The notes beneath the pieces were generated by a model that saw only the letters and a program-made list of their open reading frames with translations, was not told the origin of the DNA and ran no database searches. From assembly GCA_025774935.1 (NCBI GenBank), contig JALGZK010000001.1, positions 274,266-338,265 of the forward strand: a DNA stretch of 64,000 nt. Direction: 5' to 3'. The stretch is from a bacterium (GTDB taxonomy: Bacteria > Joyebacterota > Joyebacteria > Joyebacterales > Joyebacteraceae). The position numbers and the translations under genes were made by a program. Numbering within the stretch: the first letter of the stretch is position 1; each line of letters opens with the position of its first letter. This document shows positions 1-64,000 of this stretch, in pieces.

Positions 1-191
1 GGGAGGAGACCGGCTCGTTCGTCGTCGCCATCGACGCCGTCGGTGCCGGTCCGGGAGAGGTCGTCCTCTACGCGAGCGGGAGTTCCGCCCGCCAGACCGA
101 CATCACCGAGAACCGGCCGGCCGACGCGGTGATTATGGCCATCGTCGACTCCGTCGAGGTAGAGGGCATCATCGTCTATCAGAAGTCCTGA
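1..191 (+). CDS. EutN/CcmL-family BMC vertex protein, 3' part only
   Basis: The window opens inside this gene; the last 62 codons are readable in frame from position 3 to the TGA at 189-191. The residues match the C-terminal half of the EutN/CcmL family: a strand like [14 protein letters not shown], then [11 protein letters not shown], a variable ITENRPAD stretch, and the conserved closing strand [10 protein letters not shown]. Family members assemble as pentamers that cap the vertices of bacterial microcompartment (BMC) shells. The next genes encode a BMC aldehyde dehydrogenase, a PduT-like shell protein and two more EutN-type proteins, which supports the call. The start and any upstream shell genes lie outside the window. 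The 99 bases between this stop and the next start show no gene. Confidence 0.85.
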
Positions 192-290
192 GAGTGGCGA
201 TCCCGATCGACGACGGGCGCGGGGGTGGATCTCCTGGCTCGGCATGAGCGTCGGACGAGATCGCCGCTCTATCTTGGGGAGCGATAGACA

Positions 291-1721
291 GTGAGCAAGG
301 ACGACCTCACGTTCGAGACGATCGTCGGCAGGGTCGTCGGCGAGCTCCAGTCGAGAGGAGAGGTGCCGGCTGACGAGGCGCCGCCTCCGTTCGACGGCCG
401 CGGGATCCTCACCGACGTCGACAGCGCGGTGCGCGCCGCTCGATCGAGCTTCCTCGAGTTCCAGGACGTCACCCTCGAGCGCAGGCGCGACATGATCGCC
501 GCCATGCGCGATGCCGTTCTCGGTAACGTCGAGCGCCTCTCCCGCCTGGCGGTGGATGAGACGGGGCTGGGCCGCTACGAGGACAAGCTCAGCAAGAACG
601 CGCTCGTCGCGACGAAGACCCCGGGGCTCGAGGATCTCGTCCCGGTCGCCTTCTCGGGCGACCACGGCCTCGTCCTCGTGGAGCGCGCGCCATACGGCAT
701 CATCGGCTCGGTCACGCCGTCTACGAACCCGTCCGAGACCATCATCTGCAACGCCATCGGCATGGTCGCGGGCGGGAACGCCGTCGTCTTCAATCCCCAC
801 CCGAGCGCGCGCGTCGTCTCCCTTACGACCATCGACATCCTGAACCGCGCCATCTCGGAGGCAGGAGGCCCGAGGGCGCTCCTCCACACAGTGGACGCGC
901 CCAGCATCGAGACCGCCCAAGAGCTCATGGCCCATCCGGGAGTCCGTCTGCTCGTCGTCACCGGCGGCCCCGGAGTCGTCCGCGCGGCGATGCAGTCGGG
1001 AAAGAAGGTCATCGCCGCGGGGCCCGGCAATCCGCCGGTCATCGTGGATGAGACCGCCGACGTCCCGGGAGCGGCGCGCGACATCATCGCGGGCGCGAGT
1101 CTCGACAACAACATCGTCTGCATCGCGGAGAAGGAGATCATCGCCGTCAAGGCGATCGCCGCCGACCTCACGCGCGCGCTCGTCGAAGCGGGAGCGGTCG
1201 AGGTCAGGGGACAGGGTGTCGACCGGCTGACGGAGCTCGTGGTCGAGGAGGACCTCGGGCCCGGTAAGAGCTCGAAGGTCAACCGCGAGCTCATCGGCAG
1301 AGACGCGAGCGTGATCCTCGGGGCGGCCGGGCTGCCGTGCAGGAACGACGCGCGGCTCGCGTTCTTCCAGGCAGACCGCGACCATCCGATGGTCTGGACC
1401 GAGCAGATGATGCCGGTGATCCCCATGGTCGTGGTCGAGAACGCCCGTGAGGCGATCGACCTCGCCAGGGAGGTGGAGCGCGGGTACGGCCACACCGCCG
1501 TCGCGCACTCGAGGAACATCGAAGTGCTCTCCAGAATGGCGAGGGTCATGAACGTCTCGATCTTCGTGAAGAACGGTCCCTCGTACGCAGGCCTGTCGTT
1601 CGGCGGCGAGGGGTACACGAGCTTCACGATCGCGAGCCCGACGGGGGAGGGGCTCACGTCCGCGAAGACGTTCACCCGCGAGCGCCGCTGCACGCTCGTC
1701 GACTACTTCCGGATAGTGTAG
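291..1721 (+). CDS. CoA-acylating aldehyde dehydrogenase of a microcompartment (EutE/PduP-like)
   Basis: 476 residues, the usual size for EutE/PduP enzymes, which oxidise an aldehyde with NAD+ and CoA to acyl-CoA inside BMC shells. The probable catalytic cysteine is Cys277 in NNIVCIAEKE, and the nucleotide-binding region includes TPSTNPSE and VTGGPGVV. Residues 6-23 (LTFETIVGRVVGELQSRG) form a short amphipathic helix followed by an acidic/proline-rich linker; PduP carries its shell-targeting peptide in the same position. The GTG start at 291 is preceded by a GGGGAG ribosome site about ten bases upstream. It lies between a vertex protein gene and a PduS-like gene. The substrate is inferred from the aldolase at 4310-5086 to be lactaldehyde; acetaldehyde or propionaldehyde is possible. 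Confidence 0.93.
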   Translation: MSKDDLTFETIVGRVVGELQSRGEVPADEAPPPFDGRGILTDVDSAVRAARSSFLEFQDVTLERRRDMIAAMRDAVLGNVERLSRLAVDETGLGRYEDKLSKNALVATKTPGLEDLVPVAFSGDHGLVLVERAPYGIIGSVTPSTNPSETIICNAIGMVAGGNAVVFNPHPSARVVSLTTIDILNRAISEAGGPRALLHTVDAPSIETAQELMAHPGVRLLVVTGGPGVVRAAMQSGKKVIAAGPGNPPVIVDETADVPGAARDIIAGASLDNNIVCIAEKEIIAVKAIAADLTRALVEAGAVEVRGQGVDRLTELVVEEDLGPGKSSKVNRELIGRDASVILGAAGLPCRNDARLAFFQADRDHPMVWTEQMMPVIPMVVVENAREAIDLAREVERGYGHTAVAHSRNIEVLSRMARVMNVSIFVKNGPSYAGLSFGGEGYTSFTIASPTGEGLTSAKTFTRERRCTLVDYFRIV

Positions 1722-1741
1722 CGAGCCGACGGGAGGGACGC

Positions 1742-3127
1742 GTGACCGCGTCGATAGCGGAGGCAGTCGAGAAGGCGGGGGTAGTGGGCGCCGGAGGCGG
1801 CGGCTTCCCGACGCACGTCAAGGCGACCGCGTCGGCGGAGGTCCTCCTCGTCAACGGCGCCGAGTGCGAGCCCCTGCTGCGCTCGGACACGGAGCTCCTT
1901 CTGGACCACGCGGAGCGCGTCGTCCGCGGCGCCGAGCTCATGCGCGACTCCGTCGGCGCCGGCCGAGCCGTCGTGGCGCTCAAGAAGAAGAACGAGGCAG
2001 CCGTCGACGCGGTCGAGCGCGCGCTCCCGGCGGGCGGGGTCGAGCTCACGCTCCTCGAGAACGTCTATCCGGCGGGGGACGAGTTCCTCCTCGTCTACGA
2101 CACGACCGGCCGCGTCGTCCCCGAGGGCGGAATCCCGCCCGACGTCGGTGTCGTCGTCAGCAACGTGACGACACTGTCGCAGGTCGCGGACGCTGTCGAG
2201 GGGCGGCCGGTGACCTCGAGACTCGTCACCGTGCAGGGAGAGGTGACAGAACCCGCGACCTTCCGCGTGCCCGTGGGAACGCCGATCGGAGAGGTCGTGG
2301 CTCTCACGGGTCCTCCGACGGCCGCGGACACGGTCGTCCTGGCGGGCGGGCCGATGATGGGTCGAGTCGTCGAAGCCCTCTCGGAGCCCACGACGAAAAC
2401 GGACGCGGGACTGATCGTGCTCCCGGCGGACCATCGGATGGTCACGACGCGGACGGCGACCGACGCCTACGTCCTCAGGATAGCGCGCGCGGCCTGCTGC
2501 CAGTGTCTGGCCTGCACGGAGCTCTGCCCGAGGTTCCTCCTCGGGCACGAGCTCATGCCGCACCGGACCGTGCGGGCCGTGCAGTACGACACGCTCGAGG
2601 AAGACCACGACCACGTGACGTCTGCCTTCCTCTGCTGCGAGTGCGGGATGTGCGAGCTCTTCGCATGCCCGCTCGAGATCCAACCGCGGCGGATCCTCGC
2701 CGCGCTCAAGGCCGAGCTCGCCCGGCGCGGCATCGAGAACCCGCACCGGAGGACCGGCCTCACCGCTGTCGGCGTGAGGGACTACCGGCAGATCCCGTCC
2801 GCGCGCCTCGTGCAGAGGCTCGGACTCTCGCAGTACGACGGCCCGGCGCCGTTCGACCCGCGAAAGGTGGAGCCCGTGCGCGTCGTCCTCAGGCTGCAGC
2901 AGCACACCGGCGCTCCGGCCCGACCGGTCGTCGATGAGGGGCAGCGCGTGCTCGAGGGCGACCTCGTAGGAGAGATCCCTGACGGCTCGCTCGGCGCTCG
3001 CGTGCACGCGAGCATCGACGGGACCGTCGAGTCGGTCAGCGAGAGTGAAGTCGCGATCGTCCTGAACCAGCCGCAGGCCGGCGGGGCCACGGCCCGGCGG
3101 GGCCGTGGAGGAGACCAGTCGTCTTGA
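1742..3127 (+). CDS. PduS-like flavo-iron-sulfur electron-transfer protein (RnfC/SLBB family)
   Basis: 461 residues. An N-terminal glycine-rich loop (VGAGGGGFPTHVKA) matches the flavin/NADH site of PduS, RnfC and the Nuo51 superfamily. Two ferredoxin-type clusters follow: Cys252-x2-Cys255-x2-Cys258-x3-Cys262-Pro and Cys298-x2-Cys301-x2-Cys304-x4-Cys309-Pro. The last 60 residues resemble a lipoyl/RnfC-like barrel (DEGQRVLEGDLVGE). PduS reduces cobalamin in the propanediol compartment and binds the PduT shell protein; here the PduT-like gene follows directly and overlaps by four bases (TTG start inside the stop region). No B12-dependent enzyme is seen in the window, so an NADH-oxidising electron conduit is an equally good reading. 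The GTG start at 1742 follows GGGAGG. Confidence 0.9.
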   Translation: MTASIAEAVEKAGVVGAGGGGFPTHVKATASAEVLLVNGAECEPLLRSDTELLLDHAERVVRGAELMRDSVGAGRAVVALKKKNEAAVDAVERALPAGGVELTLLENVYPAGDEFLLVYDTTGRVVPEGGIPPDVGVVVSNVTTLSQVADAVEGRPVTSRLVTVQGEVTEPATFRVPVGTPIGEVVALTGPPTAADTVVLAGGPMMGRVVEALSEPTTKTDAGLIVLPADHRMVTTRTATDAYVLRIARAACCQCLACTELCPRFLLGHELMPHRTVRAVQYDTLEEDHDHVTSAFLCCECGMCELFACPLEIQPRRILAALKAELARRGIENPHRRTGLTAVGVRDYRQIPSARLVQRLGLSQYDGPAPFDPRKVEPVRVVLRLQQHTGAPARPVVDEGQRVLEGDLVGEIPDGSLGARVHASIDGTVESVSESEVAIVLNQPQAGGATARRGRGGDQSS

Positions 3128-3672
3128 GAGAAGCGATCGGAGTCATCGAGACCATCAGCATAGCCGTCGGCGTGGCCATCGCCGACGAGATGGCGAAGAC
3201 CGCCGACGTCGAGCTCCTCGAGGCGAGCGCAATCTGCCCGGGCAAGTACCTCATCCTGGTCGCCGGAGACGTGGAGTCGGTCGATTGCTCACTCGCGCGG
3301 GGGATCGAGGTCGGCGGAGACGTGGTCGTCGACACCCTCTTCATCCCACACGTCCATCCCCAGGTCTTCCCGGCCATCCTCGCGGCGACCGACATCGAGG
3401 AACTCGAAGCGCTGTGCGTCGTCGAGACCTTCACGGCGGCTTCCTCGATCCTCGCGGCCGACGCGGCCGCCAAGGCGGCCCGGGTCGAGCTCATCGAGAT
3501 CCGGCTCGCGAAGGGCCTGGGCGGGAAGGGCTTCTTCGTCATGACAGGCGAGATCTTCGAGATCGAGGCGGCGCACGAGGCCGCTCTCAGGATCGCGCGC
3601 GAGGGCGGCACGCTCGTGCGGAGCGTCGTGATCCCGAGGCCGCACGGCGACCTCGCACCCAAGGTGCTCTGA
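3124..3672 (+). CDS. PduT-like BMC-T shell protein (tandem BMC domain)
   Basis: 182 residues made of two BMC domains, roughly residues 1-90 and 94-180; each begins with the family signature (AIGVIETISIAVGVAIADEM and ALCVVETFTAASSILAADAA). Cys38 in AICPGKYLI is at the position where PduT binds a 4Fe-4S cluster at the pseudo-threefold pore, and the ending SVVIPRPHGDL matches the PduT tail. Trimers of this family sit in the shell facets and may pass electrons through the pore. The TTG start at 3124 overlaps the stop of the PduS-like gene, indicating translational coupling, as expected for interacting partners. Confidence 0.93.
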   Translation: MREAIGVIETISIAVGVAIADEMAKTADVELLEASAICPGKYLILVAGDVESVDCSLARGIEVGGDVVVDTLFIPHVHPQVFPAILAATDIEELEALCVVETFTAASSILAADAAAKAARVELIEIRLAKGLGGKGFFVMTGEIFEIEAAHEAALRIAREGGTLVRSVVIPRPHGDLAPKVL

Positions 3673-3716
3673 GGAACGGGCCGCGTCGGCCGACAGCGGC
3701 CACCGGAGGACGAGAC

Positions 3717-4001
3717 GTGCATCTTGCCAGGGTCATCGGCACGGTCTGGGCGACGCAGAAGGTCGAGACGCTCGCGGGCTACAGGCTCCTCGTCGTCCAG
3801 CCCCTCACGCACGAACTCAAGGAGAGCGGCCGCCCCCTCGTTGCCGTCGACACCGTGAGCGCCGCCCCCGACCAGGTCGTCTTCGTCGTCAAGTCCCGCG
3901 AAGCGAGCAAGGCGCTCGAGGAGCGCTTCAATCCGGTCGACGCGGCCATCATCGGCATCGTCGATCACGTCACCCTCGCCTCCGGGCGAGTGGGCCCCTG
4001 A
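3717..4001 (+). CDS. EutN/CcmL-family BMC vertex protein
   Basis: 94 residues, matching the small beta-barrel EutN/CcmL family: opening strand LARVIGTVWATQKVETLAGYRLLVVQ-type, then VAVDTVSAAPDQVVFVV, and the closing IIGIVDHVTL. Pentamers cap the vertices of BMC shells. The GTG at 3717 is chosen because it sits nine bases after an accGGAGG ribosome site and gives the expected family N terminus; longer in-frame readings run back into the PduT-like gene. It lies between the PduT-like gene and another vertex protein gene. At least three different vertex-type proteins are encoded in this part of the locus. Confidence 0.93.
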   Translation: MHLARVIGTVWATQKVETLAGYRLLVVQPLTHELKESGRPLVAVDTVSAAPDQVVFVVKSREASKALEERFNPVDAAIIGIVDHVTLASGRVGP

Positions 4002-4034
4002 GCGTCGCCAGGAGACGGGGTTGCGGAGGTCGAT

Positions 4035-4307
4035 GTGTTCATCGCGCGGGTCATAGGCGAGGTCGTCTCCACCGTTCGGCACGATTCGCTCGCCGGACGT
4101 AAACTCCTGATCGTGGAGAAGCTCTCGGCCGACTCGGAGCCCCTCGGGGACTCCGTTCTCGCGGTGGACTCGGTCGACGCGGGAGTCGGTGACAAGGTGC
4201 TCGTCATGGACGAGGGGAGCTCGGCGGCCATCGTCACCGAGCTTCCAGACCCACCGATCCGGACGGTGATCGTCGGCGTCATCGACGAGATCGACATCGA
4301 GGTGTAG
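4035..4307 (+). CDS. EutN/CcmL-family BMC vertex protein, second complete copy
   Basis: 90 residues, family hallmarks FIARVIGEVVSTVRHDSLAGRK at the start and VIVGVIDEIDIEV at the end, with the central LAVDSVDAGVGDKVLVMDEG. It differs from the copy just upstream by many substitutions, so it is a paralogue rather than a recent duplication. The GTG start at 4035 has GGAGG six bases before it. The aldolase start comes only two bases after its stop, so the two are probably co-translated. The role is shell vertex capping, known for the family and inferred here. Confidence 0.93.
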   Translation: MFIARVIGEVVSTVRHDSLAGRKLLIVEKLSADSEPLGDSVLAVDSVDAGVGDKVLVMDEGSSAAIVTELPDPPIRTVIVGVIDEIDIEV

Positions 4308-4309
4308 GC

Positions 4310-5086
4310 GTGCTCTCCGAATTCGAAGCGAGACGTGACATCGTCGAGATCGGCCGCCGAATCTGGCAGCGCGGGTACGTCGCGGCCAACGACGGGAACC
4401 TCAGCGTGAGGCTCCCTGGCGATCGCATCGTCGTGACGCCGACCGGGCGATCGAAGGGCTTCCTGCATACAGACGACATGATCGTTGTCGACCTCGACGG
4501 ACGGAAGCTCCACGGGAGCCGCGAACCGTCCTCCGAGCTCCCGATGCATCTGTTCGCGTACCGGAAGCGTCCGGACGTGGGAGCGGTCGTCCACGCGCAC
4601 CCGCCGCGGGCGACCGGGTTCGCGGTCGCTGGGGTCCCGCTCGCGCAGTGCATCCTCCCGGAGGTGATCCTCACGCTCGGGAAAGTGCCGCTCACGTCGT
4701 ACGCCACGCCGTCGACCGAGGAGGTGCCCGAGTCGATCGAGGAGTTCGTCGGATGCTGGAACGCGCTCCTCCTCAGGAACCACGGGGTCCTCACACTCGG
4801 AGCGGACATCGAGCAGGCGTACTTCAGGCTCGAGACCGTCGAGCACTTCGCCGAGATCACGCTCTCGGCGAGGGTCCTCGGCGGCGCCTCGCCCCTGACC
4901 GGCGAGGACGTCAAGAAGCTCCTCAAGGTGAGAGAGGCTCTCGGCCTCGCCGGCACGCCGGCGACGTGCAGAAGCTGCGGCGCCTGTCAGGACGGCGCCG
5001 GGACCGCGGACGGGCCTGTGGACGCGACCGAGGACATCATCCGGGCCGTGGTCGCAGAGGTCGAGAAGGCGATGGGGAAGGGCTGA
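4310..5086 (+). CDS. Class II aldolase with BMC cargo peptide (fuculose/rhamnulose-phosphate aldolase type)
   Basis: 258 residues. Class II aldolases of the FucA/AraD superfamily cleave L-fuculose-1-P or L-rhamnulose-1-P to dihydroxyacetone phosphate and L-lactaldehyde using zinc. Visible here are the catalytic Glu76 (SSELPMH), zinc ligands His95 and His97 (HAHPP) and His158 (RNHGV), and the phosphate-binding NDGN and TPTGRSKG segments. After the catalytic domain comes a Cys220-x2-Cys223-x2-Cys226 motif, a Gly/Ala/Asp-rich linker, and a C-terminal amphipathic helix (residues 237-256) typical of BMC targeting peptides. The GTG start is two bases after the vertex-protein stop. The gene ends the visible BMC operon; exact sugar specificity cannot be read from sequence. 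Confidence 0.9.
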   Translation: MLSEFEARRDIVEIGRRIWQRGYVAANDGNLSVRLPGDRIVVTPTGRSKGFLHTDDMIVVDLDGRKLHGSREPSSELPMHLFAYRKRPDVGAVVHAHPPRATGFAVAGVPLAQCILPEVILTLGKVPLTSYATPSTEEVPESIEEFVGCWNALLLRNHGVLTLGADIEQAYFRLETVEHFAEITLSARVLGGASPLTGEDVKKLLKVREALGLAGTPATCRSCGACQDGAGTADGPVDATEDIIRAVVAEVEKAMGKG

Positions 5087-5135
5087 CCGCGCCCCTCGCG
5101 AGACGACCGACCGGAATCCAAGAGAGGTGATCCGA

Positions 5136-6029
5136 ATGACCCGCAAAGGATGCATCTGGGGCTGGCTGATCGGGATCGTGGCCCTCCTCGTCATCTTCCT
5201 CGTGACCGTCATCGCGATCGAAGCGCTCCTCGGGGAGACGATCTCGTTCCCCGCGTACGGAGCGAGGGTCGCGCTCGTGAGGGTTCAGGGAGTCCTCGCG
5301 GGTGGGAGGCTGGTGCTCGACGAGCTCGACACCATGAGCAGCACGCCCGGCATCCGCGCGCTCGTCCTGCGGGTCGACAGCCCGGGAGGTGGCGCGAGCG
5401 CGTCTCAGGAGATCTACGAGAAGGTCGTCGAGATCAGGGACACGGGCCTCCCCGTGATCGTCTCGATGGGTTCGGTCGCGGCGTCTGGCGGCTACTACGT
5501 CGCCTGTCCGGCCGACAGCATCCTCGCCAATCCCGCGTCGATCACCGGCAGCATCGGCGTCCGGATGTCGTTCACGAACCTCGAGGAGCTCTTCGCGAAA
5601 ATCGGCGTCGACTTCGAGACCGTCAAGAGCGGCGAGTTCAAGGACACGGGGGCCTGGGACAGGCCTCTGACGCCCGAGGAGCGCGAGCTTCTCCAGGGCA
5701 CGGTCGACGACATCCACAACCAGTTCGTCGAGACGATCGCGCTCGAGCGGGACATGCCCATCGACGAGGTGAGGGCGATCGCGGATGGACGCATCTTCTC
5801 GGGCAGACAGGCCCTGGATGCGGGCCTGATCGACGCCCTCGGGACCCTCGACGACGCCATCCGGGTCGCCGGGAGGATGGGTGGGATCGAGGGGGAGCCC
5901 CGCGTTCAGGAGCCCGTCAGGCGAGAACGCTTGACGCTGGGGGACATCCTCAGGGGATCGCTCGCCGGGGCCCTCGGCCCGATGGCCTCCAACCCGGAGG
6001 CCCAGTATCTGTACGAGCCCCCCAAGTGA
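5136..6029 (+). CDS. sppA: Signal peptide peptidase SppA (family S49)
   Basis: 297 residues, the short single-domain SppA type. One membrane segment (about residues 8-30) precedes the periplasmic protease domain. The Ser-Lys dyad is visible: Ser117 in VAASGGYY and Lys169 in SGEFKDTG. The family cleaves signal peptides left in the membrane after protein export. The ATG at 5136 is chosen over an in-frame GTG at 5127 because GAGAGGTGA lies at correct spacing before the ATG and covers the GTG. It begins 49 bases after the BMC operon and is probably not functionally part of it. Confidence 0.92.
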   Translation: MTRKGCIWGWLIGIVALLVIFLVTVIAIEALLGETISFPAYGARVALVRVQGVLAGGRLVLDELDTMSSTPGIRALVLRVDSPGGGASASQEIYEKVVEIRDTGLPVIVSMGSVAASGGYYVACPADSILANPASITGSIGVRMSFTNLEELFAKIGVDFETVKSGEFKDTGAWDRPLTPEERELLQGTVDDIHNQFVETIALERDMPIDEVRAIADGRIFSGRQALDAGLIDALGTLDDAIRVAGRMGGIEGEPRVQEPVRRERLTLGDILRGSLAGALGPMASNPEAQYLYEPPK

Positions 6030-6044
6030 CCTTCACAAAAGCAT

Positions 6045-6073
6045 TTGACAGCGTCGCCCCTCGCTGTTAGGAT
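6045..6073 (+). promoter_or_regulatory. Sigma70-type promoter of the HU gene
   Basis: TTGACA at 6045-6050, a 17-base spacer and TAGGAT at 6068-6073. It lies just after the sppA stop and about 190 bases before the HU start codon, so the mRNA would have a long leader. Predicted by eye. Confidence 0.6.
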
Positions 6074-6124
6074 GTGTCCGGGCGTGGTCGGACAGGCTGG
6101 CACCGCTGGCTTGCGCCGTAGAGT

Positions 6125-6171
6125 CGCGTCTCGGGGACGTGGCGAGCGACACGTGGTCCCTCGGAGACGCG
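6125..6171 (+). promoter_or_regulatory. Hairpin in the leader of the HU mRNA
   Basis: An 8-base perfect arm (CGCGTCTC, 6125-6132) pairs with GAGACGCG (6164-6171); inside it GGGAC (6134-6138) can pair with GTCCC (6156-6160), leaving a loop of about 17 bases. It lies some 90 bases before the HU start, with no T-run after it, so it is more likely a leader structure than a terminator. Function unknown. Confidence 0.4.
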
Positions 6172-6262
6172 TGGCGGCATGTCGGCGGAACTTCGCGCCC
6201 TCGTGTCGGCTACGGGCTTCGCCCGGACGGCCGGTCGATTTCCACCACGGAGGTTCTAGGCC

Positions 6263-6598
6263 ATGACGAAAGCGGACCTTGTCGATCGAGTGGCGGGCAA
6301 GACGGGCCTCACGAAGCGTGACGTCGCCGCGGTGGTGGAGGCCCTGCTCGAGGCCATCAAAGACTCTCTGGCTGAGCACCGGCACATCGAGATCAGGGAG
6401 TTCGGTACGTTCAAGGTGAAGCGCCGGAAGGCCAGCATGAAGTACAACCCAAGAGATCGTTCCCAGAAGGTCATCGTTCCGGAGAAGATGGTCCCGGTCT
6501 TCAAGCCCAGCAAGTTCCTCAAGGAGAGGGTGAACTGGGTGGAGGGCTCTCAGCCGTCGGCAGCACCGGAGCAGGGAGAGCCGGAGCACTCCGGCTGA
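6263..6598 (+). CDS. HU/IHF-family nucleoid protein
   Basis: 111 residues: the standard 90-residue HU/IHF fold plus a short acidic, proline-containing tail (about residues 93-111). The opening MTKADLVDRVA and the DNA-arm region (EFGTFKVKRRKA ... NPRDRS) match the family. It bends and compacts DNA as a dimer. The ATG at 6263 follows GGAGG at normal spacing. The tail is longer than in E. coli HU; HU or IHF subtype cannot be settled by eye. A strong upstream promoter and long structured leader suggest high, regulated expression. Confidence 0.93.
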   Translation: MTKADLVDRVAGKTGLTKRDVAAVVEALLEAIKDSLAEHRHIEIREFGTFKVKRRKASMKYNPRDRSQKVIVPEKMVPVFKPSKFLKERVNWVEGSQPSAAPEQGEPEHSG

Positions 6599-6606
6599 GG
6601 AGGAAC

Positions 6607-6702
6607 ATGGCGAGTCTCAAGAAGAAGCGTCGCAAGAAGATGGCGAAGCACAAGCTCAAGAAGCGACGCAGGAAGGACCGTCACAAGAAGAAGGTCCGCT
6701 AG
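6607..6702 (+). CDS. AURKAIP1/COX24-domain mini-protein (putative ribosome-associated)
   Basis: 31 residues, almost all Lys/Arg, starting MASLKKKRRKKMAKHK and ending RKDRHKKKVR. This pattern matches the AURKAIP1/COX24 domain proteins found in Bacteroidetes and relatives, whose eukaryotic counterparts are mitochondrial ribosomal proteins. The ATG at 6607 lies eight bases after the HU stop, with GAGGA overlapping the end of HU as ribosome site, so it is co-transcribed with HU. Too short for most gene finders. Function in bacteria is inferred as binding rRNA. Confidence 0.8.
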   Translation: MASLKKKRRKKMAKHKLKKRRRKDRHKKKVR

Positions 6703-6718
6703 GCGGGGAAACCGACGG

Positions 6719-7270
6719 ATGCCGAAGAGGGCGCTCGACAGGGCACGGATGGCGAGGCTCATCAACCACGGGCCGACCGTACTCGCGTCCTGCCGGGATG
6801 GAGAGCAAAGGAACATCATCACGCTGGCGTGGGTGACACCCGTCAGCATCGATCCGCCGATGCTCGCCATCGCCATAGCGCCCGCTCGGTTTTCCCACGA
6901 CCTCATCGCCAGTTCGGGGGAGTACGTTGTGAACGTGCCTCCCTCGCGGCTCCTGAAGGCCGTGTGGCACTGCGGGACGAAGTCGGGAAGGGACGGCGAC
7001 AAGTTCGACGGGGCCGGCCTCACGGCGATGCCGGCCGCAGCGGTCGGAGCGCCTCTGGTGAAGGAGTGCTTCGCACACATCGAGTGCAGGGTCGTGAAGG
7101 CGCCGACCGCGGGAGACCACACGCTGTTCGTCGGTGAGGCCGTCGCGGCCTCGGTGGAACGGGAGGCGTTCGATCGACACCTTCGCCTCCGGAAGCCGTA
7201 CCACACGCTGCACCATCTGGGTGGACCGCAGTTCCTCACGTCGGCCGGGAGCAGACTCAGGGCGGCGTGA
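6719..7270 (+). CDS. Flavin reductase-like FMN-binding protein
   Basis: 183 residues with the split-barrel fold of the flavin reductase-like family (COG1853): an opening strand PTVLASCRDGEQRNI, then TLAWVTPVSIDPPMLAIAI, the SGEYVVNVP segment, and a conserved CGTKSGRDGDKF region. Members bind FMN or reduce flavin for partner oxygenases, but many have unknown roles. No oxygenase is nearby. ATG start at 6719, 16 bases after the COX24-type gene, suggesting read-through from the HU promoter. Confidence 0.8.
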   Translation: MPKRALDRARMARLINHGPTVLASCRDGEQRNIITLAWVTPVSIDPPMLAIAIAPARFSHDLIASSGEYVVNVPPSRLLKAVWHCGTKSGRDGDKFDGAGLTAMPAAAVGAPLVKECFAHIECRVVKAPTAGDHTLFVGEAVAASVEREAFDRHLRLRKPYHTLHHLGGPQFLTSAGSRLRAA

Positions 7271-7324
7271 GACCGAGGACCTGAACTGCGGCAGGGACTG
7301 CATCGTTCACATCCCGGAGGCGTA

Positions 7325-7723
7325 ATGAGCGAGAAGAAGAAGGACGATTGGGCAGGACGCGAGAGGCGCCGCGCGAAGCGAGTCGACGCGCAGGTCGCGC
7401 TCCAGCTGTCCGGCACGGACGAGTCGTTCCCCGCCGAATCGATCACGACGGAGAGCATCAACGTCGGCTCCGAGGGTGTCTACTGCCATGTCGGTCACTT
7501 CATCGCGCCGCTCACGAAACTCCAGGTGACGATGGTACTCCCGATCAAGAACCGCAAGGGGCAGTCCAAGAACGAGGTCGTGACGACGACGGCCGTCGTG
7601 GTCAGATGCCAGCCCGCGGGCGCCGAGGCGGGAGGCTACCGCATCGCCTGCTTCTTCACGGGCCTGGACACGAACACCCGGACGATGCTTGAGGAGTACG
7701 TGAAGCAGCACGCGGCGGCCTGA
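7325..7723 (+). CDS. PilZ-domain protein (possible c-di-GMP receptor)
   Basis: 132 residues. The N terminus carries the Arg-rich RxxxR motif of PilZ domains (RERRRAKRVD, about residues 13-22); the second motif, normally D/NxSxxG, is present in degenerate form as NVGSEG, with Gly in place of Ser. PilZ proteins bind cyclic di-GMP and control motility, secretion or polysaccharide. A diguanylate cyclase is encoded at 44806-46224. The ATG at 7325 follows GGAGG. The degenerate second motif leaves nucleotide binding uncertain. A hairpin terminator follows. Confidence 0.75.
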   Translation: MSEKKKDDWAGRERRRAKRVDAQVALQLSGTDESFPAESITTESINVGSEGVYCHVGHFIAPLTKLQVTMVLPIKNRKGQSKNEVVTTTAVVVRCQPAGAEAGGYRIACFFTGLDTNTRTMLEEYVKQHAAA

Positions 7724-7776
7724 CCGACCGCGTCCCGGGAACGTCCGGAACTCCCCGACCGGAGAGCAAACAGATC

Positions 7777-7798
7777 GGCCCGGCAGCAACGCCGGGCC
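7777..7798 (+). terminator. Hairpin terminator after the PilZ gene
   Basis: Perfect 8-base arms GGCCCGGC (7777-7784) and GCCGGGCC (7791-7798) with a 6-base loop, between convergent genes. No long T-run follows; it may serve both strands. Confidence 0.6.
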
Positions 7799-7859
7799 GT
7801 CTCGTTGTCGGCACACCTTCTCGCTCCATCGAGACCCTCACCGCCAGCACGATTCCGGT

Positions 7860-9185
7860 CTAGAATCGGTAGGCGCCCTCGATGATGAACACGGTCTCCT
7901 CGGTCTTCTCCTCGTAGTCGTAGTACGCGGCGTGTCTCTCGGAGCCCCCCCACATGAAGGCGGCGTCCAGCGAGAAGACGGTGTCGATGAGCAGCCCCGC
8001 CCCGACTGTGAAGAACGAGCGGTCCCGGGAGATCTCGAGCCCCTGGTAGGCGATCGGCCGCGTCATGTACCCGCCACGGAGCCTTAGGGGCCAGCTCGGG
8101 ATCGTCACCTCGATCCCGACCCTGAGATCGGTCGTCGGCTCGTACGGCAGACGCTGTGTTGGGTCGGTGATGTCGTCGGGGACGGAGTAACGGAGCTGCG
8201 ACCAGTCCACGTGATAGACGTCCCCTCCGATCACGACGAGATCGGTCGGGAAGTACGCGATGCCGCCTCCGAACCCGAAGGGGATCGTGACCTTGTCGGT
8301 GAAGCTGACGGACTCCTCGGCAAGCTCCGGCGGATTCGTGTAGCGAAGCTGGTCCACCCGCGTGCCTCTGAACGTCAGTGTCAGCGGAGTGTCCATCACG
8401 AACCCGAGAGCGAGCTTCTCGGTGGCGTAGAAGAGCGCCCCGAAGGTGCCCCTCCACCCCGAGACGCTCGAGCTCGTCCTGAACTCGTAGTCCGTGAAAA
8501 GGTCGTAGCCGGGAGGGAGGTCGTCCTGGTCGGTGACGCGCCACGCGTAGCTCTGCCGGTAGTCGCCCGTGTAGTACGAGACCGTCGCGCCGAGAGAGAC
8601 GTTCTCGGATGCGTCGAACGCGCCCGAGAAGTTCCAGGCATAGACGGCGCCCTCCTGGAGGTAGCCCTCGATCTGGCCGACAGAGTGGCCGCCGAAATTG
8701 AACGTGTCGTCGTACGCCGCGAGGAAGTCGTCGTCGAAGTCGTACGCGAGATCGGTCGACATGCCGAGCACGAGGCTGCCGCGGAACGTCGGAAACGCGT
8801 AGGCGAACCGCATCGACGACAGACGCGTTCTCGCGAGCGAAGTCTCGAACGGACTCCCGAACGCCTCCCCGGTGAGATCGTCCGTCCTCCTCGAGACGCC
8901 GCCGGAGAGTTCGCTGCGCCTGAGTCTCGCGAGCGCCGCCGGATTCGTTCTCATCGCGGAACCGTCGTCGGCCACCGCGAATGCGACGCCGCCCATGCCG
9001 AGGGCGCGCGCGCCGACGAACGCTTGCGACGTGAGAGGGATCTCGTCGATGGGAGCGATCGGCCCGATGAAGCCGAGCTGTGCGCCCGCGACGGACGAGG
9101 CCAGTACGACGACGAGAACGACGGCAGGAAGCGTGAGCGCGCTGGGGGCCAGCGCCCTGGAGGCTCTCTCCGTAGGGGGTCGCAT
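7860..9185 (-). CDS. FadL-like outer-membrane beta-barrel protein
   Basis: 441 residues. A signal peptide (about residues 1-35, ending near VAGAQ) is followed by a segment like ARALGMGGVAFAVADDGSAMRTNPA, the hallmark of the FadL/PorV group of outer-membrane proteins, and by alternating beta-strand patterns that end in a C-terminal aromatic residue (GAYRF), as needed for BAM insertion. FadL members admit hydrophobic substrates; the substrate here is unknown. The start ATG directly abuts the stop of the CxxCH lipoprotein gene upstream, so the two form an operon and may share a function at the outer membrane. Confidence 0.8.
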   Translation of the reverse strand: MRPPTERASRALAPSALTLPAVVLVVVLASSVAGAQLGFIGPIAPIDEIPLTSQAFVGARALGMGGVAFAVADDGSAMRTNPAALARLRRSELSGGVSRRTDDLTGEAFGSPFETSLARTRLSSMRFAYAFPTFRGSLVLGMSTDLAYDFDDDFLAAYDDTFNFGGHSVGQIEGYLQEGAVYAWNFSGAFDASENVSLGATVSYYTGDYRQSYAWRVTDQDDLPPGYDLFTDYEFRTSSSVSGWRGTFGALFYATEKLALGFVMDTPLTLTFRGTRVDQLRYTNPPELAEESVSFTDKVTIPFGFGGGIAYFPTDLVVIGGDVYHVDWSQLRYSVPDDITDPTQRLPYEPTTDLRVGIEVTIPSWPLRLRGGYMTRPIAYQGLEISRDRSFFTVGAGLLIDTVFSLDAAFMWGGSERHAAYYDYEEKTEETVFIIEGAYRF

Positions 9186-9761
9186 CTAGGACCCCCTCTT
9201 CCGGCCGCGCCAGAGATGCGACGTGTCGCGCCGCGGGGTGCTTCGCTGCTCCTTGCTGCGGTCGGGGTCCTTCTGACTGCTCTTCTCCTTGCTTCGTTCG
9301 GGGTCCTTCTGGCTGCTCCTCTCCGGTGTCTTGCGCGTCTCGTCCTTGACGCTCGACCGGGGTGGCTGCGCGACAGGCGGGGTCACCTGCGAGCCCCTCG
9401 TCCCGCCCGTAGCGAAGCCCCATCCACTACTGGCCAGACCGCTCGTCTGCCACAGGTGGCGCGAACCCGTCTCTGCCGGAGAGCCTCCGCCCCCCGGAGT
9501 GTCGCACCAGTACCACCACCAGCAGTCGTAGTACCACCACGGGTAGCCGTAGAAACCGTTCCACCAGTAGTGGGACCGGGCGTAGCCGTAGTAGGGATGG
9601 TAGTAGGACGACTCGGCGTGGCAGTCGGCGCAGGACTTGTAGTCGTCCCCGGCGTGGACGACCTCGGGGCCGGTCGGGTGTCTCATCACCGTGTAGCACC
9701 CGGCGGCGAGAGCAAGAAGAACGAAGAGGAGCAGGGCGAGCGGCAGCGTTCGCAATCTCAT
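9186..9761 (-). CDS. Aromatic-rich lipoprotein with one CxxCH haem-type motif
   Basis: 191 residues, not assignable to a named family. A lipoprotein signal peptide ends in LAAGC (lipidated Cys22). A single Cys44-Ala-Asp-Cys47-His48 motif could hold a c-type haem. Residues 53-86 are extraordinary: 20 of 34 are Tyr, Trp or Phe, with two more cysteines. The C-terminal half is low-complexity and charged, with a 12-residue tandem repeat (SSQKDPERSKEK) and a Lys/Arg-rich end. The ATG at 9761 has GAGGAGG at good spacing. It is the first gene of an operon with the FadL-like porin. Haem attachment is inferred from the motif only. Confidence 0.75.
   Translation of the reverse strand: MRLRTLPLALLLFVLLALAAGCYTVMRHPTGPEVVHAGDDYKSCADCHAESSYYHPYYGYARSHYWWNGFYGYPWWYYDCWWWYWCDTPGGGGSPAETGSRHLWQTSGLASSGWGFATGGTRGSQVTPPVAQPPRSSVKDETRKTPERSSQKDPERSKEKSSQKDPDRSKEQRSTPRRDTSHLWRGRKRGS
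9249..9320 (-). repeat. 36-base tandem repeat, two copies, inside the CxxCH lipoprotein gene
   Basis: Copies at 9249-9284 and 9285-9320 are near-identical and encode the repeated charged 12-residue unit in frame. Confidence 0.8.
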
Positions 9762-9895
9762 TGATCTTGCCTCCTCTCGGATGTGCGCTTGAGGCAGGGC
9801 GGCCGCGGCGGCCGCGTCGACCCATGACGGTGACGCGGTCGTGTCTGCCGATCCGAGTTCCGTTCACTTGGACGCGGAATGCGCTGTCTCCATTC

Positions 9896-9924
9896 AAGAT
9901 AGCATGCGGTCCGGACCGGGTGAA
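9896..9924 (-). promoter_or_regulatory. Possible leftward promoter for the lipoprotein/porin operon
   Basis: On the minus strand, TTCACC (9924-9919), a 17-base spacer, and TATCTT (9901-9896). Modest match to consensus, about 130 bases before the start codon. Confidence 0.3.
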
Positions 9925-10015
9925 GGCCGAGTTGCGCGGCGCCGTCGGAGAGACGGAGGCATCGGCGAGCGGCCAAGGGCGGGCCAGGCGGGCTCCTCGG
10001 GGGCCAGAGGCCGTC

Positions 10016-10044
10016 TTGAGCGCCCGGGACGCGCATGCTACACT
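10016..10044 (+). promoter_or_regulatory. Sigma70-type promoter of the TPR/lipoprotein operon
   Basis: TTGAGC at 10016-10021, 17-base spacer, TACACT at 10039-10044; about 85 bases before the TTG start of the TPR gene. Confidence 0.55.
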
Positions 10045-10129
10045 CCGGGCGTCGAGGCGAGCACGCGCGGGCTCAACCCGCCTGCGAGAGCCGCCCGGCC
10101 CAGCTTCTGGACGACACCTGGAGGACACA

Positions 10130-11500
10130 TTGGCGCGGCGCAGACTAAGAACCCGCGGTGCGAGCCGAACGATCGCACTCCTGACACTGCTGCTCGTCGC
10201 GGGGCTCGCGATGCCGGCGGCCGGGACGCAGGAGGCCCGGCGGATCGAGCGCAGCGCGCAGGCGTATCTGCACTACAGCCTCGGTCGTCTGATGGAGATC
10301 GAAGGAGCGTACTCCGAGGCACTGGTCCAGTACCGACGGGCCGCGTCGATCGACTCGCGGCACTGCGAGATCGGGACGGCGGTCGCAAGGACCCTCCTGG
10401 CGCTCGGGCGGACCGACGAGGCGCTGGAGGCGATCCTGGGGGCGCGCGGCGAGTGTCCCGAAGATCTCGCGGCGCTGGCCGTTCAGGCACGCGTGCATCT
10501 GGCAAGGGACGAACTGCGCGAGGCGGAGGCCATTCTCTACGGTCCCGCCTGGGAGGATGGCGCACCGGGCGCTCTGATCGCCCTGCTCGGGCAGACGCTC
10601 GTCTCACAGGGGCGCATCGAATCGGCGGAGGAGCTCTACAGGACGAAGGCGTCGGTCGACAGCCTCGCCCCGAGGATCGCGTTCCTGCACGCCAGCGCGC
10701 TCCTCATCGCCGGCAAGCTCGAGGAGGCCGCCGACGAACTGAAGCGCGCGAAGCGCCTCGACCCCGAGAACCGTGAACTCGACGGCCTCCTCGGCCGCCT
10801 GCTCGTCGACATCGGGAAGCCGGAGGAGGGTGTGCCGATACTCGTGCCCATCGCGGACGGCGCGCACCCGACCGCAGAGGAGCTGACCGCGCTCGCGCGG
10901 GGCTATTCGGCGCTCGGGGAACCGGAGCTCGCCCTCGACAGGGTCGATCAGGCCGAGCGGGTCCACGGCAAAACACGCGGGACAGCGATCGCGCGGGCGG
11001 GCGTGCACCACGACGCCGGCAACGAGGACGCTGCCCTCGCCGCGTACGAGGCCGTCCTCGAGATCGACCCCGACTATCTCGTGGCCCTCAACTACGTCGC
11101 CTACTCGCTCGCCGACGCGGGGAAGGACCTCGACCGCGCGGCCGGCTTCGCGGAGCGTGCCGTCGAGATCGCTCCGGACAACCCGTTCATCAGGGACACT
11201 CTCGGCTGGGCGTACTTCCGCCTCGGACGACTCGAGGAGGCGGGGGCCGAGCTCGAGACAGCTGTCGAGCTCGGTGGAACGGATGCCGTCATTCTCGAGC
11301 ATCTCGGCGACGTCTACCGTGATCTCGGTCGGATCGAGGACGCCGTCGAGGCGTGGTCTCGAGCGCTGGCATCCGAGCCGGACCGCGAATCGACACGCGA
11401 GAGGCTGGAGTCGGCCGGCGCTGAGCTCCCGGAGGCGCCCGCCGGAGCCGGCGACGCCGGAAGAGCCGGAGGAACGACCGGATCGGGAGGGGAGCAGTGA
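10130..11500 (+). CDS. Exported TPR-repeat protein
   Basis: 456 residues. The N terminus has an Arg-rich start and a hydrophobic stretch (signal peptide, about residues 1-32). The rest is tetratricopeptide repeats, such as LGRLMEIEGAYSEALVQYRRA and LGWAYFRLGRLEEAGAELETA, which normally form a protein-binding superhelix. The TTG start at 10130 is chosen because GGAGG stands five bases before it and it gives a clean signal peptide. Its stop overlaps the GTG of the next lipoprotein gene by four bases. Comparable TPR genes sit beside DUF4292 lipoprotein genes in Bacteroidetes. Likely periplasmic scaffold; exact partner unknown. Confidence 0.85.
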   Translation: MARRRLRTRGASRTIALLTLLLVAGLAMPAAGTQEARRIERSAQAYLHYSLGRLMEIEGAYSEALVQYRRAASIDSRHCEIGTAVARTLLALGRTDEALEAILGARGECPEDLAALAVQARVHLARDELREAEAILYGPAWEDGAPGALIALLGQTLVSQGRIESAEELYRTKASVDSLAPRIAFLHASALLIAGKLEEAADELKRAKRLDPENRELDGLLGRLLVDIGKPEEGVPILVPIADGAHPTAEELTALARGYSALGEPELALDRVDQAERVHGKTRGTAIARAGVHHDAGNEDAALAAYEAVLEIDPDYLVALNYVAYSLADAGKDLDRAAGFAERAVEIAPDNPFIRDTLGWAYFRLGRLEEAGAELETAVELGGTDAVILEHLGDVYRDLGRIEDAVEAWSRALASEPDRESTRERLESAGAELPEAPAGAGDAGRAGGTTGSGGEQ

Positions 11501-12330
11501 GCCGGTCCGGTGGCAGGCTTCGCACGCTCCCCGCGGTGCGGGCACTCGTGGCGGCGCTGGCTGTCCTGGTCGCTGGCGGGTGCGCGCGCGTCCCCGAACC
11601 CGGTGAGCCCATCTCCGCGCCCGAACTCGACGCGCTCGTGGCTGCACTGGACTCGCATCTCGCCCACGGCGCCGTGCTCAGGGGCACGGGCTCGGGCGAG
11701 ATCGTCGTGTCAGGCCGCACGCTCCGGCACGAGTTCGCGCTCGTCTACCGCAGGCCGGGGCTGCTCCGGGCAGACCTCCGCCCGGACGTCGCGTTCGTCG
11801 GGTCGTCGCTCACGGCCCGGACCATCATGGAGGACGATTGTGTGCGGGCGTATTTCCCCGCTCGTCTCGTCGAAGTGCGGGGGTGCTTCGAGGATGTATT
11901 CGGCGACCTTGGGATCGCGGATCCTCCGGGCTTCCTCGTGGGGTTCCCGGACCCGTCCTATCTCGCGCGGCTCGACGACCCGACCTCAGCGGGCGGCGAT
12001 GGCTCGATCGTCGTGACCGGAACCTACGGCGGTCGACTCGTCACGACCACGATCGATGCTGAGCTCGGGGTCGTCCTCGGAATCCTCGTCGAGGAACCAG
12101 GCGACGAGCGAGTTCAGATGACCTACGAGGGACACGGGTGGAAGGACGGGCTCCCGGCGCCCCGGTCCATGAAGCTCCGCGCGTTCGAGGGGACGACGCG
12201 GGAGGTGCGGTTCGACATCGCCTACGACTCTCTCCGAACGAGCACGCCGCTCGAGCCCGATGAACTCAGATTCGAAGTCCCGCCGGGCGTAAGGGTCCTC
12301 ACGTGGGAGGACCTGCTCTCAGGGAGGTAA
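11497..12330 (+). CDS. LolB/DUF4292-like outer-membrane lipoprotein
   Basis: 277 residues. The signal peptide ends in a lipobox-like VAGGC (Cys about 29). The remainder looks like a single curved beta-sheet domain of the LolA/LolB superfamily: GSGEIVVSGRTL, FALVYRRPGLLRADL, an amphipathic central helix (CFEDVFGDLG), then strands GSIVVTGTYGG and ending FEVPPGVRVLTW. DUF4292 proteins of Bacteroidetes share this layout and gene neighbourhood. A role as a LolB-type receptor for outer-membrane lipoproteins is inferred, not shown. The GTG start overlaps the TPR stop, and the DUF4837-like gene follows two bases after its own stop. Confidence 0.65.
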   Translation: MSRSGGRLRTLPAVRALVAALAVLVAGGCARVPEPGEPISAPELDALVAALDSHLAHGAVLRGTGSGEIVVSGRTLRHEFALVYRRPGLLRADLRPDVAFVGSSLTARTIMEDDCVRAYFPARLVEVRGCFEDVFGDLGIADPPGFLVGFPDPSYLARLDDPTSAGGDGSIVVTGTYGGRLVTTTIDAELGVVLGILVEEPGDERVQMTYEGHGWKDGLPAPRSMKLRAFEGTTREVRFDIAYDSLRTSTPLEPDELRFEVPPGVRVLTWEDLLSGR

Positions 12331-12332
12331 CC

Positions 12333-13343
12333 TTGCAGAGACCGAGACCGATCATCTGGATCGCCGCACTCCTCCTGCTGCCGCTCTCGTGCTCCGGGCC
12401 TGTCGTCACGGCCGTGGGGGAGAGCAATGACCTCGTCATCATCCACGATGGCGAGGCCACCGGACGCGCCAGGAACCAACTCGTCCGCGCCATGGAGTCC
12501 GGAGTTGACTGGCTCCTCGGCGAAGCGGCCTTCAACACGACCGTCACGACCCCCACGATCGCCCGCGACCTCAGGAATCGCAGGCAGATCCTGGTCGTCG
12601 GGATCTGGAACGGCGGCGACGTCGAACGCGAGATCGCTCGGAAGATCCGCAGTCTCGACCGCGACGCGCCGCCACGACTGCACATCGAGCGAGACATCTG
12701 GGCGAAGGGTCAGACGGTCGGCGTGATCATGGGCGGCAGCGAGGACGCGCTCGTCGAGTACATCTCAGAGCACGGCCCGGAGCTCCTCTCCGAGTTCGAG
12801 ACGGCGGTCAGAGCCAGGGCGGTCGACAAGCTCAGGTCCGCGGCGGCGGAGAGCGGCGCCACAGACGAGCTGGGCCGCCGATTCGGATGGTCGCTGGCCC
12901 CGCCGACGGGGTACGACTTCTTCACGACTGACGCCGCGGACGGGTTCGTCTTCTTTCGACGGATACGGCCGGACCGGACGGTCTTCGTCTTCTGGCAGGA
13001 GGGGGAGGAGCACTTCGTCACGGAGGAGTTCGTCGTCTCGAAGCGCGCGGAGCTCTCGAGACACTACTACGACGGAGACGAGATCGAGTGGAGGCGTCCC
13101 CTCAGGATCGAGCCGGTCGAGTTCGCCGGAAGGAGCGCGCTGCGCGTATCCGGATGGTGGGGCAATCGCGAGCGCGTGGGGGGCGGTCCGTTCCTGACGT
13201 ACTGCTTCTACGAGCCGACCCAGGGTCGCGTCTACCTGGTCGACGCAACCCTCTTCGCGCCGTCGATGGACAAGGTGTCGTTCGCGAGAAACCTGGACGC
13301 GGTTGCCAACACGTTCGCCGTGCATCCGCTGCCGGAACGCTAG
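12333..13343 (+). CDS. DUF4837-like envelope lipoprotein
   Basis: 336 residues. A hydrophobic leader followed by LPLSC suggests a lipoprotein, though the lipobox is imperfect. The body resembles the DUF4837 family: RQILVVGIWNG, the conserved DIWAKGQTVGVIMG stretch, ISEHGPELL, and a C-terminal domain beginning GWSLAPPTGYDFF. The function of the family is unknown. The TTG at 12333 follows AGGGAGGTAA at good spacing and is preferred over an in-frame ATG at 12303 inside the previous gene. Third gene of the TPR/DUF4292 operon. Confidence 0.65.
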   Translation: MQRPRPIIWIAALLLLPLSCSGPVVTAVGESNDLVIIHDGEATGRARNQLVRAMESGVDWLLGEAAFNTTVTTPTIARDLRNRRQILVVGIWNGGDVEREIARKIRSLDRDAPPRLHIERDIWAKGQTVGVIMGGSEDALVEYISEHGPELLSEFETAVRARAVDKLRSAAAESGATDELGRRFGWSLAPPTGYDFFTTDAADGFVFFRRIRPDRTVFVFWQEGEEHFVTEEFVVSKRAELSRHYYDGDEIEWRRPLRIEPVEFAGRSALRVSGWWGNRERVGGGPFLTYCFYEPTQGRVYLVDATLFAPSMDKVSFARNLDAVANTFAVHPLPER

Positions 13344-13436
13344 GTCCGATGGAGCGGCGGGCTCACGAGTGTCTCGCTGCGCTCGGGTCGCCGCTCGGAA
13401 GGCGGGGCCCGGGCCGCGTCTGACAAGGCTTCCGTC

Positions 13437-13465
13437 TTGACAGCTCGCACGCGCTCTGTTAGCGT
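13437..13465 (+). promoter_or_regulatory. Sigma70-type promoter upstream of the second TPR gene
   Basis: Perfect TTGACA (13437-13442), 17-base spacer, weaker TAGCGT (13460-13465); about 70 bases before the ATG at 13535. Confidence 0.5.
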
Positions 13466-13534
13466 TCCGGTGGATTCCCCGACCGGGAGCGGGCCCGGTC
13501 GGCCGATGGGCCAACCACGCGGAGCCAGCACCCC

Positions 13535-14203
13535 ATGTCGAATCAGCCAGACTCTCTCGACGGTGTGATCGTCACGCTAAGTGAGGAGCTCGAGACCCGC
13601 AGCTCCCCCCGTGTCTACGCTCCGCTCGCGGAGGCGAACAGGCTCATGGGAAGGGCCGACGAGGCCGTCCGCGTCGCGCGCGAAGGCCTGGAGGCATTCC
13701 CGGACCATATCGCCATCCGCGTCGTTCTCGCGAGGGCGCTGGCCGATACGGGGGCACGGGACGACGCCCTCGAGGTTTACCGCGGCGTCGTGACGCGCGA
13801 CCGCGACAATCTGGAGGCGCGGGCCGCGCTCGGCCTCACGGGCGACGCGACCGATGGGCCGACGGGGCCGGGACCGGGCGAGATCCTCGCGGCGGCAGGC
13901 GCCGCAGCGACGGACGCCCCGGCCGCCTTCGAAGCGCAGCCGTCCGGCGAGCCGGCGACCCTGTCGGAGGAGCTGACGCACCTTGCCGACCTCTTCAGCC
14001 CGTCACCCGCTCCGGGCGATCGAGCGCCGGAGGACGAGCTGGACGGCATCGCCACCCTGACGCTCGCCGAGATCTACGCCCGTCAGGGGCTCTACACGCG
14101 AGCGATCGACGTCTGCGAGAGGATCCTCGCGAAGAGGCCGAACGACGAACAGGCGACAGAGCGCCTCGACGAATATCGGAAGGCGCTGGCGGCCATAGGT
14201 TAG
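13535..14203 (+). CDS. Cytoplasmic TPR-repeat protein
   Basis: 222 residues without signal peptide. TPR-like helices occupy residues about 20-105 (APLAEANRLMGRADEAVRVAREGLEAFP-type) and again at 168-222 (LAEIYARQGLYTRAIDVCERILAKRP). Between them is an Ala/Pro/Gly-rich linker of about 65 residues. The split layout (TPR, disordered linker, TPR) suggests an adaptor. It has its own promoter and is followed by the efp promoter, so it is likely a single-gene unit. No specific function recognised. Confidence 0.75.
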   Translation: MSNQPDSLDGVIVTLSEELETRSSPRVYAPLAEANRLMGRADEAVRVAREGLEAFPDHIAIRVVLARALADTGARDDALEVYRGVVTRDRDNLEARAALGLTGDATDGPTGPGPGEILAAAGAAATDAPAAFEAQPSGEPATLSEELTHLADLFSPSPAPGDRAPEDELDGIATLTLAEIYARQGLYTRAIDVCERILAKRPNDEQATERLDEYRKALAAIG

Positions 14204-14363
14204 CAGTGAAGGGGACGCGAGTCCGTCGGACGGCCCCTCCGCTCACGGCAGCGGCGGGGAACCCGACGGGGAAGTGGGCCCCTTTTGCGTCCGGGACACA
14301 CGAGAAACGCCCGGAGGCATCGAAATCGAGGCCCGACGGCCCCCGAACCCGGGAACAACCGGG

Positions 14364-14392
14364 TTGACGGGGGCATGGGGCGGGTGTATTCT
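14364..14392 (+). promoter_or_regulatory. Sigma70-type promoter of the efp-acc operon
   Basis: TTGACG (14364-14369), 17-base spacer, TATTCT (14387-14392), about 60 bases before the efp ATG. Just upstream (14204-14360) are GC-rich inverted repeats and a GGGCCCC-TTTT stretch near 14276-14285 that may terminate the previous transcript. Confidence 0.6.
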
Positions 14393-14450
14393 GCATCGGC
14401 ACCGGCGGGCCCTTCCGCCGGGGTACGTGCTGGTAACAGCCGGGGAGGAC

Positions 14451-15008
14451 ATGGCAACAAGCAACGACTTCCACAACGGGATGGTCATCCGCAAAGACGG
14501 CAAGCTACTCCAGGTCGTGGAATTCCTCCACGTGAAGCCCGGAAAGGGGGGCGCGTTCGTCAGAAGCAAGCTCAAGGACGTCAGGAGCGGGCGCGTGCTG
14601 GAGGTGACGTGGCGCGCTGGTGAGAAGGTGGACGACGTCCGGCTCGAGCGGATCAAGGCGCAGTTCCTCTACCGCGATGACCTCCTTCACTTCATGAAGC
14701 TCGACAACTACGAGCAGATCTCGCTTGCGGCCGAGGCCGTGGGGGAGGACAACGCACGCTTCCTCAAGGACGGTCTCGAGGTCGAGATGCTGCTCGACGG
14801 AACCGAGCCGGTCGTTGTCGAGATCCCGAACTTCGTCGAGCTCGCGATCGCGCAGACAGACCCCGGCGTCAAGGGCGACACCGTCTCGGGAGGCTCGAAG
14901 CCCGCCACCCTCGAGACAGGTGCCGTGGTCCAGGTACCGCTCTTCCTCGAGGAGGGCGAGGTCGTCAAGATCGACACCAGGACCGGGGCTTACGTATCTC
15001 GAGTGTAG
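14451..15008 (+). CDS. efp: Elongation factor P
   Basis: 185 residues, the standard EF-P length, three beta-barrel domains. Lys32 in the loop PGKGGAF is at the position that is lysylated or otherwise modified in other bacteria; no EpmA/EpmB gene is seen here. EF-P rescues ribosomes stalled at proline runs, fitting a genome whose SecA linker and other tails are proline-rich. The ATG at 14451 follows GGGGAGGAC. efp followed by accB and accC is a widely conserved gene order. Confidence 0.97.
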   Translation: MATSNDFHNGMVIRKDGKLLQVVEFLHVKPGKGGAFVRSKLKDVRSGRVLEVTWRAGEKVDDVRLERIKAQFLYRDDLLHFMKLDNYEQISLAAEAVGEDNARFLKDGLEVEMLLDGTEPVVVEIPNFVELAIAQTDPGVKGDTVSGGSKPATLETGAVVQVPLFLEEGEVVKIDTRTGAYVSRV

Positions 15009-15039
15009 GAAACCGCTTACGGGCTTCTCCGGAGGCGAG

Positions 15040-15513
<474 letters not shown>

Positions 15514-15535
15514 GCGCCCCCCCGGAGGTAGCTCG

Positions 15536-16903
15536 ATGTTCAGCAAGATCATCGTCGCCAACAGAGGCGAAATCGCCCTCAGGGTGATGCGGGCGTGCAA
15601 GGAGCTCGGGATCCCGACGGTCGCCGTCCATTCGGAGGCCGACGAGGACGCCCTGCACGTCAAGTTCGCTGACGAGGCCGTCTGCGTCGGACCGGCGCCG
15701 GGCGGCGCGAGCTATCTCAACGTCAAGGCCATCCTCTCCGCGGCGGAGGTCACGGGCGCGGAGGCGCTGCATCCCGGTTACGGGTTCCTCGCCGAGAACG
15801 CCGAGTTCGCCGACATCTGCGCAGAGCACGACATCACGTTCATCGGGCCGACCGCACAGATGATGCGTATGATGGGCGACAAGGCGACGGCCCGGGAGAT
15901 GATGTCGCGGGCGGGCGTCCCGATCATCCCGGGGACCGACGGGATCGTCCCGGACGTCGAACGGGCCCGCGCGGCCGCCGATGGGATCGGCTACCCGGTG
16001 ATGATCAAGGCATCCGCCGGCGGCGGCGGGAAGGGGATGCGCGTCGCGAACGATCCCGAGGAGCTCGCGGCGAACTTCGTGGTGGCGAGCGGCGAGGCCG
16101 AGGCTGCGTTCGGGAACGGCGACATCTACCTGGAGAAGCTGATCGTCGAGCCCCGCCACATCGAGTTCCAGATCCTCGGCGACTCCCACGGGAACGTCGT
16201 GCACCTCGGGGAGAGGGACTGCTCGATCCAGCGCCGCCACCAGAAGCTCATCGAGGAGTCTCCCTCGCCGGCGGTGACGCCCGAGCTTCGGGCGCGAATG
16301 GGCGCGGCGGCCGTCAAGGGTGCCAAGGAAATCGGGTACGCCAGCGCCGGCACGATCGAGTTCCTCCTCGACGCGCGCGGCGACTTCTACTTCATGGAGA
16401 TGAACACGCGGATCCAGGTCGAGCACCCCGTCACCGAGCTCGTCACGGGAGTCGACCTGATCAAGGAGCAGATCAGGATCGCCGCAGGGGAGACACTCCC
16501 GCTCACTCAGGAGCGGCTGGCCCTCCGCGGCCACGCCGTCGAGTGCCGGATCAACGCGGAGGACCCAGACCGGAACTTCGCGCCGCACCCGGGGAAGGTG
16601 ACCGACTTCTACGTTCCGGGCGGTCCCGGCATCAGAGTCGACACGCACGTCTACGCCGGGTACACGATCCCTCCGCACTACGACTCGATGATCGCGAAGC
16701 TCCTCGCGCACGGCAACACCCGCGAGGAGGCCATCGCGCGAATGAAGAGAGCCCTCGAGGAGTTCGTGATCGTGGGAGTCGCGACGACGATCCCGTTCCA
16801 CTCGGAGATGATGGTCGACTCCGACTTCGTGGCGGGAACGTTCGACACGGGCACACTCGAACGGAAGAGGATGGCCGAGAAGGAAGCGACGGTAGCCGAC
16901 TGA
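15536..16903 (+). CDS. accC: Biotin carboxylase subunit of acetyl-CoA carboxylase
   Basis: 455 residues, full length. Opens with [19 protein letters not shown]; the ATP-grasp glycine loop ([11 protein letters not shown]), the [12 protein letters not shown] segment and the catalytic [14 protein letters not shown] segment are all intact. It carboxylates biotin on AccB with ATP and bicarbonate. The genes for the carboxyltransferase are not in the window. ATG start at 15536 with GGAGGTAG. The downstream comB starts one base after its stop. Confidence 0.97.
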
Positions 16904-16904
16904 C

Positions 16905-17642
16905 ATGGACCTCTCCCTCTACACAGAGCCGAGCCAGTTCTCCGAGCCGCACGCGAAGGGGAAGCACGTCGTGATCATCGACGTGCTGCGGGCCTCGAGC
17001 ACGATCGTGCACGCGTGCGAGAACGGCGTCGAGCGCATCATCCCCGTGGCCCACGTCGAGGACGCTACGAAGCTCCTACCCACGCTCGACAGGGAGGCGA
17101 CGCTTCTCGGAGGCGAGCGCGAGGGCATCAAGATCGACGGATTCGACCTGGGGAACTCGCCGCTCGAGTACACTCCCGAGGTCGTCGACGGGAAGACGCT
17201 CGTCTTCACGACGTCAAACGGGACGGCGGCCATCGCGCAGAGCGCCCCCGCAGACGAGATCGTCGTCGGGTGCTTCCTGAACCTGAGGGCAGTCGTCGAG
17301 CACCTCCTGACGACGAGACCCGCCGAGGTGGCGATTCTCTGTTCCGGCAATCTCGGGCAGCTCTCGCTCGAGGACCTCGTCTGCGGCGGCCACATCGTCC
17401 GCAGTCTCGAGGAGCGCCTCGGGAACGGGCTCGCGACGAACGACGGGGCGGAGGCCGCGAGAGCGCTCGCTGGCTGCCTGCAGGACGTGGGAGAGGTCGT
17501 CAGAGGCTCGACGCACGGCCGCAAGCTCGCGGCCCTCGGGTTCGACGGCGATCTGGAGTTCTGCTCGAGGCTCGACGCGTTCGATACCGTCCCCGTCGTC
17601 GCCGAGGGCAGGATCAGCGGCAAGATCCAGAATCGCCGCTAG
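16905..17642 (+). CDS. comB: 2-phosphosulfolactate phosphatase family protein (ComB)
   Basis: 245 residues matching the ComB family: VVIIDVLRASSTIVHACENG near the N terminus, LLGGEREGIKIDGFDLGNSP, the TSNGT motif, ILCSGNLGQLSLEDL, and a C-terminal CSRLD segment. In methanogens ComB removes phosphate from 2-phosphosulfolactate during coenzyme M synthesis; many bacteria without coenzyme M also carry it and the substrate there is uncertain. The ATG lies one base after the accC stop. No sulfolactate genes are nearby. Confidence 0.88.
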   Translation: MDLSLYTEPSQFSEPHAKGKHVVIIDVLRASSTIVHACENGVERIIPVAHVEDATKLLPTLDREATLLGGEREGIKIDGFDLGNSPLEYTPEVVDGKTLVFTTSNGTAAIAQSAPADEIVVGCFLNLRAVVEHLLTTRPAEVAILCSGNLGQLSLEDLVCGGHIVRSLEERLGNGLATNDGAEAARALAGCLQDVGEVVRGSTHGRKLAALGFDGDLEFCSRLDAFDTVPVVAEGRISGKIQNRR

Positions 17643-17738
17643 ACTGCGCGTCGTCCGGCGCGTTCTCAGAACGCCACGCACAACGCAATCGTCTGTCGCA
17701 GCCGGCCTCGCCGGCCGAACCATCGGAGGCTTCACCAG

Positions 17739-20321
17739 GTGGCAGTCTTCGACCACATGACCGACGACAGAAGGCGCCAGCTCGTCGGCGTGCTTCTCCT
17801 GTTCCTTGGCCTCCTGATCGCCGTGAGCCTCGGAACGCACGTCTACTTCTCCCTCTCCGACAACCTGGGATCCGAGATCTGGACGACTCAGCTGGGCGTC
17901 CAGAACAGACAGGTCGCGAACGGGATGTTCGACCTGCTCGGCATCTGCGCGTGGGTGGTCCCGATCCTGCTCGTCCTCTGGGGATGGAACCGCCTCACCG
18001 GGAACGACCCCGAGAACCTCGCACTCAAGAGCGTCTTCCTCACGGCCGTCTCGCTCATCGCGGTTGCCCTCGTGCACGTCCTGGGCGGAGAGCGGGTGGC
18101 GGCGGTCACGGGCGTCGTCGGCGCCTACCTCGCCGACTTCGCGACGATGCACATCGGCAAGGTGGGGACCTTCCTCGCCGGAGCCGGCGCGATCGTCGTG
18201 ATCACGCTCCTGACGACGGAATTCGACATCGACGCCCTGACGGCGCCGTTCATAGCGTTCGGTGAGTGGGTAGGCACGACGTTCGACTCGGTCCGGGACT
18301 GGGCGAGCGAGCGGGCGGAGCGCAAGCCGCGCGTCCGGTCGAAAGCGACGCGCGCGGAACGAGCGAGGCCGGCACGCGCCGGACGCCGCGAGGCGAAGGC
18401 AGAAGAGCGCGCCGAGCGACCGAAGCGGGTCCGAAGGACGAGGGAAGAGGCTCCAGCGCAGGAGACGCCCGAGCCCGCGCCCAGGAAGGCCGCGCCGAAG
18501 GCTCCGAAGATCATGCAGGCCAAGGCCCCGACGCGAGCGAAGGCCGCCGTCCGGAAGGCGCCGCCCGGCGGCTACCGCCTCCCGCCGCTCTCGCTCATGG
18601 ACGACCCGCCGGACGAGGCGCACACGCAGGTGTCGAAGGAGGAACTCCTCGCGCGCTCGAAGTTGCTCGAGGAGAAACTCGCCGACTTCGGCGTCACCGC
18701 CGCCGTCGTGAAGGTGCACCCCGGACCGATCATCACGAGGTTCGACATCGAGCCCGCGCGCGGCGTCAAGGTGAGCCAGATCTCGAACCTCCAGGACGAC
18801 CTCGCGCTCGCGATGCGGGCCACGAGAATCCGCATCATCGCCCCGATCCCGGGGCAGGGCGCCGTCGGCATCGAGATCCCGAACGAGCACCCCGTCATGG
18901 TCTACCTGAAGGACATCATGGCGGCCGACACCTATCAGAAGGTCTCCTCGGAGATTCCGCTCGCGCTCGGGAAGGACACGACCGGCAGGGTCGCCTGCGC
19001 CGACCTCGCGAAGATGCCGCACCTTCTCGTGGCGGGAGCCACGGGGTCCGGCAAGAGCATCTGCCTGAACGCGCTCCTCACGGGGATGGTGTTCCGCTCG
19101 ACCCCCGACGAGGTTCGGTTCCTCATGATCGATCCGAAGCGGCTCGAGCTCCCTCGCTACGCGGGAATCCCGCATCTGCTCGCTCCCGTCGTCACCGATG
19201 CGAAGCAGGCGGCGATGGCTCTCCAGTGGCTCGTGGGAGAGATGGACCGGCGGTACGACATCCTGTCGGCCCTCACGGTGCGCGACATCTACGGGTTCAA
19301 CCGGCGAGTCGTCGAGGGCGACGACCTCGAGGCGCTCCCGCCGGAGGACCGGCACCGCCTGCCTCACATCGTCGTCATCGTCGACGAGTTCGCCGACCTC
19401 ATGGTCCGCGCGCCACGGGAGGTCGAGGCTCCCGTCCAGAGACTCGCGCAGATGGCGCGGGCCGTCGGAATCCACCTCGTCTTCGCGACCCAGCGGCCGT
19501 CGGTCGACGTCATCACGGGCGTCATCAAAGCGAACTTCGCCTCCCGGATCGCGTTCCGCGTCATATCGATGATCGACTCGAGGACCGTGCTCGACCGGAA
19601 CGGCGCGGAGACGCTCCTCGGGAACGGGGACATGCTCTTCCTGCCGACGGGGAAGCCCGAGCCCATACGTCTGCACGGCGCATTCATCTCGCCCGAGGAA
19701 ACGAAGAGGGTCGTCGCGTTCCTCAGGAAACAGGGACCGCCGAACTACCTCTTCGACATCGAGGACAAGGGCGGCATGGCGAAGCTCGCCGCCGCACAGC
19801 AGGACGATCTCTACGAGAGAGCGGTGGAGGTCGTCGTCGGGACGCAGATGGGCTCGACCTCGCTCCTGCAGAGACGGCTCTCTGTGGGCTACGCCCGCGC
19901 CGGACGCCTGATGGACCTCCTCGAGATGAACGGCATCGTCGGGCCGTTCAAGGGCAGCAAGGCGCGCGACGTGATGGTCGGGCCGGAGTATCTCGAGACC
20001 ATGGCGGCCGGCGTCGCCACCGCGACCGCGCTCGATCCCGACGAGGAGTTTGAAGAAGCGGCGGACGACGACGACGGATTCCTCGAGGGAGAGGAGTGGG
20101 AGGAGGAAGAGGGCGAGACCGAGGAGGAAGAAGAGGACGAGGACGAACACGAGGAGGAAGGCGAGGAAGAGAACGGGGACGAGGAGGAGGACGAGGAAGA
20201 GGAAGAGGAAGAGGACGACGAGGAAGAGGAAGAGGAAGAGGACGACGAGGAATACGAGGAAGAGGACGAAGAAGACGAGGATGACGAAGAGGAAGAAGAG
20301 GACGACGAAGACAGGGAGTGA
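17739..20321 (+). CDS. ftsK: DNA translocase FtsK with long acidic C-terminal tail
   Basis: 860 residues. Four or five membrane segments lie in residues about 20-180, then an Arg/Lys/Ala/Pro-rich linker (about 185-285), the RecA-like motor with Walker A GATGSGKS (near residue 435) and Walker B-type IVVIVDEFADLM, and a complete winged-helix gamma domain (about 690-760, DNA reading). FtsK moves DNA at the septum and activates XerCD at dif. Unusually, about 94 residues follow the gamma domain (from about 767), almost entirely Glu and Asp. The GTG at 17739 follows GGAGG. lolA appears to start inside the tail. Confidence 0.95.
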   Translation: MAVFDHMTDDRRRQLVGVLLLFLGLLIAVSLGTHVYFSLSDNLGSEIWTTQLGVQNRQVANGMFDLLGICAWVVPILLVLWGWNRLTGNDPENLALKSVFLTAVSLIAVALVHVLGGERVAAVTGVVGAYLADFATMHIGKVGTFLAGAGAIVVITLLTTEFDIDALTAPFIAFGEWVGTTFDSVRDWASERAERKPRVRSKATRAERARPARAGRREAKAEERAERPKRVRRTREEAPAQETPEPAPRKAAPKAPKIMQAKAPTRAKAAVRKAPPGGYRLPPLSLMDDPPDEAHTQVSKEELLARSKLLEEKLADFGVTAAVVKVHPGPIITRFDIEPARGVKVSQISNLQDDLALAMRATRIRIIAPIPGQGAVGIEIPNEHPVMVYLKDIMAADTYQKVSSEIPLALGKDTTGRVACADLAKMPHLLVAGATGSGKSICLNALLTGMVFRSTPDEVRFLMIDPKRLELPRYAGIPHLLAPVVTDAKQAAMALQWLVGEMDRRYDILSALTVRDIYGFNRRVVEGDDLEALPPEDRHRLPHIVVIVDEFADLMVRAPREVEAPVQRLAQMARAVGIHLVFATQRPSVDVITGVIKANFASRIAFRVISMIDSRTVLDRNGAETLLGNGDMLFLPTGKPEPIRLHGAFISPEETKRVVAFLRKQGPPNYLFDIEDKGGMAKLAAAQQDDLYERAVEVVVGTQMGSTSLLQRRLSVGYARAGRLMDLLEMNGIVGPFKGSKARDVMVGPEYLETMAAGVATATALDPDEEFEEAADDDDGFLEGEEWEEEEGETEEEEEDEDEHEEEGEEENGDEEEDEEEEEEEDDEEEEEEEDDEEYEEEDEEDEDDEEEEEDDEDRE
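20039..20318 (+). repeat. Polypurine tract encoding the FtsK acidic tail
   Basis: About 280 bases composed nearly only of G and A on the + strand, built of GAG/GAA/GAC codon runs. Such polypurine-polypyrimidine DNA is prone to slippage and triplex formation. It contains the proposed lolA start. Confidence 0.8.
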
Positions 20322-21030
20322 CGCTGGGCCCGCCGCTCGGCGGGTCTTCCGGTGCTCGATCGCGGCGGTCGGAATGGCGACGGCCGCGTTTCTGATGATC
20401 GCGTCAGCGTGCGTCGCACAGAGCGCAAGCGCGTCACCGGAGGTGGAGGAGGCCCGCGCGCTCGTCGCGTCCGTCATCGACAGGTACGAGAGCTCGCGCT
20501 CGTACGAGATCGAGTTCACGCAGGAGAACTTCTGGGCGCTCGCCGATACGACACACGCGATCGAAGGCGTGTTGCTGCTCGAGCGTCCGGACCGGCTCTC
20601 GGTCACCTACGACGACGGTGGGCGGATCGTCGTCGACGGCGACAGCCTCCGGGTCTTCGTGCCGGCGACGAATCAGTTCTTCACGTCCTCCATCGACTCC
20701 TCTGACGTCATGCTCGACCCCGCGAGGCTTCTCCGTCAGTTCACTCCGGACACCGAGCGGCCGTTCGAGCCGCTCGACGGAGCAGGCGGTCTTCGTGCCC
20801 TGAACCTGCGTCCGCTCAAGAGCTTCGTCGAGCCGGCGCACGTCCAGGTGACGATCGACACTGCGAGACGAGTCGTCGTCCGGCTCGTGGCCCGCACCAC
20901 GACCGGCGACCGCACGACGTACCGGATGCGCGCCACCCGATACGACGTCCCGACCCCTGACAGCGAGTTCGAGCTGAAGCTGCCCGCCGGGGCGGAGCGC
21001 ATGACAGGCTCGCCCTTCGCCGGCAGCTGA
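20281..21030 (+). CDS. lolA: Outer-membrane lipoprotein carrier protein LolA
   Basis: LolA-family periplasmic chaperone that ferries lipoproteins to the outer membrane. Family features: YESSRSYEIEFTQENFW, EGVLLLERPDRLSVTYDDG, IVVDGDSLRVFVPATNQFF, LRPLKS and a final TPDSEFELKLPAG. The signal sequence is ARRVFRCSIAAVGMATAAF followed by a hydrophobic run and SASA. The start is uncertain: ATG 20281 overlaps ftsK by 41 bases and supplies a basic n-region, while ATG 20374 would leave a leader with no positive charge. High third-position G+C continues upstream of 20374, favouring the longer form (249 residues). The first visible part of the Lol pathway; LolCDE are not here. Confidence 0.82.
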   Translation: MTKRKKRTTKTGSDAGPAARRVFRCSIAAVGMATAAFLMIASACVAQSASASPEVEEARALVASVIDRYESSRSYEIEFTQENFWALADTTHAIEGVLLLERPDRLSVTYDDGGRIVVDGDSLRVFVPATNQFFTSSIDSSDVMLDPARLLRQFTPDTERPFEPLDGAGGLRALNLRPLKSFVEPAHVQVTIDTARRVVVRLVARTTTGDRTTYRMRATRYDVPTPDSEFELKLPAGAERMTGSPFAGS

Positions 21031-21053
21031 CGCTCTGGATCGCGCCCCGACCC

Positions 21054-22388
21054 ATGAGAATCGCGCTCATCACGCTGGGCTGCCCCAAGAACCTGGTCGA
21101 CGCCGAGGTGATGCTCGGCCTGCTCGACGAGGCGGGCCACACGCTCGTGGATGACCCACGCGGCGCCGACCTCGCCGTGGTCAACACGTGCTCCTTCATA
21201 TCGTCGGCGGTCGAGGAGTCGAAGACCGTCGTTGAGGAGTGCGTCGCGCTCAAGCGGGACGGACTCCTTGGAGGCGTGCTCGTGGCCGGATGCCTGCCCC
21301 AGCGCTACGGTGATGACACGTTCGACGTGCTGCCCGGTGTGGACGGAGTTGTCGGCTGCTCCGCGTTCGACAGGATCGTGGAGGCGGCCGAGGCGCTCGC
21401 TGCGGCCCGCCGAATCGCGATCGTCGAGGAACCGGTCCGCGTCTACGACCACCTCACTCCTCGCGTCCTCGCGACGCCGTCCCATCTTGCGTACGTCAAG
21501 ATCTCGGAAGGCTGCGACAACCGGTGTCACTACTGCACGATCCCGTCGATCCGGGGGACGCTCCGGAGCAGGGACGCGGATTCCATCGTCGAGGAGGCGA
21601 GGGCGCTCCTCGACGTCGGCGTCCGCGAGTTGAACCTCATCGCGCAGGACACGACGGCCTACGGCACGGACATTGCATCTCACAGTCTGCTGCCGTCGCT
21701 CATCGCGAGGCTCTCCGGGCTCGGCGTGCCGTGGATCCGGCTCCTCTACACGCACCCGGCCCGCGTCACGGACGAGCTGCTGTCGACGATGGCGACCGAG
21801 GCCGGGATCGTCCCTTATCTCGACGTTCCGATCCAGCACGTGTCCGACGGCCTCCTCGCGGCCATGGGTCGCGGCATCGACGGGGCGGGCATCCGGTCGC
21901 TCCTCGAGCGCGCGCGTGGGGGCGTACCGGGACTGACCGTCAGGAGCTCGGTGATGGTCGGCTTCCCCGGAGAGGGAGAGGAGGAGTTCGAGGAACTCCT
22001 GTCGTTCGTCGAGGAAGGGCACATCGACCACCTCGGCGTATTCGAGTTCTCTCCCGAACCCGGCACCCCCGCAGCCGGAATGCGGCCGGAGGTGCCGCGG
22101 GAGGTCGCGTCGGCGAGGGCGAAGCTCCTGGTCGAGACGATGGAGGAACTCGCCGCCGCGCGCGGGCGCAGGCTCCTCGGCACGAGTGCCACCGTTCTCG
22201 TCGACGTTGCCGGCGAAGAGGCGCGCGGCCGGACCGCCGGGCAGGCCTGGGAGATGGACGGACACGTGACGATCGAAGGCCCGCCCGCGGCCCTCCTCAA
22301 CCCGGGGGAGTTCGCGGAGGTCACGTTCACGGGCGCGTCGGGCTTCGATCTCGTCGCAAGAGCGCTTCCCGGGGCCCAAGGGACCTGA
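21054..22388 (+). CDS. rimO: Ribosomal protein uS12 methylthiotransferase RimO
   Basis: 444 residues, standard length. N-terminal methylthiotransferase domain with cysteines in LGCPKN, NTCSF and AGCLPQR; radical SAM domain with CDNRCHYC; C-terminal TRAM-like domain. The LGCPKNLVDAEVM opening and IAQDTTAYG motif distinguish RimO from MiaB. It adds a methylthio group to an aspartate of ribosomal protein S12 using two iron-sulfur clusters. ATG start at 21054, 23 bases after lolA. A new promoter lies just after it. Confidence 0.96.
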   Translation: MRIALITLGCPKNLVDAEVMLGLLDEAGHTLVDDPRGADLAVVNTCSFISSAVEESKTVVEECVALKRDGLLGGVLVAGCLPQRYGDDTFDVLPGVDGVVGCSAFDRIVEAAEALAAARRIAIVEEPVRVYDHLTPRVLATPSHLAYVKISEGCDNRCHYCTIPSIRGTLRSRDADSIVEEARALLDVGVRELNLIAQDTTAYGTDIASHSLLPSLIARLSGLGVPWIRLLYTHPARVTDELLSTMATEAGIVPYLDVPIQHVSDGLLAAMGRGIDGAGIRSLLERARGGVPGLTVRSSVMVGFPGEGEEEFEELLSFVEEGHIDHLGVFEFSPEPGTPAAGMRPEVPREVASARAKLLVETMEELAAARGRRLLGTSATVLVDVAGEEARGRTAGQAWEMDGHVTIEGPPAALLNPGEFAEVTFTGASGFDLVARALPGAQGT

Positions 22389-22405
22389 TTCCGGGAGAAA
22401 AGCGC

Positions 22406-22435
22406 TTGCTGGTTTCCGAGCCCCTGTGCTAGCTT
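22406..22435 (+). promoter_or_regulatory. Possible promoter of the radC-mre operon
   Basis: TTGCTG (22406-22411), 18-base spacer, TAGCTT (22430-22435). Transcription would begin near 22442, which favours the radC start at 22461 over the GTG at 22440. Confidence 0.45.
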
Positions 22436-22460
22436 TACCGTGCCCCGGGCGGAGGTGGCG

Positions 22461-23138
22461 GTGGGGAAGGTGAGATCGCGCGGTCGCGCGTGGGCAACCG
22501 GACGAAACGGCGACCTGCCGCCGGTCGGTCAAACGGATCTCGAACTCCTGTGTGCGCTGATCTCGGGTGCGACGGGACCGGAACCTGCAACCGAAGTCGG
22601 AAGGGAGCTTCTCGACAGGTTCGGATCGCTCGGCGCCGTGCTGAAAGAGCCGCCCTCGAGCCTGACGCAGGTGAGGGGCATCGGCCGGGGACTGGCGGCG
22701 AGGCTTCGCGCGGCGCGGGAGGCGGCGCGGAGATTCAGGGTCCACGAAGAGCGGGACACGAGGCTCTACCTGGCGGGTCCCGACGACGTCGCGGACCTGT
22801 TCATGACCGAGATGGGAGGACTCGACCGCGAGCACTTCCGGGCGGTCCTCCTGAACACGAAGAACAGGATTCTCGGAGTGAGGACCATCTCGATCGGCTC
22901 GTTGAACGCGTCGGTCGTACACGCCCGCGAGGTCTTCAAAGCGGCGGTCGCGGAGAGCGCGCAGGCGATCGTACTCATTCACAATCACCCTTCGGGCCTT
23001 CCGGAGCCCAGCGCCGAAGACATCCTCGTCACCGAGCGGTTGTGCGAGGCCGGGAGGATCCTGGGGATCGAGGTTCTCGACCACATCATCGTCGGGAGCC
23101 AGGGCTACGTAAGTCTGAAAGAGCAGGGGCACCTGTAG
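22461..23138 (+). CDS. radC: RadC-family protein (UPF0758, JAMM domain)
   Basis: 225 residues with this start. A helix-hairpin-helix region ([19 protein letters not shown]) is followed by an MPN/JAMM domain with the metal motif HNHPSG plus the downstream Ser-x2-Asp (SAED). Despite its name the family has no proven repair role; it is widespread, often linked to competence. The GTG at 22461 has GGAGG exactly five bases before it; other in-frame GTGs at 22440 and 22455 lie before or inside this ribosome site. It heads the mre cell-shape operon. Confidence 0.9.
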
Positions 23139-23200
23139 TCGAAGTCCGGCCAGGCCGGCGTTCGACTCGGGCGCACCCCGGCCGCAACGGGAACACTGCC

Positions 23201-24235
23201 ATGCTGTTCGATTCTGTCCTGGGACTCGTCAACGACGTCGCGATCGATCTCGGTACGGCGAACACCCTCATCTACGTCAAGGGGCGGGGCGTCGTCCTGA
23301 ACGAGCCGTCCGTGATCGCGATCGAGAAGGGCACTGGCCAGGTGGTGGCCGTCGGCAGCAAGGCGAAGGAGATGCTCGGCAGGACCCCCGACGGGATCAA
23401 CGCCGTGCGACCGATGAAGGACGGGGTCATCGCCGACTTCGACGGCACCGAGGACCTCCTGAGGGAGTTCATCCTCCAGGTCCAGCGGCGGAGGCTCCTC
23501 GTGAGGCCCCGCATGGTCATCTGCGTGCCCTCGGGCATCACGGAGGTCGAGCGCAGGGCCGTCCAGGACTCCGCTGAGCATGCCGGCGCGAGGGAGGTCT
23601 TCCTCGTCGCCGAGCCGATCGCGGCCGCGATCGGGGTCGGGCTCCCGGTGGAGAAGCCTTCCGGGAACATGGTCGTCGACATCGGCGGCGGGACTACCGA
23701 GATCGCCGTCATCGCCCTCTCCGGAATCGTCAACCACACGTCCGTGCGCGTGGGCGGAGACGAGATGGACGAGGCGATCATGAACCACCTGCGTCGAAGC
23801 TACAACCTCCTCATCGGCGAGCAGACCGCGGAGCAGATCAAGATCCAGATCGGTTCGGCGTACCCGCTCGAGGAGGAGATGGAGGTGGACGTGAAGGGGC
23901 GCGACCTGGTGGGCGGCGTCCCCCGAACGCTCAAGATCACGTCGGAGGAGATCCGGGAAGCGCTGCAGGAACCGATCTCGGCCATCGTCGAAGCGCTCAA
24001 GCTCTCGCTCGAGGAGACTCCTCCCGAGCTGGCGGCCGATCTGGTCGACCGCGGCATCGTGATGACTGGAGGCGGGGCGCTCCTTCGAGGTCTCGACGTC
24101 CTCCTCCGCGAGGAGACGAAGCTCCCCATCAACGTCGTCGAGAACCCGCTCACCTGCGTGGTGCTCGGAACGGGCAGGATCCTCGACAACCTTTCCCACT
24201 ACGAACCCGTCCTGATGAGGTCCGCGAAGAGGTAG
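23201..24235 (+). CDS. mreB: Rod-shape-determining actin homologue MreB
   Basis: 344 residues. Actin-fold signatures are intact: phosphate 1 loop [31 protein letters not shown], and the adenosine motif [12 protein letters not shown]. The N terminus [12 protein letters not shown] could form a membrane-binding amphipathic helix. MreB filaments direct lateral wall synthesis with MreC, MreD, PBP2 and RodA, all encoded in order downstream. The ATG at 23201 gives the conventional N terminus; the ribosome site is weak. Confidence 0.97.
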
Positions 24236-24244
24236 GAAGACGGG

Positions 24245-25240
24245 ATGCTCTCCCAACTCGCCCGGCTCTTCCGAGGAAACCGCGAGCTATCCACCTTCAC
24301 CATCTGCGTCGTGTTATCGTTCACGCTCATGGCGCTGCCCCCGTCCGCCAAGGACGCGGTCTCGCACATCCTCGCCACTCCACTCCGACCTTTCAAGAGC
24401 CTGAAGACGATGGGCGACGAGCTCGCCGGCGTCCGCGACGAGAACCAGGCCCTTCGGCGGATGGCAGCGAGGCTCATGGACGAGAAGCGGGCGCTCATCG
24501 AGTACAAGCACGAGAACGACCGCCTCCGAGAGCTCATGTCGTTCCTCGTGAGCTTCCCGGAGGAGGAACACCTTGCGCTCCTGCCGGCGAAGGTCATCGG
24601 CATGCCGGGCGTGCGCACGATCGAGACGATCGAGATCGACAGGGGGAGCCTCGACGGGATCTCGGCCGGACGGGCAGTGCTCGTGCCCGACGGGCTCGTC
24701 GGGAAGGTCGTGCGCGTCCAGGCGGACCGCGCTCAGGTGGAGCCGCTCGCGAGCGCAGCGTCGGCAGTGAGCGTCACGATCGAACGCAGCCGCGTGCGCG
24801 GAGTCGTGAAGGCGCGCTACGGAGGTCCCGGGGGGCTCCTGAGCTGGGAGATCGACTACGTCCCGGCGAGGTCGGACGTCGAGCCCGGCGACCTCGTGGT
24901 CACCTCCGGCCTCGGCGGGGTCTTCCCGCCCGGGCTCACCGTCGGCACCGTCCAGAGCATCGAGGAGGGCCCGCTGACCATGCGCGTCCGACTCGCCCTG
25001 GCGGTCGACTTCTCGACGGTCGAACAGGTCTTCGTCGTGACCGGCACACGGGCTTCGCTCCCGGGAAGGAGCGAGGCGGAGGAGAGGCTCCTGAGGGAGC
25101 TCGAGAGGAGTCAGGTGACGCCGCGGGACGATGAGTACGGAGCGGATCGGGGAACGGAGCAGACGGGAGACCAGGGAACGTCGCCGGACGCCGCGGGGGA
25201 GCAGCCCGGCGGAGAGTTGGGCGACGAGGAGACGGAGTAG
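24245..25240 (+). CDS. mreC: Rod-shape-determining protein MreC
   Basis: 331 residues. A membrane helix (about 18-35), a coiled coil (about 55-95, with ENQALRRMAARLMDEKRALIE-like heptads) and the periplasmic beta domain with LLPAKVIG, VGKVVRV and GDLVVTSGLGGVFPPGL. The last 50 residues are acidic, Gly/Glu-rich and probably disordered. It connects MreB with the wall-synthesis enzymes. It starts nine bases after mreB and ends immediately before the mreD start. Confidence 0.95.
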   Translation: MLSQLARLFRGNRELSTFTICVVLSFTLMALPPSAKDAVSHILATPLRPFKSLKTMGDELAGVRDENQALRRMAARLMDEKRALIEYKHENDRLRELMSFLVSFPEEEHLALLPAKVIGMPGVRTIETIEIDRGSLDGISAGRAVLVPDGLVGKVVRVQADRAQVEPLASAASAVSVTIERSRVRGVVKARYGGPGGLLSWEIDYVPARSDVEPGDLVVTSGLGGVFPPGLTVGTVQSIEEGPLTMRVRLALAVDFSTVEQVFVVTGTRASLPGRSEAEERLLRELERSQVTPRDDEYGADRGTEQTGDQGTSPDAAGEQPGGELGDEETE

Positions 25241-25738
25241 ATGCGCGGAGGGACGTTCGCAGCCCTGGCGGCGGCAGCCGTGATCCTCGACGCGACCGTC
25301 GCGTCGGAGATCACGATCCTCGGGGCGCGCCCGGACTTCCTCGTGCTCGTCATCGTGTACGGCAGCCTCCTGATGGGTGGGCGGGCCGCCATCTCCGCCG
25401 CGTTCATCATGGGCATCTTCGCGGACTCTCAGATGCCCGAGTACCTGGGGCTGAACGCGCTCGCGCTGTCTATCGTCGCCTACGCCACGGCCGGCGTGTG
25501 GGAACATCTCGTGAAGACGAACGTGATGGTCCAGTGCGCGGTCATCCTTGTGGCGACGCTCCTCCGCGACTTCATCTACTATCTCATCTACTACCGCAAT
25601 CACATGGACATGTTCTTCGACTTCCTCCTCCGCCACGGGATCATCGGAGCGGTGTACACGGCCGCCTTCGGCGTCCTCGTCTACGCCGCGGCTCGGCTGA
25701 GGGGCTGGAGGGCGATCGCCGGTGGGAATCAGTGGTAA
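25241..25738 (+). CDS. mreD: Rod-shape-determining membrane protein MreD
   Basis: 165 residues, several membrane segments, including ARPDFLVLVIVYGSLLMG and the AAFIMGIFADSQMPEYLGLNAL stretch that resembles the conserved MreD core (G-x-x-x-D-x-x-x-x-x-x-x-G-x-x-A). Its ATG directly follows the mreC stop and its 3' end overlaps mrdA by 17 bases. Small and divergent, as is usual for MreD; identity rests on context as well as topology. Confidence 0.9.
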   Translation: MRGGTFAALAAAAVILDATVASEITILGARPDFLVLVIVYGSLLMGGRAAISAAFIMGIFADSQMPEYLGLNALALSIVAYATAGVWEHLVKTNVMVQCAVILVATLLRDFIYYLIYYRNHMDMFFDFLLRHGIIGAVYTAAFGVLVYAAARLRGWRAIAGGNQW

Positions 25739-27632
25739 CGGACTGCAGGGGCTCGATAGCGTCCGGCTGAGGTCGAAGGCGCTCAGACTCGCGGCCATCG
25801 CGCTGTCGCTCATCATCGTCGTTCGTCTCGGGTGGCTTCAGCTGGCCCGGGGCGCCTTCTACGAAGACCTCTCGACGGACAACTACGTCCAGGGCTTCAT
25901 CGTCCGCGCTCCTCGCGGGCTCATCCTGGACCGCAGCGGCGAGATCCTCGCAGACAACCGCGCAGCGCTCTCCGTCACACTCAACCGGACGAGGGGACGG
26001 GACGACGAGGCCACCGCCGACCTTCTGGCCGAGCTGCTCGACCTCGACCGCGCGTTCGTCGCGGACAAGCTCCTGGAGGCCCGAACGAGCTACTACGGGA
26101 GCATCGTGCTCCTCGACGACGCCGACTTCGAGCAGGTCTCGCGCGTCGAGGAGCACCGTTCGGAGCTCCCCGGAGTCAAGGTCTCCGTGACGGCGGTGCG
26201 GAGGTACCCTGAGGGCGCGCTCGGAACGCACGCCCTCGGCTACGTGAGCGAGGTCTCTGACGTCGAGCTTCGGTCGATGGAGCCTCTCGGCTACTCGCAG
26301 GGCGACATCGTCGGGAAGACTGGAGTCGAGAAGCGCTACGAACTCCTGATGCGCGGGCGCGACGGAGCGGAGTACTGGGTCTTCGACGCTTCGGGCAGAG
26401 AGCTGTACCCGTTCCCGCCCGGGCCCGCGCGGGAGGCGCGCCCCGGGAACAACCTGGTCCTCACGATCGACGGGCCGGCGCAGAGGGCGGCCGAGGCGGC
26501 GCTCGCCGAGTTCGAGGCGGGCTCGGTCGTGGCCATCGAGCCGACGACCGGCGAGGTCCTCGTCCTCGCGTCGCACCCGAGCCCCGACCCGAACTCGCTC
26601 GTCTCCGGCGTGTCCTCGGAGGAGTGGTCCGAGCTCGTCGGCTCGCCGAGGCACCCTCTTCTGAACAGGGCCGTCCAGGCCACGTACCCGCCTGGAAGCC
26701 CGTTCAAGCTCTTCACGGCCGCCGCCGGCATCGAAGAGAACGAGGTCGCCCCGCGCCGCGAGCGCGTCAACTGCAAGGGCGCCTACAAGTACGGCATCAG
26801 GACGTTCCGCTGCTGGCGGCCGGAGGGCCACGGGATCGCCGATCTCATGAAGGGGATCGTCGAGTCGTGCGACGTCTTCTTCTACCAGCTCGGCGCGCGC
26901 CTCGGCGTCGCGACCCTCATGGACTGGACGGAGAAGAGCGGCCTCGGGCGGAAGACCGGGATCGATATCTCCGGGGAGACGGGAGGGAACGTCCCGACGC
27001 CGGCCTGGTACGACCGGAGGTACGGAAGACGCAAGTGGAGCAAGGGCGTCGTGCTCAACCTGGCCATCGGGCAGGGGGAACTCCTCGTCACCCCGCTCCA
27101 AGCCGCGTACGTGACGGCCGGGATCGTGAACGGCGGGCGGATGCACACCCCGCACCTGTTCAAGAGCGTCGAGACCTACTCCGGCCGCGTCATCGGGACC
27201 GCGCGCCCGGCTGCATCGCAGGAGCTTCCGTACCGCGCTTCGACGATCGCGTTCATACGCCGGGCCATGGTGAACGTCGTCGAGGCGCCGAACGGCACCG
27301 GCAAGCAGGCACGCGTGCCGGGCATCGAGGTCGGAGGCAAGACGGGGACGGCCCAGAACCCGCACGGTGAGGACCACGCCTGGTTCGTCTCGTTCGCGCC
27401 AGCCGACGATCCGAAGATCGCCCTCGCCGTGCTCGTGGAGAACGCGGGCAGCGGTGGGGCGAACGCCGCGCCAATCGCGCGCGAGGTCATCAGGGCCTAT
27501 CTCAGGATCGAGGATCCCGAACCGGAGCCCGAGCTCCTTCCGGTCGGGGGCGGCGACGAGACGATAACCGCCGGCGAGGACGCGACGTTCGGCGGCGCGC
27601 CGGATGACGTCGTGGGCGAGGGAGGGGACTGA
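25722..27632 (+). CDS. mrdA: Penicillin-binding protein 2 (elongasome transpeptidase)
   Basis: 636 residues. One N-terminal membrane helix (about 23-43), a dimerisation domain starting GLILDRSGEILADNRA, and a transpeptidase domain with active Ser326 in the SxxK motif (GSPFK), SCD in the SxN position as in other PBP2 proteins, and KTGTAQ. It crosslinks peptidoglycan during rod elongation and works with RodA, the next gene. The GTG start overlaps mreD. The last 40 residues are acidic and Gly-rich. Confidence 0.96.
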   Translation: MGISGNGLQGLDSVRLRSKALRLAAIALSLIIVVRLGWLQLARGAFYEDLSTDNYVQGFIVRAPRGLILDRSGEILADNRAALSVTLNRTRGRDDEATADLLAELLDLDRAFVADKLLEARTSYYGSIVLLDDADFEQVSRVEEHRSELPGVKVSVTAVRRYPEGALGTHALGYVSEVSDVELRSMEPLGYSQGDIVGKTGVEKRYELLMRGRDGAEYWVFDASGRELYPFPPGPAREARPGNNLVLTIDGPAQRAAEAALAEFEAGSVVAIEPTTGEVLVLASHPSPDPNSLVSGVSSEEWSELVGSPRHPLLNRAVQATYPPGSPFKLFTAAAGIEENEVAPRRERVNCKGAYKYGIRTFRCWRPEGHGIADLMKGIVESCDVFFYQLGARLGVATLMDWTEKSGLGRKTGIDISGETGGNVPTPAWYDRRYGRRKWSKGVVLNLAIGQGELLVTPLQAAYVTAGIVNGGRMHTPHLFKSVETYSGRVIGTARPAASQELPYRASTIAFIRRAMVNVVEAPNGTGKQARVPGIEVGGKTGTAQNPHGEDHAWFVSFAPADDPKIALAVLVENAGSGGANAAPIAREVIRAYLRIEDPEPEPELLPVGGGDETITAGEDATFGGAPDDVVGEGGD

Positions 27633-27633
27633 G

Positions 27634-28881
27634 GTGGACCGCAGGCAACTCAGGGACTTCGACCTCGCGATCCTGGTGGCGGCGGCCGCTCTCATCGCGA
27701 TCGGCGTCGTCATGATCTACAGCGCGACGCACGGCGACTGGGCGGGCGAGCTCTCCGTGGTCGTTAGGAAGCAGATCATCTGGGCCGCCCTCGGCCTCGT
27801 CGTGATGGCGGCGATGACCTTCATCTCACAGGACACGCTCGAGGCGCTCGCGCCGATCCTCTACGGGATCGCGGTAGCACTCCTCATCGCCGTTCTCTTC
27901 GTAGGAGTGGGGAAGGGGGGAGAGCGGCGCTGGTTCGAGCTCGGTCCCATGCGGCTTCAGCCTTCGGAGCTCGCGAAGTATGCCGTCATCATCGCCCTCG
28001 CGCGCTACCTCGCTCGACGAAAGACGCGGCTCGAGCGTCCGATCCATCTGGCAGTGCCGCTTCTTCTCGGCCTCGTGCCTGCCGCGCTCGTCCTGCGCGA
28101 GCCGGATCTCGGGACCTCCGTGATCTTCGTCGCTCTCCTCGTCCCGATGCTCTTCTGGGCAGGGACGCGGCCGTTTCTCCTCATGCTCCTGGCGACCCCG
28201 GTCGCGAGCCTCCTGCTCGCGCTGCCGTGGACGGAGGGGTTCCCCGTGAACTGGATCGCCTGGGCGGTCTTCATCGCGCTCCTCGGGTGGCTTCTCTACG
28301 TCTCGAGGCTCTTCATCACGGACAAGCTCCTCGTGTTCTCGACGTGCGTGTTCACCGGGATCATGGGCCCGTTCCTCTGGGAGAAGCTCGCGGACTACCA
28401 GCGGCACCGCATCCTGGCGTTCCTGAACCCTGAGAAGTACCGTTTCAGCACGGGCTACCAGCTGATACAGTCGAAGATCGCCATCGGCTCCGGCTCGGTG
28501 CTCGGGAAGGGATTCCTGCAGGGGACGCAGAAGAACTACGCGTTCCTCCCCGAGCAGCACACCGATTTCATCTTCTCGGTCGTGGCCGAGGAGTTCGGCT
28601 TCCTCGGGTGCCTGGTCGTGATCGGGCTCATGCTCTTCCTCGTCCTCCGCATGTTCAAGCTGGCGGGGCAGGTCCGGAACCGGTTCGCCGGACTCGTGAT
28701 CGTGGGGATCGCGAGCACGCTCTTCGTCCAGTCGGCGATCAACATCGGCGTGACGCTCGGCCTCTCGCCGGTGACGGGGATGCCGCTTCCGTTCCTGAGC
28801 TACGGGGGATCGTCGCTGCTCGTGACGCTCGCCTCGATCGGCATCGTGCTCGGCATGGGCCTCAGACGCATGGAGTACTAG
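27634..28881 (+). CDS. rodA: Peptidoglycan polymerase RodA (SEDS family)
   Basis: 415 residues with about ten membrane helices. SEDS hallmarks: GERRWFELGPMRLQPSELAKY, FLNPEKY, the catalytic-region AEEFGFLG, and the C-terminal GMPLPFLSYGGSS. RodA polymerises glycan strands at the elongation complex. The GTG at 27634 is preferred to an in-frame ATG at 27604 inside mrdA, as GGAGG stands eight bases before it and it lies one base after the mrdA stop. Confidence 0.96.
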   Translation: MDRRQLRDFDLAILVAAAALIAIGVVMIYSATHGDWAGELSVVVRKQIIWAALGLVVMAAMTFISQDTLEALAPILYGIAVALLIAVLFVGVGKGGERRWFELGPMRLQPSELAKYAVIIALARYLARRKTRLERPIHLAVPLLLGLVPAALVLREPDLGTSVIFVALLVPMLFWAGTRPFLLMLLATPVASLLLALPWTEGFPVNWIAWAVFIALLGWLLYVSRLFITDKLLVFSTCVFTGIMGPFLWEKLADYQRHRILAFLNPEKYRFSTGYQLIQSKIAIGSGSVLGKGFLQGTQKNYAFLPEQHTDFIFSVVAEEFGFLGCLVVIGLMLFLVLRMFKLAGQVRNRFAGLVIVGIASTLFVQSAINIGVTLGLSPVTGMPLPFLSYGGSSLLVTLASIGIVLGMGLRRMEY

Positions 28882-29679
28882 ATGATACCCGTACTGCTGG
28901 AGCTCGGACCGATCCCCCTGCGAAGCTACGGCCTGATGATGGCGCTGGCCTTCGCGCTCGGCATCTGGTTCGCGCGGCGCCGCGCCCGCGCCGCCGGGAT
29001 CAACCCGGACGTGATCATCGACTTCGCGTTCGTCGTGATCATCGCGTCGATCCTCGGGTCGCGCTTCGCCTACGTCGCTGGGCACTGGCCGCAGTACGTC
29101 TCCGAGCCGATCGGCGTCCTCCGGATTTGGGACGGCGGGCTCACGCAGTACGGCGGCTTCGTAGCCGGCATTGCGGCGGGCCTGCTCTTCTTCCGCGTGA
29201 AGGGAATCGACCCGTGGAGAGGAGCGGACCTCGTGGCCCCGTCGCTCGCCCTTGGCGTCGCGCTCGGGAGGATCGGTTGCTTCCTGAACGGCTGCTGCTT
29301 CGGGAAGACCTGCGACCTGCCGTGGGCCGTGACCTTCCCGGAGGGCTCGCCCGCGTGGGACGCGTTCCTCGGAGCGCCCGTCCACCCGACCCAGCTGTAC
29401 GCGGCCCTCGCCGCGCTCGGCATCTTCTTCGTCCTGCTCGCAGTCGACCGGAAGAAGCCGTACGACGGATTCCTGCTCTGGCTCTTCGTGATACTGCTGG
29501 CGGCCTACCGCTTCCTCATCGACCCGATCCGGCAGTACAGCTGGATCTCCATGATCCGCAACACCGAGAAGTTCAGTCTCACGAGGAACCAGGTGATGGG
29601 ACTCGTCCTCATCGCCGTCTCCCTCGCCTTCATGTTCTACCTCCGCAAGCGCGACCTGAAGAGCCGGGGCGCCGCCTGA
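28882..29679 (+). CDS. lgt: Prolipoprotein diacylglyceryl transferase
   Basis: 265 residues, seven or so membrane segments. The Lgt signature GRIGCFLNGCCFG is present, with the RSYGLMMALAF start and HPTQLYAA segment. It transfers diacylglycerol from phosphatidylglycerol to the lipobox cysteine of exported lipoproteins, which this genome uses often (several lipoproteins lie in this window). The ATG directly abuts the rodA stop. Confidence 0.97.
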   Translation: MIPVLLELGPIPLRSYGLMMALAFALGIWFARRRARAAGINPDVIIDFAFVVIIASILGSRFAYVAGHWPQYVSEPIGVLRIWDGGLTQYGGFVAGIAAGLLFFRVKGIDPWRGADLVAPSLALGVALGRIGCFLNGCCFGKTCDLPWAVTFPEGSPAWDAFLGAPVHPTQLYAALAALGIFFVLLAVDRKKPYDGFLLWLFVILLAAYRFLIDPIRQYSWISMIRNTEKFSLTRNQVMGLVLIAVSLAFMFYLRKRDLKSRGAA

Positions 29680-29760
29680 TCGCGAGCGAGCCGCTTGCGC
29701 GTCGTGCCACCCGGTAGTGCCGCCGAGAACGAAACCGCCCCCGCGAGGTGGCAGCACGCA

Positions 29761-30507
29761 GTGAACGCACCGAGGCGAACACCCGCCTGGCTCGCGCGGC
29801 CGGCGCGGACGCTCCTCGCGTTCCTCTTCCCGGACTCGTGTCTCTCGTGCGCCAGACCGCTTGGCGGTGACGAGCGCCACCTGTGCCCGGTCTGCAGGCG
29901 CGAGCTTCGACCGGGGTCCCGTCTGCTGGCAGCGCCCGCCTGCGGCGAGGGCCTGGAGGTGCGGTACTCCGTGGCGTTCGAGGGGCCGGCGCAGGCGCTC
30001 GTCCACGCGCTCAAGTACGGGAGCAGAACGGCTGTCGCCGGCGAGCTGGCGGCCCTGGCGCTCCCGGCCGCCGTCTCCCTCCTCCGGGATGGAGTCGACG
30101 CCTTGGTCCCGGTCCCACTCCACCGCGTCCGCAGGCGGGAGAGGGGATTCGACCAGGCGGAGCTCGTCTCCAGGGCCCTCTCGTCGCTCACGGGTGTCCG
30201 GACAGACACCCGGTGCCTGAGGAGGGTCCGTGCGACGCGGAGCCAGACGGCGCTGCCGCGCGAGGGACGGATCGAGAACGTCCTCGGGGCCTTCGAGGGC
30301 CTGCCGGGGGCCTGCGAGGCGAAGCGCTTCCTGCTCGTCGACGACGTGGTGACCACGGGCGCTACCCTCCGAGCCGCCTCCTCCGCCGTCGAGGACGCGG
30401 GCGCGGCGTCCGTCGTCTGTCTGGCCGTCTCGGCACGCGAGCCTGTCGAGGGCCGCGGACGCCCTCCAGGCGGCCGACAGCGCCCGGAAGCGCCCGAAAG
30501 CGGTTGA
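29761..30507 (+). CDS. comF: ComF-family phosphoribosyltransferase-like protein
   Basis: 248 residues from this start. A small zinc-finger-like part (CLSCARPL ... CPVC, about residues 26-45) is followed by a phosphoribosyltransferase domain with VPVPLHRVRRRERGFDQA and the PRPP motif FLLVDDVVTTGAT. ComF proteins aid inward transport of single-stranded DNA during natural transformation; comEC is also in this window. The GTG at 29761 follows GAGGTGG and yields the usual N terminus; a TTG at 29695 would add 22 atypical residues. Its end overlaps the pfk promoter. Confidence 0.88.
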   Translation: MNAPRRTPAWLARPARTLLAFLFPDSCLSCARPLGGDERHLCPVCRRELRPGSRLLAAPACGEGLEVRYSVAFEGPAQALVHALKYGSRTAVAGELAALALPAAVSLLRDGVDALVPVPLHRVRRRERGFDQAELVSRALSSLTGVRTDTRCLRRVRATRSQTALPREGRIENVLGAFEGLPGACEAKRFLLVDDVVTTGATLRAASSAVEDAGAASVVCLAVSAREPVEGRGRPPGGRQRPEAPESG

Positions 30508-30533
30508 CATCGGCCGCGGGCGGGCACTACCAT
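30504..30533 (+). promoter_or_regulatory. Sigma70-type promoter of the glycolytic genes
   Basis: Perfect TTGACA (30504-30509), 18-base spacer, TACCAT (30528-30533), overlapping the comF stop and about 55 bases before the pfk start. Confidence 0.55.
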
Positions 30534-30587
30534 CGCGAGTCTGGATTGGACCCGCAATCAACAGAGAACAGGAAACGAGGTACCACG

Positions 30588-31643
30588 ATGAGGGTCGGGA
30601 TTCTCACTGGCGGCGGCGACTGCCCCGGGCTGAACGCGGTGATCAGGGCGATCGTCCGTCGCACGATCGGGAAGTACGGGGGCGAGGTTCTGGGCTTCCG
30701 CTTCGGATGGGCGGGCGTGATGGAAGGCAACACGCTGCCCCTCGGGATCGACGAGGTCTCCGGCATTCTGCCGCGCGGCGGGACGATCCTGGGCACGTCC
30801 CGGACGAACCCGTTCCGGTCCGAGGGCGGCCCGGAGGCCATCGAGAGGCAGTTCAAGAAGGCGGGGCTGGACGGGCTCGTGGCCGTGGGGGGCGAGGACA
30901 CGCTCGGGGTGGGCTACCGGCTCTTCCAGGAGCACGACCTGCCGATCGTGGGCGTCCCGAAGACAATCGACAACGACATCAGCGGCACCGATTTCACGTT
31001 CGGCTTCGACACTGCCGTCGCGATCGCCACCGACGCGATCGACCGGCTCCACACGACGGCCGAGTCGCACAACCGCGTCGTCGTCGTCGAGGTCATGGGA
31101 AGACACACCGGATGGATCGCGGTCAAGGCGGGGATCGCCGGCGGAGCAGACCTCATCCTCATCCCGGAGATCCCGGTCACGCTCGAAGAGGTGTGCGACA
31201 CGATCCGCAAGCGCCACGCCAGAGGCAAGAGATTCAGCATCATCGTGGTGGCGGAGGGGGCGGAGTTCCCCTCGGCGGAGACCAAGGAGGCCGCCGACGC
31301 GAGCGTCGTGGTCTCGCACTCCGGGACCGACGCCTTCGGACACGTCAGGCTCGGGGGAATCGGCAACAAGCTCGCAGAAGTCATCGAGGAGGACACTGGC
31401 TACGAGACCCGCGTGAGCGTGCTCGGGTACATCCAGCGCGGCGGCACACCGACCGCGTTCGACCGGGTACTCGGGACGAGGTTCGGCGTCGTCGCCGCCG
31501 ACCTGGTCCACGGTCGCGACTTCGGCAAGATGGCGAGCATCCACGGCGACAGGGTCATCCCGGTCGAGATGTCGCACGCGACCGAGGCGATCAAGCGGGT
31601 CGACAACGAGCTCTACGAGGTGGCGAGGACGTTCTTCGGCTAG
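30588..31643 (+). CDS. 6-phosphofructokinase, actinobacterial/mixed-substrate type
   Basis: 351 residues. Family signatures: GILTGGGDCPGLNAVIRA, GGEDTLGVGYRL, PKTIDND and EVMGRHTGWIA. Glu103-Asp104 and Lys125 replace the Asp-Gly and Gly found in ATP-dependent E. coli PfkA; an Asp/Lys pair at these places is known from pyrophosphate-dependent enzymes, but some actinobacterial ATP enzymes also have GGEDT/PKTIDND. The phosphoryl donor (ATP or PPi) is therefore undecided. It makes fructose-1,6-bisphosphate, upstream of gap, pgk and tpiA. ATG at 30588 with a modest ribosome site. Confidence 0.95.
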   Translation: MRVGILTGGGDCPGLNAVIRAIVRRTIGKYGGEVLGFRFGWAGVMEGNTLPLGIDEVSGILPRGGTILGTSRTNPFRSEGGPEAIERQFKKAGLDGLVAVGGEDTLGVGYRLFQEHDLPIVGVPKTIDNDISGTDFTFGFDTAVAIATDAIDRLHTTAESHNRVVVVEVMGRHTGWIAVKAGIAGGADLILIPEIPVTLEEVCDTIRKRHARGKRFSIIVVAEGAEFPSAETKEAADASVVVSHSGTDAFGHVRLGGIGNKLAEVIEEDTGYETRVSVLGYIQRGGTPTAFDRVLGTRFGVVAADLVHGRDFGKMASIHGDRVIPVEMSHATEAIKRVDNELYEVARTFFG

Positions 31644-31821
31644 AGCTCTCTCGCCGAGTGAGTGCCCGGGGCGTCCGGGAGTGCCGGTGTGAACGGCTCC
31701 GGGAGTTCGGTTCGTGCTGTGCCCCGAAAGACAACGGAACTCAGTCGACAGGTGAAACCAGGAGAAGCGTCGGATCCCCGAACGGGCACGACGCTCCCTC
31801 CGTCAGGCCCCGGGAGGTAGC

Positions 31822-32826
31822 ATGGCTCTCAAGTTCGCGATCAACGGCTTCGGGAGGATCGGAAGGCTCGTCCTCAGGACGATCACCGGCAACAAGGACT
31901 TCGACCTCGTCGCGGTGAACGACCTCACCGACGCGAAGACGCTCGCCCACCTGTTCAAGTACGACTCGGTGCACGGCGTGTTCGACGGCGAGGTCGGAGC
32001 CGACGGCGACGCCATCGTCGTGAACGGCGACCGCTTCAACATCTCGTCGGAGAAGGACCCGGCGAAGCTGCCGTGGAAGGACCTCGGCGTCGACGTGGTC
32101 ATCGAGGCGACCGGGAGGTTCCGCGCCCGGGAGGACGCCGCGAAGCACCTCGCCGCCGGCGCGAAGAAGGTGATGATCTCCGCTCCCGGCAAGGACCCCG
32201 ACATCTCGATCGTGATGGGGGTCAACGACGGCGACTACGACCACGCGAACCACCACATCATCTCGACGGCGTCCTGCACCACGAACTGCGCGGCGCCGAT
32301 GGTCAAGGTCCTGCACGACAACTTCGGCCTCGTCCGGGGACTCATGACCACGATCCACGGGTACACGAACGACCAGCGGATCCTCGACTTCCCCCACAAG
32401 GACCTGAGGCGGGCGAGGGCCGCGGCCGTGTCGATCATCCCGACCACGACCGGAGCGGCCAAGGCGATCACCATCGTCATGCCCGAGCTCAAGGGCAAGC
32501 TCGACGGCATGGCGATGCGCGTGCCGACGCCCGACGGCTCTCTCGTCGACTTCGCGGTCCAGCTCGAGAGGAAGACCTCAGTCGAGGAGATCAACGCCGC
32601 GTTCCTCAAGGCTTCGCAGGAAGGCTCGCTCAAGGGCTATCTCCGCTACACCGACGAACCGCTCGTTTCGATCGACATCATCGGCGACCGTCACTCCTGC
32701 ATCTTCGACAGCCAGCTCACGGCGGTGCTCGGCGGAGATCTCATCAAGGTGTTCGGGTGGTACGACAATGAGGCCGGCTACGCCGCCCGGATGGTCGACA
32801 TGATGAAGCTTGTGGCGGCGAAGTAG
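31822..32826 (+). CDS. gap: Glyceraldehyde-3-phosphate dehydrogenase
   Basis: 334 residues, full length. NAD-binding INGFGRIGRL at the N terminus, catalytic Cys152 in ASCTTNCAAP, and the C-terminal WYDNEAGYAARM. It oxidises glyceraldehyde-3-phosphate to 1,3-bisphosphoglycerate. ATG at 31822 follows GGGAGG. The 178 bases before it hold no clear promoter but include a possible hairpin with 7-base arms (31766-31772 and 31789-31795). pgk starts 12 bases downstream. Confidence 0.98.
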   Translation: MALKFAINGFGRIGRLVLRTITGNKDFDLVAVNDLTDAKTLAHLFKYDSVHGVFDGEVGADGDAIVVNGDRFNISSEKDPAKLPWKDLGVDVVIEATGRFRAREDAAKHLAAGAKKVMISAPGKDPDISIVMGVNDGDYDHANHHIISTASCTTNCAAPMVKVLHDNFGLVRGLMTTIHGYTNDQRILDFPHKDLRRARAAAVSIIPTTTGAAKAITIVMPELKGKLDGMAMRVPTPDGSLVDFAVQLERKTSVEEINAAFLKASQEGSLKGYLRYTDEPLVSIDIIGDRHSCIFDSQLTAVLGGDLIKVFGWYDNEAGYAARMVDMMKLVAAK

Positions 32827-32838
32827 AGAGGCGCACCG

Positions 32839-34041
32839 ATGAAGGCCAAGCTCCACCTGAGGGACGTGCCCGTCTCGGGCAGTCGGGTGCTCACGCGGGT
32901 CGACTTCAACGTTCCCTTGAACGACAAGCTGGAGATCACCGACGACACGCGGATCCGCACGGCGCTCCCGACGGTGCGCGACATCGTCGATCGCGGAGGC
33001 AAAGCGGTCCTCATGTCGCACCTCGGACGTCCGAAGGGCGCAGTCGTCGAGAACATGCGATTGCGCCCGGCCGCGGCGAGGCTCGCGGAGCTCACGGGCT
33101 CCGGCGTCACGACCGCTCCGGACTGCGTCGGTGAAGCGACCGGGGACCTCGTCGCGAGGATGAAGGACGGAGACGTCCTCCTCCTCGAGAACCTCCGCTT
33201 TCACAAGGGCGAGACCAAGAACGACCCGGAGTTCGCCGCGGGCCTCGCGCGTCTGGGCGACGTGTACGTGAACGACGCCTTCGGCACGGCGCATCGCGCG
33301 CACGCGTCGACCGTGGGGGTCGCCGGGCACATCGAAACGAGGGCGATGGGCTACCTCGTGGAGAGCGAGCTCACGAACCTGAGAAAGGCCACCGAGTCGC
33401 CCGAGAGACCGTACGTCACGATCCTCGGCGGGGCCAAGGTGTCGGACAAGATCGGCGTCATCGAGAACCTGATGCCGTTCGTCGACACGTTCCTGATCGG
33501 CGGCGGCATGGCCTTCACGTTCCTGAAGGCAGAAGGGAGGGAGGTAGGCGACTCCCTTCTCGAGGAAGACAGGATCGAGACGGCGAGGCGGATCCTCGAC
33601 GCGGCCAGGAGCAGCGGGACTGCGATACTCCTGCCCGAGGACGTCGTCGTCGCCGACAACGTCTCAGAGGGAGCGACGCACCGGATCGTCGGCGCCGACG
33701 GGATCGAGCCCGGATGGAAGGGAGTCGACGTCGGCCCGAAGACGGTCGCGACGTTTGCCGACAGGATATCGGGCGCCCGCACGATCGTGTGGAACGGTCC
33801 CCTGGGCGTCTTCGAGATCGACACCTTCGCCGAGGGAACGAACGCCGTCGCGGCGGCCGTGGCGGAGAAGACCGGCGCCGGAGCGATCAGCATCATCGGG
33901 GGAGGAGACTCGGCGGCAGCCGTGGCGAAGGCAGGCGTCGCCGAGAAGATGACGCACATCTCGACAGGCGGCGGCGCGTCGCTGATGTTCCTCGAAGGCA
34001 AGCCGCTTCCCGGCGTCGAGGCGCTCTCGGACGCCGACTGA
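32839..34041 (+). CDS. pgk: Phosphoglycerate kinase
   Basis: 400 residues. Substrate-binding RVDFNVPLN and MSHLGRPKG, the ENLRFHKGE segment, NDAFGTAHRAHAS, and the nucleotide-binding GGGDSAAAV near the C terminus are all present. It makes ATP from 1,3-bisphosphoglycerate. Start ATG at 32839, 12 bases after gap, so both are co-transcribed. It is a separate gene from tpiA (some bacteria have a Pgk-Tpi fusion). Confidence 0.98.
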   Translation: MKAKLHLRDVPVSGSRVLTRVDFNVPLNDKLEITDDTRIRTALPTVRDIVDRGGKAVLMSHLGRPKGAVVENMRLRPAAARLAELTGSGVTTAPDCVGEATGDLVARMKDGDVLLLENLRFHKGETKNDPEFAAGLARLGDVYVNDAFGTAHRAHASTVGVAGHIETRAMGYLVESELTNLRKATESPERPYVTILGGAKVSDKIGVIENLMPFVDTFLIGGGMAFTFLKAEGREVGDSLLEEDRIETARRILDAARSSGTAILLPEDVVVADNVSEGATHRIVGADGIEPGWKGVDVGPKTVATFADRISGARTIVWNGPLGVFEIDTFAEGTNAVAAAVAEKTGAGAISIIGGGDSAAAVAKAGVAEKMTHISTGGGASLMFLEGKPLPGVEALSDAD

Positions 34042-34102
34042 GCCGCCAGGTCCGACGCCGGCCCCGACAAGCCGATCGACCATCCAAGAGGGAGAAGAAC
34101 AC

Positions 34103-34864
34103 GTGGCGAGAAGGACGATCGTCGCCGGCAACTGGAAGCTCAACAAGACGACGGACGAGACGAGGCAGCTCGTCCGGGAGCTGCGGAACAAGCTGGCCGG
34201 ACTGGACTCCGCCGCCCTGGTCGTGGTCTGCCCGCCGATGACCTCGCTCGAGACGGCGGTCGACGCGGCCTCGGAGACCGGCATCGCTGTCGGCGCGCAG
34301 AACGTTCACTGGGAGTCGAGCGGCGCGTTCACGGGGGAGGTCTCGAGGGAGATGCTCGAGGCAATCGGCGTCGAATACGTCCTGATCGGCCACTCGGAGC
34401 GGCGCACGCTCTTCGGCGAGACCGACGGCGATGTCAACCTCAAGCTCCTGAGCGTCCTCCGCGGCGCCCTCACGCCGATCGTGTGCCTCGGGGAGGTCCT
34501 CGAGCAACGCGAGGCGGGGGAGACCGAGGCGGTGGTGAGGGGCCAGGTCAGGGCCGCGCTGGCGGACGTCGCGCCCGACCACGTGCCGAGGCTCGTCGTA
34601 GCGTACGAGCCGGTGTGGGCCATCGGCACGGGGAAGACGGCGACGTCGGAGATGGCGAATGACGTTCACCGCTTGATTCGGGGCACGATTGCTGATATGT
34701 TTGGCGGTGCTGCCGCCGACGGGGTCAGCATCCTCTACGGCGGCAGCGTCAAGCCTGAGAACGCCGATAGCCTCATGGCTGAGAGCGACATAGACGGCGT
34801 ACTGGTAGGTGGCGCGAGCCTCGAGGCGGAGAGTTTCGCGGCGATCGTGCGCGCCGCCCCGTAG
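34103..34864 (+). CDS. tpiA: Triosephosphate isomerase
   Basis: 253 residues. NWKLNKT at the N terminus, catalytic His in IGHSERR, catalytic Glu in AYEPVWAIGTGKTA, and the phosphate-binding YGGSV. It interconverts dihydroxyacetone phosphate and glyceraldehyde-3-phosphate, thereby also feeding the DHAP made by the BMC aldolase into glycolysis. The GTG start at 34103 follows GAGGGAG. From about 34660 to 34820 many codons end in T or A (AAT, GTT, ATT, GCT, GAT, TTT), unlike the rest of the gene. Confidence 0.98.
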   Translation: MARRTIVAGNWKLNKTTDETRQLVRELRNKLAGLDSAALVVVCPPMTSLETAVDAASETGIAVGAQNVHWESSGAFTGEVSREMLEAIGVEYVLIGHSERRTLFGETDGDVNLKLLSVLRGALTPIVCLGEVLEQREAGETEAVVRGQVRAALADVAPDHVPRLVVAYEPVWAIGTGKTATSEMANDVHRLIRGTIADMFGGAAADGVSILYGGSVKPENADSLMAESDIDGVLVGGASLEAESFAAIVRAAP

Positions 34865-34908
34865 CGGGGAGCGCGCTGAACCAATTCGGAAACTCCTTGG
34901 AGGAACAG

Positions 34909-35379
34909 ATGCTGGGATTTCTCTTGGCCCTGCACGTGGCGATCTCACTTGCGCTGATCGTGGTCGTGCTGCTGCAGTCCGGGAAGGGCGGAGGACTGGC
35001 GGGCGCGTTCGGCGGCGCGGGTGGAATGGGCGCGGTGTTCGGAGGCCAGGCCGCGGCGACGTTCCTCACGAAGTCGACGCGCTACCTCGCTATCGGCTTC
35101 TTCCTGTCCTCCCTGACGATGGCGGTGGTGGTGCGGGGGAGAATGAGCAACACGGTTGCCGGAGGGCTCGAGAGCAGGCAGGCGACACCGGCGAGTTCGA
35201 CCGGCGAGATCGTCACGGAAGAGGGCATCCCGGAAGGACTCCCGGGGGCCGAGGGCGGATTGCCGGAGGGCGGACTGCCCGAAGGCGGACTTCCGGAAGG
35301 ACAGCCACCCGCGGAGGGCGAGACGCAGGAGCCCGCCGGGGAGGCGACCCCTGTTGACCCGGACTCCGAGGGGGAGTAG
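34909..35379 (+). CDS. secG: Preprotein translocase subunit SecG with long repeat tail
   Basis: 156 residues, about twice the usual SecG size. Residues 1-75 are SecG: membrane helix, VLLQSGKGGGLAGAFGG loop, a TFLTKSTRYLA segment and a second helix. The remaining 80 are Gly/Pro/Glu-rich with three copies of EGGLP. SecG assists SecYEG in protein export. The ATG at 34909 follows GGAGG; secG beside tpiA/pgk is a common arrangement. The tail would lie outside the membrane; its function is unknown. Confidence 0.93.
   Translation: MLGFLLALHVAISLALIVVVLLQSGKGGGLAGAFGGAGGMGAVFGGQAAATFLTKSTRYLAIGFFLSSLTMAVVVRGRMSNTVAGGLESRQATPASSTGEIVTEEGIPEGLPGAEGGLPEGGLPEGGLPEGQPPAEGETQEPAGEATPVDPDSEGE
35251..35295 (+). 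repeat. 15-base tandem repeat, three copies, in secG
   Basis: Units at 35251-35265, 35266-35280 and 35281-35295, each encoding EGGLP; differences are mainly at third positions, suggesting the peptide is kept. Confidence 0.8.
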
Positions 35380-35440
35380 GAGCCAGCGGGACGCCGTCGA
35401 CGCCCCGGCGTCGGCCGCCCGATTGACAGACGAAAGCAGT

Positions 35441-35527
35441 GCCCGGATGGTGGAACTGGTAGACACGCCATCTTGAGGGGGTGGTGGGCGTATGCCTGTG
35501 CGAGTTCGAGTCTCGCTCCGGGCACCA
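35441..35527 (+). tRNA. tRNA-Leu (anticodon GAG)
   Basis: Acceptor arm GCCCGGA (35441-35447) pairs with TCCGGGC near 35517-35523, followed by discriminator A and an encoded CCA ending at 35527. Anticodon stem CCATC/GGTGG encloses loop TTGAGGG with anticodon GAG at 35475-35477. A long variable arm (class II) and the T-loop GTTCGAGTC are visible. It reads CUC and CUU codons. Located 61 bases after secG. Confidence 0.95.
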
Positions 35528-35560
35528 GACAGACCGCGGCTCGACGGCCGCGACGGAACA

Positions 35561-35586
35561 GACAGGGCCCGTTCGCGGGCCCTGTC
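35561..35586 (+). terminator. Strong hairpin terminator after tRNA-Leu
   Basis: 11-base perfect arms (35561-35571 and 35576-35586) closed by a TTCG tetraloop, ending 14 bases before the next start codon. It probably ends the secG/tRNA transcript. Confidence 0.75.
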
Positions 35587-35600
35587 TCGCTGTGTGGCCC

Positions 35601-36299
35601 ATGAGTGACACCGCAAGACGCATTCGGACGACATACAGGACGCTCCACGACTCCTTCGGGGGGCAAGACTGGTGGCCTTCGGAGTCCCCGTTCGAGACGG
35701 TGATCGGGGCCGTCCTCACGCAGTTCACCTCCTGGAGGAACGCGGAGATCGCGATCGCGAACCTCAGGCGGCGTGACGCCCTCACGCCCCCTGGGCTCGC
35801 CGCGCTCGGGGGAGAGGAGCTCGAGGAACTCGTCAGACCGTCGGGGTTCTTCCGCCAGAAGGCGCGGACCCTGAGGTCGCTCCTCGACACCCTCGGTCGG
35901 TTCGAGGGCGGACTCACAGAGATGCTGGAGCTGAGCACGCCCCGCCTGAGATCGGAGCTCCTCGCCACCAGGGGGATCGGCCCCGAGACGGCGGACGCGA
36001 TCCTCCTCTATGCTGCCGGCCGACCCACGTTCGTCGTCGACGCCTACACCCGACGCTTCGCCTGCCGTCACGGACTCATCGGGACGCGAGCCTCGTACGA
36101 TGAGGTGCAGAGCATCTTCCTCGGAGCGCTTCCGGCCGACGTCGAGATCCTCGGAGAGCTCCACGCTCTCCTCGTGAGGCTGGGGAAGGAGTATTGCCGT
36201 CCCGAGCCGCGCTGCGCAGAGTGCCCGCTGCGAGACGACCTGCCGGCCGGCGGTCCCCTCGAGGCGTCAGGAGTGGGGGGCGCGGACGCGGTCAACTGA
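35601..36299 (+). CDS. EndoIII-like HhH-GPD DNA glycosylase (COG2231 type)
   Basis: 232 residues. The opening WWPSESPFETVIGAVLTQFTSWRNA is typical of the COG2231 branch of endonuclease III relatives. The helix-hairpin-helix TRGIGPETADAILLYA is followed by the catalytic Asp in VVDAYTRR. The C-terminal cysteine group has only three cysteines (C-x5-C-x2-C) and lacks the fourth, so a 4Fe-4S cluster is doubtful. It removes damaged bases; the substrate cannot be read from sequence. ATG at 35601 is chosen because earlier in-frame codons run through the tRNA and terminator. Confidence 0.85.
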   Translation: MSDTARRIRTTYRTLHDSFGGQDWWPSESPFETVIGAVLTQFTSWRNAEIAIANLRRRDALTPPGLAALGGEELEELVRPSGFFRQKARTLRSLLDTLGRFEGGLTEMLELSTPRLRSELLATRGIGPETADAILLYAAGRPTFVVDAYTRRFACRHGLIGTRASYDEVQSIFLGALPADVEILGELHALLVRLGKEYCRPEPRCAECPLRDDLPAGGPLEASGVGGADAVN

Positions 36300-36542
36300 G
36301 GAGCGGTCGGCATTCCTGTGAACTGCAAACGGTCTCTTATCCCCTGAATCTTCCTCACAAGCTGGTCGTGCAGCCGCTTCACGCCTTGACAGCCCCGCGC
36401 CCAGGTATCAAGCTGGACTCAAGCACCGGATCATCTAACCCCCTGGCCGACGGCCCCGAGCGCGCGCTTGAGCGCTCCTGGGTCGAGCGGCCCGGTGGAG
36501 TCTATCGAACGACCCCGGAGCACGACGGGGACTGGACGAGGC

Positions 36543-39500
36543 ATGCGAGCACCCACCTGCTTCCGCTGGAGCGCGCTCGTCGTCGCGTGGATCGCGGCCG
36601 CCGGTCCCGCTTCGGCGGGGACGCTGGAGCACGAGTTCGAGTTCGTCGAGCAGGAGCTCAGCGTCGCGGTCTTCGACGGCTACGACTTCATCACGCTACC
36701 CGGCTGCGACGTGACCCGCGAACCGGGCCGTCCGCAGCTGCCCGTTCTGCCCGCGACGATCGCCCTGCCTCCCGGGGCGTCCGTCACCGGCCTCGAGGTC
36801 GTGAGCGCGGAGAGCCGGGAACTGCTGGGCGAGTTCAACCCCAGGCCGGCTCAGCGCCCGAGGATCCTCCCGATTCCGGGCATCGAGCTCCCGGACTGGG
36901 AGTTCACGCCTCCCGATCGGGCCGTCTACGAGGCCCGCGCCCCCTATCCGGCAACCATAGCGAGGCTCACGTCCACGGGCAGGCTCTCGGCCAACACGGC
37001 CGCCGGCATGCTCATCCACCCTGTCCAGTTCGTCCCCGACGCAGGGAAGCTCCGCTTCTTCCGGCGCGTCGTCGTGCGAGTCCACTACGAGCAGGAGCCG
37101 CCGAGCGGAACGCTGACACCGAGGCGCGCCGTCCGAGGGTTCGGCCGCTCCGTGGCGACGAACCCCGAGGGGCTCGCGCTCTCGCGCGGCTCGGTGACGC
37201 CCTCGGAGACCGCCCTCGAGGAAGCGGACATCGAGTATGTCATCATAGCGGACGACGACCACGACGGCTCCTTCCGGCCGCTCGCGGAGTGGAAGACCCG
37301 GAAGGGCGTCCCCGCATCGATCGTTACCACCCAGTGGATCGACGCGACCTACTCGGGGGCCGACCTCGCCGAGAAGATCAGGAGGTTCGTGGCCGACGCC
37401 CACGAGACGTGGGGCACGGTCTGGGTCCTGCTCGGCGGCGACACGTCGTGGGTCCCGACCCGCTCCGCCTACGCGATGACATGCGAGGCAGGTGGGCACG
37501 CAGACGAGGACGAGCTCGCGTGCGATCTCTACTTCGGCGACCTTGACGGCGACTGGAACGCCGACGGCGACGACACGTATGGCGAGGTCGAGGACGGGGT
37601 CGATCTCTATCCGGACGTGTTCGTGGGCCGGGCGCCCGTGACCGTCGGCAACGAGGCCACCGTGTTCGTGAACAAGGTCCTCGCGTACGAGCGCGGCCAG
37701 GACACGAGCCACAACCTCGACATGCTCATGGCTGCCGAGGTGCTGTGGGACGACCCCTTCACCGACTCCGGCATCGCGCTGAACCTCATCGACAGGGAGT
37801 ACGTCCCGCCGCGCTACGACCCGATAACGAAGCTGTACGAGACCTTGGGGAACGAGACCGTGGAGTCGGTGATCGCGGCGCTCAACGCGGGGCAGGGGCA
37901 CGTCCTCCACAGCGGGCACGCGTGGTACACCGTGATGGGATGCGGGGACGGTTACATGACCCGGACGGACGTCGACGGTCTGACGAACGCGAGCGGCCAG
38001 CCGGTCCTCTACTCGATCGGCTGCTGGCCGGCCGCCTTCGACCTCGACCAGCACTGCATCGCCGAGCACTTCCTCCGGAACCCCATCGGCGGGGCGACGG
38101 CCTTCATGGGCAACAGCCGCTACGGGTGGGCGTCGCCGGGCAACCCCGGCTACGGCTACTCGGAGAGGTTCATGCAGCAGTTCTACCGCATGCTCTTCGT
38201 CGAACAGGTGGCAAACGCGGGCGCGGCCCTCGCGGCGGCCAAGGCGACCCTCATCCCGCTATCACAGTCGCAGAACGTCTACCGCTGGCACCAATACGAG
38301 CTGAACCTCCTCGGCGACCCCGAGATGCCGATCTGGACGAACGAGCCTCTGCAGCTGACCGTCTCGCACGCCGACACGGTCGTGGCAGGGGCGTCGACCT
38401 TCGACGTGGTCGCCTGGACGACCCAAGGACCGGTCGACGGCGCACTCGTCTGCGTCACGAACGGGAGCGACGTCTACGCGCGGGCGCTCACGGGGGCCGA
38501 CGGCGCCGTCGCGCTCGCGATAGAGACCGTCCTCCCGGACAGCCTGCACGTGACGGTGAGCGGCATGAACCTGGCACCGTACGAGTCCACGGTACCCGTT
38601 CACCTCACGGGCGTCTACCTGCGCACGGCCGGCTTCACGATCGACGATTCGCTCGCGAACGGCGACGGGCTCGCCGGCCCGGGAGAGGACCTCGAGCTCT
38701 TGCTTCAGATCCGGAACTTCGGAACGCAGGGAGCGACGGGCGTCTCGGCCTCGCTGAGCTCGAGCGACACCTGGATCAGCGTCGGAAGTGGGTCGGCCTC
38801 GTTCCCCGACATCCCCGGCGGAGCGACCGAGACGGGCACGCCTCCGTTCGCGATCACCGTCGCTGACGGATGCCCGGACGGTCACGTCGCCGTCCTGGAC
38901 CTCACCATCACGTCAGACGAGGCGCGCGGCGCCTGGTCGGGGGCCATCACGCTGCCGATCTGCTCGCCCGTCCTCGCGGCGGGCTCGTACGATACGGACG
39001 ACACATGGGGCGGTGACGGCGACGGCGTCCCCGAGCCGGGCGAGCACGTGCGCGTCATGGTCGAGATCGTCAACAGCGGGCACTCCGATGCGATCGGCGT
39101 GACCGCGTCCCTCGACTCGGACGACCCCGGGGTCGTGGTCACTGCCGGAGACGTCGAGGTGCAGCGCATCGCGGCGGGGGAGTCGTCTCAAGCGGTCTTC
39201 GAGATCGGGATCGGCCACGGAGTGATCGCCCCGCACTTCCCGGAGCTCAGGCTCGACCTCGGCGCCGAAGGGGAGACCGCGTGGTCCGACACGATCGTCG
39301 TCGCCATCGGAAGCGCTGGGTTCGCCCACGATTTCGAGCAGGGCGATCAGGGCTGGACCCACGGGGGAACGTCCGACCTCTGGAACAGAACGGACAACCG
39401 CTCGCACTCCGGCTCGACGAGCTGGTACTGCGGCACGCCCGGAAGCTGGGAGTACGTCAACGGGATGAACAGCACGCTGGACTCCCCGCCGTTCGTCCTC

Positions 39501-40121
39501 GGGGCGGACATGGAGCTCTCGTTCTGGTGCTGGTACAGCCTCCCCATCTACCACGAGGACGGGCTCTTCGTCGAGCTGCTCTCATCCGATGGCGCGGCCA
39601 TCGACACGCTCGACTTCATCGGAAGCGGAGGCGCACTCGAGACGCTGGGGTCGATCGGAAACGACTGGCTCGAGTACCGGTACGCCCTGGCGGGGCAGAC
39701 CGGCGACACCGTCCGCGTGAGGTTCCGGTTCACGACCGACGCGACGGAAGTCGACGAAGGCGTCTACATCGACGATGCAGCCGTGGCCACGGCGGCGGCC
39801 CCGAGCGGCACCGGCGTCGCCGACAGCGAACAGGAGGAGCCCCGCATCGGCTACCTCCACCAGAACGCACCCAATCCCTTCGGCCTGTCGACCACCATCA
39901 CGTTCTCCCTCAGGGAGTCGGGCGACGTGGTGCTCGCCATCTACAACATCCAGGGCAGGCTGATCAGAACGCTGAAGGAAGGTCCGCACTCTGCGGGGGA
40001 CCACGAGGTGACCTGGGACGGCAAGGATGATCTCGGGGCAGACGTCGCGGCCGGGGTGTATCTCTACAGGCTGGCCATCGGCGAGTACGAAGAGGCCCGG
40101 AAGATGATCCTCGTCCGGTAG
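36543..40121 (+). CDS. Secreted C25 (gingipain-type) peptidase with C-terminal sorting-type domain
   Basis: 1192 residues. Signal peptide (about 1-25, ending ASAG), a propeptide-like region to about residue 210, then a C25 caspase-like domain: IADDDHDGSFRPLAEWKTRKG, LLGGDTSWVPTR, catalytic His in HVLHSGHAW and Cys in YSIGCWPAAF. After it come two repeated beta-sandwich domains (GDGLAGPGEDLELLL and GDGVPEPGEHVRVMV motifs), a MAM/jelly-roll-like domain, and a final 85-residue FlgD-like/type IX sorting-type domain beginning NAPNPFGLSTTITFSL. It is probably displayed on or secreted from the cell. The ATG at 36543 gives the signal peptide. Confidence 0.9.
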   Translation: MRAPTCFRWSALVVAWIAAAGPASAGTLEHEFEFVEQELSVAVFDGYDFITLPGCDVTREPGRPQLPVLPATIALPPGASVTGLEVVSAESRELLGEFNPRPAQRPRILPIPGIELPDWEFTPPDRAVYEARAPYPATIARLTSTGRLSANTAAGMLIHPVQFVPDAGKLRFFRRVVVRVHYEQEPPSGTLTPRRAVRGFGRSVATNPEGLALSRGSVTPSETALEEADIEYVIIADDDHDGSFRPLAEWKTRKGVPASIVTTQWIDATYSGADLAEKIRRFVADAHETWGTVWVLLGGDTSWVPTRSAYAMTCEAGGHADEDELACDLYFGDLDGDWNADGDDTYGEVEDGVDLYPDVFVGRAPVTVGNEATVFVNKVLAYERGQDTSHNLDMLMAAEVLWDDPFTDSGIALNLIDREYVPPRYDPITKLYETLGNETVESVIAALNAGQGHVLHSGHAWYTVMGCGDGYMTRTDVDGLTNASGQPVLYSIGCWPAAFDLDQHCIAEHFLRNPIGGATAFMGNSRYGWASPGNPGYGYSERFMQQFYRMLFVEQVANAGAALAAAKATLIPLSQSQNVYRWHQYELNLLGDPEMPIWTNEPLQLTVSHADTVVAGASTFDVVAWTTQGPVDGALVCVTNGSDVYARALTGADGAVALAIETVLPDSLHVTVSGMNLAPYESTVPVHLTGVYLRTAGFTIDDSLANGDGLAGPGEDLELLLQIRNFGTQGATGVSASLSSSDTWISVGSGSASFPDIPGGATETGTPPFAITVADGCPDGHVAVLDLTITSDEARGAWSGAITLPICSPVLAAGSYDTDDTWGGDGDGVPEPGEHVRVMVEIVNSGHSDAIGVTASLDSDDPGVVVTAGDVEVQRIAAGESSQAVFEIGIGHGVIAPHFPELRLDLGAEGETAWSDTIVVAIGSAGFAHDFEQGDQGWTHGGTSDLWNRTDNRSHSGSTSWYCGTPGSWEYVNGMNSTLDSPPFVLGADMELSFWCWYSLPIYHEDGLFVELLSSDGAAIDTLDFIGSGGALETLGSIGNDWLEYRYALAGQTGDTVRVRFRFTTDATEVDEGVYIDDAAVATAAAPSGTGVADSEQEEPRIGYLHQNAPNPFGLSTTITFSLRESGDVVLAIYNIQGRLIRTLKEGPHSAGDHEVTWDGKDDLGADVAAGVYLYRLAIGEYEEARKMILVR

Positions 40122-40148
40122 GGGGCGGGGGGATGGAGGGCAGGCGCC

Positions 40149-40454
40149 GTGGGGACCCTTCCCACCACACCTGTGGCAGTAGTCAGGATCGTCGAGGAAG
40201 ACCGGCGGCTCTCGCAGGTTTCCCGGGCGACGCTCAGTTATATGTACGAGTACGGTGTGAACCTCGAGAACCGTCTCCGGTGGCACCGCGGAAATCTCCG
40301 ATTCTACGCCGACGAGGAGTACGACCTCGTTGAAGCCATGAGGCTCGCCGGACGTCTCACCAACGTAGGCAAGAACATCGCGCGCGCCGGCCGACGCAAC
40401 GAGCGGATGCGCGCCGAGATCGTACGTCGTGAGGCGGAGAGACGGGACCCCTGA
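40149..40454 (+). CDS. Small protein resembling a MerR-type winged-helix domain
   Basis: 101 residues, no named family recognised with certainty. Residues about 15-70 fit the MerR DNA-binding pattern: a helix-turn-helix-like LSQVSRATLSYMYEYGV, a wing with RLRWHRGNLRFY, then ADEEYDLVEAMRLAG. The C-terminal 30 residues are Arg-rich and helical, with no effector domain. The GTG at 40149 follows a GAGG motif. It lies between the C25 peptidase and the PorV-like gene and may regulate them; this is inference. No metal-binding cysteines are present. Confidence 0.6.
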   Translation: MGTLPTTPVAVVRIVEEDRRLSQVSRATLSYMYEYGVNLENRLRWHRGNLRFYADEEYDLVEAMRLAGRLTNVGKNIARAGRRNERMRAEIVRREAERRDP

Positions 40455-40482
40455 CAGGCCGGAAGGGTCTGCGTCTTTGTGC

Positions 40483-40511
40483 TTTACAGCCGGGGGCTGC
40501 TGTGTTAATAG
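40483..40511 (+). promoter_or_regulatory. Sigma70-type promoter of the PorV-like gene
   Basis: TTTACA (40483-40488), 17-base spacer, TAATAG (40506-40511), 45 bases before the ATG. A local AT-rich patch in GC-rich DNA. Confidence 0.55.
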
Positions 40512-40555
40512 TGACGCGAACACCTGCGAGAGGATCCGACCGCCTGAGGCTATCG

Positions 40556-41527
40556 ATGGCAGTACGGAAGTCCTGTCTGTACATCCTGGTGGCACTACTG
40601 GCGGTCGCATTCGCCGCGGCCGAGGCAGGCGCCGCCAACAAGTATGCCGGCGAGTTCCTGACCCACGGTGTGGGGGCCAGGCCGCTTGGCATGGGGAGCG
40701 CGTTCGTCGCCGTCGCCGACGACGCGTCGGCCGGATACTGGAACCCGGCAGGAGTCGTCGACGTTCCCCAGAAGGAAGTGCAGCTGATGCACTCCGAGAC
40801 GTTCGGCGACGTCGTGAACTACGACACGGGCGCCTACGTGCACCCGTTCTCGGGTGGCGGGGCGATGGCCATAACGGTAGTACGGCTGGCCGTCGACGAC
40901 ATCCCGTTCACCGACTTCGAGTCCGACGAGGACAGGATCTACTACGATCCCGCCAGGATCAACTGGGAGAGCGACGCCGAGACCGCGGCACTCGTCTCGT
41001 ACGCGAGGAAGCTCTCGGACGACCTCCGGCTTGGCGGGAACCTGAAGATCGTGTGGAAGAGCATTGGGGATTACTCGTGCTACGGCCTCGGTTTCGACCT
41101 GGGGGCCAAGTACGATGTCTGGAAGAACACGACGATCGCAGCGAACCTGCAGGACATCACGACGACGTTTCTCGTCTGGGACACGAAGGAGCGAGAGCGG
41201 ATCATGCCGACGGTGAAACTGGGGGCCGCTTACACCCAGCCGATACCGTCGATGGAGAGCACGATCGTCGTCGCCGCCGACATGGACGTCCGCTTCGAGA
41301 ACCGAATCACGGCGGACCAGTACCACTGGGGCGAGATTACGGCAGACACGCACGTCGGTCTCGAGGCGACCTACAAGAAGCTCGTCAGCATCCGAACCGG
41401 ACTGGCGATGGGACAACTGACGGCCGGCGCGGGACTCAAGCTCGCCGGGTTCAGCATAGACTACGCGTTCGGAAAGCACGAGTATCTGGACTCGAGTCAC
41501 AGGGTCTCGGCCGCGTACGCCTTCTGA
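40556..41527 (+). CDS. PorV/UPF0164-like outer-membrane protein
   Basis: 323 residues. Signal peptide (about 1-26), then the hallmark GVGARPLGMGSAFVAVADD and NPAG motifs shared by PorV and PorQ-type barrels, and an alternating-strand body that ends in a C-terminal Phe (SAAYAF). PorV (LptO) is a type IX secretion component in Bacteroidetes, but many FCB phyla carry several paralogues of unknown role. Its position two genes after a C25 peptidase with a sorting-type domain is suggestive. The ATG at 40556 starts the signal peptide; the earlier in-frame GTG overlaps the promoter. Confidence 0.82.
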   Translation: MAVRKSCLYILVALLAVAFAAAEAGAANKYAGEFLTHGVGARPLGMGSAFVAVADDASAGYWNPAGVVDVPQKEVQLMHSETFGDVVNYDTGAYVHPFSGGGAMAITVVRLAVDDIPFTDFESDEDRIYYDPARINWESDAETAALVSYARKLSDDLRLGGNLKIVWKSIGDYSCYGLGFDLGAKYDVWKNTTIAANLQDITTTFLVWDTKERERIMPTVKLGAAYTQPIPSMESTIVVAADMDVRFENRITADQYHWGEITADTHVGLEATYKKLVSIRTGLAMGQLTAGAGLKLAGFSIDYAFGKHEYLDSSHRVSAAYAF

Positions 41528-41634
41528 GGCGGAGCGGAGCGCGGGACCCGAGGCATGGAACGGAAGACCGGACAGAGGCGCGCGCCCGACGCGCCGTCCA
41601 CAAGGAACCCCTCCTTGGGAAGGAGAAGCACTAG

Positions 41635-42960
41635 ATGAGAGGACCCCTAACGAGACGGCTGAAAGCGGCCACGGTCCTCGTGGCGGCCGCCGCGCTCGCG
41701 TTCTCAGCGGGGTGCGAGAAGACGGCCATGGATCCTGACACGGACCCGCCGACCGGATCGACGATCGAGAACCCGACCGACGGGGAGAGCCTGAGCAGCG
41801 AGACGATCAACGTCCGCGGTCGGGCCGAAGTCGGAGCCACCGTCGAGATACTCGTGAACGACGTGCTACAGGGGAGCGCGGTCGCTGCCGTGGCCGAACC
41901 CAACGACGGCGGACTCGGGCGATTCACGGTCGAGGACGTGAGCCTCGGCGGAGAGGGTCACAAGGTCCTCAAGGCGATCGTCACGGACCTCTACGGCAAC
42001 ACGGCTGACGATCCCGTCGTGATCGAGGTCGATCTCGACATCACTCCGCCGCCTGTCGCATTCGAGCAGGTGATCGACGCGGAGTACGACACGCTCGACA
42101 TCTGGGCGACCGGGCTTCCTCAGGTCTCCGCCGTCGGCCGCACCGACACGACCGCGTCGGACGCTCGCGTCCGGTACGGCATCAACTCGTTCCGGCCGGT
42201 CCAGGCGGACACGTTCCCCGGTGAGCCGGGCGAACCTGACTCGGTGCGGTTCTGGGTCCCGATGACCTCACCGCCGCTCACGGGCGCCGACCCCGAGACG
42301 CTGGTTCAGTACTACCTGGAGGCGATCGACGCGGCTGGAAACGTCTCGTCCGAGGGCTTCAGGGTCCACTGGATCGCCGAGGGACGGGACACGGTCCTCG
42401 CCTGGGACGACGGGAACTTCGGTTCGATCGGCAACCAGACGACCGGGCAGTCGGGCATGCAGCTGGCGGTCCAGTTCCAGGCGCCCACGTGGGCCAACTA
42501 CGTGACGGAGATCCACTACTACGTCATGAACGACAACCAGGACAACCCGAACGACCCACAGGCCCCGACGACGAAGCCGTTCATCGCGTACGTCTGGCGT
42601 CCGAACCAGGACATGCGGCCGGGCGTCCCCGGAAACGACGGCCTGAACTCGGGCGAGCTGTATCCAGAGGACGAGTGGCTGCAGCTGGTCCTCCCGAACT
42701 CCGTCAACATCACGAACAACTCGTGGTATCCGGACAAGCAGTTCTTCGTCGGAATGGAGTGGCTCCACCGGAGCAACCCGATCTTCGGTCTCGACGACGA
42801 TCTGCCGATCGACTTCATGAGCTTCCGGTACAACTGGACGGAGTGGGAGCAGTTCACGGCCCACGACGCGATGGTCCGTGCCAAGGTCTCGGACATCCCG
42901 AGCGGCAACGCGGCGAGGACCGCGGTCATCGGTCCGGGCGGCATCATCTACGACGAGTAG
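41635..42960 (+). CDS. Lipoprotein with Ig-like domain, unknown function
   Basis: 441 residues. A lipoprotein signal peptide ends in FSAGC (Cys about 27). Residues about 38-125 look like a bacterial Ig-like domain (PTDGESLSSETINVRGRAE, VLKAIVTDLYGN). A second Ig-like segment follows (VQYYLEAIDAAGNVSSEG). The C-terminal 170 residues, from WDDGNFG, resemble a jelly-roll found in secreted proteins of these phyla, rich in Asn, Trp and Tyr. No catalytic motif was recognised. ATG at 41635, 108 bases after the PorV-like gene; a strong bidirectional terminator follows. Confidence 0.7.
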   Translation: MRGPLTRRLKAATVLVAAAALAFSAGCEKTAMDPDTDPPTGSTIENPTDGESLSSETINVRGRAEVGATVEILVNDVLQGSAVAAVAEPNDGGLGRFTVEDVSLGGEGHKVLKAIVTDLYGNTADDPVVIEVDLDITPPPVAFEQVIDAEYDTLDIWATGLPQVSAVGRTDTTASDARVRYGINSFRPVQADTFPGEPGEPDSVRFWVPMTSPPLTGADPETLVQYYLEAIDAAGNVSSEGFRVHWIAEGRDTVLAWDDGNFGSIGNQTTGQSGMQLAVQFQAPTWANYVTEIHYYVMNDNQDNPNDPQAPTTKPFIAYVWRPNQDMRPGVPGNDGLNSGELYPEDEWLQLVLPNSVNITNNSWYPDKQFFVGMEWLHRSNPIFGLDDDLPIDFMSFRYNWTEWEQFTAHDAMVRAKVSDIPSGNAARTAVIGPGGIIYDE

Positions 42961-43010
42961 GGCCGGCGCCGGCCCGAGTCGGCGGCCGAGCCCGAACGAG
43001 CGCAGAGCAA

Positions 43011-43043
43011 GAGAAGGCCCCGGGAGTCTCCCGGGGCCTTCTC
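43011..43043. terminator. Bidirectional hairpin terminator
   Basis: A 15-base perfect stem (43011-43025 with 43029-43043) and 3-base loop between convergent genes; A/T-containing bases at both outer ends. Confidence 0.8.
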
Positions 43044-43076
43044 CGTCTTCCGGCCGTCTCTCCGTACGTCGTTCTG

Positions 43077-44657
43077 CTACATCGGGATCTTGATCGAGTC
43101 GCCGGGGTAGATCCGGGAGTGCCACCCGAGCCCGTTCGCTCGCAGGACATCCTTCGTCCGCTTCCCGTGACGCCGTGCGATCGAGGAGACGGTGTCTCCG
43201 CGACGAACCGTGTACGTCCTGGTGCCGATGTCGATTCCGGCGTACAGGTCTCCGGAGTACGAGCCGTCCGGGCCGATGGGAATCACCACGTACGAGCCGG
43301 CGCGAATCCTGTTCGGATTGCTGATATCGTTGAACGACGAGATCGCCCCGACGCTGGTCCCGTACGCCCTCGCGATCTCCGAGAGCGTCTCGCCCCGCCC
43401 GACCTTGTGCCGACGGTAGGTCACGCGGTCCTCTTCCGGAATGCGCGCGAGCGCCGCAAGGCAGCGCCGTCCCGTTCCCTGTGGCACGTAGACCGTCGAC
43501 GCGCCGTCCGTCGGGGGAGTGCACCAGCGCCTGAGCGCCGGGTTCATCTTCTTGATCTCATCGTAGCTCGCGCCCGTCGCGTTCGCGATGAGCTCGAGAT
43601 CGAACGCGTCCTCGACCTCGATCGCGTCGTACTCGAGCGGGTCGAGCGGTTCGCAACTGTCGAAGCCGTAGGCCTCCGGGTCGGAGCCAATGAGAGCGGC
43701 CGCCATGAACTTCGGCACGAAGTTCTCGGTCTCCCTCGGAAGGTCCAGGCACCAGTAGTCGGGGCAGCTCGGCGTCTTCTTGCGGGCGCGCATGACGCGT
43801 CCCTCTCCGGAGTTGTACCCGGCGAGAGCCAGCTCCCAGCAACCGAACATCTCGTAGAGGTCCGACAGGTACGCGCAAGCGGCCCGCGTCGCCTTCTCGG
43901 GATCGCGCCGTTCGTCGACCCACCAGTCGACGCGCAGGTCATACATCCGGGCGCGGCTCGCGATGAACTGCCACATCCCGGCGGCGTGCGCCCTCGAGTA
44001 GGCGTTCGGGTTGAGGCCACTCTCGATGACCGCGAGGTAGAAGAGCTCCGGCGGCAGACCACAGTCCTCGAGGATTTCCCCGATCATGGGACGGTACCGG
44101 GAACTCCGCGAGAGCCACCGGCACATGTCCTTCCGGCCCTTAGTCTGGAAGTAGGTGAGCCACTTCTCGACGCGATCATTGACGACGATCGTCACCGGAC
44201 AGTCCCGCGACCCGGTCGGGGGAGGCGGTGTGCTGACCGACGAGAGCGTATCGATCCGCACGGTCTCCATCGGAGCGTGCGGCTCGACATCGGCGTTCTC
44301 GGACACGACGTCCAGGAAGTAGCAGACGCGAGCGCTCAGCGACTCCCTGGCGGACTCGCCATCGCTCGTGACCGGATCGGTCGCGTTCAGTATGTCGAGA
44401 GCTTCCTGGAGGAGAGGACGAGCCTCGTCCCAGGCATCAGTAACGTAGTGGGCGAGGGCCTCGCGGTAGAGCCCGTCGGCCGTCGCGAGCGACTCGGAGA
44501 CCTCCGGGTCCTCGGCCGAGAAGACGACGTCCGCGCCGCCGCGCGACGATGCGGTCGTCCCGGTCCCGGAACATCCAGCGAGGCTCAGAAGCGCTGCGAG
44601 CGCTGCGAGGCCGATGAGTATCGATGCGTGTCTCACGGTCGGAGAGGGTATCCTCAC
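43077..44657 (-). CDS. MltD-like membrane-bound lytic transglycosylase with LysM repeats
   Basis: 526 residues. Lipoprotein signal peptide ending LSLAGC (Cys29), an alpha-helical linker, an SLT domain with catalytic Glu in LAVIESGLNPNAYS and the AAGMWQFI and AGYNSGEGRV motifs, an MltD-type middle region, and LysM modules, clear at HKVGRGETLSEIARAYG and YTVRRGDTVSSIARRHG. It cleaves glycan strands at the outer-membrane side of peptidoglycan. The GTG at 44657 is chosen because it begins the signal peptide; longer in-frame starts to 44783 add a non-secretory leader and overlap the opposing promoter. Confidence 0.9.
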   Translation of the reverse strand: MRIPSPTVRHASILIGLAALAALLSLAGCSGTGTTASSRGGADVVFSAEDPEVSESLATADGLYREALAHYVTDAWDEARPLLQEALDILNATDPVTSDGESARESLSARVCYFLDVVSENADVEPHAPMETVRIDTLSSVSTPPPPTGSRDCPVTIVVNDRVEKWLTYFQTKGRKDMCRWLSRSSRYRPMIGEILEDCGLPPELFYLAVIESGLNPNAYSRAHAAGMWQFIASRARMYDLRVDWWVDERRDPEKATRAACAYLSDLYEMFGCWELALAGYNSGEGRVMRARKKTPSCPDYWCLDLPRETENFVPKFMAAALIGSDPEAYGFDSCEPLDPLEYDAIEVEDAFDLELIANATGASYDEIKKMNPALRRWCTPPTDGASTVYVPQGTGRRCLAALARIPEEDRVTYRRHKVGRGETLSEIARAYGTSVGAISSFNDISNPNRIRAGSYVVIPIGPDGSYSGDLYAGIDIGTRTYTVRRGDTVSSIARRHGKRTKDVLRANGLGWHSRIYPGDSIKIPM

Positions 44658-44712
44658 GGAGCCCGGCGGCGCAAGTGAAAACGCGTCTTCCGGGCATGCC
44701 AGCCCGAGGGCT

Positions 44713-44741
44713 TTGACTGTTCCTTGACGATGTTCTATCAT
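44713..44741 (+). promoter_or_regulatory. Sigma70-type promoter of the diguanylate cyclase gene
   Basis: TTGACT (44713-44718), 17-base spacer, TATCAT (44736-44741), about 65 bases before the ATG at 44806; one of the best promoter matches in the window. Confidence 0.6.
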
Positions 44742-44805
44742 TGGTGTTGAAAGAAGCGTGCCCACCCGTACTCTGCAATGCACGCGGTCCGCAGGAACGT
44801 ACGAA

Positions 44806-46224
44806 ATGAGAAAAACACGACTTTCGCCCTCTCAGATGCTCGACAGGCTGATTCCGGTCGAGTCGCTCGACGCGGAGGGGCTCCTGATCTTCAGGGATCT
44901 CTCGACCGCGGACGACGAGGATGTCGTCCGGGAGGGCATCGTGCATCTCCTCGACCGTCTCTGCGACCTCGGCAGGGTGCAGAGGCTCTCGAGGGCCGAC
45001 GGCGATGGTGTCACGCGCCTGAAGTACCGCGATCTCGTGACGCTCGACACGATCGGCCTCACCATCCCGCTGGTCGAGGAAGAGCCGCAGGCCCCGGCGG
45101 CAAGAGCCCCCGGCGGCCGAGGGCCGGCTGCCGCTGAGCCCGCCCCGGGTGAGGGGACCGGGCGGGCCGCTGCCCTGCCGGCGGCGCCCGAGGTGCCGGG
45201 TCGCGACGGGCGCTCCGTCGCGCTGACCGAGGCAGTCCTCGAGGCCATCGCCGCGTCGAGCAGACGGATCGACCTGGCAGGGGCGCTCGATCATCTGTAC
45301 GATCTCCTGCGGGAGAACGTCGAATTCGACCGCATCGCCGTCTTCAAGTCCCGGGGGCTCTCGAACTCCCAGGCGGGCACGCTCTCCGAACTCGATGAGG
45401 TCTACCGCTGGGCGGATGACGAGCGTCTGTCGCCGAACCAACTGAAGACCCTCGTCGAGGAGGAGGGCCGGACGATCCACATTCCGGACATAGCGTCCGA
45501 CGAGAGATTCGGCAGGTACTTCGCGAAGAACCTCGGCGGCTCCCTGCTCGTGGCCCCGCTCGAGGCCGAGGCGTATATCTACGGAGTGCTTGAGATCTGG
45601 AGCGAGCGCCCCAGCGCGTTCGACGACGAGGACATCGGGATCGTCGAGTTCGTCGCGGAGTTCGCGGGCGGCCTCATCAAGCGGCGACTCGAGGTCGAGG
45701 AACTCATCTTCATCGATCACACGAGCCAGATCCACAACCGGCGGTACTTCGAGGAGCAGCTCACGAGGGAGATCGAGCGCTGCAAGCGGACGGGCAACTC
45801 CCTCGCGCTCCTGGTCGCCGACCTCGACGACTTCAAGCAGGTGAACGACACACTCGGCCACGCCGCGGGAGACAGCGTCCTCCGACAGGTGGCGCAGATC
45901 CTCTCCGATAACGCCAGACAGGTGGACATAGTCGCAAGATACGGAGGCGAGGAGTTCGTGGTCATCCTACCGGACATCACGAGCGAGAGCGCGGTGGCGG
46001 TCGCCGAGCGAATCAGAAGCGCCGTCGAGACGCACCGGTTCATCACGGGGATGCCTGACGACCCCACCCGCGGCCTCACCATCAGTATCGGCTGCGCCCT
46101 GTACCCGCTTGACGCGAAGTCGAGGGCCGACCTCATCGACAAGGCAGACCGCGTGGCGCTGTACGAGGCGAAGCGCGCCGGCAAGAACAGGACCGTCCTC
46201 TGGACAGACACCCAGTCTCAGTAA
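44806..46224 (+). CDS. GAF-GGDEF diguanylate cyclase
   Basis: 472 residues. Residues 1-90 form an unassigned N-terminal domain (SPSQMLDRLIPVESLDAEG onward), followed by an Ala/Pro/Gly linker, a GAF domain (about 155-300) and a GGDEF domain (about 310-470). The active loop reads YGGEEF, and an RxxD product-inhibition site (RQVD) lies five residues before it, so a functional, feedback-controlled c-di-GMP synthase is expected. It likely feeds the PilZ protein at 7325-7723. The ATG at 44806 has AGGAA upstream; a GTG at 44758 lies too close to the promoter. Confidence 0.9.
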   Translation: MRKTRLSPSQMLDRLIPVESLDAEGLLIFRDLSTADDEDVVREGIVHLLDRLCDLGRVQRLSRADGDGVTRLKYRDLVTLDTIGLTIPLVEEEPQAPAARAPGGRGPAAAEPAPGEGTGRAAALPAAPEVPGRDGRSVALTEAVLEAIAASSRRIDLAGALDHLYDLLRENVEFDRIAVFKSRGLSNSQAGTLSELDEVYRWADDERLSPNQLKTLVEEEGRTIHIPDIASDERFGRYFAKNLGGSLLVAPLEAEAYIYGVLEIWSERPSAFDDEDIGIVEFVAEFAGGLIKRRLEVEELIFIDHTSQIHNRRYFEEQLTREIERCKRTGNSLALLVADLDDFKQVNDTLGHAAGDSVLRQVAQILSDNARQVDIVARYGGEEFVVILPDITSESAVAVAERIRSAVETHRFITGMPDDPTRGLTISIGCALYPLDAKSRADLIDKADRVALYEAKRAGKNRTVLWTDTQSQ

Positions 46225-47027
46225 CAGGGGTCACCGGACTCGCGGACGCACTCGGCGCGAAACGCGGGCACATCGTCGCGCTCGTCGGCGGGGGAGGGAA
46301 GACGACCGCCCTCCTCGCACTCACCGCCGAGCTGACCCAGGCGGGACTCCGGGTCCTCGCGACGACAACGACGCGGGTGGGCGAGCGCGTTGCCCGGGCC
46401 TTGCCCACGGTCCTCGTGCCCTCACTCGATGACCGCGCGTTCGCGACAGACGAGCTTGAGCGGAACGGCGTCGTCTTCGCGGCGCGTGAGGTCGGCGCCG
46501 ACGGCAAGTACCTGGGGGTCGATCCGGAGCTGCCGCGCGTGCTCGTAAAGGACGGCGCGGCGGACGTGGCAGTCGTGGAGGCTGACGGCGCGAGGCAGAG
46601 GTCGCTCAAGGCGCCGGCCGAGCACGAGCCCGTTCTGCCGTCGGGCGTGCACGTCGTGTGCCCCATGGCCGGACTCGACGTTCTCGGTCGCAAGATCACT
46701 GAGGCGTCTGTGCACCGCCCGGAGCTGTTGAGGACGCTCGTTGCTGATGCTCCGGCTGAGGGGCGCAGCGGGTCGGGGGAACTGACGGTCACGCCGGAGA
46801 TCGTCGCGGCGGCGCTGACATCGCCTCACGGCGGCTTCAAGGGGATCCCCGCCGAAGCGTCTGTCTGCCCGATCCTGAACAAGGCATCGTTGACCGATCC
46901 CGACGCCGGCGACCCGGCCCTTCAGACGGCCCTGCTCATTCTGGAGGCGCGGCCTGAGCGTATCGAGCGCGTGCTCGTCACAGACATCTGGGCGCGGCTC
47001 CTGTTCCGGGTCGAGCGCCCTGGATAG
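46200..47027 (+). CDS. YqeC-like P-loop protein with apparent CTG start
   Basis: About 275 residues if translation begins at CTG 46200. The frame carries a Walker A-like ALVGGGGKTTALLAL and VLATTTTRVGE, then VVEADGARQRSLKAP, matching YqeC proteins, which are accessory factors linked to selenium-dependent molybdenum hydroxylases in some genomes. No such hydroxylase or selD gene is seen here. The first ATG/GTG/TTG in frame is GTG 46377, which would remove the Walker A motif, so a rare CTG (with AGGA seven bases upstream, overlapping the cyclase by 25 bases) or a sequence error is likely. Near 46680-46770 T-ending codons increase. Confidence 0.7.
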   Translation: MDRHPVSVTGVTGLADALGAKRGHIVALVGGGGKTTALLALTAELTQAGLRVLATTTTRVGERVARALPTVLVPSLDDRAFATDELERNGVVFAAREVGADGKYLGVDPELPRVLVKDGAADVAVVEADGARQRSLKAPAEHEPVLPSGVHVVCPMAGLDVLGRKITEASVHRPELLRTLVADAPAEGRSGSGELTVTPEIVAAALTSPHGGFKGIPAEASVCPILNKASLTDPDAGDPALQTALLILEARPERIERVLVTDIWARLLFRVERPG

Positions 47028-47046
47028 CCCCGAGACGGAGCCGCGG

Positions 47047-47075
47047 TTGACACGAAGCCCTTTTTGAGGGATGCT
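47047..47075 (+). promoter_or_regulatory. Possible promoter of the Lrp-domain/MTH1187 pair
   Basis: Perfect TTGACA (47047-47052) with a 17-base spacer and weak GATGCT (47070-47075). Confidence 0.4.
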
Positions 47076-47182
47076 GAGTGACCACCGGAACAGCGAAGCT
47101 GCGAAGAGAAGATCGACCTGCGTCCGTGCACCCGGCCGCGGCTTCCACCGGACCTTTCGGCACCTCAATCAAGGAGGGTCAC

Positions 47183-47428
47183 GTGGCAAGAGCCTACGTC
47201 AAGATCAACGTCGCCGCTGGCAAGGAGCGCGAGGTGAGGGACTCCCTCCGCGAGCGCGACGAGGTGACGACCGCCGATCTCACGAGTGGAGACCAGGACA
47301 TCATCGCCCTGGTGGAGGCCGAGAGCTTCGACGAGCTCCTCGACCTGACGCTCAACCAGCTCCGGACGATCGAAGGCGTGACGGGAACCGTGACGAACCT
47401 CGTCGTCGACAAGGACGAGGACCACTGA
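47183..47428 (+). CDS. Stand-alone Lrp/AsnC ligand-binding (RAM) domain protein
   Basis: 81 residues with the alpha/beta ferredoxin-like fold of the Lrp/AsnC effector domain: AYVKINVAAGKEREVRDSL, then VTTADLTSGDQDIIALVEA and VTGTVTNLVV. There is no DNA-binding domain, so it may be an amino-acid sensor or a partner for full-length Lrp proteins. The GTG at 47183 follows AAGGAGGG. A longer reading from 47078 adds a non-family leader. It precedes a small MTH1187-type gene of similar fold. Confidence 0.85.
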   Translation: MARAYVKINVAAGKEREVRDSLRERDEVTTADLTSGDQDIIALVEAESFDELLDLTLNQLRTIEGVTGTVTNLVVDKDEDH

Positions 47429-47501
47429 TGCTCTCGCGTCGGCGGGGGCGACTGAAGTCTCCGCGTCGGGCCGTTCGTCGCAGGGGGAGGAGGTGGTGGT
47501 C

Positions 47502-47804
47502 ATGGCGGTAGTACAGGTAACCGTGGTCCCGGTCGGTTCGTCGAAGGCCAGCATCAGCGAGCACGTGGCCCACTGTCTTGACGTCCTCGAGGGAACCGGC
47601 CTCAAGTACCAACTCAACCCGATGAGCACCGTGATCGAGGGGGACCTCAGGGAAGTGATGGAGGCGATCGCGAAGATGCACGAGTCGACGTTCGGCGAGG
47701 GCATCGACCGCGTGATCACGGCCGTCGCGATCGACGACAGGCGCGACAAGGAACTCACGATGGACGGGAAGCTCGCCGCCGTGAGGGAGCGCCGCGGGAA
47801 GTGA
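47502..47804 (+). CDS. MTH1187-family (DUF77) thiamine-binding-like protein
   Basis: 100 residues. The pattern VVQVTVVPVGSSKASISEHVA, GTGLKYQLNPMSTVIEGD and the terminal helix match the MTH1187/YkoF-related small proteins, some of which bind thiamine or its hydroxymethylpyrimidine part. Multimers of ferredoxin-like folds are typical. ATG at 47502 with GGAGGAGG eight bases upstream. No thiamine pathway gene is nearby, so ligand and role are uncertain. Confidence 0.85.
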   Translation: MAVVQVTVVPVGSSKASISEHVAHCLDVLEGTGLKYQLNPMSTVIEGDLREVMEAIAKMHESTFGEGIDRVITAVAIDDRRDKELTMDGKLAAVRERRGK

Positions 47805-47858
47805 CACGAGTCCCGGGCGGCCGCTCACGCGCGGCACCCGGGTGCAAGACGTTCGTAA

Positions 47859-47890
47859 GCCGCCGGCCCTTCGAACAGGGGACCGGCGGC
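47859..47890. terminator. Hairpin terminator between convergent genes
   Basis: GCCGCCGG-CCC (47859-47869) pairs with GGG-A-CCGGCGGC (47878-47890) with one bulged base and an 8-base loop. Confidence 0.6.
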
Positions 47891-47940
47891 CGTCTACTAT
47901 GGGCATCCTGCTGTGCCGACGGAGTCGCCTCGAGGGTCGA

Positions 47941-48135
47941 CTAGGAAGCGACTGTGTCGGAGACCTGGACGTTCTTGCGGCGGGAGTCCTCCACCTTCGT
48001 TGAAGCGTAGAGGTAGATGGCCGCCCCGAGAACCGCGGTGTCCGCGATCAGGATGATGAATGGAATCGTGAGGCAGAATGTGGTGGCCAGAAGCACCGGG
48101 ATGATGATCCCGAGCAGCTTCGCAGATGTGCTCAC
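47941..48135 (-). CDS. Small membrane protein, unknown function
   Basis: 64 residues with two membrane helices (about 7-25 and 28-45: LGIIIPVLLATTFCLTI and IILIADTAVLGAAIYLY) and a short charged, polar C terminus. No family recognised. The GTG at 48135 has GAGGGA about eleven bases upstream, and a promoter with perfect TTGACA lies about 90 bases before it. Coding status rests on the promoter, the terminator behind it and the regular hydrophobic pattern. Confidence 0.55.
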   Translation of the reverse strand: MSTSAKLLGIIIPVLLATTFCLTIPFIILIADTAVLGAAIYLYASTKVEDSRRKNVQVSDTVAS

Positions 48136-48225
48136 GCTGTAGAAACTCCCTCGCAGTTGAGTCCGGTCTTACCTCCGTGCGGCCCCTCAGGACCAGCTAT
48201 CACGGGTGTCCCCTCACCAGAATCA

Positions 48226-48254
48226 AGCGTATCATATGAAACGGATTCTGTCAA
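48226..48254 (-). promoter_or_regulatory. Leftward sigma70-type promoter of the small membrane protein
   Basis: On the minus strand, perfect TTGACA (48254-48249), 17-base spacer, TACGCT (48231-48226), within an AT-rich patch that ends just before the radical SAM gene stop. Confidence 0.5.
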
Positions 48255-48264
48255 GAAATAGTGG

Positions 48265-49149
48265 TCACGGCAGGATCCGCAGTCCGAGGGCCTCCGCGAC
48301 CTCGAGAACGGCCTCATGCTCACCGGCGGAGAGGCGCCGGCCGAGGACCCCGGGGTCGGTGGCGGCTCGGAAGCAGGGGCGATACTGGTCCATGACGTTC
48401 ACGGCCGCGTTCTGGGACACCTCGCGGGAGACCGATTCGAGGATGCTGGCGCTCGCGGCGAGATCCCCCGGCATCACGAGGTGCCGGACGAGCAGCCCCC
48501 GTGACGCGAGACCGTCGCTGCCCACATCGAGATCCCCGACCTGGCGCTGCATCTCGCGGAGCGCCGCGATCATCGCCTCGGGATAGTCCGGTGCGTCGCA
48601 GAACTCCTCGGCGGACGCCCGCTCGCCGAATTTCGCGTCAGGCATGTAGATGTCGACGACGCCGTCCAGGAGGGCGAGCGCGGCCACCGATTCGTACCCG
48701 CCGCAGTTGTAGACGATGGGGAGATCGAGACCCTCCGTCACGGCGGCCGCGAGGGCCTCGACGATGGGCGCGGCGTAGTGTGTGGGAGTCACGAGGTTGA
48801 TGTTCGAGCAGCCCATCCTCTGGAGCTCTAGTACCGCCGCCGCAAGCTCGCGGGTCGAGACGCGGCGGCCTCTCCCGTAGTGGCTGATGTCGTAGTTCTG
48901 GCAGAAGCTGCAGAGGAGATTGCAGTGGCAGAAGAAGATGGTCCCTGACCCGCGGGGCCCCACGAGCACGCTCTCCTCGCCGAAGTGCGGGCCGTAGCTC
49001 GCGACCTCGAGCTCGAGAGTCGAGCCGCAGACGCCGGTCTCGCCCTCGCCGCGCCTCACGCCGCACTCCCTCGGGCAGAGCACGCACGGGTCGGAGAGAG
49101 CCGCGAGCGAACGCGCCCTCTCGAGCAGCTCGGGAGCACTGAGTCTCAC
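48265..49149 (-). CDS. PflX-like radical SAM protein (COG1313)
   Basis: 294 residues. An N-terminal cysteine group (CVLCPRECGVRR ... GVCG) comes before the radical SAM cluster motif CNLLCSFCQNYDIS; NLVTPTHYA and YNCGGYES are typical of the PflX branch related to pyruvate formate-lyase activase. Such proteins probably activate a glycyl radical enzyme or modify a protein, but the substrate is unknown and no glycyl radical enzyme is seen here. GTG start at 49149 with AGGAAG eight bases before it. Confidence 0.85.
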   Translation of the reverse strand: MRLSAPELLERARSLAALSDPCVLCPRECGVRRGEGETGVCGSTLELEVASYGPHFGEESVLVGPRGSGTIFFCHCNLLCSFCQNYDISHYGRGRRVSTRELAAAVLELQRMGCSNINLVTPTHYAAPIVEALAAAVTEGLDLPIVYNCGGYESVAALALLDGVVDIYMPDAKFGERASAEEFCDAPDYPEAMIAALREMQRQVGDLDVGSDGLASRGLLVRHLVMPGDLAASASILESVSREVSQNAAVNVMDQYRPCFRAATDPGVLGRRLSAGEHEAVLEVAEALGLRILP

Positions 49150-49191
49150 CTGAGTTCTTCCTAGATCGGGCCGTGTCCGGTGACACGCACG

Positions 49192-49219
49192 AGTCTAGCA
49201 GGGTGGGCCCGGCCGGCAA
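49192..49219 (-). promoter_or_regulatory. Leftward promoter of the PflX-like gene
   Basis: On the minus strand, TTGCCG (49219-49214), 16-base spacer, TAGACT (49197-49192), about 40 bases before the start codon. Confidence 0.45.
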
Positions 49220-49283
49220 ACGTCTCGCTGCTCTGGAGCGACGTGCGGGCGCGGGGCGCCGACGAGTCGGGCGGGGTTAGAAC

Positions 49284-49312
49284 TTGCCGGTCCCGACCGC
49301 GCCTGATAGATT
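49284..49312 (+). promoter_or_regulatory. Rightward promoter of the SpoIIE-type phosphatase gene
   Basis: TTGCCG (49284-49289), 17-base spacer, TAGATT (49307-49312), about 55 bases before the GTG at 49367. The -35 hexamer is the same as in the divergent promoter. Confidence 0.5.
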
Positions 49313-49366
49313 CGCGGGACTGCGGACGGAAGGGGATCCGGTCGAACGCATCGAGGGGGACGCGGC

Positions 49367-50674
49367 GTGGAGGCGAACCGACATCGGAACGGCGAAGCAG
49401 GCATCCGCCTCGAACACGAGACGCTCCTCGAGGCCGTGCGGACGATTGTCGCCACGCTCGACCTCGAGACCGCGCTCGAGAGGCTCCTCTATCTCGCGAA
49501 CAAGTCGCTCGGCTTCCGCTACTGCACGATTCTCCTCATTGGCGAGAACCGCACATCGCTCGAGGTGGCGGCGAGGTACGGGTACCCTCTGAGCATGATG
49601 CAGCGGGTTGAGCTCGCCGTCGGGAAGGGCGTCACGGGCAGGGTCGCGGAGACGGGCGAGGCTCTCATCATACCTGACGTACGGCTCGAGGACCGCTACC
49701 TCGAGGGTCTCAAGGACGCGCGTTCAGAGCTCGTCGTTCCGCTCGTCTTCCGCGGACGGGTCCTCGGCGTCGTCGACGTCCAGAGCCCCGAACTGGACGC
49801 CTTCACTGAGAGTGACCGGGAGTTCCTGTACGCGCTCGCGGGAATCGCGAGCGTGGCGATCATCAACGCGCGCAACCACGCGCGGGCCATCCGGAGCCGC
49901 GAGGAGGAGGCGAAGCGTCGCGAACTCGAGCGGGAGCTGGACCTAGGTCGGACGATCCAGAAGAGGCTCCTGCCGGACCGCGACCCGCACGTTCCCGGCT
50001 ACGAGATCGCGGGTGTGAACCTGCCGACGCAGACAATCAGCGGCGACTACTTTGACTACGTGGAGCTTCCGCACGGACACCTCGGAATCGCGGTCGCAGA
50101 CGTCTCCGGCAAGGGAGTCCCGGCGGCGCTCCTCGCTGCGTCGCTCCAGGGCACCATCCGATCGCACGTGGAGAACATCTACTCCATCGGCGCCGTCATC
50201 GAGCGCGCGAACAACTCGCTCGCGCGCAGTACGGAGCCGGAGCACTTCGCGACGCTGTTCTACGCGGTCCTCGACCCCCGAGGTTTCCTGACGTACGTCA
50301 ACGCCGGGCACAACCCGCCGTTCCTGTTCCGCGCCGACGGCCGCGTGGAGGAACTCACGGAGGGCGGGACCGTTCTCGGGACCTTCCCCGACCTCACCTT
50401 CAGCGAGGGGTGGACGAGCATCGGCCCGGGCGACTACCTGGTCGCCTACACGGACGGCCTGACGGACTCCGAGCGGGGCGAGGAGCCGTTCGGCGAAGAG
50501 CGGGTGGTGGAGACGATCGAGCGGGCGCGCGGCGCCCCGGCGCGCGTGATGGCCACCGTCCTCGTCACCGAGGCCGACGCGTTCAAGGGGCCGGGACCGG
50601 CGATCGACGACATGACCGTCGTGGTCGTGCGGCGGGTCGAGGCCCACGAGACGGAGCGGGCGCGCCGCCCGTGA
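49367..50674 (+). CDS. GAF-SpoIIE (RsbU-type) serine phosphatase
   Basis: 435 residues. GAF domain (about 20-170; FRYCTILLIGENRTSLEVAAR), a coiled coil (about 175-205; EEEAKRRELERELDLGRTIQKRLLP), and a PP2C/SpoIIE domain with metal-binding Asp residues in SGDYFDY, ADVSGKG, YTDGLTDS and IDDMTVV. Such proteins sense a signal through GAF and dephosphorylate an anti-sigma antagonist. No RsbV or RsbW homologue is adjacent. The GTG at 49367 has GAGGGGG seven bases before it. Confidence 0.92.
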   Translation: MEANRHRNGEAGIRLEHETLLEAVRTIVATLDLETALERLLYLANKSLGFRYCTILLIGENRTSLEVAARYGYPLSMMQRVELAVGKGVTGRVAETGEALIIPDVRLEDRYLEGLKDARSELVVPLVFRGRVLGVVDVQSPELDAFTESDREFLYALAGIASVAIINARNHARAIRSREEEAKRRELERELDLGRTIQKRLLPDRDPHVPGYEIAGVNLPTQTISGDYFDYVELPHGHLGIAVADVSGKGVPAALLAASLQGTIRSHVENIYSIGAVIERANNSLARSTEPEHFATLFYAVLDPRGFLTYVNAGHNPPFLFRADGRVEELTEGGTVLGTFPDLTFSEGWTSIGPGDYLVAYTDGLTDSERGEEPFGEERVVETIERARGAPARVMATVLVTEADAFKGPGPAIDDMTVVVVRRVEAHETERARRP

Positions 50675-50698
50675 TCTGCGCCCGTTCGGGTACGGAAG

Positions 50699-53323
50699 AT
50701 GCTCCGCGGGAGGAGGTTCGGCCTCCCCGCGGAGCGTTCTGCATTGGCGATCAGGAACGTCGCCCGGCTTCCCGCCGCGTGGTCGGCGGCCGCCCTCGCG
50801 GCCGGGATCCTCGTCGCCGGGGCGGGGTCGTCGGCCGGAAGCGCCGGTTCCGTCACCGACTCCGTCGCCGTTCGGGCCCTCGCCGCCGCCGTGCTTCTCC
50901 TGCCGGCCGCCGTCAACCTCGTTGTCGGGAGGTCGCGGACCGACGCCTCCCGTCGGTGCGCCGGGCGCGCGACCTCCGTCCGTTCGGTCGCGGTCGACGT
51001 CGCGCTCCTCGGAGCGCTGGCCGTCGCCGGAGGGGTCTGGCACGACACGAGGCACCTGCTGATCGCGCCCGACGACGTGGCCCTGGTCCCGCGGAACCGC
51101 CCGGTCGCCGTCGAGGCGATCGTCGAGGAGACGCGGTCCTCGTCGACCGGGCGTGCCCGCGCGGTGGTGTCGGTCACCGGCCTCGACGCGGACCGGGACT
51201 GCGAGGAGGGACGCTCCGGCTCGGGCCGCCTGTGGGTCTCGCTTCCGGACGGCGTCGACGCGCGGCCGGCCCGCGGCGACGCGGTCCGCTTCACGGGGGA
51301 CCTCCTCGCGCCGGATGGCGCCCGGAACCCGGGCTCGTTCGACTTCCGGAAGTACCTCCGAGCGCGGTCGATCCACACCACTCTTCGTGCCGCTGACACG
51401 GTCGTCCTCGATCGTGGGCAGGGGCCCGGACGCGCCGCGTCGTGGGTGGAGTCGGCGATCGAGGCGAGGCTGCCCGGCGGGACCGGCGCGCTCCTGCAGG
51501 GCCTGCTCCTCGGGCGGTCGTCCGCCCTTCCCGACGAGACACTGAATGCGTTCCGCAGGTCGGGGACCGTCCACGTTCTAGCCGTCTCAGGCCTGCACGT
51601 CGGGTTCATCGCGCTCATCGCGTACGCCCTGCTTCGGACGGTGAGGGTCCCGCGCAGGGCGGCTCGCCTGGCGGTCATTCCGTGCCTCGCGTGCTTCGTG
51701 GCTCTCGTCGGCCCGCGGCCGTCGGTCCTGCGGGCGGCGACCATGGCGGCGGCCGCCATCGTCTCGTGGGCGCTCAGCCGGCGCGCGCCGCCTGCGAACA
51801 CGCTCGGAGTCGCCGCGCTCGCACTCCTTCTCGCGAGGCCGGGTGCGCTCTTCGACCTCGGGTTCCAGCTCTCGTTCGGCGCCACGGTCGGTCTCGTTCT
51901 CCTCGCACAGAGGCTCGAATCGAGCTTCTCTCGGGCCGCCTCCGGAGTCGTCCGAAGAGTCGTGCCACGCGTTACAGGGTCCCCGAGACCCGTCCGTTTG
52001 ATCGCCGCGCCGCTCGCGGTCTCCGTGGCGGCGCAGACCGGGGTCGCTCCGTTCCTCGTCGCGCACACCGGCGAGCTCTCGGTTCTCGCGCCGCTCGCAA
52101 ATCTCGTCGTCGTCCCTCTGGCCGCCTTCACGGTTGCCTCCGGTATTGCGATGCTCGCGGCCGAGGCGGCCGTCCCGCCGCTCGCTCCCGTGTTCGCGGC
52201 GAGCGCCTGGGCTTCGGGCACGCTCCTGACGACCGTCGCCGTCGCCATCGGCTCCTCGCCGTGGGCGACCCTCGGGGTCCCGGCCGGGCTGTGGCCGGTC
52301 GCTCTCGCGGTCGCGGTCGGGCTCGTCCTGACTCTCAGGCCCGGACGCGGAACCCGGCGCGCGGGGTGCGCCGCAGCCGCCACGGCCGGGGTTATCTCAC
52401 TCGTCCTCTCGTGCACGGGCCCCGGGAGAACCCACCCGAGGGCCGTCTTCTTCGACGTCGGCCAGGGCGACGCCATCCTCCTCGAGATCCCCTGGAGGCG
52501 CTACCTGCTCGTCGACGCGGGACCGGACGGCTCCGCGTGGGGAGGGCGCGACGCCGGACGCGACGTCGTGCTCCCGTACCTCGGCAGGCAGGGCGTTCGC
52601 CGGCTCGAGGCCCTCGTCGTCACGCACGGGCACGACGACCACGGCGGCGGAGCGGCGTCCGTGCTCGATGAGTTACCGGTCGGGAGGCTCGTCCTCCCGG
52701 ACGGAGCGACCGGGAAGCGCGTCGAACGGCTTCTGAGAATCGCGAGGCGAAGGGGCGTTCCCGTGGAGTGGGCGTCCGCAGGTGACGTGCTTCTTCGCTC
52801 GGGCACGCGCTCGGTCGAGGTCGTCTGGCCGCCCGCCGGCGACGCCGGCGGGCTGTCGACGAACAACCGCTCGCTCGTCCTCGTTGCAGAACTCGGGGGG
52901 AGGCTCGTCCTCACCGGCGACATCGAGCGGGCTGCCGAGGGCGCGCTCGGCGGCTCCGCGGCGGCGGGCAGGGCGGGAGCAGGGGACCGGGGCGCGCCGG
53001 GTCTCGCAGCCGACGTTCTCAAGGTGGCCCACCACGGCTCATCGACGTCGTCGACCCCGGCGTTCCTCGAGTCCGTCGCACCAGGGGTCGCAGTCGTGTC
53101 GGTCGGGAGGCGGAACTCACACGGCCTTCCGGATTCCACGACCGTCCGGACCATCCGCGAGATGGGCGCGCGACTCCTGAGGACGGACCGCGACGGAGCG
53201 GTCCTGGCGGCGTTCCGGGGGAGTGCGATCTCTGTGAGGACGACTTCGACAGGGCGGAATGTGACGGTCCGATCTCAATCGAAGAGCCCGGTCGACGCCG
53301 GGCCGACGGCGACGATCGAGTAA
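50699..53323 (+). CDS. comEC: ComEC/Rec2-type DNA internalisation protein
   Basis: 874 residues in the usual three-part layout: an N-terminal membrane/OB-like region, the competence domain with many membrane helices (VHVLAVSGLHVGFIALI and SFGATVGLVLLA are typical), and a C-terminal metallo-beta-lactamase domain (FFDVGQGDAILLE, VVTHGHDDHGGG, LKVAHHGSSTSS). It forms the inner-membrane channel for single-stranded DNA in transformation. Its 3' end overlaps the convergent M16 gene by 49 bases. ATG start at 50699, 24 bases after the phosphatase stop. Confidence 0.93.
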   Translation: MLRGRRFGLPAERSALAIRNVARLPAAWSAAALAAGILVAGAGSSAGSAGSVTDSVAVRALAAAVLLLPAAVNLVVGRSRTDASRRCAGRATSVRSVAVDVALLGALAVAGGVWHDTRHLLIAPDDVALVPRNRPVAVEAIVEETRSSSTGRARAVVSVTGLDADRDCEEGRSGSGRLWVSLPDGVDARPARGDAVRFTGDLLAPDGARNPGSFDFRKYLRARSIHTTLRAADTVVLDRGQGPGRAASWVESAIEARLPGGTGALLQGLLLGRSSALPDETLNAFRRSGTVHVLAVSGLHVGFIALIAYALLRTVRVPRRAARLAVIPCLACFVALVGPRPSVLRAATMAAAAIVSWALSRRAPPANTLGVAALALLLARPGALFDLGFQLSFGATVGLVLLAQRLESSFSRAASGVVRRVVPRVTGSPRPVRLIAAPLAVSVAAQTGVAPFLVAHTGELSVLAPLANLVVVPLAAFTVASGIAMLAAEAAVPPLAPVFAASAWASGTLLTTVAVAIGSSPWATLGVPAGLWPVALAVAVGLVLTLRPGRGTRRAGCAAAATAGVISLVLSCTGPGRTHPRAVFFDVGQGDAILLEIPWRRYLLVDAGPDGSAWGGRDAGRDVVLPYLGRQGVRRLEALVVTHGHDDHGGGAASVLDELPVGRLVLPDGATGKRVERLLRIARRRGVPVEWASAGDVLLRSGTRSVEVVWPPAGDAGGLSTNNRSLVLVAELGGRLVLTGDIERAAEGALGGSAAAGRAGAGDRGAPGLAADVLKVAHHGSSTSSTPAFLESVAPGVAVVSVGRRNSHGLPDSTTVRTIREMGARLLRTDRDGAVLAAFRGSAISVRTTSTGRNVTVRSQSKSPVDAGPTATIE

Positions 53324-54543
53324 TCGTCGGGATCGATCACGCGGCGAGCGAGCGCGAGCACGTCCCCGCGCGTGACGGCACGCACGAGGGAGGCGTATCG
53401 GTCTCCGTAGTCGAGGCCGAGACCGTAGCGCTCCATTCGGACGAGCGCAGCCGCCCTGGCGTCGTTCGTCTCCCGATCGAGCGCGTGTCTGCCCGAGAGG
53501 TAGGCGACCGCGGACTCGAGCTCGTGACTCGTGGGAGGCTCGGAGCGCATCTTCCGCATCTCGTCGACGATGCCGGCCACCGCCTGCTCGACGTGGTCCG
53601 GGGACGCGGCGGTGTATGCCCAGAAGAGCCCCGGGTCGATTCCCGCGGTGCCGGCGGTGTCGCTCTCGATCACGTAGGCGAGCCCTTCCTCCTCGCGCAC
53701 GCGAGTGGCGAGCCGCGACCCGAACCCGGCGCTGTCGCCCAGGATGACGTCCATCACGGCCGCGGCGTGGTAGAGCGGGTCCGAGCGCGCGATCCCGATG
53801 CCACCGAGCGAGACGTGTGCCTGTTCGCGCTCCATCTCGACGAACCGCCGTCCGGTGAACGCCCGCGGAGGCGGAGGCGTGACCGAGGACACGGCCGCGT
53901 CGGACGCCTTCCAGCTCTCCATCGCGCGGCAGGCGGCGTCGATGACACGGGGAGCCTCGACGTCGCCGGAGACGGCGAGCACCGCGCCGGCCGGCGACCA
54001 CCTCGTATCCATGAACTCGCTCACGTCCGCCCGTGATATGCGCCCGAGGCTGACCGCGTCCCCCTCGACGGGAAGGCCGCGCGGGTGGCCCCCGAACACG
54101 AGCCTGAAGAACTCCCTGCGGCAGACGAGCGAGGGCTCGTTGTCTTCCTCGGCGATCTCGGTGAGCTGTCGACGGCGCGCGTCCCGGATGATCGAAACGG
54201 CGGGGGAGCGGAAGCGGATCATCTCCGCGAGGAGGCCGACGGCGTCCGCGCAGTGTTCGCCGAGGCCCACCGCTCCCAGCGTCGTCGTCTCGTAGCCGGT
54301 CGCGACGTCGACGGACGCTCCGAGTGGTTCGAACCGGAACGCGATCTCTCCGGCGCCCTCGCCCTCGACGAGGAGGCTCGACGCGAGTGAGGCGAGGCCG
54401 GACCTCCCCACGGGATCGTAGCGCGAGCCCGCCTCCACCGTCAGAGTGGCCGCGAACGTCGGGACGGTCGCATCCACGACGACGAGGACCACCGCCCCGT
54501 TCGGGAGCGCAACCCGCTCTACTCGTCCACGGGCGTCAGCCAC
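53275..54543 (-). CDS. M16 peptidase-family protein lacking the zinc motif
   Basis: 422 residues, homologous along its length to the M16 (pitrilysin/processing peptidase) family: LPNGAVVLVVVDATVPTFAATLTVEAGS at the N terminus and DVILGDSAGFGSRLATRVREEEGLAY in the second half. The HxxEH site is replaced by SLASS (GLASLASSLLVEG), so it should be catalytically inactive. Paired M16 genes often give one active and one inactive subunit that form a heterodimer. The GTG at 54543 is chosen because GAGGAG stands six bases before it; it overlaps the end of the active partner gene by 25 bases. Confidence 0.88.
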   Translation of the reverse strand: MADARGRVERVALPNGAVVLVVVDATVPTFAATLTVEAGSRYDPVGRSGLASLASSLLVEGEGAGEIAFRFEPLGASVDVATGYETTTLGAVGLGEHCADAVGLLAEMIRFRSPAVSIIRDARRRQLTEIAEEDNEPSLVCRREFFRLVFGGHPRGLPVEGDAVSLGRISRADVSEFMDTRWSPAGAVLAVSGDVEAPRVIDAACRAMESWKASDAAVSSVTPPPPRAFTGRRFVEMEREQAHVSLGGIGIARSDPLYHAAAVMDVILGDSAGFGSRLATRVREEEGLAYVIESDTAGTAGIDPGLFWAYTAASPDHVEQAVAGIVDEMRKMRSEPPTSHELESAVAYLSGRHALDRETNDARAAALVRMERYGLGLDYGDRYASLVRAVTRGDVLALARRVIDPDDYSIVAVGPASTGLFD

Positions 54544-55769
54544 GCCACGCTCCTCGTGTCTGGGGCGAAGTAGGTCTCCACCACGCGCGCGACGTCCTCG
54601 CCGGTCACGTTCGCGAGCCCCGTCTCGAACTCGCGCTCGAGCTGCCATCCACCGAGGGTCTCCCAGAACGCGAGGGCGCCGGCCAGCCCGAGGCACGTCT
54701 CCCGCCCTAGCTCGTGGTCGGTGCGGATCTGCTCCGTCGCCTTGGCGAGCTCGTCCCTAGGCACGGGCTCCCGGGCCAGCTCTTCCAGGACCCGCATGAC
54801 GTCTCCCTCGAACTGCTCGAGGTCGGCCCCGGGGTGAAGGGTCCCGGCGATGTAGAAGAGCCCCGGCTCCTTCTGAAAGAGACGGGTCGCCGAGATCTCA
54901 CTGGCGACTCCGTCTCCGGCTACGAAGCGCTTGTACAGCCGGCACGTGCGCCCGACTCCGAGGAGGGTCGCCAGGAGCTCCACGGCGGGCGCGTCATCGT
55001 GCGTGGCCGAGGGCGTGTGATACGCGAGCACGGCCTGAGGAGGAGCCGCCCCGTGCTGGATCTCGGCGTGCCGCGGGGACGTCTGAGGAGGCTCTGCGTG
55101 CGACGGTATGGGAGCGAGGGCGCCGGCCTCGATGGTCCCGAAGAGCCGGCCCGCCTCCGCGACGACTTGGTCTTCGTCGATGTCGCCCGCGACGGCCAGC
55201 ACCGCGTTGTTCGGCACGTAGTGACTCTCGTAGAACGCGCGGAGGTCGCCGAAGGTCATCCGCTCAATGTCCTCTCGGAGACCGACCACCGGATGGCGGT
55301 ACGGATGCCTCTCCAGTGCCAGCCGGTCGACCGTCTCGTCGAGCATCGCCTCGGGGTCGTCCTGGAACATCTTCCGTTCCTCGAGAGCGACGCGCCGCTC
55401 CGTCTCGAACGACTCGACGTCGATGGGACAGGCGGCCATGCGGTCGGCTTCGATCTCGAGGGGGACACGCCAGTGCTCGGAAGGCAGGACGAAGTAGTAG
55501 GCCGCGTAGTCGGTCGTCGTGACGGCGTTGTTGACGCCGCCGAGCCGCCCGGTCAGGGAGTCGATCTCGCCCTGGGGGTACGCCGGCGTCCCCCGGAACA
55601 TCATGTGCTCCATCAGGTGCGCGAGACCCGTGTGCCCGTCCGGTTCGTGCAGCGAGCCCGCTCCGTACAGCAGGGTGGTCGCCACGATCGGAGCGTGGTC
55701 GCGTCTCAGTACGAGAACGACCAGGCCGTTCGGAAGCGTGACCTCAATCGGTGTCGGAACACGGGACAT
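54519..55769 (-). CDS. M16 zinc peptidase (active partner)
   Basis: 416 residues, one M16A/B-type unit with two half-domains. The inverted zinc motif HLMEH (GLAHLMEHMMFRGT) and the downstream Glu region (TERRVALEERKMFQDDPEAML) are intact. Family members cut unfolded peptides and protein presequences within a clam-like chamber. No signal peptide is visible, so a cytoplasmic location is likely. ATG at 55769. Operon with the zinc-free paralogue downstream. Confidence 0.93.
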   Translation of the reverse strand: MSRVPTPIEVTLPNGLVVLVLRRDHAPIVATTLLYGAGSLHEPDGHTGLAHLMEHMMFRGTPAYPQGEIDSLTGRLGGVNNAVTTTDYAAYYFVLPSEHWRVPLEIEADRMAACPIDVESFETERRVALEERKMFQDDPEAMLDETVDRLALERHPYRHPVVGLREDIERMTFGDLRAFYESHYVPNNAVLAVAGDIDEDQVVAEAGRLFGTIEAGALAPIPSHAEPPQTSPRHAEIQHGAAPPQAVLAYHTPSATHDDAPAVELLATLLGVGRTCRLYKRFVAGDGVASEISATRLFQKEPGLFYIAGTLHPGADLEQFEGDVMRVLEELAREPVPRDELAKATEQIRTDHELGRETCLGLAGALAFWETLGGWQLEREFETGLANVTGEDVARVVETYFAPDTRSVAWLTPVDE

Positions 55770-55854
55770 CTGACGACCGCCGGTCGGAAGGGCCGCCCCG
55801 TCGGGACGAGGCCGCCGCGCGAGCGGGCGAGGCCCGGTCTCCCGATCCCCGCCC

Positions 55855-55884
55855 TTGACCTGACAACGCCAACGAACTTATGCT
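55855..55884 (+). promoter_or_regulatory. Promoter of the adenosine deaminase-like gene
   Basis: TTGACC (55855-55860), 18-base spacer, TATGCT (55879-55884), in the divergent gap between the M16 and deaminase genes. Confidence 0.5.
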
Positions 55885-55958
55885 TCGCGTCGACCGACCG
55901 TCAAGCTCTCAGTTCCGGACCGCCGCGGCCGGCCGGTCCGACCCCACGGGAGCGCCGC

Positions 55959-56969
55959 TTGCTCGTCGCCGATCTGCACGTACATCTCGACGGTTCCTTC
56001 CGGGAGGGGACCCTCGTCGAGCTCGCGGTCGAGCGAGGGCTCGAGCCGGACGAGCGCCAGGGGCGGGAGCTCGCACGCCGGCTTCGGTTCGAACCCGCGA
56101 TGTCGCTCGCGTCCTGCCTCGAGCGCTTCCGCCTCACGACGACCCTCCTTCAGACCTCGAAGGCGCTCGAGCGCGTCGCCTCCGAGCTTGTCCGCGACAG
56201 CTACCTGGACGGAGTGCGCCACCTCGAGGTCAGGCTGTGCCCCGCGCTCCACACGAGCTTCGGCCTCCGCGACCAGGACGTCGTCGAGTCGGTGCTCACG
56301 GGCCTCGAGGACGGGGCGGGCCGTGCCGCGGGGAACGGGTCGACCACCCCGGTCACCGCGGGTCTCGTCCTCACCGTGCTCGAGGGCATGTCGGCCGAGG
56401 AGGCGATGGAGGTCGCCGCCCTCGCCGCGAGGCACGCGGGGTCGGGCGTCCTCGGAGTCGACCTCGCGGGCGACGAGGCGCTCTTCGACGCGGCACGGTA
56501 CGCAGCCTCCTTCGATCGCGCACGCGACGCAGGACTCGGCGTCACCGTCCACGCGGGTGAGGGGCACAGGGCCGCGCACATCCGCGACGCCGTCGAGGTG
56601 CTGGGTGCCCGGCGGATCGGGCACGGCACGACGATCCTCGACTCCCCGGGGCTCGCCGACGTCGTCGCCGCGCGGGGCGTCACGCGCGAGGTCTGTCTGA
56701 CGAGCAACGTCCACACCGGCTCCGTCCGGAGCGTCGCCGAGCACCCGCTCCCGCGGATGCTGGACGCCGGGCTCAAGGTCGCGCTCGCGACCGACAACCG
56801 GTTCCTCTCGAACACGACGCTCTCGCGGGAGTACGACCTCGCTGCATCGGAGCTCGGCGTCGGACGAGACGCTCTCGAGCTCATGGCGCTCGAGAGCGCC
56901 AGTTCGTCCTTCCTGCGGGAACCGGAACGTGGGAGACTGGAGTCGCTCGTTCGCGCGAGCATCACGTGA
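55959..56969 (+). CDS. Adenosine deaminase-family hydrolase
   Basis: 336 residues. Zinc and active-site motifs: DLHVHLDGS near the N terminus, VHAGEGH, RRIGHGT, CLTSNVHTG and ATDNRF in place of the common TDDP; the TDN form also occurs in actinobacterial deaminases. It would deaminate adenosine (to inosine) or a related nucleoside. The TTG at 55959 is the best start: it has GGGAG before it and leads directly into the conserved DLHVHLDGS strand; no ATG or GTG lies in frame after the promoter. purN, another purine gene, follows. Confidence 0.87.
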   Translation: MLVADLHVHLDGSFREGTLVELAVERGLEPDERQGRELARRLRFEPAMSLASCLERFRLTTTLLQTSKALERVASELVRDSYLDGVRHLEVRLCPALHTSFGLRDQDVVESVLTGLEDGAGRAAGNGSTTPVTAGLVLTVLEGMSAEEAMEVAALAARHAGSGVLGVDLAGDEALFDAARYAASFDRARDAGLGVTVHAGEGHRAAHIRDAVEVLGARRIGHGTTILDSPGLADVVAARGVTREVCLTSNVHTGSVRSVAEHPLPRMLDAGLKVALATDNRFLSNTTLSREYDLAASELGVGRDALELMALESASSSFLREPERGRLESLVRASIT

Positions 56970-57001
56970 CACGAACAACCGCGCAGGCGGGGGAGGAGAG
57001 C

Positions 57002-57673
57002 ATGGAGAAGCTCAAGGTCGGCGTGCTGGCATCCGGCAGGGGCTCCAACCTCCAGGCCATCATCGACGCGTCGCTGGCCGGCGAGATCGACGTCGAGGTG
57101 GCCGTCGTCGTGAGCGACGTCGCGGACGCCGTGGCGCTCGAACGGGCGCGCGCCGCCGGGATCCCCGCCGTCCACGTCCCGCCAGGCAAGTTCCGGACGA
57201 AGCTCGAGCCCGAGATAGAGCAGCGCTACATCGAGACGCTCGAGAGCCACGAGGTCGACGTCATCGCCCTCGCGGGATTCATGAGGATCCTCCACGACGA
57301 CTTCCTCACGTACTTCGCCGGCCGCATCGTGAACATCCACCCGTCGCTCCTCCCGTCGTTTCCTGGCCTCGACGCCCAGCGCCAGGCGTGGGAGTACGGC
57401 GTGAGGTGGTCGGGCGCGACCGTCCACTTCGTCGACGCGGGAGTCGACACGGGACCGATCATCCTCCAGGCCGCCGTGCCGGTGAGGGACGGTGACACCC
57501 GCGACGATCTCGCCGCGCGCATCCTCGAGGAAGAACACCGGCTCTACCCGATGGCCCTCCAGCTCATCGCCCAGAGCAGAATCACCGTCGACGGACGCCG
57601 CGTGAGCATCCTCAAGCCGCGGCAGGGATCGGAACCGGGGCGCGACCGCGCCGCGAAGGGCCGGACCGGGTGA
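57002..57673 (+). CDS. purN: Phosphoribosylglycinamide formyltransferase
   Basis: 223 residues. GVLASGRGSNLQAIIDA at the N terminus, catalytic Asn/His in NIHPSLLPSFPG, and the catalytic Asp region VDAGVDTGPIILQ are all present. It adds formyl from 10-formyl-tetrahydrofolate in the third step of purine synthesis. ATG at 57002 follows GGGAGGAG; an in-frame ATG at 56966 overlaps the deaminase gene. The last 20 residues are basic and non-conserved. Its stop overlaps the start of the NHL gene. Confidence 0.96.
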   Translation: MEKLKVGVLASGRGSNLQAIIDASLAGEIDVEVAVVVSDVADAVALERARAAGIPAVHVPPGKFRTKLEPEIEQRYIETLESHEVDVIALAGFMRILHDDFLTYFAGRIVNIHPSLLPSFPGLDAQRQAWEYGVRWSGATVHFVDAGVDTGPIILQAAVPVRDGDTRDDLAARILEEEHRLYPMALQLIAQSRITVDGRRVSILKPRQGSEPGRDRAAKGRTG

Positions 57674-59052
57674 GACGCCTCCTCGCGACGCTCATTCTCG
57701 CGACGCTCGCGCTCGCCTCCACGTTCGGGCCGGCGGGCGCCGACGACGAGTACGCCCCCACGACTCTCGTCTACCCGCCGTTCGGCCACTGCCTCGGGAT
57801 CCACAGGGCAACCACGTTCCACCTGTTCGTCTACCTCGGCATGAGAACCTCGTTCGACGAGCCGGCGGGGATCGCCGCCGTCAAGCTCCTGTCGAAGGAC
57901 GATCCGGCGACCGAAGCGGACGACGACGAGCTGACCGTCTTTGGGCTCAACTCCGGCAGATGCGAGGTGATCTACAACACGTCGCTCTACGAGGTCGAGA
58001 TCTACGGGGAGTGCGGGAACGGACGCGGCCAGTTCGCTGGTCCCCTTGGCATCACCGCGGACGCCCACGGAAACGTCTTCGTGGCCGACACCGGCAACGA
58101 CCGAATCGTCAGGCTGCGCTACGGGGACGACGAGCTCCAGTTCGTGAAGGCGTTCGGGAACGCGGGAAGCGCGCCTGGGCAGTTCTCGCAACCCTCCGAC
58201 GTCGCGCTCGGCGCCTCGGGCAGGCTTTTCGTCGCGGACACGGGGAACGATCGTGTCGCGGTGATGAGCCCGGTCGGAGAGCCCCTCTCGGTCCTCGGTG
58301 GAGACCCGGAGGCCGGGGTCCTTCTCGAGGGGCCGGTCGGCATCGCCGTCGTCGAGGGCGAGGACGCGTGGATTAACAGGAACAGGGAGTTCCTCGTCGT
58401 GAGCGATCGGGAGAGGACACGGCTCGTCAAGCTCTCGCTCGACGGGACGGTGCTCGCGACGGCGGAGGCGGGGGAAAGCCCGCTCGCGGACGCGCGGTTC
58501 GGCTACCTCGCCGTCGACTACTACGGGAACGTGTACGCCACCGACCGCGAGTCGTCGCGCATCCACAAGTTCGACTGGAGACTGGGCTACGTCACCTCGA
58601 TCGGACGACCCGGCGACGGCGACATGGAGCTGGACGAGCCCCGAGGGATCACGCTCTGGAAGCGGTTTGGCCAGATCTTCGTGACCGAGCGCAAGGGAGC
58701 GCAGTACTTCTGGGTCGGAACGGACATCCAGAACGCCCGCGCGGAGCCGTCCGCGTTCGTCGCCCTCGCCGGGGAGTCGACGGTGAGCTACTACCTCACC
58801 GAGACATCCCGTGTCACCCTCGAGGTCCTCGACGAGAGCGGGGACGTCGTCGACACCATCGTGAATCGACGCCGCCGGGGCATCGGGGAGAACGCCGAGC
58901 GCTGGAAGGGAAGGGCGGGAAGGGTCACCGAAGCGCTCCCGCCGGGCCGGTACACACTGCGCCTCACGGCGGTCCCCACGTACTCGTCAGGGCAGTACTT
59001 CCAAGATACCGCAGAACTCCCCGTCGAAATCCTCCCGGGAGCCGGCCGCTAG
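57670..59052 (+). CDS. Secreted NHL-repeat beta-propeller protein
   Basis: 460 residues. Signal peptide (about 1-24, ending AGADD), then NHL-type repeats forming a propeller (GITADAHGNVFVADTGNDRIVRL, DVALGASGRLFVADTGNDRV, YLAVDYYGNVYATDRESSRI), and a C-terminal Ig-like domain like FlgD (VTLEVLDESGDVVDTIV ... LPPGRYTLRL). NHL propellers usually bind proteins or carbohydrates. The GTG start overlaps the purN stop by four bases, but a functional link to purines is unlikely. Confidence 0.85.
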   Translation: MRRLLATLILATLALASTFGPAGADDEYAPTTLVYPPFGHCLGIHRATTFHLFVYLGMRTSFDEPAGIAAVKLLSKDDPATEADDDELTVFGLNSGRCEVIYNTSLYEVEIYGECGNGRGQFAGPLGITADAHGNVFVADTGNDRIVRLRYGDDELQFVKAFGNAGSAPGQFSQPSDVALGASGRLFVADTGNDRVAVMSPVGEPLSVLGGDPEAGVLLEGPVGIAVVEGEDAWINRNREFLVVSDRERTRLVKLSLDGTVLATAEAGESPLADARFGYLAVDYYGNVYATDRESSRIHKFDWRLGYVTSIGRPGDGDMELDEPRGITLWKRFGQIFVTERKGAQYFWVGTDIQNARAEPSAFVALAGESTVSYYLTETSRVTLEVLDESGDVVDTIVNRRRRGIGENAERWKGRAGRVTEALPPGRYTLRLTAVPTYSSGQYFQDTAELPVEILPGAGR

Positions 59053-59073
59053 GCCGTCACCAGGACTCTGCGC

Positions 59074-59102
59074 TTGCGCGTTCCCTGACACTCTGCTACC
59101 TT
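59074..59102 (+). promoter_or_regulatory. Promoter of secA
   Basis: TTGCGC (59074-59079), 17-base spacer, TACCTT (59097-59102), about 70 bases before the TTG start. Confidence 0.45.
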
Positions 59103-59169
59103 GTCCGGTTAGCTTGCCCGCGAACCCCCGCGGACGGGCGCGAACCTGCCTGACCCCGGAGACTTACGC

Positions 59170-62100
59170 TTGTTAGGCAAACTCATCACAAAAGTGGTCG
59201 GCTCGAAGTCCGATCGCGAGGCCAGGAAGCTCCTCCCGGATGTGGCGAGGATCAACGAGCTCCTGGAGCCGCTCGCCTCGCTCTCCGACGAGGCCCTGGC
59301 CGGGAAGACGGGCGAGTTCCGCCAGCGCCTCGAGGACGGCGAGACCGTCGACGATCTCATGCACGAGGCCTTCGCGGTCGTCAAGGAAGCCTGCCGGAGG
59401 CTCGTCGGGACGAGCTGGGAGGTCGCCGGCCACGACACGCCTTGGGAGATGGTGCCATTCGACGTCCAGCTCATCGGCGCGACCATCCTCCACAGGGGGG
59501 CTATCGCCGAGATGGCCACGGGCGAGGGCAAGACGCTCGTGGCGACGATGCCGCTGTATCTCAACGCCCTCCCCGGGAAGGGCGCACACCTCATTACTGT
59601 GAACGACTACCTGGCGCGCCGCGACGCCGAGTGGATGGGGAAGGTCTACGAGACCCTGGGACTCACGGTCGGGTGCATCCAGACCGGCATGACACCTGAG
59701 GAGCGCAAGGTCGAGTACGCCGCCGACATCACCTACGGCACGAACAACGAGTTCGGTTTCGACTACCTGCGCGACAACATGGCCGTCCGCCTCGAGGACC
59801 GCGTACAGCGGGAGCACCACTACGCGATCGTCGACGAGGTCGACAGCGTGCTCATCGACGAGGCCAGGACGCCTCTCATCATCTCCGGAGCGGTCGAGCA
59901 CTCGACGCACATGTTCGATCGCCTCAAGGCCCCGGTCGAGAAGCTCGTCAGGAAGCAGACGCAGCTCATCGGCGGCCTGATCGACGAGGCCGAGAAGCTC
60001 CTCGCGAGCGAGGACACGAAGTACGAGGGGCTCATCAAGCTCGTGCAGATCTCGCGCGGCGCCCCGAAGCACCGGCGTTTGATGCGGCTCTACGAGGACC
60101 CGTCGCTCAAGCGCGCCGTCCAGCGGACGGAGGGTGAGCTCCAACGCGACAAGATGCTGACCGACCTCGACGAGGATCTCCTGTTCGCGATGGAGGAACG
60201 GGGCAGGAACGCCGCGCTCACGGACCAGGGCCGCGACTTCCTCTCACCCGAGGAGCGGAACCTGCTCGTCCTCCCGGATCTCTCCGAGCAGCTCGCGGCC
60301 GTCGACGCCGACGGGTCGATCGCGCCGGCGGAGAAGGCGCGCCGGAAGAACGAGCTCCACCTCGACTACGCGAAGACGAGCGAGAGGATCCACAACGTCT
60401 CGGCGCTCCTCCGCGCGTACTCGGTCTACGAGAAGAACGTCGACTACGTGGTGCAGGACGGGAAGGTGATGATCGTCGACGAGTTCACCGGCCGCCTCAT
60501 GGCCGGGCGCCGCTGGTCGGACGGCCTGCACCAGGCGGTCGAGGCGAAGGAGGGGGTCACGATCGAGCGGGAGACGCAGACCCTCGCGACGATCACGCTC
60601 CAGAACTACTTCCGCATGTACGACAAGCTCGCCGGCATGACGGGAACGGCCGAGACCGAGGAGGACGAGTTCCACGAGATCTACAAACTCCCGGTCCACG
60701 TCGTCCCGACGAACGACGCGATCCGGCGCCTCGACTACGACGACCTCATCTACAAGACGCGGCGCGAGAAGTTCGCGGCAGCTCTTGAGGAGATCGAGCG
60801 GCTGAACGAGAGGAAGCAGCCTGTCCTGGTGGGCACGGTCACCGTCGAGGTCTCCGAGATCATCTCCCGGATGCTCAAGTCGAAGAAGATCCCGCACAAC
60901 GTGCTCAACGCGAAGCACCACCAGAGCGAGGCCGAGATCGTCAGGAGCGCGGGCCAGGCCGGGGCCGTCACGATCGCGACGAATATGGCCGGCCGCGGCA
61001 CCGACATCAAGCTCGGCGAGGGCGTGCTCCGCTGCGAGAGATGTTGCCTGAGGTGCACCGACAAGGACTGCGCGAACTGCGAGAACGAGCGCGACCTGAC
61101 CGAGGAGTGCCTCGAGGACATGCCGTGCGGCCTCAGGATCATCGGAACCGAGCGGCACGAGTCGCGCCGGATCGACCGTCAGCTCCGTGGCCGGAGCGGA
61201 AGGCAGGGCGACCCCGGAGGCTCGCAGTTCTTCATCTCGCTCGAGGACGACCTCATGCGCCTCTTCGGCTCCGAGCGGATCGCGAAGGTCATGACCACGC
61301 TCGGGATCCAGGAGGGCGAGGTCATCGCCCATCCGATGGTCACGAAGGCCATCGAGCGCGCTCAGAAGCGCGTAGAGATGCACAACTTCGACATCCGGAA
61401 GCACCTCCTCGAGTACGACGACGTCATGAACCAGCAGCGCGAGGTCATCTACGCGCAGCGCGTGAACATCCTGAAGGGTGGGGACCTCAAGGGCGAGATC
61501 GCCGAGATCTTCCACGACATCGTCGAGCGGCTCGTCGGCGCGCGGACGGACACCGGCGACATCCAGGAGAAGTGGGACTTCGAGGGACTCCGCGAGCAGA
61601 TGAGGAACGTCTTCCTCGTCGACATCGACTTCTCGAAGACGGACGTCGCAGGCATCCAGCAGGACGATCTCGTCGAGAACCTCAAGAAGGCAGCGATGGT
61701 CGCCTACGAGCGCCGCGAGGAGCAGCTGACGCCCGATCTCATGCGGCGACTCGAGCGGCTCGTCCTCCTTCAGGTCATCGACAAGCACTGGCGGGACCAC
61801 CTCTACGAGCTCGACCGGGTTCGCGAGGGGATCGGTCTCCGGGCGTACGGCCAGAAGAACCCGCTCCTCGAGTACAAGTCCGAAGCGTTCGACCTCTTCA
61901 TGGGGATGATCGAGTCCATCCAGGAGGAGTCGGCTCAGCTTCTGTTCCGAGCGCAGATCGCCGCGCCCGAGGAGGCTCAGGCTGCGGCAGCGCGCCAGCC
62001 GGCGGGAGTCTCCGTCGCGCAGGCCCACCACCCCGATGCGCAGCAGGCGTCGAAGCGCGCGATCCCTCCTCCCGGAGCGCCCCCGGGCGCGCCGGGCGCC

Positions 62101-62382
62101 CCCGGTCCTGGAGGCCCGGGCGGGGCATCGTCGGCGACGCCGCCCCCCGAGTTTGCGGGGACGACGTCCACGGGAGGGAGCGGCCGAGGCGGAGGGGGCG
62201 GCCGCGGCGGAGGTCGCGGGCGAGGACGCGGAGGTCGCGGGCGCGCGCAGAAGCGGGAACGCCGCGCAGAGGGCGCCCCGGCGCCCGAGCCTGTCCGGAG
62301 GGACAAGAAGGTCGGGCGCAACGACCCGTGTCCGTGCGGGAGCGGGAAGAAGTACAAGAAGTGCTGCGGCAAGGACGCGTAG
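59170..62382 (+). CDS. secA: Preprotein translocase ATPase SecA with cysteine-rich insert
   Basis: 1070 residues, longer than the usual 850-950. DEAD motor with Walker A ATGEGKT, Walker B IVDEVDS, helical scaffold, and TERHESRRIDRQLRGRSGRQGDPG are conserved. In the second nucleotide-binding domain, residues 622-653 form an insert with eight cysteines (C622, 625, 626, 629, 634, 637, 647, 653). Near the C terminus is a Gly/Pro-rich and RGG-type linker (about 955-1035), then the standard zinc-binding SEC-C end NDPCPCGSGKKYKKCCG. The TTG start follows GGAG and the promoter. SecA pushes unfolded proteins through SecYEG. Confidence 0.96.
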   Translation: MLGKLITKVVGSKSDREARKLLPDVARINELLEPLASLSDEALAGKTGEFRQRLEDGETVDDLMHEAFAVVKEACRRLVGTSWEVAGHDTPWEMVPFDVQLIGATILHRGAIAEMATGEGKTLVATMPLYLNALPGKGAHLITVNDYLARRDAEWMGKVYETLGLTVGCIQTGMTPEERKVEYAADITYGTNNEFGFDYLRDNMAVRLEDRVQREHHYAIVDEVDSVLIDEARTPLIISGAVEHSTHMFDRLKAPVEKLVRKQTQLIGGLIDEAEKLLASEDTKYEGLIKLVQISRGAPKHRRLMRLYEDPSLKRAVQRTEGELQRDKMLTDLDEDLLFAMEERGRNAALTDQGRDFLSPEERNLLVLPDLSEQLAAVDADGSIAPAEKARRKNELHLDYAKTSERIHNVSALLRAYSVYEKNVDYVVQDGKVMIVDEFTGRLMAGRRWSDGLHQAVEAKEGVTIERETQTLATITLQNYFRMYDKLAGMTGTAETEEDEFHEIYKLPVHVVPTNDAIRRLDYDDLIYKTRREKFAAALEEIERLNERKQPVLVGTVTVEVSEIISRMLKSKKIPHNVLNAKHHQSEAEIVRSAGQAGAVTIATNMAGRGTDIKLGEGVLRCERCCLRCTDKDCANCENERDLTEECLEDMPCGLRIIGTERHESRRIDRQLRGRSGRQGDPGGSQFFISLEDDLMRLFGSERIAKVMTTLGIQEGEVIAHPMVTKAIERAQKRVEMHNFDIRKHLLEYDDVMNQQREVIYAQRVNILKGGDLKGEIAEIFHDIVERLVGARTDTGDIQEKWDFEGLREQMRNVFLVDIDFSKTDVAGIQQDDLVENLKKAAMVAYERREEQLTPDLMRRLERLVLLQVIDKHWRDHLYELDRVREGIGLRAYGQKNPLLEYKSEAFDLFMGMIESIQEESAQLLFRAQIAAPEEAQAAAARQPAGVSVAQAHHPDAQQASKRAIPPPGAPPGAPGAPGPGGPGGASSATPPPEFAGTTSTGGSGRGGGGGRGGGRGRGRGGRGRAQKRERRAEGAPAPEPVRRDKKVGRNDPCPCGSGKKYKKCCGKDA

Positions 62383-62454
62383 TGGGCGCGGAGCGAGCGG
62401 CGACGGGGGTGACGCGCTGACGCGCGACGGCGGCGCAGAGGCAAGAGGGAACCG

Positions 62455-64000
62455 ATGGGCAAGTCACTCGTCATAGTCGAGTCGAAGGCCAAGGCCGCGA
62501 CGATCAACAAGTTCCTCGGGAAGGGCTTCACGGTGAAGGCCTCGATCGGGCACGTGCGCGATCTCCCGAAGAAGGGCCTCTCCATCGACGTGGAAGATGA
62601 CTTCAAGCCGACGTACGTGACCATTCGGGGGAAGGGCAAGGTCTTGAAGGAACTCCGCGAGGCCGCGAAGAAGGCGGACCTCGTCTACCTCGCTTCCGAC
62701 TTCGACCGCGAGGGCGAAGCGATCGCATGGCACATCGTGCAGACGCTGAAGCTCCCGAAGAATAAGACCCGGAGGGTCGTCTTCAACGAGATCACCAAGC
62801 GCGCGATCCAGACGGCCATGGAGAAGCCCGGGGACATCGATCTCAAGAAGGTCGACGCGCAGCAGGCGAGGCGCATCCTCGACCGGCTCGTCGGCTATCA
62901 GGTGAGTCCCGTCCTCTGGAAGACGATATACTACGGGCTCTCGGCGGGGCGCGTTCAGTCGGTCGCCCTGAGGCTCATCTGCGAGCGCGAGGCCGAGATC
63001 GACGCGTTCGTCCCCGAGGAGTTCTGGACGGTCGACGCCGTCTTCACCACGGACGACGGCGACGAGGTCGAGGCGCGCCTCGAGAAGATCGACGGCAGGA
63101 AGGCCAAGATCAAGGAGGGCGACCGCGCGAAGGAGATCGTCAAGCTCCTGGAGAAGGAGAAGTTCACGGTCTCGAAGCTCGAGAAACGCGAGCGGAAGGT
63201 GAACCCGCTCCCGCCGTTCATCACGAGCACGCTTCAGCGCGACGCCGCGAACCGTCTGCGCTTCACGTCCAAGCGCACGATGATGCTCGCCCAGCAGCTC
63301 TACGAGGGCCTTCCGATCGGCGGCGAGAACGTGGGACTCATCACGTACATGAGGACCGACTCGACGCGCGTCGCCGGAGAGGCCATCGACGAGGCCCGCG
63401 AGCACGTCAAGAAAAACTTCGGCAAGGACTACCTGGAGTCGAAGCCGCGGCGCTACAAGGCGAAGAAGGGCGCTCAGGACGCGCACGAGGCGATCCGGCC
63501 GACGTCGGTGTCGCGCACGCCGGAGTCGCTGAAGGGACAGCTCGCCACGGACCAGCTCAGGCTCTACGAGCTCATCTGGCGCCGGTTCGTCGCCACGCAG
63601 ATGAAGCAGGCTATCTACGAGAACACGAACGCCTTCATCTCGGCGAAGGGACACGACTTCAAGGCGTCCGGGTCGGTCGTCCGGTTCCCCGGATGGACCG
63701 CCGTCTACGCGGCGGTCTGGAAGGACGTGAAGGAGCTTCCGGCCCTCACCGAGGGACAGCCGATGGCCCTCACCTCGATCACGCCGAACCAGCGGTTCAC
63801 GAAGCCCCCGGCGCGCTACTCCGAAGCGACGCTCATCAAGGAGCTCGAGGCGAAGGGGATCGGACGGCCGTCGACCTACGCGACGATCGTCGACACCCTC
63901 AAGAGGCGAAAGTACGTCGCGCTCGAGAAACGCCAGTTCGCTCCTACGGATCTCGGGTGCGTGGTGTGGGACCTCCTGAAGCACGGGTTCGAGGACATCT
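62455..64000 (+). CDS. topA: DNA topoisomerase I, 5' part (cut by window end)
   Basis: The first 515 codons are present. TOPRIM domain with catalytic Glu (VIVESKAKA) and Asp residues in SDFDREGEAIAW; active Tyr in TYMRTDSTRV; GRPSTYATIV conserved. It relaxes negative supercoils by single-strand passage. The ATG at 62455 follows AGAGGGA, 72 bases after secA. The C-terminal zinc-finger part lies beyond the window. Confidence 0.97.
   Translation, partial: MGKSLVIVESKAKAATINKFLGKGFTVKASIGHVRDLPKKGLSIDVEDDFKPTYVTIRGKGKVLKELREAAKKADLVYLASDFDREGEAIAWHIVQTLKLPKNKTRRVVFNEITKRAIQTAMEKPGDIDLKKVDAQQARRILDRLVGYQVSPVLWKTIYYGLSAGRVQSVALRLICEREAEIDAFVPEEFWTVDAVFTTDDGDEVEARLEKIDGRKAKIKEGDRAKEIVKLLEKEKFTVSKLEKRERKVNPLPPFITSTLQRDAANRLRFTSKRTMMLAQQLYEGLPIGGENVGLITYMRTDSTRVAGEAIDEAREHVKKNFGKDYLESKPRRYKAKKGAQDAHEAIRPTSVSRTPESLKGQLATDQLRLYELIWRRFVATQMKQAIYENTNAFISAKGHDFKASGSVVRFPGWTAVYAAVWKDVKELPALTEGQPMALTSITPNQRFTKPPARYSEATLIKELEAKGIGRPSTYATIVDTLKRRKYVALEKRQFAPTDLGCVVWDLLKHGFEDI

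Follow-up and report, generated by a model that had tools for sequence, protein, structure and literature searches.

A probable LolB-type lipoprotein encoded directly behind an LbcA-like TPR gene in a candidate bacterial phylum

In the window (i.e., the whole stretch of 64,000 nt that was analysed), three genes on the forward strand form a tightly coupled operon, encoding a TPR protein (10130-11500), a LolB-like lipoprotein (11497-12330) and a DUF4837 lipoprotein (12333-13343). The preliminary description had read these as three genes of one operon, and indeed all three frames are open and their overlap and spacing are kept across loci. We chose the start codons by Shine-Dalgarno match and lipobox: the TPR gene starts with the TTG at 10130, with GGAGG ahead of it; the LolB-like gene with the GTG at 11497, where GTGA overlaps the TPR stop codon; and the DUF4837 gene with the TTG at 12333, two bases past the LolB-like stop. 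The operon is conserved in 17 out of 17 relative loci read in the same candidate phylum (recorded as Ca. Eisenbacteria/Effluviviaceae); counts over 18 loci comprise these and the window. With the chosen starts, the four-base overlap between the TPR and LolB-like genes occurs at 13 of the 18 loci, while the spacing between the LolB-like and DUF4837 genes is -4 to +4 bases at all 18. Scans for promoters and terminators gave nothing informative. The features are as follows.

10130-11500, forward strand: TPR protein, an ORF of 456 aa with a signal peptide but no lipobox; its TPR superhelix is LbcA-like and is matched by TPR models
11497-11500, forward strand: GTGA, start codon of the LolB-like gene overlapping the TPR stop codon (same overlap at 13 of 18 loci)
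11497-12330, forward strand: probable LolB-type lipoprotein, 277 aa, remote homologue of DUF4292/LolB1
11581-11583, forward strand: lipobox cysteine C29 of the LolB-like protein, invariant (18 of 18)
11788-11802, forward strand: candidate for the LolB insertion loop: residues 98-102, within the loop predicted between beta3 and beta4, with hydrophobic residue(s) at 100/101
11839-11886, forward strand: C115 and C130, a possible disulphide across the hairpin 115-120/125-130; 17 of 18 members have both cysteines and the remaining one has neither
12333-13343, forward strand: DUF4837 lipoprotein, 336 aa, two domains, PF16125, invariant lipobox C20
within 20308-21030, forward strand: LolA, the presumed donor, PF03548; start codon uncertain, 20308 being the start of the stretch analysed

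The AlphaFold2 model of the LolB-like protein, which rests on 18 sequences (pLDDT 84.3), adopts the LolA/LolB half-barrel fold. Its best Foldseek match is 9tpm, a crystal structure of LolB from Porphyromonas gingivalis (E 1.3e-10; Z 18.6, 221 aligned, rmsd 3.3 (VIA)). The comparison with LolB that the preliminary description had called for thus came out LolB-like, also with Escherichia coli LolB (1iwm, Z 12.4); the score for Pseudomonas aeruginosa LolA is Z 12.9, so that classical LolB and LolA are not told apart by fold scores. Other fold matches are 3bk5 (Z 15.9), the DUF1329 protein 4z48 (Z 15.7), NE2245 (Z 12.9) and RseB/MucB (about 7).

In profile-profile comparisons, the LolB-like family aligned with DUF4292 over 226 columns (P 9.8e-8, prob 94) and less well with its own LolA (P 3.9e-4, prob 36), the better score of DUF4292 being partly due to the depth of its alignment (30 rows, Neff 6.3, versus nine rows, Neff 2.7, for LolA); DUF4837, taken as a control, gave P 0.0048 (prob 7). 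DUF4292 and the LolB of Bacteroidota are connected in turn: the PDB entry 9tpm carries the name DUF4292 protein and matches that family's profile at 6.7e-14, and 25 of 30 DUF4292 proteins match the NCBIfam LolB1 model at E<=0.001. The homology of the LolB-like protein with DUF4292 is remote only. The earlier label "LolB/DUF4292-like" is borne out by this remote relation and by the fold, but not by any curated model. The window protein matched no Pfam family at E<=5 (although the HMMER filters let few matches above 0.1 through) and, in NCBIfam, just an anti-sigma model far under its cut-off (E 0.059), while LolB1 (NF053559) gave no match over the cut-off. PF14125 (DUF4292) had no match in the genome at E<=1 and was reached by one of the 18 family members, below the curated cut-off (E 0.4); PF03550 (classical LolB) was matched by none of the 18 at E<=5. 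A PDB profile search with the family returned only a tail match, LolA 2w7q (E 0.75).

The lipobox cysteine C29, read from the sequence in all 18 members, predicts a lipoprotein. In known LolB proteins, the beta3-beta4 loop exposes a hydrophobic residue (Leu68 in E. coli, L74 in LolB1, Leu77 in LolB-PG), and a candidate equivalent is found in the predicted loop between the modelled strands 89-96 and 107-112, where a hydrophobic residue occurs at position 100 or 101 in 18 out of 18 members (at 100, not 101, in four genomes of one genus, g5). Like LolB1 and LolB-PG of Bacteroidota, the protein is a predicted lipoprotein with the Bacteroidota-type LolB fold, and a TPR gene lies upstream, as it does in part of the Bacteroidota genomes; the proline of the beta2-beta3 turn, which is invariant and, by eye, close to LolB-PG Arg64, we count as a further likeness. 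It differs in staying below all curated cut-offs, in the C115/C130 pair, not seen by eye in the DUF4292 alignment, and in the downstream gene, which encodes DUF4837 here and M23 peptidases in Bacteroidota (three of three downstream ORFs tested). With the LolB of beta/gamma-proteobacteria (PF03550), it shares the lipoprotein nature, the common fold and, as immediate upstream neighbour, an LbcA-like TPR gene, but it is larger, matches no sequence model of that family and has no ispE downstream.

The genome has lolA, as had been claimed: the product encoded within 20308-21030 scores over the cut-off of PF03548, although under that of TIGR00547 (48.5 bits versus 112). A LolC/E match over the cut-off lies beside an ABC ATPase, which by its place is taken to be LolD. 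The preliminary description would have been contradicted if genomes with lolA but no lolB often lacked DUF4292; LolA is detectable in 16 of 20 genomes of the phylum, and all 16 carry the LolB-like gene. The latter is present in 18 of the 20, including two without detectable LolA (G017, 90% complete; G018, 57%).

The TPR protein aligns co-linearly with LbcA (PA4667) of P. aeruginosa over about 340-390 residues. In a search of the genome with an LbcA fragment, it is the best match (E 1.4e-12; next best, 1.1e-7), and the TPR family profile finds LbcA first among natural chains (E 7e-38); with the single protein as phmmer query, a designed TPR and OGT rank above LbcA. The resemblance rests on the co-linear alignment, the reverse genome search and the synteny taken together. 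In the 7rqf chain, the main alignment begins at residue 146 with phmmer or at 179 with the profile, past the N-terminal CtpA-binding domain of LbcA; the cross-phylum multiple alignment loses register in its N-terminal half, and only the C-terminal signature was taken from it. Both proteins are encoded ahead of lolB, but unlike LbcA, an outer-membrane lipoprotein, the TPR protein has no cysteine at the end of its signal peptide and hence no lipobox. The cysteine is also absent from the Neisseria homologue and from a Bacteroidota one (L127), and present in that of Halomonas. A CtpA homologue with a CtpB_N domain exists; we did not adopt a CtpA-adaptor function for the TPR protein, given that it lacks a lipobox and a clear adaptor domain. 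No LbcA relatives were found in a scan of viral contigs.

In P. aeruginosa, the LbcA gene lies directly upstream of lolB (PMC6050968), and we found an LbcA-like TPR gene in the same place in Acinetobacter, Halomonas and Neisseria; no TPR gene adjoins lolB in E. coli K-12. Amongst Bacteroidota, a TPR gene directly precedes the DUF4292 gene in 29 of 61 genomes, and five more show a weaker TPR match. The gene pair thus occurs in three phyla. Its presence in four beta/gamma-proteobacteria, in part of the Bacteroidota and here speaks for an old lolB rather than one that arose recently in proteobacteria.

We consider it probable that, in this phylum, lipoproteins are inserted into the outer membrane by the product of 11497-12330, acting as a LolB-type insertase; the protein is related to Bacteroidota LolB1 (DUF4292). 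Lipoproteins would be released from the inner membrane by LolD together with a permease of the LolC/E type, and LolA (20308-21030) would carry them to the LolB-type protein, which, if it resides in the outer membrane, would take them over and insert them. The co-translated LbcA-like TPR protein may be a periplasmic partner tying lipoprotein delivery to cell-wall remodelling, and the DUF4837 protein a client or accessory lipoprotein in the same zone; a role in delivery for either is our inference.

The LolA fold also serves other tasks. LprG and LppX are LolA-fold lipoproteins of the carrier or sensor type, and since 3bk5, the DUF1329 protein 4z48, NE2245 and RseB/MucB have the fold in common with our model, the protein could be a carrier or sensor of lipid or mislocalised lipoproteins rather than an acceptor for LolA. 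We hold this to be unlikely: the LolB that heads the fold matches has an affinity of about 6-10 uM for LolA (PMC13103446), the profiles relate the family to DUF4292/LolB1, the LbcA-like TPR neighbour is shared with lolB, and no DUF4292 match occurs elsewhere in the genome. LolA might instead complete delivery alone, as the bifunctional LolA of Caulobacter does (PMC11784454), leaving the LolB-like protein for special cargo only, like the LolB2 of the flexirubin operon. Loss of LolB is not lethal in P. gingivalis (PMC13103446), nor, according to PMC11885536, is loss of all LolA/LolB homologues in Flavobacterium johnsoniae, and thus a genuine LolB might not be essential either; in Capnocytophaga canimorsus, the Bacteroidota LolB could not be deleted (PMC11885536). 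That LolA acts alone here seems improbable too, as all 16 LolA-positive genomes carry the LolB-like gene in a fixed neighbourhood, unlike a pigment-operon paralogue, and the matching region in the phylum's LolA looks polar (YDDGG in the window LolA, mapped by eye). The LolB-type insertase is the reading we prefer.

The preliminary description took the acceptor to be missing in the FCB group, which is outdated: for LolB1 (2025) and LolB-PG (2026) of Bacteroidota, both DUF4292 proteins, genetic work and a crystal structure have been published (PMC11885536, PMC13103446). The acceptor is thus already known for Bacteroidota and represented in NCBIfam, and what is new here is the extension to another phylum. 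One survey describes lolB as exclusive to Proteobacteria (PMC8871954), and a review confines it to beta/gamma-proteobacteria, as a recent gene, unless very divergent elsewhere (PMC11784454). Now that an LbcA-like TPR gene is seen next to the gene of a LolB-type protein in a third phylum as well, the origin of LolB becomes a testable question, and LolB may be much older than thought. We tentatively propose, while giving it somewhat less than even weight, that TPR-lolB is an ancient pair inherited from an ancestor shared by Pseudomonadota and the FCB group, that LolB in general has the LbcA-like TPR protein as its partner (docking LolA with its cargo, or coupling insertion to cell-wall hydrolysis), and that the CtpA-adaptor role in Pseudomonas is a later addition. 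If the pair was so inherited, LolB would not be a recent beta/gamma-proteobacterial invention. Among the papers listed in a literature search, none was found to test a TPR-LolB link; the TPR protein is offered as a candidate partner, and its gene neighbourhood as a handle to find LolB where sequence searches fail.

The DUF4837 label of the third gene proved to be a real Pfam match over the full length (PF16125, positions 2-295 of 295; E 6.5e-33, 114.5 bits, cut-off 25). In the model, the C-terminal domain appears PsbP/Mog1/DcrB-like (PsbP Z 13.4, LpqN 11.0, Mog1 10.9, DcrB 10.7), and residues about 30-160 are closest to GH84 (9.3) and BcsB (8.5); these folds point to no single function. In the co-occurrence analysis suggested earlier, every genome of this phylum with detectable LolA has the LolB-like gene (16 of 16), and DUF4837 was found in 28 of 61 Bacteroidota genomes as against 61 of 61 for DUF4292. 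The latter counts, and a nearest distance of 5.2 kb in the eight Bacteroidota genomes with both genes on one contig, weaken the idea of DUF4837 as a fixed partner of lolB; its adjoining a LolB-type gene was seen in this phylum only. The protein here agrees with the DUF4837 family in its full-length match and in being a lipoprotein; in Bacteroidota, the DUF4837 genes are located elsewhere, e.g., next to SLT/LysM genes (five of 25 upstream ORFs scanned).

In the window, the preliminary description of three genes in one operon was borne out; the open reading frames (ORFs) are real and tightly packed:

10130-11500, plus strand: TPR protein, ORF with a TTG start
11497-12330, plus strand: LolB-like lipoprotein, ORF with a GTG start, its GTGA overlapping the TPR stop
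12333-13343, plus strand: DUF4837 lipoprotein, ORF with a TTG start

The genome that holds the window (3.24 Mb, 40 contigs, 96% complete) belongs to a candidate phylum in which 18 of 20 genomes, including 12 of the 13 of good quality, carry a LolB-like homologue. The trio is consecutive in all 17 relative loci read, and beyond it the gene order of the window is repeated within each stretch's reach: TPR2, EF-P, AccB, AccC, ComB, FtsK, LolA and RimO (all except TPR and LolA named by eye). With start codons of our choice, the exact 4-base TPR/LolB-like start/stop overlap occurs in 13 of 18 loci (window included) and the LolB-like/DUF4837 spacing is -4 to +4 bases in 18 of 18; this conservation exceeds chance expectation. 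The LolB-like protein is the fastest-changing of the trio, its lowest identity to the window being 25% (18 rows), as compared to 38% for DUF4837 and 41% for TPR (16 rows each). When named contigs were scanned with the DUF4837 alignment, 16 loci emerged, one from Flammeovirga and 15 from metagenome genomes entitled Candidatus Eisenbacteria, Candidatus Effluviviaceae or “bacterium”.

An AlphaFold2 model of the LolB-like protein, built on the 18-sequence family alignment (pLDDT 84.3, pTM 0.78), shows a helix at the N-terminus followed by a long run of strands. Foldseek matched it best to 9tpm, the LolB of Porphyromonas gingivalis (E = 1.3e-10), with LolA proteins next. Structure comparison (VIA) ranked 9tpm highest (Z 18.6; 221 aligned, 3.3 Å), ahead of 3bk5 (15.9), a DUF1329 protein (15.7), P. 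gingivalis LolA3 (14.9), Pseudomonas aeruginosa LolA (12.9) and Escherichia coli LolB (12.4). Judged by its predicted fold alone, the protein thus falls in the LolA/LolB superfamily, nearest to Bacteroidota LolB, in agreement with the earlier proposal of a LolA/LolB fold.

The lipobox cysteine is invariant (18/18). The predicted β3-β4 loop (97-106) has a hydrophobic residue at position 100 or 101 in 18 of 18 members and a glycine at 102 in 13; in the LolB of E. coli, Flavobacterium johnsoniae and P. gingivalis, the loop bears a leucine that is either important or exposed (PMC11885536, PMC13103446). C115 and C130 occur as a pair in 17 of 18 members and are both lost in the 18th, a pattern suggesting that they may form a disulphide; inspection of the DUF4292 alignment by eye revealed no such pair.

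At the sequence level, the window protein has no Pfam match at E ≤ 5, and a single member of the 18 reaches PF14125 (DUF4292), at E = 0.4. Profile-profile comparison relates the family to the DUF4292 alignment (P = 9.8e-8, 226 columns) and to the phylum's own LolA (P = 3.9e-4, 137 columns), a gap that partly reflects alignment depth (30 rows versus 9); the unrelated DUF4837 gave P = 0.0048, with an alignment limited to 16 signal-peptide columns. DUF4292, present in 61 of 61 sampled Bacteroidota genomes, is itself LolB: the NCBIfam model “lipoprotein insertase outer membrane protein LolB1” matches 25 of 30 DUF4292 proteins at E ≤ 0.001, and searching with the DUF4292 profile recovers 9tpm at 6.7e-14, a structure deposited under the name “DUF4292 domain-containing protein”.

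The TPR family profile has LbcA (PA4667) as its best natural chain in the PDB (E = 7e-38), in a co-linear match (profile 73-415, chain 179-520); with the single window sequence as query, a designed TPR and OGT outscore LbcA. In the reverse search, the window TPR was the best of eight matches to an LbcA fragment in the genome (1.4e-12; next 1.1e-7). A C-terminal signature, LN..AY.LA ... D(T/S).GW.YF ... HLGDV, is present in most of eight TPR rows from three phyla. Unlike LbcA, the window TPR has neither a lipobox nor a clear N-terminal CtpA-binding domain, the part through which LbcA binds CtpA and activates it (PMC11021448); elsewhere, the genome encodes a CtpA homologue that carries a CtpB_N domain. 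Judging by gene order, the TPR protein may be a partner of the LolB-like protein.

The TPR neighbour recurs in other phyla. In P. aeruginosa, lbcA, lolB and ipk share an operon (PMC6050968); the annotated order in Acinetobacter cumulans is hemA, TPR, lolB, ispE, and the same TPR-lolB-ispE order is seen among the ORFs of Halomonas sp. PA16-9 and Neisseria gonorrhoeae (LolB by PF03550, ispE by eye). TPR lies upstream of lolB in all three records examined among four matches in a plasmid collection, the fourth being a second N. gonorrhoeae. In E. coli K-12, no TPR gene adjoins lolB. Amongst the 61 Bacteroidota genomes, the genome-best TPR-profile match is directly upstream of DUF4292 in 27, two more have an adjacent match that is not the genome's best, 25 have matches elsewhere, and seven have none at 1e-12, five of which show a weaker match (19-35 bits) right upstream of DUF4292. 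Adjacency thus totals 29 genomes, or 34 counting weak matches, and the remaining 27 speak against strict pairing. A TPR neighbour common to classical LolB, LolB1 and the LolB-like family argues that all three are versions of a single ancient gene; alternatively, the TPR-lolB pair may have been transferred between phyla.

DUF4837 matches PF16125 over its full length and has a lipobox. In its predicted model (pLDDT 85.2), residues about 165-333 resemble PsbP (Z 13.4), LpqN, Mog1, DcrB and the SciW/EagT6 chaperones, and about 30-160 fold into an alpha/beta domain similar to those of GH84 (9.3) and BcsB (8.5). The family occurs in 28 of 61 Bacteroidota genomes; the upstream ORFs scanned at 25 of these loci (three had no fitting ORF) included SLT (5), LysM (5) and tryptophan synthase alpha (10). 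In one genome (G070), a single 8-kb run comprises TPR, LolB, an M23/EnvC-like ORF, GatA, an SLT/LysM-type protein (these last three named by eye) and DUF4837, which suggests that the window operon may be a condensed version of an earlier envelope cluster. Three ORFs like the M23/EnvC-like one, from other loci, are M23, and the SLT/LysM-type protein has a copy in locus L105 that shares 41% identity with its SLT/LysM counterpart in locus L097. Judging by gene order, DUF4837 may be a client or accessory lipoprotein.

Genes of a Lol pathway accompany the predicted LolB fold. LolA is encoded in the same window and, by a nine-sequence profile, in 16 of the 20 genomes, all 16 of which have the LolB-like gene; the Pfam LolA model alone matched 12. 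Two genomes (G017, G018) have the LolB-like gene without detected LolA, and profile searches detected neither in G003 and G015. G003, from the window's own family and 96% complete, may reflect pathway loss, strong divergence or an assembly gap. One LolC/E-type permease exceeds the cut-off, with four weaker matches below; on one side of it is lysS (by eye) and on the other an ABC ATPase taken for LolD, the lolF-lolD arrangement that a review gives as typical (PMC11784454). Most likely, the permease with LolD would deliver lipoproteins to LolA, and LolA would hand them to the LolB-type protein, anchored at the outer membrane through C29; the transfer and insertion steps are predicted by analogy with known families.

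The proposal that the operon supplies the missing lipoprotein acceptor of the FCB group was right in direction and has been overtaken by the publication of Bacteroidota LolB in 2025 (PMC11885536) and again in 2026 (PMC13103446). Before that, PMC8871954 had placed lolB in Proteobacteria only, as had PMC11784454, the latter with the proviso that elsewhere it may be too divergent to recognise. A literature search covering a minority of subscription papers found no mention of “DUF4292” or “DUF4837”, no paper on LolB together with Eisenbacteria and, among the papers listed, no TPR-lolB pair as a cross-phylum feature. New here are the extension of LolB to another phylum, beneath model detection, and the TPR neighbour common to lolB across phyla.

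Divergent from the TPR gene lies a lipoprotein gene (9186-9761, minus strand) that matches no Pfam family above the cut-off. It has a stretch rich in W, Y and H and a single haem c-like CxxCH motif, the latter conserved in 14 of 14 loci checked. At 291-5086 (plus strand), genes for an aldehyde dehydrogenase, a Complex1_51K/RnfC-type protein (PduS-like by eye), a BMC shell protein and a class II aldolase are part of a bacterial microcompartment locus. The FtsK-like ORF (by eye; 17739-20321, plus strand) ends in a C-terminal tail that is very long and acidic (Glu/Asp). In a further locus (L129 1004-3301, minus strand; G000 C22), a lolD-type gene precedes a McsA-like ORF (by eye; no Pfam match) and an arginine-kinase-like gene (PF00217, McsB-like).
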